Assembly (NCBI GenBank): GCA_017651225.1
Contig: JAGCDF010000057.1
Span: 1-34,962, forward strand
Reading direction: 5' to 3'
Source of the DNA: Bacteroidales bacterium
GTDB lineage: Bacteria > Bacteroidota > Bacteroidia > Bacteroidales > UBA932
Length of the DNA stretch: 34,962 nt
In this document: positions 1 through 34,962 of the stretch, in pieces
Layout of the letters: the number at the start of each line of letters is the position of its first letter
Position numbering within the stretch: the stretch's first letter is position 1
Translations under genes and position numbers: made by a program
Notes under the pieces: model-generated
The model's input: only the letters and a program-made list of their open reading frames with translations
The model's database searches: none
Told to the model about the DNA's origin: nothing

Positions 1-18
1 ATTGAAACCGAAGAATAA
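1..18 (+). CDS. C-terminal tail of a gene running in from upstream, probably rpsF (ribosomal protein S6)
   Basis: The first 18 bases read as Ile-Glu-Thr-Glu-Glu followed by TAA. The tail is acidic, as S6 tails often are, and the next two genes are rpsR and rplI, which usually follow rpsF. The identity is inferred from this gene order only; five residues cannot prove it. Confidence 0.5.
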   Translation: METEE

Positions 19-20
19 TC

Positions 21-27
21 AGGAGGA
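21..27 (+). promoter_or_regulatory. Strong ribosome binding site for rpsR
   Basis: AGGAGGA sits 6 bases before the rpsR ATG at 34. Such a clear Shine-Dalgarno match is unusual in this window, where most genes have none, and fits a highly expressed ribosomal gene. Confidence 0.7.
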
Positions 28-33
28 ATCATT

Positions 34-300
34 ATGGCAAACAACAACGAAATCCGTTATCTGAACCCTCCTACCGTAGAGGTTCGCAAGAAGAAATACT
101 GCCGCTTCAAGAAGGCGGGTATCAAGTATGTCGATTACAAGGACGCCGAGTTCCTCAAGAAGTTCCTCAACGAGCAGGGCAAGATCCTGCCCCGCCGCAT
201 CACGGGTACTTCCCTCAAGTTCCAGCGCAAGGTTGCCCAGGCCGTCAAGCGTGCCCGCTCCCTCGCTCTTCTCCCGTATGTCACCGACCTCCTCAAATAA
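34..300 (+). CDS. rpsR: 30S ribosomal protein S18
   Basis: S18 belongs to the small-subunit platform and binds next to S6. The 88-residue product has the typical core: a basic stretch with [19 protein letters not shown], then a helix ending in [12 protein letters not shown] and a C-terminal basic helix ([14 protein letters not shown]). Length is normal for Bacteroidota S18. The ATG at 34 has a good Shine-Dalgarno site. The gene lies 15 bases after the preceding stop and 10 bases before rplI, so it is part of a ribosomal-protein operon. Confidence 0.97.
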
Positions 301-310
301 TTGAAGCGTT

Positions 311-763
311 ATGAAGATCATTCTCAAGAAAGAAGTTGCCAATCTCGGCGAGGCCGGAGATGTGGTAGAAGTCAAGACCGGTTACGCGCTCAATTATCTC
401 GTCCCGCAGGGCTACGCCTCCGTCGGCACCCCGTCCGCGCTCAAGCAGCACGCCGAGACCCTTCGCCAGCGCGCCCACAAAGAAGCCAAGCTGGTTGCTG
501 ACGCCCAGGCCCTCGCCGCCAAGATCGAGGCCGTGGAAGTGAAACTGACCGCCAAGGTCGGCGAGAGCGGCAAGCTCTATGGCGCCGTGACCGCCGCCCA
601 GGTGGCCGAGGCCCTCGCCGCCGCCGGTGTCGAGGTCGACAAGAAGAACGTCACCGTTCCTGAGATCAAGGAAGTCGGCGAGTTCGAAGGCAAGGTGAAG
701 TGCTACAAGGGTGTCTTCGCCAAGATCAAGGTCCTCGTGGAGGCCGAAGCTGCCGCTGAATAA
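311..763 (+). CDS. rplI: 50S ribosomal protein L9
   Basis: L9 is a two-domain protein of the large subunit stalk base. The 150 residues begin with the hallmark MKIILKKEVANLGEAGDVVEVK and the NYLVPQGYA segment of the N-terminal RNA-binding domain (about 1-45). A long charged connecting helix (about 45-80) and the C-terminal domain (LYGAVTAAQVAEAL, then CYKGVFAKIKVLVEAE) follow. Length is normal for the family. It is the last gene of the rpsF-rpsR-rplI operon, closed by the hairpin terminator 25 bases downstream. Confidence 0.97.
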   Translation: MKIILKKEVANLGEAGDVVEVKTGYALNYLVPQGYASVGTPSALKQHAETLRQRAHKEAKLVADAQALAAKIEAVEVKLTAKVGESGKLYGAVTAAQVAEALAAAGVEVDKKNVTVPEIKEVGEFEGKVKCYKGVFAKIKVLVEAEAAAE

Positions 764-788
764 ACACCCAATCGGGTTAAAATACCAG

Positions 789-818
789 AGAAAACAGGTC
801 TTTTTAGGCCTGTTTTCT
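789..818 (+). terminator. Intrinsic terminator of the ribosomal-protein operon
   Basis: A perfect 10-bp stem, AGAAAACAGG (789-798) with CCTGTTTTCT (809-818), encloses a 10-base loop. The 3' arm is T-rich and is followed by TATTTAT. It separates rplI from the polysaccharide locus. The stem has matching A and T runs at its base, so it may work on both strands. Confidence 0.8.
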
Positions 819-860
819 TATTTATGCTCAATATTTGCGCTATTCTGACGAAATATTCGC

Positions 861-868
861 TATATTTG
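861..868 (+). promoter_or_regulatory. Bacteroidota-type promoter (-7 element) for the polysaccharide locus
   Basis: TATATTTG matches the TAnnTTTG -7 consensus of Bacteroidota sigma-ABfr. A TTG at 835-837 could act as the -33 element, though the 23-base spacer is long. Transcription would start near 873-876, giving a leader of about 20 bases before the ATG at 894. The position right after a terminator supports a real promoter. Confidence 0.65.
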
Positions 869-893
869 TACGACCACATAAAGGATAAGCACC

Positions 894-2225
894 ATGCCAA
901 ACGGGCAATTCAAGACACTGAAGGCGAGATTCGACCCCCTCATTCAGGACACGTTCCTTTCGTGCCTCGGGTCTTTCTTTGCTTTCCTGATGGTCCGCTG
1001 GCTGGCCAATCCGATCTACGGATTCTCCCTCCACTTCCTTTATTACATCGGCGGCGCCCTGATTTTCACCCTGCTTGGCCTGCTGATTTCAGGCACCATC
1101 CGTCAGGTGAGAATGGGCACCTACCGCTTCTCCACCGACCGGCTCTTCCTGACCTTATTTATTAAGGAAATCGGCATCACCATCCTGATGCTCACGGACC
1201 TGGGCGGCTTCACGCTGCCCGCCCACATCGTGCTGGCCATCATCTCGGACACCCTCTTCTCCGCCATGCTGATCTTCATCATCCGCACCTCGCTCAACCG
1301 CATGCGGGAAGAAGCCCTGGAGATGAAGGAGCTGTCCTTCCGGCCCAACACGCTGGTATTCGGGGACGATGACAACGCCGCGCTCTTTGCCGAGAGCGCC
1401 AAGCAGAGCGGCCGCTACAACATCCTGGGCCTGCTGAGCCGCAACCCCGAGATGGACAAGAAGATCATCCGCGGATTTCTGGTCTACTACATCGCCAACG
1501 ACGCGGCTCTGGCAGCCCTGCAATGGCGTCTGGGCGGCATTGACTGCATCCTCTTCCCGAAAGGAGACGGCGACGACCCCGGCGGAAGCGGAGGTGGCGG
1601 AGGCGGCAGCATTCCCAAAAGCAGCAAGATGAGCCCGTTCGAACGCTTCACCAAGCGAGGTTTCGACATTGTCCTGTCCGGGATCCTGCTGATCGTGTTC
1701 CTTCCTTTGATTCTCATTTGCGCTCTGGCCGTCTTCATCGAGGACGGCACGCCCGTTATATATTCTCAGGAGCGCATCGGCCTGGGCGGACATCCGTTCC
1801 GCATCCTCAAGTTCCGCTCCATGCGGCGGGATGCCGAGGCGATGGGCATCCCGCGCCTCTACACCGGCGACAACGACCCGCGCCTGACCCGCGTGGGCAA
1901 ATTCCTGCGCCAGCACCATCTTGACGAGCTTCCACAGCTCTGGAACGTTTTCCGGGGGGACATGTCCTTCATCGGATACCGCCCGGAGCGGCAATTCTAC
2001 ATAGACCGTATCATGGAGAAGAATCCGCGATACCGGTACCTCTATCAGATCCGACCCGGGGTCACGAGCTACGCGACCCTCTACAACGGATATACCGACA
2101 CCCTGGAAAAGATGCTGACCCGCCTCGACCTCGACCTCTACTACCTGCGAAACCATTCCGTCTGGTTTGATTTCCGGGTGCTGGGGCTGACCTTCCTGAG
2201 CATCGTCAGCGGCAAGAAATTCTAA
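894..2225 (+). CDS. Undecaprenyl-phosphate sugar-1-phosphate transferase (initiating glycosyltransferase of the polysaccharide)
   Basis: Enzymes of this family (WbaP/WcaJ-like, PF02397) start repeat-unit synthesis by moving a sugar phosphate from a nucleotide sugar to undecaprenyl phosphate in the inner membrane. The 443-residue protein has an N-terminal block of hydrophobic segments (about 20-135), a short soluble middle, and the catalytic domain from about 249. That domain has a re-entrant hydrophobic segment (GFDIVLSGILLIVFLPLILI), then YSQERIG, LKFRSMR, DELPQLWN (344-351) and GDMSFIGYRPER, all typical. An unusual Gly/Ser-rich linker lies near 226-241, just before the catalytic domain. It is the first gene of the locus behind its own promoter and is followed closely by the UpxY-like gene. 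The exact sugar cannot be deduced. Confidence 0.92.
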   Translation: MPNGQFKTLKARFDPLIQDTFLSCLGSFFAFLMVRWLANPIYGFSLHFLYYIGGALIFTLLGLLISGTIRQVRMGTYRFSTDRLFLTLFIKEIGITILMLTDLGGFTLPAHIVLAIISDTLFSAMLIFIIRTSLNRMREEALEMKELSFRPNTLVFGDDDNAALFAESAKQSGRYNILGLLSRNPEMDKKIIRGFLVYYIANDAALAALQWRLGGIDCILFPKGDGDDPGGSGGGGGGSIPKSSKMSPFERFTKRGFDIVLSGILLIVFLPLILICALAVFIEDGTPVIYSQERIGLGGHPFRILKFRSMRRDAEAMGIPRLYTGDNDPRLTRVGKFLRQHHLDELPQLWNVFRGDMSFIGYRPERQFYIDRIMEKNPRYRYLYQIRPGVTSYATLYNGYTDTLEKMLTRLDLDLYYLRNHSVWFDFRVLGLTFLSIVSGKKF

Positions 2226-2237
2226 TCCCCGACGACG

Positions 2238-2750
2238 ATGGCCACACGACCCGATCAGACCTGCTGGTTCGCCGCGCACACGCGCTGCGGGGCGGAGCTG
2301 GGCGTTCGCGAGCGCCTCGGCCGCCTGGGGACGGAGCATTTTCTCCCGACCGAGCTGCGTTCGCATACGCGCGGGCGCGCGAAGTATGAGAAGCCGCTCA
2401 TTCCGGGCCTGATTTTTGTCAGAACCACCAAGCGGCAGGCCTGCGCCCTCGCCAACGAGCAGGGCTTGCCGGTGCGCTACCTGATCGACCCCGCCACGAA
2501 GACCCTGCTGGTCGTGCCCGACAAGCAGATGGAGGACTTCCAGCGGGTGCTGAACCTCTCCACCGAGGAGGGCGGCCTGCTCGACCGGCCCCTCGCCTTG
2601 GGCGACCGGGTCCGCGTGATTAAGGGCGTGCTGAACGGTGTCGAAGGACGCGTGCTGGAATTCCACGGACGTACCTACGTGGTCGTCGAACTGCTGGGCA
2701 GCTGGTTCGCCCGCGCCGACGTCCCCCGCGCCTGGCTAGAGTTGATTTAG
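2238..2750 (+). CDS. UpxY-type NusG-like transcription antiterminator
   Basis: UpxY proteins are specialised NusG paralogues that let RNA polymerase read through the leader of their own capsule operon. The 170 residues begin with CWFAAHTRCGAE, the usual start of an NGN domain (about 8-100), with FLPTELRSHTRGRAKYEKPLIPGLIFV typical of this subgroup. A C-terminal KOW-like motif follows (LGDRVRVIKGVLNGVEGRVLEF, about 120-145). It starts 12 bases after the sugar transferase. In classical Bacteroides capsule loci UpxY is the first gene and is paired with UpxZ; here it is second and no UpxZ is visible. The gene most likely controls this polysaccharide locus, but the target leader is not proven. Confidence 0.88.
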   Translation: MATRPDQTCWFAAHTRCGAELGVRERLGRLGTEHFLPTELRSHTRGRAKYEKPLIPGLIFVRTTKRQACALANEQGLPVRYLIDPATKTLLVVPDKQMEDFQRVLNLSTEEGGLLDRPLALGDRVRVIKGVLNGVEGRVLEFHGRTYVVVELLGSWFARADVPRAWLELI

Positions 2751-2796
2751 ACCCATCAAGTGAAACTTTTAAGTATAAGGAAACGTATATAACTAT

Positions 2797-2985
2797 ATGA
2801 GCAACAAGAAAGTGAACTACACTGCACCGGTCATCCTGGAGGATCTCGCCCTCGAGCTCGAGGCGGAGATTCTCGGAGCCTCTGCCGAGCTTCAGGTCGA
2901 TGAAAGCATAGAAAAAGTTGAGACGATGGGCCAGGAAATCGGCGGCACCATCGACGCCAACCAGTGGACCCAGGGCTGGGAGTAG
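2797..2985 (+). CDS. Small acidic 62-residue protein of unknown function
   Basis: I do not recognise a characterised family. The peptide starts MSNKKVNYTAPVILEDL, is rich in Glu, has no membrane segment or signal peptide, and ends with NQWTQGWE. A basic start followed by Y-x-A-P is seen in many short Bacteroidales proteins, and a Y-x-x-P motif is also part of leader peptides of some ribosomally made, modified peptides. The ATG at 2797 is preceded by AAGGAAACG (2777-2785). It sits between the antiterminator and a secreted lipoprotein, 21 bases before the latter, so the two are probably co-transcribed. Function is unknown. Confidence 0.65.
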   Translation: MSNKKVNYTAPVILEDLALELEAEILGASAELQVDESIEKVETMGQEIGGTIDANQWTQGWE

Positions 2986-3006
2986 CCCGACAAAACAGCT
3001 TTGCCT

Positions 3007-4884
3007 ATGAGATTCAGAACCCTCATACTGGCGGGAGCGTCGCTCCTCGCCTTGGTTTCCTGCGATAAACTCTTCATGGGAGACCGCACGGGCAAGCCCG
3101 TGACATTCAGCGCCTCCTCCGATGTCGATCTCGCCACGAAAACCGCCTACTCCGGCGAAGTCATCGACGGCCGCGAGCGCATCAACTGGGTTGACAAGGA
3201 CCCGGTCCGGATGTTCATGCTCACGCACGACCAGTGGCGGGGCAACGACGAACTGGACACCAAGACCTACTACGTCGTCGATATCCGCGAGGAAGGCGAC
3301 AAGAGCGTAGGCAAGGTGGCCGCCACCGGCGCCTTCCTGACCTGGAAGGAGAACATGGTGCACGACTTCTACAGCGTCTATCCCGGCAACTACATCGGCA
3401 GCGCCAACATTTCCGGCAACAGCCGGGCCATCAATCTGACCCTTCCCTCCGCCCAGTCCGGAGACATCGCCGCCAACATGCGTTATGCCTACATGGCGGC
3501 CATCCACGAGGGTTATGAAACAACAGGCAGGGGCAGCGTCGTCCTGGACTACTATCCGATGGTGACCACGGTCTACATCACGCTCAACAACGCCACGCAG
3601 GATCCGATCACCGTCAGGAGCGTCCGCATCAAGTCAACGGACAGCCAGGCGCTCGTCGGCACCTACACCATCACCTCCAGTGGCGGCACCACCCCATTTG
3701 CTCCTCAGAGCTGGGGTGCTACCGCGATCTCTCCGGAAGTGTCCGTGGTGCTCGACAACGCCACCCTGCAGCCCGGCGGCAGCACGAAATGCGTCATCTT
3801 CCTGATGCCCACCACCACCTACAACACCAACAACCTGAAGCTGACGGTCGTGACCAACGGCGGCATCTCCGACATCTCCATGGCCAACGCCGGCAACATC
3901 CAGTTCGAACCGTGCAAGAAATACAACGTGGCCTTCAACATCGAGGAACGGCCGATCCAGTATAACGACCTCACCCCGGTGATGAACAACCTCTGCGTGC
4001 TGTCCAATTCCCCGATCTGCGGCAACTTCGAGTTCCTCCCGTGGGCGAATCCTCCGGGATTGTACTACAAATCCGATGACTGGCCCAAGATTCCCGTCTC
4101 CGACGAAGACCTCAATGCGGCACTGCTGGAGGTGACGGAAATCTCAAATGTCGGCGACCACTCCATGGACTACCTGATGCACGACCTCACGCCGGCGGAC
4201 TTCGCCATCTTCCCGAACCTGCAGTCCATCAACCTGTCCATGTCGAACAACAACAACAGTTTCTCCGTAGCGGACCTGAGCAACCTGATCGAACTGATCT
4301 ACGCAGGCACCGCCAAGAGCCTGTCCGTTGCGAACTGTTCTTTCGACCCGGACAATGTCCACCCGCTGATTATCCGGGCGAACTCCCAGGAAATGGAGAG
4401 TATCAGCCTGACCAACATCTCGGGCCTTCAGGAGATTGACATCGAAGGCGGCGAGGAGGGCGGCGGCGGCCAGATCGGCAACGTCTTCATCCAGAACTGC
4501 CCGGACCTCAAGACCATCAAGATCCTGCAGTCCAGCGGCGATATCGTCATGCGCAAGGCCGTCTTCGACAATCTGCAGTCCATCGAGACCATTTATATCG
4601 AACGCGCCAACTACACGACCGACATCGAGGTCAACGACTGCCCCGACCTCAAGCGTTTCATCGTGTGCAACCAGGCGAACTGGTTATTCTCCCGCTTTGC
4701 AGTGAACAACTGCCCCTCCCTGGGAGATGCGGCGCCGGACGATTCCGAGTACGGCGTGACCGGTCTCAGCATCGAAAAGGTCAGCGAGGAATTCGCGGCG
4801 TGGAAATTCAACTGTCCGCGCCTGGGACCGACGCTCAATACGAGCAACAAGTACGGCCCGACGACGATTACTTTCCGCGAGTAG
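3007..4884 (+). CDS. Fimbrillin-like surface lipoprotein with an LRR-like C-terminal half
   Basis: The 625-residue product begins with a lipoprotein signal (MRFRTLILAGASLLALVSC, lipid-modified Cys19). I chose the ATG at 3007 rather than TTG at 3001 because it gives a standard signal. Residues about 30-320 look like a Mfa/FimA-type fimbrillin-like domain: 'TKTAYSG' (44-50), 'RINWVDKDPVRMF' and repeated short beta-strand segments. From about 390 the sequence turns into irregular leucine-rich-like repeats (NLQSINLS, LSNLIELIYAG, LQEIDIEGG, CPDLKTIKIL, CPDLKRFIV, CPSLGD) with a Gly/Glu-rich break at about 480-487. Such proteins are exported to the cell surface; adhesion is a reasonable but unproven role. 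Its end overlaps the convergent gene at 4868 by 17 bases. Confidence 0.8.
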   Translation: MRFRTLILAGASLLALVSCDKLFMGDRTGKPVTFSASSDVDLATKTAYSGEVIDGRERINWVDKDPVRMFMLTHDQWRGNDELDTKTYYVVDIREEGDKSVGKVAATGAFLTWKENMVHDFYSVYPGNYIGSANISGNSRAINLTLPSAQSGDIAANMRYAYMAAIHEGYETTGRGSVVLDYYPMVTTVYITLNNATQDPITVRSVRIKSTDSQALVGTYTITSSGGTTPFAPQSWGATAISPEVSVVLDNATLQPGGSTKCVIFLMPTTTYNTNNLKLTVVTNGGISDISMANAGNIQFEPCKKYNVAFNIEERPIQYNDLTPVMNNLCVLSNSPICGNFEFLPWANPPGLYYKSDDWPKIPVSDEDLNAALLEVTEISNVGDHSMDYLMHDLTPADFAIFPNLQSINLSMSNNNNSFSVADLSNLIELIYAGTAKSLSVANCSFDPDNVHPLIIRANSQEMESISLTNISGLQEIDIEGGEEGGGGQIGNVFIQNCPDLKTIKILQSSGDIVMRKAVFDNLQSIETIYIERANYTTDIEVNDCPDLKRFIVCNQANWLFSRFAVNNCPSLGDAAPDDSEYGVTGLSIEKVSEEFAAWKFNCPRLGPTLNTSNKYGPTTITFRE

Positions 4885-5848
4885 ACAGGTTCCCCAGCGC
4901 CAGTTCCCAGACAGTAGCAAAGGTCTCTCGGGGACAGTAAGATAAAGAGAACGGCAGCCGCCGCAGGAAAGCCCCTGTGGTGGCTGCTTTCGTTGGGGCG
5001 TGGTGGGCGAAGTGGCCGGAATTCCGGACAATGCGGCGCAGGCGTTCCGGATCGACGGGACGGTAGTCCGCCAGGCAGCAAGCCGGGTCAAGGCTAAAAT
5101 CGGCCACCAATAGTGAGCAGAGCAGGTTATGCCAGCGCAGCAGGCCGGCATATTTCAGCGCTGCGCGAAGCTCCGACTTGTCATATTTCCCTTCCAGCCG
5201 TGCCAGCGCGACGGCCATATCGCAGAGCTGTTTGCAGCCCAGGCCGTGCCCGATCACGTGCTTGAAAATGTGAGCCGACAGCAGGAGAATTTCTCCGCAG
5301 GGAGAGCCCGGCTCAGGCAACTTTTCCGCCCGGCGATGGATGTCGAAATAACGCGGGTGCAACTCGATGGTTACGAGGTTCCGGGTCAGCACCAGCGCGC
5401 CGTCCGAGGCCATTTTTGCCGTTGGAAAGAGCGCCCACGCACGCGAGAATTCACCTTTCGGGAGATACAGGTCAATGTCGCCGACCTGACGGGCGAACGG
5501 GTCCGCATAATACTTCGCCGCCTCGCGCCCCTTCTGGATGACGGGATGCAGTCCGGCGTCAGCCAACTGCTGCAGCAAATCTGCCTGTACGCGCGCATAG
5601 CGCGCATTCGCCCGGGAAAACGCCTCTTCTATCGTCTTGAGAATGGGTTGGATTTTCTCCGGTGGCTGCTGATCAGCGGGCAACTGCGCGATTCCCTTCA
5701 GGAACAGGCCCATCACGGCCTGTTCGCGGCTCAGCGCCAGCAGCTGCTCCCACCCGGCCGTATCCGGCACGGACGACAGTTGCAGCGCCCGCTCCCACAG
5801 GCCCGCGCGCAAAATAGCTAAGAATGAATTCCAAACACGGTCGGACAT
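4868..5848 (-). CDS. Nucleotidyltransferase-fold protein (NTP_transf_5 type)
   Basis: The 326-residue product matches the NTP_transf_5 (PF14907) pattern. There is an N-terminal helical part with 'LLALSREQAVMGLFLKGI', then 'GLHPVIQKGREAAKYYADPFARQVGDIDLYLP', where the GDIDLYL acidic pair is the expected metal-binding site, then 'TIELHPRYFDIH' and a helical C-terminus. Substrates of this family are mostly unknown. It is the only opposite-strand gene in the window. It converges on the lipoprotein gene (17-base overlap of 3' ends) and is divergent from the SGNH hydrolase with 40 bases between starts. Similar genes are often found near polysaccharide or peptide-modification clusters; its link to this locus is inferred from position only. 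Confidence 0.75.
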   Translation of the reverse strand: MSDRVWNSFLAILRAGLWERALQLSSVPDTAGWEQLLALSREQAVMGLFLKGIAQLPADQQPPEKIQPILKTIEEAFSRANARYARVQADLLQQLADAGLHPVIQKGREAAKYYADPFARQVGDIDLYLPKGEFSRAWALFPTAKMASDGALVLTRNLVTIELHPRYFDIHRRAEKLPEPGSPCGEILLLSAHIFKHVIGHGLGCKQLCDMAVALARLEGKYDKSELRAALKYAGLLRWHNLLCSLLVADFSLDPACCLADYRPVDPERLRRIVRNSGHFAHHAPTKAATTGAFLRRLPFSLSYCPRETFATVWELALGNLSTRGK

Positions 5849-5852
5849 AGCT

Positions 5853-5860
5853 CAAAGGTA
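5853..5860 (-). promoter_or_regulatory. Possible -7 promoter element for the minus-strand nucleotidyltransferase gene
   Basis: On the minus strand TACCTTTG fits TAnnTTTG and ends only 4 bases before the ATG (5848-5846). If used, transcription would begin at or within a base or two of the start codon, giving a leaderless or nearly leaderless mRNA. No clear -33 TTG is visible, so support is weak. Confidence 0.35.
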
Positions 5861-5871
5861 GGAAATTTTCG

Positions 5872-5879
5872 TATATTTG
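5872..5879 (+). promoter_or_regulatory. Bacteroidota-type -7 element for the SGNH hydrolase gene
   Basis: TATATTTG is a full match to TAnnTTTG and ends 9 bases before the ATG at 5889. Transcription would start a few bases before the start codon, so the mRNA would have almost no leader. A matching -33 TTG is not obvious. It lies back to back with the minus-strand element at 5853-5860. Confidence 0.55.
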
Positions 5880-5888
5880 TCCCTCGGA

Positions 5889-6599
5889 ATGAAGAGAATT
5901 CTGCTCATATTCTCCCTGCTGCTGACGTTGGATGCCTTCGCGCAGGAGCAGCTCTTGAGGATGCCCCAGCGAGGGTTTAATCCTCCGAAGGAAGTCCGGA
6001 ATTCCCCGCTTTACGAAAAGAAAATCGTCGTCTTTGGTGACAGCTATGTCCAGAACGCCGGCCGCCCCATCGAGGAGACCTGGCACTACAAGCTGGCCCG
6101 CAAATACAACATGGAGTACCACAACTGGGGGCGGAACGGCAACTGCCTGGCCTACGAGTGGGAAACCGAGCGCTTCGGCCCTCCCATGTACGAGCGATAC
6201 ACCTCCCTGCCGGATTCTGTTGACTACGTCATCGTCATGGGCGGTCACAACGACGCCATGCTGATGAATCGTTACGGAGACAACACCGATTTCTTCCGCT
6301 CCAAGCTGGACATCCTCTGCAAAGGTCTGAAACAGAAGTACCCCAACGCCATCATCTGTTTCGTGACCCCCTGGAACGTTCCGCAGCCCATGTACCGAGA
6401 GACGGTGCATGTCATAGAAGAAGTCTGCGGCCGCTACGGAATCCCGGTTTACAATGCACTTCTCCATAGCGGCATAAATGTGCGGTTCCAAGGTTTCCGG
6501 CGCTTTTACTTCCAAGGCCCCAACGACATGGCTCACCTCAACGACAGGGGCCACGACCTCTTCCTCCCCCGCATAGAACCCTTCCTCCTGGGACTCTAA
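5889..6599 (+). CDS. Exported SGNH/GDSL-type hydrolase
   Basis: The 236-residue product starts with a signal peptide (MKRILLIFSLLLTLDAFAQ). The mature part has all SGNH blocks: block I 'VVFGDSY' with nucleophile Ser52, block II 'NWGRNGNCL', block III 'GGHND' with Asn121, and block V 'DMAH' with Asp213 and His216. Such enzymes are esterases, lipases or carbohydrate de-acetylases. In a polysaccharide locus, removal or transfer of O-acetyl groups outside the inner membrane is a plausible role. I chose the ATG at 5889 rather than an upstream TTG (5877), which lies inside the promoter element. Its substrate cannot be read from sequence. Confidence 0.85.
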   Translation: MKRILLIFSLLLTLDAFAQEQLLRMPQRGFNPPKEVRNSPLYEKKIVVFGDSYVQNAGRPIEETWHYKLARKYNMEYHNWGRNGNCLAYEWETERFGPPMYERYTSLPDSVDYVIVMGGHNDAMLMNRYGDNTDFFRSKLDILCKGLKQKYPNAIICFVTPWNVPQPMYRETVHVIEEVCGRYGIPVYNALLHSGINVRFQGFRRFYFQGPNDMAHLNDRGHDLFLPRIEPFLLGL

Positions 6600-6610
6600 T
6601 CCCCGCCGTC

Positions 6611-6634
6611 ATTCGCCGGCTCCGACCGGCGAAT
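6611..6634 (+). terminator. Hairpin after the SGNH hydrolase gene, possible terminator
   Basis: ATTCGCCGG (6611-6619) pairs perfectly with CCGGCGAAT (6626-6634) around a 6-base loop, 11 bases after the stop codon. No T-run follows, so it may be a weak terminator or an mRNA-stabilising 3' hairpin. It is part of the 190-base gap 6600-6789. Confidence 0.5.
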
Positions 6635-6658
6635 CTACATTTCAGCCACGTCAGAGGC

Positions 6659-6693
6659 TTGTTATTTCAGTAAAAAACAAATATATTTGTTTT
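6659..6693 (+). promoter_or_regulatory. Promoter inside a perfect 20-bp palindrome, upstream of the outer-membrane barrel gene
   Basis: A -33 TTG (6659-6661) and a -7 TATATTTG (6682-6689) are 20 bases apart, close to the Bacteroidota consensus. The -7 element lies within a perfect palindrome, 6674-6693 (AAAACAAATA and its complement), so a mirror element CAAATATA exists on the other strand. The predicted leader to the ATG at 6790 is about 95 bases. The palindrome could bind a dimeric regulator, but that is only a possibility. Confidence 0.65.
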
Positions 6694-6789
6694 TGAGATG
6701 GCTCGCCATTTCATATCTCCATCCCGGATCTGCCCCTGCAGGCCCGATGGCGAAGCCGTAAAATCTTAGCAATCAAAGACTTCCATACC

Positions 6790-7458
6790 ATGATGCGCAA
6801 GATGGCGCTGCTGCTTGCAGCTTTTCTTCTGAGCGTGACCGCCCTAGCGCGTCCGCTCCCGGATCGTTATTCCCCGTACCAGTACGGGCACCGCTGGTAC
6901 TTCTCATTTCAGGCCGGCCCGGCCTACTCCCCGGCAGAGTATCAGGACTCATACTTTGCGAACGGCAAGGGCTTTGACGCCCTCTCCTGGCATGGCGCCC
7001 TCGCCTTCGGCTACAATTTCAACGACGCCTGGGACCTGCGCATCTCCGGCGTGTACGGCTACAATGCAGGCGCCCTGTCGCCCTACAACGGATTCTATCC
7101 CCATCGTTACCACGCAGCAGAACTGTTCGCTGACGTGATCCTCAATTACAACGCACTGGCCGAGTACGACACCGCTTTCAATTTCAAGACCTACGCCGGC
7201 ATCGGCGGCGCCTACACCTTCGGTTTTCCCGTCGTGATGCACCCCTACCAGGTGCTGGATTCGCCCAACCTCGTCCCGGCTGCCCGCCTAGGCGCCATTT
7301 TCGAGTACGACTACAAGAGCGGCTTCGGCTGGTTTGCGGACATCTGCGCGGAAGCCTATACCGACTGGTACAATGGCCACGAGTCCGACAAGTTCCCGCT
7401 GGATATGGGTCTCAAACTGTCATTTGGCATTATCTATCACTTCCCACTTGCCCGGTAA
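6790..7458 (+). CDS. Small outer-membrane beta-barrel protein
   Basis: The 222-residue product has a signal peptide (MMRKMALLLAAFLLSVTALA) and then alternating aromatic/hydrophobic strands: 'RWYFSFQAGPAYS', 'GALAFGYNFNDAWDLRISGVYGY', 'ELFADVILNYNAL', 'FKTYAGIGGAYTFGF', 'AARLGAIFEYDY', 'GFGWFADICAEAY', ending 'LKLSFGIIYHF'. A final strand ending near an aromatic residue is typical of outer-membrane barrels, about 8 strands by length. It stops immediately before the flippase gene (adjacent bases), so it may be the first gene of the long downstream transcript. Function is unknown. Confidence 0.8.
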   Translation: MMRKMALLLAAFLLSVTALARPLPDRYSPYQYGHRWYFSFQAGPAYSPAEYQDSYFANGKGFDALSWHGALAFGYNFNDAWDLRISGVYGYNAGALSPYNGFYPHRYHAAELFADVILNYNALAEYDTAFNFKTYAGIGGAYTFGFPVVMHPYQVLDSPNLVPAARLGAIFEYDYKSGFGWFADICAEAYTDWYNGHESDKFPLDMGLKLSFGIIYHFPLAR

Positions 7459-8904
7459 ATGGCTGACGACCTGAAAGATAAATCCGTCAAAGGCATGTCC
7501 TGGAGCTTCGCGGAGCAATTCCTGACGCGAGGGTTCAACCTGGTGATCGGCATCATCCTGGCCCGGCTGCTGAGCCCGACCGACTTCGGTCTGGTCGGCA
7601 TGCTCGGTATCTTTATCGCCATTTCACAGTTGTTTATCGACGGAGGGCTCGCGAGTGCACTGATTCGGGAAAAGAATCCCAGCGAAAAAGATTTCTCCAC
7701 GGTCTATATCGTCAACATGACGCTGGGCGTGGTATTCTATTTCCTGCTATTCTTTTCCGCACCGCTGATTGCCGATTTCTATCATCAGCCCCTTTTGAAG
7801 AACCTGTTACGGGCAACGGCCCTTATCCTTGTCATCAATCCCCTCGCCTCCATCCACAACACGTTGCTGGTCATCAGGGTCGATTTCCGGTCCAAGATGA
7901 TCATCTCCGTCGCCAATTCGCTCATAGCCGGCACTGTAGGCATCCTGTGCGCCTATAAAGGCATGGGGCCCTGGGCCCTGGTAGGTCAGTCGATTGCTTC
8001 CGCCATCGTAGCCACGCTGCTCACGCTGTCCTTCGTCCGTTGGATGCCCCGGCTCGTTTTTTCCAAGGATTCCTTCAAGCGATTGTTCTCATACAGTTCC
8101 AAACTGCTGGGATCTCAGCTGATTCAAACCATCTACATTAATGTGTATCCCATGGTCATCGGAAAAAAATACAACGCCAGCGACGTGGGGTATTTCTCCC
8201 GGGCCGGCCAGTTCCCCAACATGGCCAGCACCGCGTTTACCAGCGCGATGAACCAGGTTGCCTTCCCGATCATGAGTCAGATCCAGGACGACGACAAACG
8301 ATTGATTTCCGTCTACGAAAAATACATCCAGGTATTCTGCTTCCTTACATTCCCTGTGTTGATGGGGCTCTGCGGTTGCGCCAGGCCGCTGACATCTTTC
8401 CTTCTGACGGACAAATGGCTCCCCTGTGTACCGCTGATGCAGATCATCTGTTTCAGTTACCTACCCACGGGCATCGCCCAACTCAACCTGAATCTCTTCT
8501 ATGTCAAGGGACGCTCCGACCTGGTCCTGCGTATGGAAATCATTAAAAAGGCACTCATGTTCGGCGTCCTTATTATCTCGATGTTTTTCGGCATGAAGGC
8601 CATTTGTTACGGTTTAGTTTTTAACGCCCTGATTGACTTTTTCTACGGAGCATTTTATACGAAACGCATTCTCGGATACAGTCCGTTACGTCAACTTAAG
8701 ATTGTGTTCCCCTATATCCTTCTATCGCTGGTTATCCTGGTTGAGTCGCTTCTTATATCTCACTTTATTCAAATCAACCTGCTATCTCTCATCGCCTCGC
8801 TGGTGGTTTGTGCGCTCAGCTATTGGGCTCTGGCAAAGGTCATTGGGCCTTACGCCTACCAGGAAACGGCCACGCTGATCAGATCCAAATTAGGAAGGAA
8901 ATAA
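7459..8904 (+). CDS. Wzx-like lipid-linked repeat-unit flippase
   Basis: This 481-residue membrane protein belongs to the MOP superfamily (Polysacc_synt type). The start 'KSVKGMSWSFAEQFLTRGFNLVIGIILARLLSPTDFGLVGM' is the usual WzxC-like N-terminus, followed by hydrophobic segments spread along the protein, consistent with 12-14 membrane helices. It would move undecaprenyl-linked repeat units to the outer face of the inner membrane for polymerisation. It directly abuts the barrel gene and is followed by sugar-modifying and transferase genes. Confidence 0.9.
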   Translation: MADDLKDKSVKGMSWSFAEQFLTRGFNLVIGIILARLLSPTDFGLVGMLGIFIAISQLFIDGGLASALIREKNPSEKDFSTVYIVNMTLGVVFYFLLFFSAPLIADFYHQPLLKNLLRATALILVINPLASIHNTLLVIRVDFRSKMIISVANSLIAGTVGILCAYKGMGPWALVGQSIASAIVATLLTLSFVRWMPRLVFSKDSFKRLFSYSSKLLGSQLIQTIYINVYPMVIGKKYNASDVGYFSRAGQFPNMASTAFTSAMNQVAFPIMSQIQDDDKRLISVYEKYIQVFCFLTFPVLMGLCGCARPLTSFLLTDKWLPCVPLMQIICFSYLPTGIAQLNLNLFYVKGRSDLVLRMEIIKKALMFGVLIISMFFGMKAICYGLVFNALIDFFYGAFYTKRILGYSPLRQLKIVFPYILLSLVILVESLLISHFIQINLLSLIASLVVCALSYWALAKVIGPYAYQETATLIRSKLGRK

Positions 8905-8926
8905 TCCTATCAAGACAGACAAACCT

Positions 8927-9412
8927 ATGACATTCAAGGAAATATTCATGGAGTGGTGGATCCGCCCGGAGATGTACTACATCAAGCGGTACCTGCGCTT
9001 CCTCCGCAAAGAGGAAAAGTACACCTTCGACCAACCGAACAAACTGCTTTGCTTTTGGTACCGCAGCCGCAAGAACCGACTCGGCTCCCGGTTGGGCTTC
9101 ATCATCAGCGCCGGGTGTTTCGGCGAAGATCTGCATCTGGAGCACTTCGGCTCTGTGATCGTGAATCCCAAGGCGCGTATCGGCAAGGGCTGCATCATCC
9201 ACGGAAACTGCTGCATCGGCAGCGACGGTGGTTATCCCGACGACTCCCCTGTCATCGGCGACAACGTCGACATCGGGCAAAATGCTCAGATCATCGGCGG
9301 CATCCGCATCGCGGACAACGTCCGCATCGGTGCCGGGGCCGTTATTGTGAAAGATATTCTCACTCCAGGCGTCACCGTAGTTGGAGTTCCCGGGCATATC
9401 GTACAGTCATGA
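8927..9412 (+). CDS. Left-handed beta-helix (hexapeptide) acyltransferase, serine-acetyltransferase-like
   Basis: The 161-residue product carries hexapeptide repeats of a left-handed beta-helix: 'FGSVIVNPKARIGKGCIIHGNCCIGSD', 'DSPVIGDNVDIGQNAQIIGGIRIADNVRIGAGAVIVKDI', ending 'PGVTVVGVPGHIV'. Such enzymes transfer acetyl or other acyl groups from acyl-CoA. The length is short for CysE, which has an N-terminal helical domain, so a role in acylating a sugar of this polysaccharide is more likely than cysteine synthesis. Its stop overlaps the next start (ATGA at 9409-9412). Confidence 0.85.
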   Translation: MTFKEIFMEWWIRPEMYYIKRYLRFLRKEEKYTFDQPNKLLCFWYRSRKNRLGSRLGFIISAGCFGEDLHLEHFGSVIVNPKARIGKGCIIHGNCCIGSDGGYPDDSPVIGDNVDIGQNAQIIGGIRIADNVRIGAGAVIVKDILTPGVTVVGVPGHIVQS

Positions 9413-10362
9413 AAATTTCAGTTATCATCCCCGTCTACAACAAGCAGGACTACTTGAGAGGCTGCCTGGACAGTATCCGCTTCCAGACTTACTCTGACAT
9501 TCAGGTCATCCTGGTGGACGATTGCAGTTCTGACGACTCTGTCAGTATTTGCGAAGAATATGTGAAGCTGGACAGCCGCTTTCAGCTGGAAGTCCACCAA
9601 CAGAACAAGGGGCAGAACGGCACCATCGTGGATGCCCTGGCAATGGCTGACGGTGACTGGGTCGCCTTTGTCGATTCCGATGACACGCTGCCGCTTGACG
9701 CTCTCGCCAATCTTGCCGCTTTTGTGGACGACCAGACTGACATCATCGTCGGCTTTGCTTTCGAAGGAGATCACAGCGACTCCGTCATGTCTATTCAGGA
9801 CTGGCGTTCCATCATGATTGGATCGGATGTCGTTCTGTGCACCCGATGGGCCAAGCTCTATCGCCGCACCGTGTTGGATGATTATACCTGCAGTGCCCCG
9901 GACGGCATCAAGCTGGGCGAAGATATGATCATGAATATCAAGATCGCCTTCAAGACGGACAAACAAGTCAAGATTACCCGCCAGAAGGTGTACGAGTATT
10001 TCCGGAACGAAACCTCTTACTCTGTATCGCACCGATGGACCGTAGAGAAATACGCCCGGCTATATTATGCCACCCGGGATTGTATTCCCGAGTCCGAACG
10101 CGAAAAGTACGCCCAAGCCCTCGCCAACAACGGAGTCGGGATGATTCGCCGCCTCGTTCTGCGAGGCAGCCGGGCCGAACAACGGAAGATTTCCTCCTCT
10201 CCTTTCTATAGTGATGTGGCATCCCTGGTCCAAGCCAGCGGGCTTTCTCTTACCAGAATGGACACCCTGATGATGAAGCGTCCTTCCTCGCTGGCCACTC
10301 GCGTTTTGGTCCAGGGTTATCGCGGGGCCCAGATTATCTTCAACCGTATCTTCAAACACTGA
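9409..10362 (+). CDS. Family 2 glycosyltransferase
   Basis: The 317-residue product has the GT-A fold signature of family 2: 'MKISVIIPVYNKQDYLRGCLDSI', 'VILVDDCSSDDS', and the metal/nucleotide-binding 'FVDSDD' (Asp89-x-Asp91-Asp92). 'GEDMIMNIKIAF' is a typical ED motif further on. I chose the ATG at 9409, which overlaps the preceding stop, because upstream in-frame codons fall inside the acyltransferase gene and encode unrelated residues. It adds one sugar to the repeat unit on the cytoplasmic side of the membrane; donor and acceptor are not deducible. Confidence 0.9.
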   Translation: MKISVIIPVYNKQDYLRGCLDSIRFQTYSDIQVILVDDCSSDDSVSICEEYVKLDSRFQLEVHQQNKGQNGTIVDALAMADGDWVAFVDSDDTLPLDALANLAAFVDDQTDIIVGFAFEGDHSDSVMSIQDWRSIMIGSDVVLCTRWAKLYRRTVLDDYTCSAPDGIKLGEDMIMNIKIAFKTDKQVKITRQKVYEYFRNETSYSVSHRWTVEKYARLYYATRDCIPESEREKYAQALANNGVGMIRRLVLRGSRAEQRKISSSPFYSDVASLVQASGLSLTRMDTLMMKRPSSLATRVLVQGYRGAQIIFNRIFKH

Positions 10363-10363
10363 C

Positions 10364-11299
10364 ATGTCCACCATCTCCTTCATACTGCCTGCCTGGAAAG
10401 CCCGGTTCCTGCAAGAGGCCGTCGCGAGCATCGTCGGCCAGACCTCCCCGGACTGGGAACTGGTCGTGGTGGATGACTGCTCGCCGGAGCCGCTGAAAGA
10501 GATCGTCGATTCCTTTAACGATCCGCGCATCCGCTATGTCCGGAACGAAAAGAATCTGGGCGGACAGAACCTGGTCCGGCAGTGGAACCATTGCATCTCC
10601 TTCGCGACCGGAGACTATATCGTTCTGGCCGCAGATGACGACCTGTACCGGCCGACCTTCTGCGCCGAGTGCATCCGACTGGCAAACAAGTATCCGGAAG
10701 CGGACTTGATTCATTCTTCCGTCGAGCAGATTGACGAGGAAGGAAAACACCTGGAGGATGACAGTATCCTGCCCGAATTTACCAACAAATACGAGTACCT
10801 CAACTGGTGGGTTACCGGCCGGTCCTTCACCTGCATCGGCAACTTTGCATTTAAGAGAAGCGCATTGCTGGCCATGAATGGTTTTATTGATTTCCCCTGC
10901 GCCTTCGGCTCGGACATTGCCACCCCCATCGCCCTATCCCGGAACGGCGTTGCGAATACTTCCGAGATGCTTTTCTGCTTCCGGCAGTCCACCCAACACC
11001 TGTCCGCGGACAGATCCCGTTTCAAGGAGAAACTGGAAGCCGTCTCGAAACTGTCCGAGTGGCTGCAGGCCATCGACTACGAGACACCGCAGAGCCCGGA
11101 AGACAAGGTCTTCTACGAGGTCAAGAACCCGGAATACCTGCACCGGAAAGTCGTATATGACTATTTCAATCTGGTCATCCGCTTCGTTCCCGCAACGAAG
11201 CTCCCCGAATACCTGAAGCTTTGCCGCCTGGCAACGCCCAAAGACAAATTCATGATGATCCTTCGATGGATTAAACGGAAGTTATGCGACAAGTCTTGA
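10364..11299 (+). CDS. Family 2 glycosyltransferase
   Basis: This 311-residue protein has the family 2 start 'MSTISFILPAWKARFLQEAVASIVGQ', then 'VVVDDCSPEPLKEI' and the 'VLAADDDLYRP' motif (Asp91-Asp93). It begins one base after the previous gene ends, and its last 16 bases overlap the next gene. It is one of three complete GT2 enzymes of the locus. Its sugar specificity is unknown. Confidence 0.88.
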   Translation: MSTISFILPAWKARFLQEAVASIVGQTSPDWELVVVDDCSPEPLKEIVDSFNDPRIRYVRNEKNLGGQNLVRQWNHCISFATGDYIVLAADDDLYRPTFCAECIRLANKYPEADLIHSSVEQIDEEGKHLEDDSILPEFTNKYEYLNWWVTGRSFTCIGNFAFKRSALLAMNGFIDFPCAFGSDIATPIALSRNGVANTSEMLFCFRQSTQHLSADRSRFKEKLEAVSKLSEWLQAIDYETPQSPEDKVFYEVKNPEYLHRKVVYDYFNLVIRFVPATKLPEYLKLCRLATPKDKFMMILRWIKRKLCDKS

Positions 11300-12879
11300 A
11301 AGACGCAATCGCATTTCTTCAGAAGCCCTTCAAGGAGAATTTGTCTTTCTTCTTGAAGATGTGGCTTCTGATCTCTGCAGCGGACGTTTTTTTCTGGTCG
11401 ATTCACGGAAATCCGCTTTTTGGAGCATATATGGGTGCACATGGTTTTGTGTATGCCTATGTTATCGTCTGCATCTGCGGCTTGTTTGGCGACCGTGCGA
11501 AGATGGTTTATCAAGTTGTGTTTCTCGCTTTAGGTGTTGTCAACTTGATAGCGGATTCCTTTGCGCACTATATCATGCATTCGGGCTTCACGAAAGATAT
11601 CGTGGCCATCATCAGGGGGACCAACCCAAACGAGGGGACGGAGTTTATGTCTTTGTACTTAAAACCGGGCATCATTGCTTTTATTCTGATTTGCCTGGCA
11701 CTTCTTCTCCTTATCAACCGGGTGGCAGCCAAGAAAAACGCCAGGCATACAGACTGGCTTGCCGGTTGCCTCTCCGCTGCCCTGCTTTTATCAGTCGCCT
11801 ATATCGGCATTCGGCAATCCAAGAATTGGGGAACAGTATTTCTTCATAAAATTATTGCATTTGCCACATACAGTCCGCCGGAGGATTTAACGCCCTATCG
11901 GAGCGCGCCGTCGATACAATCCAAGGGAGATAGCCCGCAAATCATAGCCTTGATCATTGGCGAATCTCTCTCGCGCAGTCATTGTTCCCTATACGGTTAC
12001 GACAAGGACACGACGCCACGCTTGTCCCAAATGGCTTGTGATTCACTGGTTTATTTCTTTGACAACGTTTCTGCGGCCTTTTATCATACTGGCGGAGCCT
12101 TTCCCCGGATTATGTCAACGTTTTCCGGGATGCACGAAGACACAGACCAATGGTACGAGTCAGTCTTTCTGGAGGATATTACCACTGCCATGGGATATAG
12201 GTCAGTCTGGATATCCAACCAGAGTTCTTCCGGCGTTTGTGACAATCCCATCGCCAGAATTGCCGAATTATCCGACAGCCTGATCTGGACTGGGACTAAA
12301 GGCCTTGGAATTCAGAAAGCTGATTTTGACGAGGTAGTTCTTCCTCCTGTACGCGAAATCGTTGAGAACACCCAAGATGATAAGACCTTTTTCGTGATTC
12401 ATCTGATGGGACAGCATGAAGATTTCTCAAGCCGATATCCTGAGACATTCCATGTATTTGACGCGCAAGATTATATGACCCTTCCGCGCAATCAAAGGCA
12501 GGTTATGGCGGATTACGACAATGCCGTTCTGTATGGGGACTGGGTAGTTTCAGAACTGCTGAGATCCTTTTCGGACAAGGAGGCTATCGTCTTCTTTTTC
12601 CCCGATCACGCTTTGGATGTTTTTGACAGCGACCCCACGTATGCCGGGCACACCAGGCCCACGAATCCTCAGTCCGTTCAGGCCGGGCTTCAGATTCCTT
12701 TCTTCGTATACACAACAGAGTCGTATCGCCAACACTTTGCGGACAAGAACGCCCGCCTTATAAAAGCCGTTGACAAGCCATACAACACCGAAGACATTGT
12801 CTACACAATCATGGATGTGGCAAATGCCTCTTTCACAGATAATCCGTCGCTGGCGAGGGAACGGTCTTTATTATTTTAA
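11284..12879 (+). CDS. Phosphoethanolamine-transferase-like membrane enzyme (sulfatase fold)
   Basis: The 531-residue protein has an N-terminal membrane part with about five hydrophobic segments (to about residue 180) and a periplasmic alkaline-phosphatase/sulfatase-fold domain, the layout of EptA-type phosphoethanolamine transferases. Expected residues are visible: metal ligand Glu227 in 'IIGESLSRSHCSLYGY', a candidate nucleophile Thr269 in 'HTGGAFPRIMS', 'VIHLMGQHEDF', and 'PDH' (440-442). These enzymes transfer phosphoethanolamine from phosphatidylethanolamine to lipid A or to glycans and release diacylglycerol. In this locus the acceptor may be the polysaccharide or lipid A. The next gene encodes a lipid kinase that could recycle the diacylglycerol. 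Confidence 0.85.
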   Translation: MRQVLKDAIAFLQKPFKENLSFFLKMWLLISAADVFFWSIHGNPLFGAYMGAHGFVYAYVIVCICGLFGDRAKMVYQVVFLALGVVNLIADSFAHYIMHSGFTKDIVAIIRGTNPNEGTEFMSLYLKPGIIAFILICLALLLLINRVAAKKNARHTDWLAGCLSAALLLSVAYIGIRQSKNWGTVFLHKIIAFATYSPPEDLTPYRSAPSIQSKGDSPQIIALIIGESLSRSHCSLYGYDKDTTPRLSQMACDSLVYFFDNVSAAFYHTGGAFPRIMSTFSGMHEDTDQWYESVFLEDITTAMGYRSVWISNQSSSGVCDNPIARIAELSDSLIWTGTKGLGIQKADFDEVVLPPVREIVENTQDDKTFFVIHLMGQHEDFSSRYPETFHVFDAQDYMTLPRNQRQVMADYDNAVLYGDWVVSELLRSFSDKEAIVFFFPDHALDVFDSDPTYAGHTRPTNPQSVQAGLQIPFFVYTTESYRQHFADKNARLIKAVDKPYNTEDIVYTIMDVANASFTDNPSLARERSLLF

Positions 12880-12883
12880 CAAG

Positions 12884-13768
12884 TTGCGCAAACTCCTTTT
12901 CATCGTCAACCCTATTGCTGGGACTCGTTCTAAGAAGAAGATTCTCCAGCTTATTGACGTCATCTCCACAGATGGTATCCATGACGTAGTAATCTGTCAG
13001 ACGACAGCCAAAGGAGATGCCACCCGACTGGCTCGAGAATCCGATGCGGATGTTGTCGTCGCGGTTGGAGGAGACGGGACGGTCCATGAAGTAGCTCAGG
13101 GAATTCTTGGCAGCCGGAAATCGCTTGGAATTATTCCTTGCGGCAGCGGGGATGGCCTGGCCCTGCATCTGGGTATCAGCAGGAATCCGAAAGCCGCCCT
13201 TCAGGTTATATTGAATGGCAGATCCGAGCTGATTGATTATGGTGTGATAAATGGACAGCAGCCTTTTTTCTGCACGACTGGCGTCGGCTTGGATGCCGAT
13301 GTAGCCTGGGAATTCGCCCACAGCAGCAAACGAGGTTTATTATCTTACATTTCTCTTGCCTGGAGGATTTGGCGGCATTCCAAGCCCCAGAACTATGTGG
13401 TCGAGATTGATGACAAAAAAATGTCCATAAAGGCTGTACTCATTACAGTGGGCAACGCGAACCAATGGGGCAACCAGGCGCGAATCACTTCACTCGCCTC
13501 CGTACAGGACGGCCTGTTGGATGTTTGCGCCGTGTCGCCATTCAAGACGATTGAGATTCCGATTTTAGCGGCAGAGTTGCTTAACGGCCATGCACATAAG
13601 AGTCGCCGGGTCCATATGTCCCGCGGAAAAGTAATAACGATCCATCGGCAGCAAGAAGGTCCGGCCCACTTTGACGGCGATCCTTATAAGATGGGAACGG
13701 ACATTCACATAACCTCTGTACATGCAGCGCTGAATGCAATGATTCCTGCCCATCGGCATGCCATCTAA
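12884..13768 (+). CDS. Diacylglycerol-kinase-type lipid kinase (DAGK_cat family)
   Basis: The product, 294 residues from a TTG start at 12884, begins 'RKLLFIVNPIAGTRSKKK' and has the catalytic 'VGGDGTVHEV' motif (Gly62-Gly63-Asp64-Gly65-Thr66) and 'CGSGDGLALHLGI' (from Cys86), as in YegS/DgkB-like soluble lipid kinases. The 'FDGD' near the C-terminus is also typical. I chose the TTG because it lies 4 bases after the preceding stop and opens directly with the family's first beta-strand; in-frame ATGs at 12770 and 12815 would lie within the preceding gene and add unrelated residues. It probably phosphorylates diacylglycerol, or possibly a sphingoid base, at the inner membrane. Confidence 0.85.
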   Translation: MRKLLFIVNPIAGTRSKKKILQLIDVISTDGIHDVVICQTTAKGDATRLARESDADVVVAVGGDGTVHEVAQGILGSRKSLGIIPCGSGDGLALHLGISRNPKAALQVILNGRSELIDYGVINGQQPFFCTTGVGLDADVAWEFAHSSKRGLLSYISLAWRIWRHSKPQNYVVEIDDKKMSIKAVLITVGNANQWGNQARITSLASVQDGLLDVCAVSPFKTIEIPILAAELLNGHAHKSRRVHMSRGKVITIHRQQEGPAHFDGDPYKMGTDIHITSVHAALNAMIPAHRHAI

Positions 13769-13780
13769 CACAAGTATCCT

Positions 13781-14689
13781 ATGATCCCCCTCGCCATCGC
13801 CTTCACTCCCAATTACTTCGTTCAGGCGGCCACCCTGCTCCGCTCGGTGCTGGACGCCAGTCCGAACGGGCGGTTCCGCGTGGTATGCCTGTTGTCGGAA
13901 GAGCTTCCCGACCGGATGAAGGACAAGCTGGCCTGGCTGGACGAGGAGCGGCTGTCCCTGGAGTTCATCCCGCTGAAAGGACGGCTGGAGGGCATCTATA
14001 TCGACCCGCGTTACACCGAGGCCGCATCATTGCGGCTGCTGCTGCCGGAATTGTTGCCAGAACTGGACCGCATCATTTATCTGGACTGCGACATCATCGT
14101 CCGGCAGGACCTGGCAAGACTCTGGAACGAAACGGACCTGGGCGACAACTATCTGGGCGCCGTCTATGAGGCCGCCATCGAGGGACAGGCCGAGCGCTTC
14201 CGGGCGCTGGGCTGCGATCCGGCCCGATATTTCAATTCCGGCTTCCTGCTGATGAATCTGGCGCAGATGCGGGAAGAAAACGTTTCCGAAAAGCTCTTGG
14301 AAGTCTGCCGCGTCCCCTATCTGGAATTCCCGGACCAGGACGCTCTCAACCAGGTTTGCCAGGGACGCGTGCTGCCACTCAGCCCGCTCTACAACAGCAT
14401 CCGCACCTTCTTCATCCCGAAATACAAGCAGGACTTTGTCCGTCAGTACAACGAGAAGCTTTGGCACCGCGTCCAGCGGGAAGCGACCATCCATTACACC
14501 GGCGGCAAGCCCTGGGACCTATTCACCGTTCAGTTCGGCGCCTGGTGGCGGACGTATGACCGCCTGCCTGGCGAAATCAAGGCGGAATGGCGGCCCGGGA
14601 AAATGGCCCGCTTCTGGAAGTTCTACCGCACGCCCCTGGGGCGCGTTCTGGACGCACTTCGGGCCATCAAGCAACTCAAGGCAAGATAA
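13781..14689 (+). CDS. Family 8 glycosyltransferase
   Basis: The 302-residue product shows GT8 (LgtC/RfaJ-like) features: 'PLAIAFTPNYFVQAATLLRSVL' at the start, the metal-binding D-x-D in 'IIYLDCDIIV' (Asp102, Asp104), 'FNSGFLLMNL', 'DQDALNQV' and 'IHYTGGKPWD'. These are retaining enzymes that usually transfer glucose or galactose from UDP-sugars. It is 12 bases after the lipid kinase and 6 bases before a GT2 gene, within the same long operon. Confidence 0.92.
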   Translation: MIPLAIAFTPNYFVQAATLLRSVLDASPNGRFRVVCLLSEELPDRMKDKLAWLDEERLSLEFIPLKGRLEGIYIDPRYTEAASLRLLLPELLPELDRIIYLDCDIIVRQDLARLWNETDLGDNYLGAVYEAAIEGQAERFRALGCDPARYFNSGFLLMNLAQMREENVSEKLLEVCRVPYLEFPDQDALNQVCQGRVLPLSPLYNSIRTFFIPKYKQDFVRQYNEKLWHRVQREATIHYTGGKPWDLFTVQFGAWWRTYDRLPGEIKAEWRPGKMARFWKFYRTPLGRVLDALRAIKQLKAR

Positions 14690-14695
14690 AGCGAC

Positions 14696-15676
14696 ATGAA
14701 GATCAGCCTGATCATACCCGTCTATAACGCCGAGAAAACGCTCCCGGCCACGCTCGAGAGCATTCTCGCCCAGCGATTCCGCGACTTTGAAGTCATCTTC
14801 GCGGAAGACGCCGGGACGGACAGATCTGCGGCCTTGCTGGAGACTTTCTGCACCGAGAGCGGACTGCCCTGCAAGTTGCTGCGTGCCGAGAAGAACGGCG
14901 GAGCGGCGGCAGCACGCAACCGCGCGCTGGAAGCAGCTGAGGGAGAGTATTTGGCTTTTGCGGACGCGGATGATTGGATGGATCCCGGCATGCTGGAAAT
15001 GGCAGTCGCCGCCGTACAGGCATCAGAGCATCCCATCGATATCGTAGGCTGGGACTGGACGCTGGGGCTCCATCAGGACGGGCGCTATATGCGGCAGGCT
15101 GACTACGCTACGCCGGCCGAGGCGCTGCGCAACCTCACCGGAGGCACCATGCGCTGGAACCTCTGGATGTTCCTGGTGCGGCGAGATCTGATTGAGCAAA
15201 ACGGCATCCGGTTCATCCCCGGCGCAGATATCGGCGAGGATATGCAATTCATGCTGCAGGCATTCCTGCATGCCAAGCATGTTGTGCAGCTGCATGAGTC
15301 GCTTTATCGCTACAACGCGGTGAACAGTGCCTCCATCAGCAAGCAGTTCAGTCCGGAGAAGCGAGCACAAGTGGAGACGAATCTCCGGGAAGTCGAGCGC
15401 AGCTTTGCCGGATCAGATTTCTGCCGGGAGTACCCCAACGCGTTGGAAGACTTGAAACTTTTCTTGAAGCGGCCGCTGCTGATCAGCGCGGACCGGAAAG
15501 ATTACGAGACCTGGTATGCCTGGTTTCCGGAAGTCAATGAACGTGCCTGGCAGAAAGGAAGTCTGCCCATGCACACATTCATCCTCCAGCGGATGGCTTC
15601 TCGCCGCTGCTGGCTGGGCGTAAAATTATATTACCTGCTGATACACAAGTTTGTGTACGGCATCCTGTACCGATAA
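14696..15676 (+). CDS. Family 2 glycosyltransferase
   Basis: A 326-residue GT-A enzyme: 'MKISLIIPVYNAEKTLPATLESILAQ', 'VIFAEDAGTDRS', 'GGAAAARNRAL' and 'FADADDWMDPG' (Asp90-x-Asp92-Asp93), with 'GEDMQFMLQAF' later. The start region closely resembles the GT2 at 9409, suggesting related but separately specialised transferases. It ends 4 bases before the polymerase gene. Confidence 0.9.
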   Translation: MKISLIIPVYNAEKTLPATLESILAQRFRDFEVIFAEDAGTDRSAALLETFCTESGLPCKLLRAEKNGGAAAARNRALEAAEGEYLAFADADDWMDPGMLEMAVAAVQASEHPIDIVGWDWTLGLHQDGRYMRQADYATPAEALRNLTGGTMRWNLWMFLVRRDLIEQNGIRFIPGADIGEDMQFMLQAFLHAKHVVQLHESLYRYNAVNSASISKQFSPEKRAQVETNLREVERSFAGSDFCREYPNALEDLKLFLKRPLLISADRKDYETWYAWFPEVNERAWQKGSLPMHTFILQRMASRRCWLGVKLYYLLIHKFVYGILYR

Positions 15677-15680
15677 TCCC

Positions 15681-16976
15681 ATGCGTAAAATTCTGGTTGG
15701 ACTGATCCTGACGGTGGTGGTAAGCTTCTATGTGTTCCCATTCTCCTTCACCTTCCTGCCGCATGGTATCAATTCCAAGATCCTGGTAGCCGTCTTTGGG
15801 ATTCTCGCATTCATCTTTGATGGTATCAAGAAGAATGGCGTCTATTTCTCACAATACACCATTTTCGGCGCCGTGCTGGCGAGCGCTTTCTCCATCTGGT
15901 GCTTAATAAGCATAACCAATACAAGCAACTACAACACCATCTACGCGGACTACATCGTATCTTATGCCACCTGGCTGGCCGGGGCATATGGCGTTTACTC
16001 CGTCCTGCGTTTGGAATACGAAAAAGTAGACCTGGAAATTATCACGAGATACCTTGCATTAGTTGGTGTTTACCAATGCATTACGGCCGTCATGATTGAC
16101 AACATCCCGTCCTTTCAGGCATTTGTTGATCGCTATATGGACCTGGAACAGGATTTCTTGCACCGCGGCCATCGCATGTATGGTATCGGAGCCGCGCTCG
16201 ATCCAGCAGGCATCCGTTTCGCCACCATATTAGTGATGATTGCACACCAGTTCTCAACCAATCCGAATGTGCGCAATAACAGCCTGTATCAAACCTCTGA
16301 CCTGGTTGCCTTTGCTATTATCACGATCATTGGGTCCGTCATCTCCCGCACTACGACTATCGGTGCAGCCTTAGGCATCGGCTATATCATCATCGCACTC
16401 TTCCGCATGCGCAAGGGTGGATTTGTCACGATGCGAATGGTTCAGCGGTTCTTCTGGTTCATCATCGTGATGGCTGGAATTGTGGGAGCGGCCATCTACT
16501 TTTACCGGACCAGTCATACCTTTCAGGAGTACCTTCGCTTCGGATTCGAGGCCTTCTTCAATTGGGTTGAAACAGGTGAGTTCACAACCAACTCCACAGA
16601 AGTTCTGGAAACCATGTGGGTCTGGCCAAGCGACCTACATACGTGGATATTCGGCAGAGGGACATTCGGAATCTATGAAAATGGTACCGATATCGGTTAT
16701 TGTAATTTTACGCTGTACTGCGGCCTCGTCGGCATGGTCATTTTCTCCATCTATTTCTTGTACTGCCATTTCGCGATGGCCAAAAAGTATCGCGAGTTTA
16801 CGCTTACCGCCTGGTTGCTGACCGCCATAACCTTCATCGTCTGGATCAAAGTGACGACCGATATCTTCTTTATTGACGCCCTACTGTTCTGCGCCGTCGG
16901 CGACTATGTCGGAGAGGAAAGCACCTTGAACAACCCGTCGTCCGTTGTTCCCGAATCCATCGAATTACAGCAATAA
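15681..16976 (+). CDS. Wzy-like polysaccharide polymerase
   Basis: A 431-residue, strongly hydrophobic protein with about 10-12 predicted membrane segments. Sequence conservation in this family is low, but the layout fits O-antigen/capsule polymerases. It includes a periplasmic-type loop ending in 'RMYGIGAALDPAGIRFATILVM', a segment type common to Wzy proteins. I chose the ATG at 15681, since an upstream in-frame start (15651) lies inside the preceding gene. It would join repeat units flipped by the Wzx-like protein on the outer face of the inner membrane. Confidence 0.8.
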   Translation: MRKILVGLILTVVVSFYVFPFSFTFLPHGINSKILVAVFGILAFIFDGIKKNGVYFSQYTIFGAVLASAFSIWCLISITNTSNYNTIYADYIVSYATWLAGAYGVYSVLRLEYEKVDLEIITRYLALVGVYQCITAVMIDNIPSFQAFVDRYMDLEQDFLHRGHRMYGIGAALDPAGIRFATILVMIAHQFSTNPNVRNNSLYQTSDLVAFAIITIIGSVISRTTTIGAALGIGYIIIALFRMRKGGFVTMRMVQRFFWFIIVMAGIVGAAIYFYRTSHTFQEYLRFGFEAFFNWVETGEFTTNSTEVLETMWVWPSDLHTWIFGRGTFGIYENGTDIGYCNFTLYCGLVGMVIFSIYFLYCHFAMAKKYREFTLTAWLLTAITFIVWIKVTTDIFFIDALLFCAVGDYVGEESTLNNPSSVVPESIELQQ

Positions 16977-16980
16977 AACC

Positions 16981-18063
16981 ATGGAGAAAAAAAGAATCGG
17001 CTATCTTGATGCAATGCGTGGTTTCACCATGATCCTCGTGGTATACAATCACGTCCTGGGGCACACCTTCGGATATGAGCCCGCATTCAGCTTCAACGAC
17101 ATTTTTATCACCTTCAGAATGCCCTTGTTTTTCTTCTTGAGCGGCTTTCTGATGTACAAAGCGAATCGTTTCTCCGGCGGAGCCGGTGTTCTGGGCTTCC
17201 TGGCCAGGAAAGCCCAGGTCCAACTGCTTCCTACGTTGATCTTCACCGTTGCTTTCTGTTTGATTTTCCGGTATTCTTTCGGAGATCTCTGGTTTGAAAA
17301 GGCAAAATGCGGGTACTGGTTTACCATTACACTTTTCTATTATTTCTGCTTCTATGCGATTGGAGACCGGATACTCGGACGCTTCCTGCACGGGAAGAGA
17401 AAACTCTGCGCAGGCGCACTTTTCGCCGTGCTCGTTTACGCCTTCTCCAAATACTCTCTGTCATCATCCTGCCCCTGGGCGAATTCGTTCCTTTGCGGAT
17501 TCGTCGGCTACGCCAATCTGCAATATTTTATTTTCTTCTTCTTTGGGGCAGCTGTCAAAGCTTATTTTGACTCATTCCAGCGCTTGCTCGACAACCAGGC
17601 CATTTCCTGCGCCATTGTTTCTTCCTTTGTTGTCGTCCAGCTGCTTTTGCAATTGCCACAGACCCGGGAGTGGATTATCATTGTCTTCTCCTATTCCGCC
17701 TATTCGCTTATCAAGACGCTGGCCGGATTCCTCGGCATCCTGCTCGTCTTTTCCTACTTCAGGCGGAACGAGCGCCACTACGATCATTCGAGAATAGGAG
17801 CAGGCCTGCAAACCATCGGCGTGCGCACCCTGGATATTTACCTGATTCATCTTCTGCTGATCCGTACCGACCTCACTTTCATTGGCGATTTTCTGGCTGC
17901 ACACGCAAATCCGCTGCTCGAGTTTTTCGTCGCAACGGCCGTGTCCGTCATCCTTATCCTGATCAGCCTTGTCATAAGCAATATTCTCAGAAGCAGCGAC
18001 ATACTGGCCAAACTACTTTTCGGAAAAGTGATTCAACCCACAGAAAAAACACCAACCAATTAA
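16981..18063 (+). CDS. Acyltransferase-3 family membrane protein (probable O-acetyltransferase)
   Basis: The 360-residue protein starts 'MEKKRIGYLDAMRGFTMILVVYNHVLGH', with the conserved Arg13 and His24 of the acyltransferase-3 (PF01757, OafA-like) family, followed by 'FRMPLFFFLSGFLMYK' and about ten hydrophobic segments. These proteins bring acyl groups, often acetyl, across the membrane onto sugars. It begins 4 bases after the polymerase stop. Together with the second member at 19204 and the hexapeptide acyltransferase at 8927, it suggests a heavily acylated polymer. Confidence 0.88.
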   Translation: MEKKRIGYLDAMRGFTMILVVYNHVLGHTFGYEPAFSFNDIFITFRMPLFFFLSGFLMYKANRFSGGAGVLGFLARKAQVQLLPTLIFTVAFCLIFRYSFGDLWFEKAKCGYWFTITLFYYFCFYAIGDRILGRFLHGKRKLCAGALFAVLVYAFSKYSLSSSCPWANSFLCGFVGYANLQYFIFFFFGAAVKAYFDSFQRLLDNQAISCAIVSSFVVVQLLLQLPQTREWIIIVFSYSAYSLIKTLAGFLGILLVFSYFRRNERHYDHSRIGAGLQTIGVRTLDIYLIHLLLIRTDLTFIGDFLAAHANPLLEFFVATAVSVILILISLVISNILRSSDILAKLLFGKVIQPTEKTPTN

Positions 18064-18070
18064 TAACCCC

Positions 18071-19207
18071 ATGAAGATCATTTACTGCCACGCAGATGTC
18101 TACAACCCCGGAGGGATGGAGCGCGTGCTCCTCAACAAGCTCCGCGGGTGGGTGGAACGCGGCTACGAAACCATGGTCGTGACCACCGACCAGCACGGAC
18201 GTCCGCCGTTCTACGAATTCCCGCCGGAAGTCCGGATGGTGGACCTGGGCATCAACTACAAAGATGACAACAATAAAAACCTCATCGCCAAGACGCTCGG
18301 CTACCTACGCCGGCGCAGGAAACACCGCAAGGCGCTGACGGAACTGCTCATGCGCGAGCGGCCCGACATCGTGGTCTCCCTCTTCCCGTCGGAATCCTCC
18401 TTCATCCCGGACATCCACGACGGCAGCCTGAAGATGCTGGAGCTGCACTTCAACAAGCAGTTCCGCCTGCAGTACAACCGCAAGGGCCTGCTGGGCCTGG
18501 CGGACCGCATCCGCACGAAGCAGGACGAGAAGCTGGTCCGCAAGTTTGACAACTTCATCGTCCTGACGCGTCAGGACGCCGAAATGTGGGGCAACCTGCC
18601 CAACCTCTCCGTCATGCCCAACGCTGCCGTCACGATGCCGCACAAAGAGCACCAGCCTGGCAACCACCGCGTGATCGCCGTCGGCCGGCTGGACTACCAG
18701 AAGGGCTTCGACCGCCTGCTGGACGCCTGGGCCCTGGTCCCGCCGGAGTTGCGCAAGTTCTGGCGCCTGGACATCTTCGGTCAGGGCGAATGGGAGGAGA
18801 AACTGAAGCGGCAGATCAACACACTCGGCATCGGCGACTCCGCCGCCGTGAACAAGCCGACCGACAAGATCTTCGACGAATACGCCGCCAGCGACTTCCT
18901 GGTGATGACTTCGCACTACGAGGGCTTCCCGATGGTCATGATCGAGGCGATGGCCTGCGGCGTACCCACCGTCTGCTTCGACTTCCTCTGCGGGCCGCGC
19001 GACATCATCGCAAACGGCATCAACGGCATCGTGGTGCCGGAAGGTGACCTGCAGGCACTGGCCACGGCGATGCAGCAGCTGATGGAGCATCCCGAGCAGC
19101 TCAAGCACCTGTCCGACCAGGCCCGACGGATTTCCGAAGAATACTCGCAGGAAGTCATCATGAAACGCTGGGATCTCTTTATGAACGACCAGCTCCGCAA
19201 GAAATGA
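18071..19207 (+). CDS. Family 4 glycosyltransferase
   Basis: A 378-residue GT-B enzyme. The N-terminal half starts 'MKIIYCHADVYNPGGMERVLLNKL', and the C-terminal half has 'VIAVGRLDYQKGFDRLLDAW', 'LDIFGQGEWEEKL' and the retaining E-x7-E motif in 'YEGFPMVMIEAMACG'. It is a cytoplasmic, membrane-associated transferase adding one sugar of the repeat. The stop overlaps the next start (ATGA at 19204-19207), so translation is probably coupled. Confidence 0.93.
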   Translation: MKIIYCHADVYNPGGMERVLLNKLRGWVERGYETMVVTTDQHGRPPFYEFPPEVRMVDLGINYKDDNNKNLIAKTLGYLRRRRKHRKALTELLMRERPDIVVSLFPSESSFIPDIHDGSLKMLELHFNKQFRLQYNRKGLLGLADRIRTKQDEKLVRKFDNFIVLTRQDAEMWGNLPNLSVMPNAAVTMPHKEHQPGNHRVIAVGRLDYQKGFDRLLDAWALVPPELRKFWRLDIFGQGEWEEKLKRQINTLGIGDSAAVNKPTDKIFDEYAASDFLVMTSHYEGFPMVMIEAMACGVPTVCFDFLCGPRDIIANGINGIVVPEGDLQALATAMQQLMEHPEQLKHLSDQARRISEEYSQEVIMKRWDLFMNDQLRKK

Positions 19208-20076
19208 CCGAAACGAAGACCACGCAACGCTACCCCTTCCTGGACTTGCTGAAGGTCATCCTGACCATCGGCATCGTCTGCCGTCACGCCGAACTGGTGG
19301 GGCTGGAGGGCCGCTCGGAAGCCTACGACTTCCTGAGCCGCGGCATGATGCTGATCACGGAGGCGTGCGTCCCGTTGTTCTTCATCATCTCCGGCTTCCT
19401 GTACTTCCGCAACGTGCCGAAGAAGGCCGGCATGGACTTCTTCTGGAAGAAGACCCGCAACCGCTTCTTCTCGCTGCTCATCCCCTACCTGATCGCCAAC
19501 GCGTTTGCCTTTGTCTGCTATTGGCTGGCCCACCGCTTCGCCCCGGATATGATTTCGGGCTTCTTCGGTGAGGATTGGAACAAACCGCTCTTCATCTTCT
19601 GGACGGGGCCCGTCAACATGTCGCTCTGGTTCATCCGTGACCTCATCATCGCCTGTCTGGTAGCTCCGCTGATTTACCTGCTGGTGCGCTACGCGCGCAT
19701 TTGGGGCGTCCTGGCACTGGCCTCCGTGTGGATCTGGGTGGGCGGATCGCCCTGGTACAACATCTGGTTCACCATCGGCGCCTGGGTGGCCGTCTGCCAG
19801 GGGGACAATGCCGACAAACTGCTCAGAAAGATTCGTTGCGAGGCACCGCTCTATGCGTCCGCCTGGAGTTTCTTCATCTACCTGTACCATTACATTCCGG
19901 TCATCTCGCTCAAGAAGCTGTTCATCTACCTGATCGACCCGGAGTCGTTTGTCTCTCTCACGGGGACCTATCTGGCTACTGCATTGCTGGTGCTCGCCTT
20001 GATGACCGGAATATTCATCCTCCTGAAAGAAATCGCACCGCGCGTGACCGGCGTACTGGTCGGCGGCAAGCTATGA
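19204..20076 (+). CDS. Acyltransferase-3 family membrane protein, short second copy
   Basis: The 290-residue protein begins 'RYPFLDLLKVILTIGIVCRHAELVG' with the expected Arg27/His28 position, then 'CVPLFFIISGFLYFRN' and several membrane segments. It is shorter than the member at 16981 (360 residues) and differs clearly from it, so it is not a recent duplicate. It likely acylates another position of the same glycan. Start and stop both overlap neighbouring genes by 4 bases (ATGA). Confidence 0.85.
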   Translation: MTETKTTQRYPFLDLLKVILTIGIVCRHAELVGLEGRSEAYDFLSRGMMLITEACVPLFFIISGFLYFRNVPKKAGMDFFWKKTRNRFFSLLIPYLIANAFAFVCYWLAHRFAPDMISGFFGEDWNKPLFIFWTGPVNMSLWFIRDLIIACLVAPLIYLLVRYARIWGVLALASVWIWVGGSPWYNIWFTIGAWVAVCQGDNADKLLRKIRCEAPLYASAWSFFIYLYHYIPVISLKKLFIYLIDPESFVSLTGTYLATALLVLALMTGIFILLKEIAPRVTGVLVGGKL

Positions 20077-21290
20077 GTCATAAACTCCTGCAAATCAATC
20101 CCGTGGTCCGGCTCAACACCTCGACCGGACGCATCATGAAGGAGATCGGCGAGATCGCCATGGCCGCCGGGTGGGAGAGCTATATCGCTTACAGCGGCGC
20201 CCGCGACGGCGTGCCGCAGCACAGCTCTCAGCTGGTCCCGGTCGGAAACAAACTGGACCTCACGGTCCACGCCGTGGCCACGCGCATCTTCGACGCCCAC
20301 GGCCTGGTCTCGCGCCGCGCCACGAAGCAGCTGATCCGGCGCATCAAAGAGATCGATCCGGACATCATCCATATCCACAACGTCCACGGCTACTGGCTCA
20401 ACTATCCCCTGCTGTGCCAGTACCTGCGCGAAAGCGGCAAGCCCGTGATCTGGACCGTCCATGACTGCTGGCTCTACACAGGCCACTGTTATTACTATTC
20501 CGCCGCCCGCTGCGACAAGTGGCAGACGGGCTGCGGCCACTGCCCGCAGAAGCGGGCCTTCCCGGCCAGCTGGGTTTTCGACCGCTCGGCGCGCAACTGG
20601 CACGACAAGCAGCACGCCTTCGGCTCGTTGGAGCGGCTGACCATCGTCCCCGTGTCCGACTGGATCCGGCAGGAGATGGCCCATTCCTTCCTGGCAGACA
20701 AGCCCTTCCAGGTCATCCACAATGGTATCGACCTGGATATTTTCCACCCGGCCGAGCCGGGTGCGGAGCGTCCCGCCGGCACGGTCATCCTCGGCGTGGC
20801 CACCCTGTGGCACGAGGAAAAAGGCGTCCGTGACTTCGTCGAACTGGCCGGCCGCCTGCACGAAGGCGAGCGGCTGGTGCTCGTGGGCCGGATGAGCGAG
20901 GAGCAGCGCGCAGCCTTCCCCGCCGGCGTCGAATTCATCGAGCGCACGGAGAACGTGGCCAAACTCGCCGCGCTGTACGCCCAAGCCACGGCTTTCGTCA
21001 ACCCGACCTGGCAGGACAACTACCCGACCGTCAACCTCGAGGCCATCGCCTGCGGCACGCCGGTGGTGACCTACCGCACCGGCGGCAGCGTCGAGGCGGT
21101 CACGGCGGGGACCGGCTTCGTGGTGGAGCAGGGCGACGTGCAAGGACTGCTCGACCGCGTGCGCGAACTGGCCGCCGAAGACCGAAAAGCCGTTACAGAG
21201 CGCTGCCGGGCACATGCTTTGCAGCATTTCAGCAAGCAGGAGCGTTACCAAGACTATATCCGACTTTATGAAAGTCTTACAACTCGGTAA
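20073..21290 (+). CDS. Family 4 glycosyltransferase
   Basis: The 405-residue GT-B enzyme starts 'MSHKLLQINPVVRLNTSTGRIMKEIG'. It has 'DIIHIHNVHGYWLNYPLL', then 'WTVHDCWLYTGHC', a Cys-rich stretch (about 150-160), 'QVIHNGIDLDIFHP' and a catalytic motif 'DNYPTVNLEAIACGTP', where the first acidic residue of E-x7-E is Asp. I chose the ATG at 20073, which overlaps the preceding stop; earlier in-frame codons belong to another gene. Its last 23 bases overlap the next GT4. Confidence 0.92.
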   Translation: MSHKLLQINPVVRLNTSTGRIMKEIGEIAMAAGWESYIAYSGARDGVPQHSSQLVPVGNKLDLTVHAVATRIFDAHGLVSRRATKQLIRRIKEIDPDIIHIHNVHGYWLNYPLLCQYLRESGKPVIWTVHDCWLYTGHCYYYSAARCDKWQTGCGHCPQKRAFPASWVFDRSARNWHDKQHAFGSLERLTIVPVSDWIRQEMAHSFLADKPFQVIHNGIDLDIFHPAEPGAERPAGTVILGVATLWHEEKGVRDFVELAGRLHEGERLVLVGRMSEEQRAAFPAGVEFIERTENVAKLAALYAQATAFVNPTWQDNYPTVNLEAIACGTPVVTYRTGGSVEAVTAGTGFVVEQGDVQGLLDRVRELAAEDRKAVTERCRAHALQHFSKQERYQDYIRLYESLTTR

Positions 21291-22422
21291 ATTCTACCCC
21301 ATCCGGGGTGGCGTGGAGAAAGTCATGTGGGACATCACCTTCGGCCTGGCCGAACGCGGTATCCCGTGCGACATGCTCTGTGCCGTCTTACCGGGAGAAC
21401 AAGTGGATGAAGAGCACAAGGCCTTCATCACCGAGACCAAGGAGACCCTGGAACTCAGCCTGGGTCCCTACGGCCGCGTCATCGGCGTTCGCGCCCTCGC
21501 CAAGAAGGCGGGAACCATGCTTTCGCTCTCCATGATACGCTGGATGCTCCAGCACGCGAAGGAGTACGACATCATCCACATCCACCACCCGGACCCGATG
21601 GCCGCGCTGGCCCTCTGGCACGCACGATACAAGGGGCGCGTCATCCTGCACTGGCACAGCGATATCCTGCGGCAGAAGATCCTTCTGGCCTTCTACGTGC
21701 CGTTGCAGTCTTGGCTGATCAAGCGCGCCGAACGAATCATCGGCACCACGCCGGTCTATATCCGTGAATCCCCGTACCTGCAGCATGTCCAGGAGAAGGT
21801 CACTTACGTGCCCATCGGCATCCAGCCCATCCTCTACGCCCCCTGGGACGCAGACGAGATCCGGGCCCGCTACCCGGGCAAGAAGATTGTCTTCGCCCTC
21901 GGCCGGCTCGTCCCCTACAAAGGTTTCCACATCCTGGTGGAAGCTGCTTCACAGCTGGGACCGGAATACCTCGTCCTGATCGGCGGCAAGGGTCCGCTGC
22001 AGGGCGCGCTGGAGAAGCAGATCGAAGAGCTCGGCGTGCAGGACCGCGTCCAGCTGCTCGGCTACATCTCGCCGGACGAGCTGCCGGCCATGTTCGGCGC
22101 CTGCGACGTGTACGTGATGAGCTCCGACCAGAAGACCGAGGCCTTCGGCATCGTGCAGATCGAGGCGATGTCCTGCGGCAAACCGGTCGTATCCACGCGC
22201 ATCCCGCACTCGGGTGTGTCGTGGGTCAACAAGGACGGCGAGTCCGGTCTCAACGTCCCGCCGGACGACCCCAAGAACCTCGCGTTCGCCATCAAGCGCA
22301 TCTGCGACAGTGAACAGAATTACAAGAAATTCGCCGCGGGCGCGATGAAGCGCTACGAAGAGCTCTTCACCTCCCGCCAAATGATCGATAAAATCATCAA
22401 TGTATATGAACAAACTGATTAA
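21268..22422 (+). CDS. Family 4 glycosyltransferase
   Basis: A 384-residue GT-B enzyme: 'MKVLQLGKFYPIRGGVEKVMWDI', 'YDIIHIHHPDPMAALAL', 'FALGRLVPYKGFHILVEAA' and the E-x7-E motif in 'TEAFGIVQIEAMSCGKP'. I chose the ATG at 21268, which matches the usual family start although it overlaps the previous gene by 23 bases. It is the last transferase before the export genes and overlaps the Wza-like start by 23 bases. Confidence 0.93.
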   Translation: MKVLQLGKFYPIRGGVEKVMWDITFGLAERGIPCDMLCAVLPGEQVDEEHKAFITETKETLELSLGPYGRVIGVRALAKKAGTMLSLSMIRWMLQHAKEYDIIHIHHPDPMAALALWHARYKGRVILHWHSDILRQKILLAFYVPLQSWLIKRAERIIGTTPVYIRESPYLQHVQEKVTYVPIGIQPILYAPWDADEIRARYPGKKIVFALGRLVPYKGFHILVEAASQLGPEYLVLIGGKGPLQGALEKQIEELGVQDRVQLLGYISPDELPAMFGACDVYVMSSDQKTEAFGIVQIEAMSCGKPVVSTRIPHSGVSWVNKDGESGLNVPPDDPKNLAFAIKRICDSEQNYKKFAAGAMKRYEELFTSRQMIDKIINVYEQTD

Positions 22423-23176
22423 AATGATGCTGCTGCCGGCAGTCGGAGTGCTGCTGGTGGCCTGCTCCACGCCGAGAAAACTCAGCTACCTGCGGGATTT
22501 GGAGTACAATGTACCCTTTGACGCCCGCCCGGCCCCCGAATTGCGGCTCAAAGTGGACGACCGGATCAGCATCCAGGTCTTCTGTGACCAGCCGGAGCTG
22601 GCCGCCCCCTTCAATGCCGCCGGCGTGCAGATTGAGAGCGAAGGCGGCACCCTGCTCTCCACGACCTACGGCGTGGATGCCCGCGGCAACATCGACTTCC
22701 CCATCCTGGGCGAACTGCACGTCGAGGGCAAGACGCTGAACGAAGTGCAGAAGGAGATTTCCGCCGAGATCACCCGCAGGGGCTACATCAAAGAACCTGT
22801 CGTCAAGGCCGAGCTGGAGAATTTCTCGGTCGTCGTCATCGGTCAGATGGGTCAGAAAATCATCCCTGTCGAGGGCAGCAGCATGGATTTGATTCAGCTG
22901 CTCGCCCAACTCTCCGGAGATCTCGAGACCGCCAAGATTCCCGACGTGACGGTCATCCGCACCGAGAAAGGCCAACGTGAGGCTTACCAAGTAAACTTCC
23001 AGACCAAGGAACTTTACAATTCCCCGGTCTTCTACCTCCAGCAGAACGACGTCATCTACGTCAGGCCCCGGGGTGTCCAGCTCTCCAGCGGAGGAGATGT
23101 CTTCCTGAAGTTCTTCACACCGGCCATTTCCTCTCTATCCGCCATTCTTTACATTATCGCATTATCGAATCGTTAG
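22400..23176 (+). CDS. Wza-like polysaccharide export lipoprotein
   Basis: The 258-residue product has a lipoprotein signal ('LLPAVGVLLVAC', Cys22), a Poly_export domain ('LRLKVDDRISIQVF', 'GNIDFPILGELHVEGKTLNEVQKEI') and SLBB-like segments ('VVVIGQMGQKIIPVEGSSMDLIQLLAQ'). It ends in a hydrophobic stretch (FFTPAISSLSAILYIIALSNR) typical of Bacteroidota members. It would form the outer-membrane export channel that works with the Wzc-like kinase encoded next. An alternative ATG at 22406 gives a start two residues shorter. Confidence 0.92.
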   Translation: MYMNKLIKMMLLPAVGVLLVACSTPRKLSYLRDLEYNVPFDARPAPELRLKVDDRISIQVFCDQPELAAPFNAAGVQIESEGGTLLSTTYGVDARGNIDFPILGELHVEGKTLNEVQKEISAEITRRGYIKEPVVKAELENFSVVVIGQMGQKIIPVEGSSMDLIQLLAQLSGDLETAKIPDVTVIRTEKGQREAYQVNFQTKELYNSPVFYLQQNDVIYVRPRGVQLSSGGDVFLKFFTPAISSLSAILYIIALSNR

Positions 23177-23179
23177 GCT

Positions 23180-25600
23180 ATGAAACCACAAGCCAGAAAA
23201 GTCACGCGCAACGAGCAGGTCAACCTGGTTGACTTGTTCTATTACCTGATCGGGAACTGGTACTGGTTCCTGATCGCCATCCTGGCATCGCTGGCCGTGG
23301 CCTATGCCCGCTATGCCCGGATGCCTTTTGTGTATGGCAGTCATGTCACGGCAATCATCAAGAACCCCGGCGATGACATTCGTACGGTTCGTATGGAGAC
23401 TTATGACCGGATGATCAACACGGTATCCGTCAGCAACGAGGAACTCCAACTTCGCTCCGTGTCCCTGATGACCGAAGTGGTCAAGGCACTGGATGCGGAT
23501 GTCAGTTACCTGGACCGCATCAAAGTCCGCGACGTCGAGCTCTACACCTCCCTGTCTCCGATCCGCATGGCTTTCGACCGTGAGCGTGAGGATCCGGGCG
23601 TCTTTGAAGTCACCGTGATGCCGCTGGATGCACACACCATCCGGCTCCATACGGACGAAGGGTCTTCATCCGTCGCGTTGGGAGACACGATTTCCCTGGG
23701 CTCCGGCCACGTCGTCTTCTTGCCGACCGCCCGGTACAATCCGGACTGTTACGGACAGATGATCCGGGTTCGGAAGTATTCCGTCGCCACGGCGGCGAAC
23801 CGCTTTATCTCCCAGCTTCGCATTTCCAATGAAGATCAGATTCTCCGGCTGACGGAGTATGACTACAATGCGCAGCGTGCCGCCGACATCATCAACATGC
23901 TCGTTGTCAAGTATAACGAAGCCTCTATCCGCGAGAAGAACCGCGTAGCCGTCAATACCGAGCGCTTTATCAACGAGCGTCTGGCCATCATCGAGCAGGA
24001 GTTGGGCAGTGTGGAAGGCGGCATGGCGGCGTTCAAGAGCGAGAACCAACTCATGAGCGTAGACCAGGCCGCGTCGATGTATCTGGGCGACAGCCGCAAC
24101 TACAGTGCGGAACTGGTGGACATCGAGACGCGTCTGGCCCTGTCCGGCTACTTGAAGGACTACGTGATAAAATCCGCAGACAGCTTCCAGATGATTCCGG
24201 CCAACATGGGCATCAACGATTCCAACGTGGACCAGATGGTCACCCAGTACAACGACCAGATCCTGCGGCGGGAGAAGCTGGTGGCCGCCAGCAGTCCGGA
24301 GAGCCCGGCGGTCCGGCAGGCGGACGCATCGCTCAACACCCTGCGCAGCAATATCCTGGGCCTGATCCAGAACCTGCAGACCAGCCTGGAGATCCAGCGG
24401 CGCGACCTCTCCGAGCGGGAGCGGGCCGCCATCCAAAAGTTCTCCACCATGCCCACCAAGGAACGCCAGATGCTGGAATACGAGCGGCAGCAGTCCATCA
24501 AGCAGGAGCTCTACCTCTACCTGCTGAACAAGCGCGAGGAGAACGCCATCTCCCAAGCCATGGCGGACGACAACATCCGCGTGGTCGATCCGGGGTGGGC
24601 CAACTACACACCGGTCTCTCCCCAGCGCATGAAGATCATCGCACTGGCCGTCCTGATCGGCTTGCTGATCCCTGCCGTCATCCTGATCGCCCGCCTCTTC
24701 CTGGACACCAAGATTCGCACGCGCAAGGAGATCGAGGAGAACATCGACGTGCCCTTCCTGGCGGAGATCCCGCTCAACAAGGAGTACAGGCACATCATCT
24801 TCAAGAGTGGCAAGCACAAGCACAGACACGGCTCAGACCGGCCGTCACCCTTCGTGTATGATCCCAATTCGCACAGCGTCTTCACCGAGGCTATGCGTAT
24901 GATGTGTACGAACCTCGCCTTCCTGGATCCGGACAGCAGGCTGCCGATGGTCATCGCCACGACCTCCTACTCGTCCTCCTCGGGCAAAACCTTCGTCACG
25001 GCCAACATGGCGGCCTGCCTCGCGGACGCGCAGAAGCGCGTGGTGCTGGTCGACACGGACTTGCGCAAGCGCTCCATGTCCAGCACCTTCGAGCTCAAGC
25101 ACAATACCCTGGGCCTGTCGAATTATCTCTATGACCTGGACGTCACGCTGGAAGACATCCTCCACAAGGACGCCCGCCCGGGCATCGACTTCATCCCGGC
25201 CGGTCCCACGCCGCCCAACCCGACCGAACTCCTCGCCCGGCCGCGCCTGGACGAGCTGGTCAATCAGCTGCGTGAGAACTACGACTACATCCTGCTCGAC
25301 GGCGTGCCCATCCAGATGCTGGCGGATCCGCTGGTGATGAACCGCGTCGTGGACACCAACCTCTTCATCCTGCGCAGCGGCCAGCTTGACCGCCGTATCC
25401 TCCCGCAGCTCGACGAGCTCAACGAGAAGCGCCACCTGCACAACATGGCCATCGTCTTCAACGGACCGCAGGTCAAGCGCCGCCACGGCTACGGCTTCGG
25501 TTCCTACGGCTACGGCTACGGTTACGGCTACGGCGCAGGCTACGGCTACTACGGCGAAGACGATAAAAAGAAGAAAGGCATCGGTAAACTCCTCGGCTAA
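23180..25600 (+). CDS. Wzc-like chain-length regulator and bacterial tyrosine kinase
   Basis: The 806-residue protein combines a Wzz-type domain (first membrane segment about 24-44), a long periplasmic coiled-coil part, a second membrane segment (about 485-510) and a cytoplasmic BY-kinase domain. Kinase motifs are Walker A 'YSSSSGKT' (Lys603, Thr604), Walker A' 'VVLVDTDLRKRS' and Walker B 'YILLDGVP'. The tail has nine tyrosines alternating with glycine (about 771-791), the expected autophosphorylation cluster, then a Lys-rich end. BY-kinases control polymer length and export by cycling phosphorylation. It lies 3 bases after the Wza-like gene. No matching tyrosine phosphatase gene is visible in the window. 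Confidence 0.94.
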   Translation: MKPQARKVTRNEQVNLVDLFYYLIGNWYWFLIAILASLAVAYARYARMPFVYGSHVTAIIKNPGDDIRTVRMETYDRMINTVSVSNEELQLRSVSLMTEVVKALDADVSYLDRIKVRDVELYTSLSPIRMAFDREREDPGVFEVTVMPLDAHTIRLHTDEGSSSVALGDTISLGSGHVVFLPTARYNPDCYGQMIRVRKYSVATAANRFISQLRISNEDQILRLTEYDYNAQRAADIINMLVVKYNEASIREKNRVAVNTERFINERLAIIEQELGSVEGGMAAFKSENQLMSVDQAASMYLGDSRNYSAELVDIETRLALSGYLKDYVIKSADSFQMIPANMGINDSNVDQMVTQYNDQILRREKLVAASSPESPAVRQADASLNTLRSNILGLIQNLQTSLEIQRRDLSERERAAIQKFSTMPTKERQMLEYERQQSIKQELYLYLLNKREENAISQAMADDNIRVVDPGWANYTPVSPQRMKIIALAVLIGLLIPAVILIARLFLDTKIRTRKEIEENIDVPFLAEIPLNKEYRHIIFKSGKHKHRHGSDRPSPFVYDPNSHSVFTEAMRMMCTNLAFLDPDSRLPMVIATTSYSSSSGKTFVTANMAACLADAQKRVVLVDTDLRKRSMSSTFELKHNTLGLSNYLYDLDVTLEDILHKDARPGIDFIPAGPTPPNPTELLARPRLDELVNQLRENYDYILLDGVPIQMLADPLVMNRVVDTNLFILRSGQLDRRILPQLDELNEKRHLHNMAIVFNGPQVKRRHGYGFGSYGYGYGYGYGAGYGYYGEDDKKKKGIGKLLG
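25484..25555 (+). repeat. GGCTAC-type hexanucleotide repeats coding the Tyr-Gly tail of the kinase
   Basis: The 72 bases encode alternating Gly-Tyr with small interruptions (Phe, Ser, Ala) and are built mostly from the hexamer GGCTAC. Slippage would add or remove Gly-Tyr units in frame, changing the number of autophosphorylation sites without breaking the gene. Confidence 0.75.
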
Positions 25601-25605
25601 GCGAT

Positions 25606-25995
25606 ATGACCATTGCAGTAGATTTCGACGGCACCATCGTCGAGCACAAATACCCCGAGATCGGCAAGGAGAAGCCCTTTGCCATCCAGACCCTGCGCAC
25701 CCTGCAGCAGGAAGGCAACCGCATCATTCTTTTCACCTCCCGGGAGGGCGAGCTGCTTGACGATGCGGTCGCCTACTGCCACAAGAAGGGCCTGGATTTC
25801 TTCGCCGTGAACAGCAACCAGCCCGCCGACGCGCTCTTCCCCCGGCAGACCTCCAAGGTGATTGCCGACGTCTACATCGACGACAAGAACCTCGGCGGCC
25901 TGCCCGACTGGACCGACATCTACCGGATGATCAACGGCCAGCGCGCCGAGCGCCACGTCGCCCGGAAAAAGAAGTTCCGCCTCTTCGGCGGATAA
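25606..25995 (+). CDS. Small HAD-superfamily hydrolase-like protein
   Basis: The 129-residue protein opens with the HAD motif I 'VDFDGTI' (Asp6, Asp8) and has a motif II-like 'LFTSREG' and an acidic 'YIDDKNLGG' late in the sequence. There is no large cap domain. Similar short HAD proteins are common in Bacteroidales and have been described as hypothetical. It lies 5 bases after the kinase gene and is the last gene before the terminator. It may be a phosphatase acting on a sugar phosphate or nucleotide, but its substrate is not known. Confidence 0.8.
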   Translation: MTIAVDFDGTIVEHKYPEIGKEKPFAIQTLRTLQQEGNRIILFTSREGELLDDAVAYCHKKGLDFFAVNSNQPADALFPRQTSKVIADVYIDDKNLGGLPDWTDIYRMINGQRAERHVARKKKFRLFGG

Positions 25996-26018
25996 ATAGA
26001 TTCGGCGCATCTCAAAAG

Positions 26019-26051
26019 AAAGGCTGTCCCTTTGTGGGACGGCCTTTTTTT
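26019..26051 (+). terminator. Intrinsic terminator at the end of the polysaccharide locus
   Basis: AAAGGCTGTCCC (26019-26030) pairs with GGGACGGCCTTT (26036-26047) over 12 bp with one G-U pair, with loop TTTGT and a run of seven T (26045-26051). It ends the operon that finishes with the HAD gene. Confidence 0.9.
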
Positions 26052-26061
26052 GCTATATTTG
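26032..26061 (+). promoter_or_regulatory. Bacteroidota-type promoter of the POT transporter gene
   Basis: A -33 TTG (26032-26034) and -7 TATATTTG (26054-26061) are 19 bases apart, a good match to the consensus. The -33 element lies in the loop of the preceding terminator. Transcription would start near 26066-26070, giving a leader of about 25 bases before the ATG at 26094. Confidence 0.75.
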
Positions 26062-26093
26062 TCTTTTACGACTAAAACTCAAAACAGTACCAT

Positions 26094-27776
26094 ATGTTCA
26101 AAGGACAACCTAAAGGTCTTTACGCCCTGGCCCTCGCCAACACCGGCGAGCGTTTCGGCTACTACACCATGCTCGCTATCTTCCTGCTCTTCCTGCAGGC
26201 GAAGTTCGGCTTCACCGCCGCGGCAGCGGGCCAGTTCTACGCCATTTTCCTGGCGGCCGTCTACTTCATGCCGGTCCTCGGCGGATGGCTCGCCGACAAG
26301 ATCGGTTTCGGCAAGTGCGTGGTCACCGGCGTGTCGGTGATGTTCGCGGGCTACCTCCTGCTCGCCATCCCCACCAACGCCTTCGAGGGTCGCGGCCTCG
26401 CGCTCGCGATGATGATCGGCGCCCTGCTGCTCATCGCCGTGGGCACGGGCCTCTTCAAGGGCAACCTCCAGGTGATGACGGGCAACCTCTACGACGATCC
26501 CGCCTACAGCGCCAAGCGCGACTCCGGCTTCAGCCTCTTCTACATGGCCATCAACGTGGGTGCCATGTTCGCCCCCACCGCCGCCACGGCCCTCACCAAC
26601 AAGCACCTGGCCGGCGCCGGCCTCATCTACAAGGCCGACATCCCCGCCCTCGCGCACCAGTGCCTGAACGGCACGCTGCAAGATGCCGCCGGTCTGGAGG
26701 CTCTCCAGGCCATGATGCCGGGCTCCGACGTGGCCGCCATGTCCCTGACTGACTTCAGCCAGTACTACATCAACCAGCTCTCGACCGCCTACAACCTCGG
26801 CTTCGCCGTGGCCTGCGTGTCGCTGGTCTTCTCGATGGCCATCTACTTCGGCTTCCGTTCCTGGTTCAAGCACACCGACGTCAACGCCAAGCAGGCCGCC
26901 GCGACCAGCGAGAACGTCGTCGAGCTCTCGCCCAAGCAGACCAAGGACCGCATCGTGGCCCTCTGCTTCGTGTTCGCCGTGGTGATCTTCTTCTGGATGG
27001 CTTTCCACCAGAACGGCTCCTCGCTGACCTACTTCGCCCGCGACTACACCCAGGACACCGTGAGCGGTCCGCTCCGCATCGGATTCAACATCTGGCCGCT
27101 GTTCCTGATCGCGGTCTCGATCTATACGCTCTTCGGCGCCTTCCAGTCTGAGACGGCCCGCGGCAAGAGCATCTGCGGCGTGGTCACGCTCCTCCTCTGG
27201 GGCGGCGCCTACGCCCTCTACTCCGGCATGGACGAGGTCCTGCACATCCTGCCGCAGCAGTTCCAGCAGTTCAACCCCTTCTTCGTCGTCGCCCTGACGC
27301 CGGTCTCCATGGCCCTCTTCGGCGCCCTCGCCAAGAAGGGCAAGGAGCCGTCCGCGCCGAAGAAGATCGGCCTCGGCATGTTCGTGGCCGCCATCGGCTA
27401 CCTCGTCATGCTCGCCGCCTCCAACGGCCAGCCCGCCCCGTCCGCGCTCAAGGCCGTCGGCGGCGTGTCCCCCGACCCGGTGGTCCCGACCTACCTCATC
27501 GGCACCTACCTCATCCTCACCTTCGCCGAGCTGCTCCTCAGCCCGATGGGTATCTCCTTCGTGTCCAAGGTCGCTCCGCCGAAGTACAAGGGCCTGATGA
27601 TGGGCTGCTGGTTCGCAGCCACGGCCATCGGCAACTACCTCAGCTCCATTCCTTCCATGCTGTGGGACAACGTCCCCCTGTGGGTCAATTGGACGGTGCT
27701 CATGGCGCTCTGCATCATCTCCGGCGTCGTGATGTTCTCCTTCCTCAAGCGCCTGGAGGCCGCCACGGCCGAATAA
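26094..27776 (+). CDS. POT-family proton-coupled oligopeptide transporter
   Basis: This 560-residue inner-membrane protein starts 'MFKGQPKGLYALALANTGERFGYYTMLAIFLLFLQ', the family (PTR2/POT, PF00854) signature including the proton-binding 'ERFGYY'-type motif. It continues with about 12-14 membrane segments and 'FSLFYMAINVGAMFAPT', another hallmark. It imports di- and tripeptides with protons. The dipeptidase gene at 28708 may act on the imported peptides. The acyltransferase gene follows after 3 bases. Confidence 0.93.
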   Translation: MFKGQPKGLYALALANTGERFGYYTMLAIFLLFLQAKFGFTAAAAGQFYAIFLAAVYFMPVLGGWLADKIGFGKCVVTGVSVMFAGYLLLAIPTNAFEGRGLALAMMIGALLLIAVGTGLFKGNLQVMTGNLYDDPAYSAKRDSGFSLFYMAINVGAMFAPTAATALTNKHLAGAGLIYKADIPALAHQCLNGTLQDAAGLEALQAMMPGSDVAAMSLTDFSQYYINQLSTAYNLGFAVACVSLVFSMAIYFGFRSWFKHTDVNAKQAAATSENVVELSPKQTKDRIVALCFVFAVVIFFWMAFHQNGSSLTYFARDYTQDTVSGPLRIGFNIWPLFLIAVSIYTLFGAFQSETARGKSICGVVTLLLWGGAYALYSGMDEVLHILPQQFQQFNPFFVVALTPVSMALFGALAKKGKEPSAPKKIGLGMFVAAIGYLVMLAASNGQPAPSALKAVGGVSPDPVVPTYLIGTYLILTFAELLLSPMGISFVSKVAPPKYKGLMMGCWFAATAIGNYLSSIPSMLWDNVPLWVNWTVLMALCIISGVVMFSFLKRLEAATAE

Positions 27777-27779
27777 GCG

Positions 27780-28694
27780 ATGCACAAGCTGGGGGTCTTC
27801 TTGCTGAAGGTGCCGCTCTGCCTGCTGGGGCTGCTGCCGCTGCGCGTCCACTACGCGCTGGGGCGCTTCGTGGCATGGCTGGCCGAGGACGTCGTGCGCT
27901 ACCGCCGCGACGTGGTGATGCACAACCTCACCAAAGCCTTCCCCGAAAAGTACGTCTGGGACCTGAAGCCCATCCGCAAGGCCTTCTATCAGCATTTCGG
28001 CGAGCTGATCGCCGAGGCGGTCTGGTTCGGCGGATGCCGGAATCCCAAGCGCCTGCGCCGCGCCCGGCTCGTGGAGTTTGAGAACCCCGAGCAGGCCGCC
28101 CGCCTATTTGAGCAGGCGCCCAGCATAGTCGTCATGTATTCGCACTGCGGCAACTGGGAGCTCTACGGCGGCATGCCCAACTACTGCGCAGACTTTCCGT
28201 CACCCTTCACGGAGCAGAACATCTGCGTCGTGTACCGGAAGCTGTCCAGCCGCGCCTGGGACGAAGTCATGCGGGACAACCGCTTCGCGCCGCTGGACGA
28301 CCGCAAGCACTACGCCGGCTACATCGAGAGCCAGGACCTGATCCGCTACGCCTACACACATCGCGACGAGAAAAAGGCCTACTACGTCAACACCGACCAG
28401 CGGCCCTATTTCGTCTCGCCCGCCAACCTGGAGGTCGACTTCTTCGGCCAGCGGGTGCAGACGATGACGGGCGCCGCCGCGCTCGCGCGCAAGTTCGGCA
28501 TGGCCGTGGCCTACCTCTCCATGCGCCGCGAGCGCCGGGGGCACTACGTGATGCGCTACGAGCCCATCTGCGAGGACGCCTCGACCCTGAGCCTGGAGGA
28601 GATCATGCAGCAGTACTACCGGCTGCTGGAGGCCGACATCCGGCAGCAGCCGGAGAACTATCTGTGGACACATCAACGTTTCGCAAAAGTATAA
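27780..28694 (+). CDS. LpxL/HtrB-like lysophospholipid (lipid A) acyltransferase
   Basis: The 304-residue protein begins with a hydrophobic segment (about 5-25). It contains the catalytic H-x4-E motif 'HCGNWE' (His122, Glu127), then 'YYVNTDQRP' and 'VDFFGQRVQTMTGAAALARKFGMAVAYL', as in late lipid A acyltransferases. It would add a secondary acyl chain to lipid A at the inner membrane. It is 3 bases behind the transporter gene, probably in one transcript. Exact acceptor is inferred from the family. Confidence 0.9.
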   Translation: MHKLGVFLLKVPLCLLGLLPLRVHYALGRFVAWLAEDVVRYRRDVVMHNLTKAFPEKYVWDLKPIRKAFYQHFGELIAEAVWFGGCRNPKRLRRARLVEFENPEQAARLFEQAPSIVVMYSHCGNWELYGGMPNYCADFPSPFTEQNICVVYRKLSSRAWDEVMRDNRFAPLDDRKHYAGYIESQDLIRYAYTHRDEKKAYYVNTDQRPYFVSPANLEVDFFGQRVQTMTGAAALARKFGMAVAYLSMRRERRGHYVMRYEPICEDASTLSLEEIMQQYYRLLEADIRQQPENYLWTHQRFAKV

Positions 28695-28707
28695 AACTCA
28701 TAAAGCT

Positions 28708-30162
28708 ATGACCATCAAAGATCTGAAACCTCAAGTTGTCTGGAACAACTTCTATGGACTTACCCGCTGCCCGCGCCCCTCGAAGCATGAGGAGGTCGTG
28801 CGCCAGCACCTGCTCGACTGGGCCAAGGAGCACAAGGTCGAGGCGTTCGCCGACGAGACCGGCAACGTGATCATGCGCATTCCCGCCACCCCCGGTTTTG
28901 AGAACCGCAAGGGCGTCGTGCTCCAGGGGCACATGGACATGGTGCCGCAGAAGACCGCGGACACCGTCCACGATTTCCTCAAGGACCCGATCCAGACCGT
29001 CATCGACGGCGAATGGGTCACCGCCCAGGGCACCACGCTCGGCGCCGACAACGGCATGGGCGTCGCCATGGCGATGGCCGTCGCCGAGGACAAGAGCGTC
29101 AAGCACGGCCCCATCGAGATCCTCGTGACCTACGACGAGGAGACGGGCATGACCGGCGCCGAGGCGCTCCAGCCCGGCATCCTGAAGGGCGACATCCTCC
29201 TCAACCTCGACTCCGAGGACGAGAACGAGCTCTGCATCGGCTGCGCCGGCGGCCTGGACGCCGAGGCGGACTTCAAGTACAAGTCCCTGCCCGTACCGGC
29301 GGGCTACGTGGGCTATAAGTTCGATCTCAAGGGCCTGGCCGGCGGCCACTCCGGCATGGACATCTCCCTCTACCGGGCCAACGCCAACAAGATCATGGCC
29401 CGCGTCCTCATCCCGATGCTCGAGCACTATGGCGCCAAGGTGGCCGACTTCAACGGCGGCAGCCTGCGCAACGCCATCCCCTTCGAGGCCGACGCCCTGA
29501 TCGCCCTGCCCAAAGAGAAGGCGACCGCCGCCGTCCGCTTCGCCAATGAGATCTTCAAGATCTGCCGGACGCGCTACGAACAGAGCGACCCGGGCATGCA
29601 GTGGAGCATCACCAAGGTCAACAAGCCTGCCCGCTATATCGAAGACGCCGTCATCATGAACGCCTGCAAGGCCATCGCTGTCTGCCCGTCCAACGTGATC
29701 CGCATGAGCCAGACCATGCAGGGCCTGACCGAGACGTCCATCAACCTGGCCGTCGTGCGCTGCAAGCGCGGCCACCTCAAGGTCAATTCCCTGCTCCGCA
29801 GCGCCATGAACACCGCCAAGCAGGACCTCGCCCTGCGCGTGAGGTACATCTTCGAGTTCGCCGGCGCCAAGATCAAGTTCTTCGGCGGCTACCCGGGCTG
29901 GACGCCCAAGCCGGACACGCCGATCAACAAGCTGATCAACGACATGCACGTCAAGCTCTACGGCACGCCGATGAACGTCCTCGCGACCCACGGCGGCCTG
30001 GAGTGTGCGCTGCTCGGCGCCAAGTATCCCAACTGGGAGATGGTCTCCATCGGACCCACCGTCCTCTATCCGCACTCCCCGGACGAGCGTGTCAACATCG
30101 CGTCCGTACAGCGGAGCTGGGAGCTGCTGAAGGCAGTCCTCGAGAATATTCCTGAGAAATAG
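28708..30162 (+). CDS. pepD: Aminoacyl-histidine dipeptidase (M20 family, PepD)
   Basis: The 484-residue zinc peptidase shows PepD motifs: 'VVLQGHMDMVPQK' (His75, Asp77), 'TLGADNGMGVAMAMA' (bridging Asp114), 'TYDEETGMTGA' (Glu144 and Glu145, catalytic and ligand) and 'GLAGGHSGMDI'. Length equals that of E. coli PepD. It cleaves dipeptides such as those with C-terminal histidine in the cytoplasm, and may use peptides brought in by the POT transporter upstream. Confidence 0.94.
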   Translation: MTIKDLKPQVVWNNFYGLTRCPRPSKHEEVVRQHLLDWAKEHKVEAFADETGNVIMRIPATPGFENRKGVVLQGHMDMVPQKTADTVHDFLKDPIQTVIDGEWVTAQGTTLGADNGMGVAMAMAVAEDKSVKHGPIEILVTYDEETGMTGAEALQPGILKGDILLNLDSEDENELCIGCAGGLDAEADFKYKSLPVPAGYVGYKFDLKGLAGGHSGMDISLYRANANKIMARVLIPMLEHYGAKVADFNGGSLRNAIPFEADALIALPKEKATAAVRFANEIFKICRTRYEQSDPGMQWSITKVNKPARYIEDAVIMNACKAIAVCPSNVIRMSQTMQGLTETSINLAVVRCKRGHLKVNSLLRSAMNTAKQDLALRVRYIFEFAGAKIKFFGGYPGWTPKPDTPINKLINDMHVKLYGTPMNVLATHGGLECALLGAKYPNWEMVSIGPTVLYPHSPDERVNIASVQRSWELLKAVLENIPEK

Positions 30163-30165
30163 GAT

Positions 30166-30750
30166 TTGCCCAAGCTGTATATCATATCAGGCTGCAACGG
30201 ATCCGGCAAGACCACGGCGTCGTACACGCTCTTGCCGGATCTGTTGAATTGCCGGGAGTTCGTGAATTCGGACGAGTTCGCGAAGAGTTTCTCGCCCTTT
30301 GACCCGGGCGCGGCGTCCGTCACGGCCAGCCGCTACATGTTGATGAAGATCAACTACCTGCTGGACCGGAAGGCGGATTTCGCCATAGAAACGACGCTCG
30401 CGACCCGCTCGCTGCTGCAGATTGTGCGGCAGGCGCAGCAACTGGGCTACGAGACCACGGTCCTGTATTTCTGGCTGAATTCGCCGGATCTCGCCATCGA
30501 GCGGGTGCGGGACCGGGTGGTTTCCGGCGGCCACAACATCCCCGACGCCGTGATCCGGCGCCGCTACGTGATGGGCCTGCAGTATCTCTTCGACGTGTAC
30601 ATCCCGGTCATCGACCGCTGGATCCTGGCGGACAATTCCAAGCCGCCGTTTTCGGTCGTGGCTGAAGGGTCGAAGGATGTGATATACATCAAGGACAACG
30701 AGAGATATCAACTAATTCAGCGTATTGCGCATCCCGATGAATCAGTGTGA
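30166..30750 (+). CDS. Zeta-toxin-like P-loop kinase, no partner antitoxin
   Basis: The 194-residue protein from a TTG start has Walker A 'SGCNGSGKTT' (Gly9-Thr17), 'FVNSDEFAKSF' and 'FAIETTLATRSLL', matching zeta-toxin/UDP-N-acetylglucosamine-kinase-like proteins. 'SPDLAIERVRDRVVSGGHNIPDAVIRRRY' is typical of the subgroup seen widely in Bacteroidota. No epsilon-like antitoxin is nearby; the gene sits 3 bases after pepD and its end overlaps tldD by 14 bases. A housekeeping kinase role is therefore as likely as a toxin. The TTG is the only start that keeps the P-loop strand. Confidence 0.8.
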   Translation: MPKLYIISGCNGSGKTTASYTLLPDLLNCREFVNSDEFAKSFSPFDPGAASVTASRYMLMKINYLLDRKADFAIETTLATRSLLQIVRQAQQLGYETTVLYFWLNSPDLAIERVRDRVVSGGHNIPDAVIRRRYVMGLQYLFDVYIPVIDRWILADNSKPPFSVVAEGSKDVIYIKDNERYQLIQRIAHPDESV

Positions 30751-32251
30751 CCGTTTTGGTGTGAGCGAAGAGCAGTTGCGCGCGCTTGTGGCCGAGGGGC
30801 TGCGGGCGGGTGGCGACTGGTGTGATCTCTATTTCGAGGACACGTCCTATCACGACCTGCTCCTCCGCGACGGGGTCGTCGGCTCCGGCGGCTACCACGT
30901 CGACTACGGCTGCGGCATCCGCGTCCTGAAGGGCGAAAAAACGGGCTACGCTTACGCCGAAACCACCGACTTCCCTTCCCTTAGAAATGCTGCTATAGCA
31001 GCCGGATCCATTGCAGCAACCGCCGGCGAAGCGGAAACGGCAGTTGGGTCTGAAAACCGTAGCCGCCCTCGGCTCCGTAAGAGGGAGGGGCCCGTTTGCG
31101 CCAGCAAGGGGAGGGGTCCTGCGCAGCAGGACGTTTTCAGACCCAAGCTGCCGTGGAGCGGAGCGGCGGTTGATACATATTACCAGGAACTGAAAGCTTG
31201 GGAGGATGCTGAGACAGCGGGATTTATTCCGTTTCTGAAGCGGATTGAGGCGGGGATCCGGGCGCGGGACAGCCGCGTCCTGAAGGTTGTCGCCATCCTG
31301 TCGTACTCCGTCAGCGACATCCTGATGTTCAACTCCCTCGGCGAGCTGACCACGGACCACCGCCCGCTGGGCAGCATCTCCGTCCAGGTCATCTTCCAGC
31401 AAGGCAAGCGCACCGAAAACAACACCGTCTCGCGCAGCCTGCGCATGGGCGCCGAATTCATCAGCGACGCCGTGCTCGAAGATCTCGTCGCCCGCGCCGT
31501 CGAAGGCATGGACGCCCGCTTCGAGGCGCGCCGGCCCAAAGGCGGGCAGATGCCCGTCGTGATGGGCGCCGGCGCCTCCGGCATCCTGCTCCACGAAGCC
31601 ATGGGCCACGCCTTCGAGGCGGACTTCAACCGCAAGGGGCAGTCCATCTTCAGCGACCGCATGGGGCAGCGCATCTGCCGTCCGGGCATCAACATCCTGG
31701 ACGACGCCACGGTGCCCGCCAGCCGCGGCGCCTGCAACTATGACGACGAGGGCGTGCCTGGCCAGAAGACCTACATGGTCACGGACGGCGTCCTGACTTC
31801 CTACCTCCACGACCGCATCAGCGCGGGCTTCTACGGCGTCGCCCCGACGGGCAACGGCCGGCGGGAGTCGTTCCGCTACAACCCCATTCCGCGCATGCGG
31901 GCGACCTACATGGAGAGCGGTCCCGACGGGACGAAGGAGGACCTGATCGCGTCCGTGAAACGGGGCATCTACGTGGACCAGTTCGCGAACGGGCAGGTCA
32001 AGATCGGCGAAGGGGATTTCACCTTCTTCGTCAAGAGCGGCTTCCTCATCGAGGGCGGCCGGCTGACGATGCCTGTCAAGGACATCAACATCATCGGCAA
32101 CGGGCCGCAGGCCCTGGCCGACATCCAGGCGGTCGCGGGCGATCTGCGGATTGACGAGGGCACCTGGACCTGCGGGAAGGAGCAGAGCGTCGCAGTGTCC
32201 TGCGGCATTCCTTCCGTATTGATTGGAAATTTAACGGTCGGAGGAGAGTAA
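30737..32251 (+). CDS. tldD: TldD-like zinc metalloprotease subunit, with an in-frame structured insertion
   Basis: TldD forms a protease with TldE that degrades or matures peptides. The 504-residue product has the conserved metal site 'HEAMGH' (His286, Glu287, His291) and a possible Cys ligand (Cys479 in 'TWTCGK'), and the 'VKDINIIGNGPQAL' region. Residues about 94-146 are foreign to the family: Arg/Pro/Gly-rich ('PRLRKREGPVCASKG') and encoded by a structured repeat (31017-31172). Normal family sequence resumes at 'YYQELKAWEDAETAGF'. The insertion lies in the linker between the N-terminal domain and the protease part, which probably tolerates it. The start is the ATG at 30737, overlapping the preceding gene by 14 bases. 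Confidence 0.92.
   Translation: MNQCDRFGVSEEQLRALVAEGLRAGGDWCDLYFEDTSYHDLLLRDGVVGSGGYHVDYGCGIRVLKGEKTGYAYAETTDFPSLRNAAIAAGSIAATAGEAETAVGSENRSRPRLRKREGPVCASKGRGPAQQDVFRPKLPWSGAAVDTYYQELKAWEDAETAGFIPFLKRIEAGIRARDSRVLKVVAILSYSVSDILMFNSLGELTTDHRPLGSISVQVIFQQGKRTENNTVSRSLRMGAEFISDAVLEDLVARAVEGMDARFEARRPKGGQMPVVMGAGASGILLHEAMGHAFEADFNRKGQSIFSDRMGQRICRPGINILDDATVPASRGACNYDDEGVPGQKTYMVTDGVLTSYLHDRISAGFYGVAPTGNGRRESFRYNPIPRMRATYMESGPDGTKEDLIASVKRGIYVDQFANGQVKIGEGDFTFFVKSGFLIEGGRLTMPVKDINIIGNGPQALADIQAVAGDLRIDEGTWTCGKEQSVAVSCGIPSVLIGNLTVGGE
31017..31172 (+). repeat. Structured repeat, copy A, in frame inside tldD
   Basis: Helix P1: CAACCGCCG (31017-31025) with CGGCGGTTG (31164-31172). P2: CGGCAG (31038-31043) with CTGCCG (31148-31153). 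One extra G (31147). P3: TTGGGTCTGAAAAC (31044-31057) with GTTTTCAGACCCAA (31133-31146). Inside are a hairpin AGCCG-CCCT-CGGCT (31061-31074), a G-rich linker, and a hairpin GTCCTGC-GCA-GCAGGAC (31116-31132). The 156 bases equal 52 codons and keep the reading frame. A second copy is inverted in the next gene; the cores (31060-31132) match at 68 of 73 bases. Confidence 0.9.
32240..32246 (+). promoter_or_regulatory. Ribosome binding site of tldE inside the end of tldD
   Basis: GGAGGAG lies 6 bases before the tldE ATG (32253) and within the last codons of tldD. It supports coupled or at least co-transcribed expression of the two subunits. Confidence 0.6.
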
Positions 32252-32252
32252 G

Positions 32253-33719
32253 ATGATCACAGATAAGGAGTTGAACTTCGTCCGGAAAGCACTTGACATG
32301 GCCGTGCGCGCCGGCGCCCAGCACGCCCGCGCGACGCTGTCGCTCAGCGAGGAGGACCTCGTGGCGACGCTCGACGGCGAGGTCGACCGCGTGACGCACT
32401 GCGCCGACCGCTCGCTGTCGCTGGCCCTCTTCGTCGACGGCCGCTACGGCAGCTATTCGACCAACAAACTCGACGCGGCCTCGCTCGAGGGCTTCATCGC
32501 CCGTGCCGTGGCCGCCACCCGCATGGTCGCACCGGACCCGCTCCGCGTGCTCCCCGACCCCGCCCGCTGCTGCCAGGACGCCCTCACCGGCAACGAGCTC
32601 GGTCTCGTCGACCCCGCCCGCGAAAAGGTTACGCCGGCTGACCGGCAGAACACCGCCCTATCCGCCTCTGTTTTGGCTTCGCTTCACGGCAGCCAGCCTC
32701 GCCAGACGTCCGGCTGCGCCGGACCCCTCCCCTTGCTTGCGCAAACGGGCCCCTCCCTCTTACAAAGCCGAGGGCGGCTATGGTCTGGCGAGGCTGCTGC
32801 CGATTCCGCTACGCCAACAGAGGCGAAGTATGAGATTATTTCTGAGGAGGGAGAGTATTCTGACAGTGTGTACGACACGGTGGTGATGGATACGAACGGG
32901 GTGTGTTGCAGACACAGCGAGACATCGTTCGATTACGGGGTGGAGATTACGATTGAGAGTGATGGGGAGAAGTACAGTGGATACTGGTGGGACGCGTCCT
33001 CGCGCCTCGCGGAGCTGGATGCCCCGGCGTGCGGCCGCCAGGCCCTCGCGCGCGCCGTCGGCCAGATCGGCTCCGAGCCCGCTCCCAGCGGCCGCTACAC
33101 CGCCGTCATCGACGCGGAGATGGCCTCCAAGCTCGTCTCCCCGATCCTCCGCGCCCTGAGCGGCTATGCCATCCAGCAGAACAACTCCTTCCTGATGGAC
33201 AGCCTCGGGCGGCAGCTCTTCCCCGAAGGGCTCAGCATCATGGACCTGCCCCGCATCCCCGGGCAGACCTGCTCCAAATACTTTGACTCCGAAGGCGTTG
33301 CGACCGTCGAAGCGCCCATCGTCGAGGCCGGCGTCGTGAAGCAGTACTTCATCAACAGCTACATGGCCGGCAAGCTGCAGATGGCCCCGACCGTCGAAGA
33401 CGCCACGCGCCCCAAGGTCCTCCCCTGGCCCGTCGCCGGTCTGGACCGCGACGCCATCCTGCGCCGCTGCGGCAGCGGCATCCTGGTCACCGATTTCAAC
33501 GGCGGCAACAGCAACCCCGTGACCGGTGACTTCTCCTACGGCATCGAAGGCTACTGGTTCGAGGACGGCAAAATCGTCCGGCCCGTGAGCGGCATGCTGA
33601 TGACCGGCAACTTCCTTACGCTGTGGTCGCGCCTGCTCGCCGCCGGCGACGACGCGCGCCCCTGCCAGACCAAACTCATCCCCACCCTCGCCTTCGCGGA
33701 GGTCGATTTCAGCGGATAA
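32253..33719 (+). CDS. tldE: TldE (PmbA)-like protease partner subunit, with the same repeat inserted in inverse orientation
   Basis: The 488-residue product belongs to the TldD/PmbA family but lacks the HExxxH site, as TldE does. Family segments include 'LSEEDLVATLDGEVDRVTH', 'CCRHSETSFDYGVEITIE', 'GEKYSGYWWDASSRL', 'QNNSFLMDSLGRQLFPEGLSI', 'FINSYMAGKLQMAPT' and 'NGGNSNPVTGDFSYGIEGYW'. Residues about 138-191 ('CAGPLPLLAQTGPSLL' and neighbours) do not look like the family and come from repeat copy B (32663-32825). Normal sequence resumes at 'EGEYSDSVYDTVVMD'. It starts 1 base after the tldD stop with a good ribosome site, so both subunits are made from one mRNA. Confidence 0.92.
   Translation: MITDKELNFVRKALDMAVRAGAQHARATLSLSEEDLVATLDGEVDRVTHCADRSLSLALFVDGRYGSYSTNKLDAASLEGFIARAVAATRMVAPDPLRVLPDPARCCQDALTGNELGLVDPAREKVTPADRQNTALSASVLASLHGSQPRQTSGCAGPLPLLAQTGPSLLQSRGRLWSGEAAADSATPTEAKYEIISEEGEYSDSVYDTVVMDTNGVCCRHSETSFDYGVEITIESDGEKYSGYWWDASSRLAELDAPACGRQALARAVGQIGSEPAPSGRYTAVIDAEMASKLVSPILRALSGYAIQQNNSFLMDSLGRQLFPEGLSIMDLPRIPGQTCSKYFDSEGVATVEAPIVEAGVVKQYFINSYMAGKLQMAPTVEDATRPKVLPWPVAGLDRDAILRRCGSGILVTDFNGGNSNPVTGDFSYGIEGYWFEDGKIVRPVSGMLMTGNFLTLWSRLLAAGDDARPCQTKLIPTLAFAEVDFSG
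32663..32825 (-). repeat. Structured repeat, copy B, in frame inside tldE, inverted relative to copy A
   Basis: P1: CGCCTCTG-TT-TTGGC (32663-32677) pairs with GCCAACAGAGGCG (32813-32825), with a 2-base bulge. P2: CGGCAG (32687-32692) with CTGCCG (32797-32802). One extra base at 32693, equivalent to the extra G of copy A. P3: CAGCCTCGCCAGAC (32694-32707) with GTCTGGCGAGGCTG (32783-32796). Hairpins GTCCGGC-TGC-GCCGGAC (32708-32724) and AGCCG-AGGG-CGGCT (32766-32779) lie inside. The P2-to-P2 length is 116 bases, exactly as in copy A. Confidence 0.9.
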
Positions 33720-33741
33720 ATACAAAAAAAACAGATAGCAT

Positions 33742-34317
33742 ATGAAAGCAGAAAAGAACAAAGTGGTGGCCGTGAGCTACCAACTCGAAGTGGAAGGTAA
33801 GATCGCGGATCAGTCCGCCCCCGGCAACCCCCTGGAATATATCCACGGCAGCGGCATGCTGCTGCCGAAATTCGAAGGCGCCATCGAGGGCAAGGAGCCG
33901 GGCGAGAGCTTCGACTTCATCCTGAGCCCCGAAGACGGCTACGGCACCTATGATCCCAAATACCTCGTCGAACTCCCGAAGACGGCCTTCGCCATCGACG
34001 GACAGGTGCGCGAAGACCTGCTGGTCGTCGGCCGCACCATCCCGATGCTGAACCAGGCCGGCCAGGTGGTCCAGGGCACCGTCAGCAAGGTGACCGACAG
34101 CACCGTGACCATGGACTTCAACCACCCGATGGCCGGCAAGACCCTGCACTTCACCGGCAAGGTGGAGAGCGTGCGCAGCGCCACGGACAAGGAACTGACC
34201 GAGGGCCTGCACGGCGAATACCTTCCGCAGGAGGAAGGCTGCGGCGGCTGCGGTGGCGGCGGTTGCCACAAGGAAAACGGCGAATGCTGCGGCAAAGAAG
34301 GCTGCGACTGCAAATAA
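33742..34317 (+). CDS. SlyD-like FKBP peptidyl-prolyl isomerase with a Cys-rich metal-binding tail
   Basis: The 191-residue protein has the FKBP start 'VVAVSYQLEVEGKIADQS', 'PLEYIHGSGMLLPKFEGAIEGKEPGESFDFILSPEDGYG', a chaperone insert (about 72-120) and the returning FKBP strand 'VTMDFNHPMAGKTLHFTGKV'. The tail (about 164-191) is Gly-rich and has seven Cys and one His, suited to bind nickel, zinc or copper, where E. coli SlyD has mainly His. It would help proline-limited folding in the cytoplasm. It begins 22 bases after tldE, following an A-rich spacer; no promoter is evident. Confidence 0.92.
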   Translation: MKAEKNKVVAVSYQLEVEGKIADQSAPGNPLEYIHGSGMLLPKFEGAIEGKEPGESFDFILSPEDGYGTYDPKYLVELPKTAFAIDGQVREDLLVVGRTIPMLNQAGQVVQGTVSKVTDSTVTMDFNHPMAGKTLHFTGKVESVRSATDKELTEGLHGEYLPQEEGCGGCGGGGCHKENGECCGKEGCDCK

Positions 34318-34326
34318 ACCTGCCTG

Positions 34327-34962
34327 ATGCGAACCGCCGTCGTCATCCTCAACTGGAACACCCGGGACTACCTGGCGCGTTTCCTGCCTCCCCTGCTGGA
34401 CAGCCTGCAGGGGCTGGATGCCGGCGTCGTGGTCGCGGACAACGCCAGCACCGACGGCTCGCGGGAGCTGCTCGCCGAACGTTTCCCGCAGGTTCAGACC
34501 ATCCTGTTCGATGAAAACTACGGCTTCACCGGCGGCTACAACCGCGCGTTCGAAGCCTTGAATGAGCCGGAGTACCTGGTGCTGTTGAATTCCGACATTG
34601 AGGTGCCGACGGGGTGGCTGGAGCCGCTCGTCGCGTGGATGGACGCGCACCCGGATTACGCCGCCTGCGGCCCCAAGCTCCATGCCCTGGAGCCCGACGG
34701 CGACGGCTACCGTCGCACCGACCGCTTCGAGTACGCCGGCGCCGCCGGCGGCCTGCTCGACCGCTACGGTTTCCCCTTCTGCCGCGGCCGCGTGCTGAAG
34801 CGCACGGAGCGCGACGCGGGGCAGTACGACGCGCCGCAGGACGCCCTCTGGGTGTCCGGCGCGTGCCTGCTCGTCCGCGCCCGCGCCTGGCGCGAGCTGG
34901 GCGGCCTGGACGCGCGCTTCTTCGCGCACATGGAAGAGATCGACTGGTGCTGGCGCGCCTGG
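34327..34962 (+). CDS. Family 2 glycosyltransferase, cut by the end of the window
   Basis: The reading frame stays open for 212 codons from the ATG at 34327 to the window edge. It starts 'MRTAVVILNWNTRDYLARFLPPLL', then 'VVVADNASTDGSREL', 'NYGFTGGYNRAF', 'YLVLLNSDIEVP' and 'VSGACLLVRARAW', ending in 'HMEEIDWCWRAW'. This is the usual pattern of WcaA/rhamnosyltransferase-like GT2 enzymes. It lies 9 bases after the SlyD-like gene. It may belong to another glycan pathway; its remaining part lies outside. Confidence 0.88.
   Translation, partial: MRTAVVILNWNTRDYLARFLPPLLDSLQGLDAGVVVADNASTDGSRELLAERFPQVQTILFDENYGFTGGYNRAFEALNEPEYLVLLNSDIEVPTGWLEPLVAWMDAHPDYAACGPKLHALEPDGDGYRRTDRFEYAGAAGGLLDRYGFPFCRGRVLKRTERDAGQYDAPQDALWVSGACLLVRARAWRELGGLDARFFAHMEEIDWCWRAW

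Follow-up and report, generated by a model that had tools for sequence, protein, structure and literature searches.

The question raised by the window, as the whole stretch of 34,962 nucleotides analysed here will be called (positions 1 to 34,962 of contig JAGCDF010000057.1, assembly GCA_017651225.1, from a Bacteroidales bacterium), is what keeps two related palindromes paired while their sequences differ. A first-pass annotation had noticed two copies of a repeat whose helices are changed and still complementary, and had offered two explanations, selection on a folded RNA or single stranded DNA and, as the mutational alternative, correction of one arm templated by the other. The copies, termed A and B, lie in adjacent genes, and their parts are the following.

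30725-32251, + strand: tldD, a TldD-type metallopeptidase gene which hosts copy A in frame (Pfam PF01523, PF19290, PF19289)
31017-31024, + strand: copy A, outermost stem, 5' side CAACCGCC, just beyond the element motif
31026-31164, + strand: element copy A, 139 nt, 81% identity to copy B over 140 nt
31038-31043, + strand: copy A, helix P1, outer part, 5' side CGGCAG
31044-31057, + strand: copy A, helix P1, 14-bp variable arm, 5' side
31061-31064, + strand: copy A, putative pseudoknot helix S1, 5' side AGCC
31066-31070, + strand: copy A, putative pseudoknot helix S2, 5' side CCCTC
31071-31074, + strand: copy A, helix S1, 3' side GGCT
31075-31080, + strand: copy A, conserved loop L3, CCGTAA (consensus TCGTRA)
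31081-31085, + strand: copy A, helix S2, 3' side GAGGG
31091-31111, + strand: copy A, variable hairpin P3
31117-31131, + strand: copy A, variable hairpin P4 with a GCA triloop
31133-31146, + strand: copy A, helix P1, 14-bp variable arm, 3' side
31147, + strand: copy A, bulged G in helix P1
31148-31153, + strand: copy A, helix P1, outer part, 3' side CTGCCG
31165-31172, + strand: copy A, outermost stem, 3' side GGCGGTTG, complementary to 31017-31024
32253-33719, + strand: pmbA (tldE), which hosts copy B in frame (Pfam PF01523, PF19290, PF19289)
32676-32814, - strand: element copy B, 139 nt, antisense to its host gene pmbA
32693, - strand: copy B, bulged G
32694-32707, - strand: copy B, P1 arm, 3' side
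32709-32723, - strand: copy B, hairpin P4
32755-32779, - strand: copy B, putative pseudoknot core (S1 32776-32779/32766-32769; S2 32770-32774/32755-32759)
32783-32796, - strand: copy B, P1 arm, 5' side

Base by base, and at every position, the pairing described in the first-pass annotation was confirmed. The helix which it called P3 is the inner helix P1 of the present numbering; all 14 pairs are Watson-Crick in both copies and eight of the 14 differ between them. Its P1, the outermost stem, reads CAACCGCC/GGCGGTTG in copy A and CGCCTCTGTT/AACAGAGGCG in copy B, which differ yet pair. In the 3' hairpin the pair T31120-A31128 of copy A (TCCTGCGCAGCAGGA) has become G-C in copy B (TCCGGCGCAGCCGGA), the one-base bulge is kept as a G at 31147 and 32693, and the loop motifs are found in both copies alike. 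A covariance model built from 39 copies recognised copy A at 31036-31155 with E=3.7e-22, this copy being among the 39 source sequences, and copy B with E=2.0e-21. Folding z-scores were -5.2 for copy A and -5.8 for copy B, with none of 200 shuffles as good in either case. The pairing extends to a whole family, and beyond the annotation we found five further copies in the same genome, a candidate pseudoknot, and copies in the opposite orientation in related genomes.

The hosts are conserved genes. The tldD product matches TldD of PDB entry 5nj5 with E=6.9e-87 and finds matches in 112 of 121 genomes of the genus; in the scanned protein copy A is located after domain 1, which ends at residue 92, and before the central domain, which starts at 155. 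In PmbA domain 1 ends at residue 88 and the match to the central domain runs from residue 190 (profile position 31). According to a Pfam scan all seven copies of this genome are situated within open frames of conserved genes, namely tldD, pmbA, a radical SAM protein which we take to be HemW-like, a pseudouridine synthase, a THUMP-like methyltransferase, polA, and a second radical SAM protein, presumably YgiQ-like, the families themselves being assigned by Pfam. The inserts in TldD, PmbA, and PolA fall between Pfam domain matches. As judged from the reading frames, a copy in a gene would add a predicted extra peptide, placed where a permissive loop or a linker between domains tolerates it.

Of the 158 copies collected from many loci, 120 are surrounded by an open frame of 200 or more amino acids. 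The share among random windows taken from those loci is 86%, and insertion thus shows no particular preference for genes. The gene strand was inferred by a codon-usage score; when tried on 58 pieces of the genes used to train it, this score picked the right frame for only 51. It was substituted for the rule of taking the longest frame, which is wrong for copy A as the antisense frame there is two codons longer. The score assigns a confident gene frame to 89 copies, of which 42 are sense and 47 antisense; a further 31 copies are unclear, and 38 are without a long frame. Five of the six frames of the element are free of stop codons, and all five are used by copies; the sixth was used by none of 111 copies, which carries no weight as evidence, since by construction the core holds a stop there.

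Both blastn and the covariance model yielded seven copies in the genome of the window. Harvesting loci by a core pattern gave 158 copies, of which 152 could be parsed and 150 were distinct, alignable rows, after removal of two duplicates and of six unparsable copies (L056, L057, L065, L075, L098, L149), some of which have a broken or replaced 5' arm. Copy B is absent from this harvest because its loop, TTGTAA, misses the search pattern. In public genomes the core pattern occurred in at least 118 stretches, all labelled Bacteroidales, Bacteroidia, Rikenellaceae or Cryptobacteroides. With the covariance model the element was found in 33 of 37 genomes of the genus and in none of 24 genomes from other families; five weaker matches occurred in G087, a genome of another family. 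Four close relatives have 25-33 copies each. A class-wide search, in which 12 candidates were scored per genome, gave one genome of 295 at E<=1e-6, the window's own. Within what was searched, nearly all occurrences of the element belong to one genus of gut Bacteroidales. Distant blastn with one copy found no element in phage and plasmid collections, and one exact pattern found none in viral contigs.

Within the window no Rfam family matched at its gathering score. The closest candidate, RF02987 (GA-cis), was rejected, as it scored 25.4 bits against a cut-off of 34.7 (E=0.0022), left the conserved core unused, and was not repeated in nine other loci, where the Rfam scan gave two sub-threshold miRNA matches only.

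Some of the copies are young. In genome G105 (L308-L318) there are 11 similar copies, ten of them nearly identical throughout, which represent a recent multiplication with arms inherited nearly unchanged, save for one copy with a replaced 5' arm. This burst sits in a larger, apparently intergenic composite repeat with inverted ends. The composite repeat ends in GCCTGCGAGCAGCATTCCGG, and its inverse CCGGAATGCTGCTCGCAGGC or a near match is seen upstream in some copies.

That the element is inserted into its hosts follows from empty orthologous sites in relatives, which are found for ygiQ in G136 and G030, for rluA in G015, for hemW in G147, G008, G015, and G036, and for the methyltransferase gene in G136, G015, and G030. 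The anchors on both sides are spaced by 9-51 nt in the empty relatives and by 129-150 nt in the genome of the window, and at the clear empty sites neither arm is present. The methyltransferase site of G136 is ambiguous, as the empty site resembles the arm of G147. This resemblance would suit an origin of the arms from the target, each insertion copying flanking host sequence as an inverted repeat, as would the stems which reach into host codons, seen in hemW of three species (CCCCCG/CGGGGG, CCTCCA/TGGAGG, and CCTCCG/CGGAGG) and in the outermost stem of copy A. However, the arms of unrelated copies follow one consensus, they are absent from the clear empty sites, and the G105 burst inherited its arms. 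Copying from the host was therefore rejected as the main route, and we consider it improbable as an explanation of the arms.

What happens to the arms once a copy is resident can be read from orthologous sites. At the tldD site the genome of the window has one orientation and five close relatives have the other. Among sites with confident gene frames both orientations occur at 11 of 17 (12 of 21 with the longest-frame rule). Arm identity is 0.60 for opposite-orientation orthologues (47 pairs), 0.63 for same-orientation orthologues (50 pairs), and 0.54 for non-orthologous copies (3643 pairs), pairs with more than 97% flank identity having been excluded from the orthologue comparisons (one in the codon-usage set). 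The value for opposite orientations was matched by nine of 5000 resamplings. Going from the longest-frame rule to the codon-usage score left the conclusions at the same sign, with opposite-orientation likeness changing from 0.66 to 0.60 and non-orthologous likeness from 0.50 to 0.54. At rluA two copies with 93% flank identity have opposite orientation and nearly identical arms. The likeness of the arms is modest, and in 12 of the 47 opposite-orientation pairs fewer than half of the 22 nt of the arm agree, so that some of the flips may have arisen by separate insertion at permissive sites. Most of the named genomes carry the label of a metagenome assembly, so any single flip could also be an assembly error.

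Arm changes at these sites come predominantly in pairs. Among the P1 positions of 42 same-orientation pairs there were 137 paired changes, 21 one-sided changes which still pair, 44 with a mismatch, and 386 unchanged; in 45 opposite-orientation pairs there were 196 paired, 25 one-sided, 47 non-standard, and 362 unchanged positions. Within each set the pairs are not independent of each other. With longest-frame assignment paired arm changes also exceed one-sided ones. Template switching between inverted repeats is described in the accessible part of PMC8604942 as making arms alike and inverting the spacer, in coding DNA as well, and in that of PMC8794818 as a route of stem creation and repair. 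In these sources it is a mutational process and not an element, whereas here it would act on a mobile family.

A further reading is a new class of invertible single-strand mobile element, in which the folded + strand with its conserved pseudoknot is the substrate and in-place inversion of the core repeatedly swaps the in-frame peptide. This we regard as possible and hold only tentatively. If true, inversion would give related bacteria alternative forms of housekeeping proteins, with an in-frame peptide exchanged for an unrelated one.

The inner part of the element behaves differently from its arms. That the helices pair was a claim which more copies might have contradicted, and it stood, the 14-bp arm of P1 having a median of one mismatch in 14 positions among 150 distinct copies. 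Inside P1 the core has the consensus xGCC ... CCCNN GGCx' TCGTRA NNGGG. Here CCCNN pairs with NNGGG as helix S2 in every one of the 150 copies, and the two variable pairs of this helix occur in five combinations. The variable pair x-x' of S1 is formed in 146 of 150 (T-A 78, A-T 49, G-C 19), the other four being mispaired. Loop L3 is TCGTAA in 117 of the 150, TCGTGA in 16, and CCGTAA in 11; the loops CGT and TCGTRA are conserved while the arms drift. By sequence S1 and S2 interleave as in an H-type pseudoknot, or they may form two mutually exclusive hairpins. Two small hairpins usually follow, and in the 39-copy alignment 85.2% of the cells of P3 are paired, with changes on both sides in five of seven pairs, as are 87.4% of those of P4. 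The side of the bulge, as read from the sequences, switches with the orientation of the element in relatives.

In the same 39-copy alignment the proposed structure pairs in 94.2% of cells, as compared to 74.2% when shuffled and 39-50% when slid by one to three columns. Covariation was then tested against a phylogenetic null with our own re-implementation in the style of R-scape, in which changes assigned by Fitch parsimony on a FastTree tree are re-dealt along the same branches and scored by a G-test with average-product correction. With 150 rows ten pairs reached E<0.05 and all ten belong to the structure (nine in P1, and S1), which was repeated with another seed; S1 gave E=1.7e-5, and the two S2 pairs were above the threshold with E=0.06 and 0.39. 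In a redundancy-reduced set of 42 rows below 80% identity all 13 significant pairs were in the structure, among them S1 at E=2e-6 and the two variable pairs of S2 at E=0.0015 and E=0.047. The two interleaved helices expected of an H-type pseudoknot hence each covary in the 42-row set, and only S1 is below 0.05 in the 150 rows. The register of P1 in the alignment was chosen by best match, a choice of which S1 and S2 are independent. When the register was fixed by P4 instead (61 copies), 94% of cells paired, and only two pairs were significant, both in P1, with S1 at E=0.064.

These data bear on a purely mutational origin, according to which the fold is not selected, the arms are made and maintained by template switching alone, and the core is conserved for no other reason than the youth of the copies. 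The arms do change in pairs and orientations do differ at the same sites, outcomes which the accessible parts of PMC8604942 and PMC8794818 describe, and a middle segment of 42 nt is identical in 13 copies, so youth explains part of the conservation. But the interleaved S1 and, in the reduced set, both variable S2 pairs covary, S2 shows its five combinations without a mispaired copy, and the core loops stay constant beside drifting arms. We therefore consider this origin unlikely. Being only 4-5 bp long and interleaved, S1 and S2 are too short and too entangled for arm templating, which makes selection on the core probable. Of the two explanations offered by the first-pass annotation both appear to act, selection on the core and correction on the outer arms: for the outer arms the excess of paired over one-sided changes and the sites with both orientations favour templated correction, a process which would hardly keep the core paired, and the covariation of S1 and S2 favours selection there, though the data do not support a folded host mRNA as its object.

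The near-equal numbers of sense and antisense copies and the bias of wobble pairs speak against the host mRNA as the folded molecule, and the fold does not seem to be determined by the transcript of the host gene. G-U exceeds A-C by 14:4 in sense copies and by 23:8 in antisense copies, the same sign in both, with little bias (12:6) in the unclear ones and none (21:23) in copies without a long frame. The fourth pair of P3 is G-U in 44 of 84 copies read and A-C in none. As G-U exceeds A-C in both gene orientations and at this pair of P3, the relevant strand is probably the + strand of the element, with the ratio in copies without a long frame counting against it. A regulatory RNA in the host mRNA, whose fold acts on translation or stability of the carrier gene, would accord with the strong predicted RNA fold and with the 1-nt loop across the 5-bp helix S2, a loop length which suits RNA geometry in H-type pseudoknots. 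Besides the two strands behaving alike, the host genes are functionally unrelated and the sites are empty in close relatives, and such a role appears very improbable.

Whether DNA or RNA is folded receives mixed indications. GNA triloops, a stable DNA-hairpin motif, make up 149 of 267 hairpin loops predicted for the part with the small hairpins, nearly all closed by C-G, as against 18 of 1054 in shuffled segments, which would favour DNA, whereas the 1-nt loop across S2 would favour RNA.

The closest known route for moving folded single strands is that of REP sequences. According to the accessible part of PMC3733652, REP repeats (GTAG, CGTC) are small and folded, some lie in genes, and RAYT transposases have been proposed as their mobilisers. 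Movement of the present element as a REP-type element by a Y1 (RAYT-like) transposase would agree with the GNA triloops and with Y1-type genes, mostly frames of about 280-410 amino acids, in 45 of 60 relatives. Presence of the element by blastn correlates with Y1 (36/3/9/12, p=5e-5), but the covariance model found the element in eight genomes of the genus which blastn had missed, and the correlation thereby weakened to p=0.057 (25/7/1/3). None of 19 Y1-type loci examined, of 30 fetched, has a copy nearby, as REP copies flanking a Y1 gene would, and no mobilising gene beside a copy was seen in these loci. With the cut-off at 23 bits, the three Y1 proteins that were scanned reach 20-26 bits. The GTAG foot is likewise not general, CGTAG occurring in only 49 of 150 copies and the rest having mostly CGTGG or CGTGC, and REP repeats are 20-40 bp long and mostly extragenic, in contrast to an element of about 140 nt with a putative pseudoknot and mostly in genes. 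We consider this route doubtful. The Y1-type proteins of about 300 amino acids (L248, L260, and others) fall into several subfamilies, one to few per genome, with weak matches to PF01797.

The reading which we prefer, with a probability of about 0.6, is a non-autonomous mobile palindromic element whose folded + strand is probably recognised for spreading and whose arms are afterwards repaired by template switching. An element of about 135-140 nt would insert into genes and intergenic DNA, by means of some mobilising enzyme. Within a gene it would stay translatable, five of six frames having no stop, and thereby survive as an extra peptide. Its + strand would fold to the long stem P1 around an H-type pseudoknot, or two exclusive hairpins, with usually two small hairpins in addition. 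This folded single strand would probably be the form recognised for spreading, which would explain the covarying core. At the replication fork, template switching would let each resident arm be repaired from the other, leading to paired arm changes, to extension of the stem into flanking host codons, and occasionally to inversion of the core in place rather than by re-insertion. Observed are the structure with its covariation, the spread in many copies, the empty sites, the hosts in frame, and both orientations at the same sites, whereas the single-stranded substrate, template switching as the cause, and inversion in place are inferred.

Palindromes inside protein coding genes are best known from Rickettsia, and we know of no mobiliser of the Rickettsia palindromic elements (RPE). 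In the accessible part of PMC2229807, where Rickettsia is likewise the best-known case, RPE are strong palindromes of 105-146 bp which lie in frame in genes of conserved proteins as well as between genes. The present element is alike in size, palindromy, and in-frame position, a likeness drawn from the description: it is 139 nt long, occurs at many loci, and is in frame in conserved genes and absent in relatives. It belongs to another phylum, and a covarying core with a putative pseudoknot, both orientations at orthologous sites, and arms which change together are seen here. Nematomorph mitochondria also have inverted repeats inside translated genes (PMC6649704), but in the accessible part of that source the arms encode conserved protein regions, as opposed to a repeat inserted in variable loops. 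No description of this family was found among the literature matches listed, in a search which left subscription journals mostly outside. The family is real and of a known kind, that of protein coding palindromes, and new in several respects.

What the family offers is a set of many copies in many species of gut bacteria, with orthologous sites which are filled, empty, or oppositely turned. With these, old questions become testable, such as which form moves, how a palindrome is kept almost perfect in a translated gene, and what is due to mutation or to selection. It can also be asked how much of the compensatory change in RNA-like helices comes from template switching and how much from selection. 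The family provides its own control, with arms which templating can fix set against an interleaved pseudoknot which it cannot easily fix. It is at the same time a warning that covariation in a long stem alone does not prove a functional RNA.

Some minor observations concern single loci. In tldD of G015 (L160) the element is absent, and a short GC-rich stretch in its place may be a remnant. The TldD loop in L162 and L164 (G160, G045) has a different small palindrome, GCCTTCCCT...AGGGAAGGC, present as a variant in L164, with both arms changed. Head-to-head pairs of elements less than 100 bases apart, resembling REP doublets, were seen at G105:C29:49889-50170, G136:C1:251881-252191, and G058:C20:4420-4687 and 52563-52859. 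In L057, L065, and L149 a similar unrelated hairpin stands in place of the 5' arm, as though a further palindrome had inserted itself. Other palindromes are nested in the loop of P3 in L115 near 7283 (+), L145 near 6019 (-), and L097 near 7823 (-); those of L115 and L145 are alike and may represent a second small element family.
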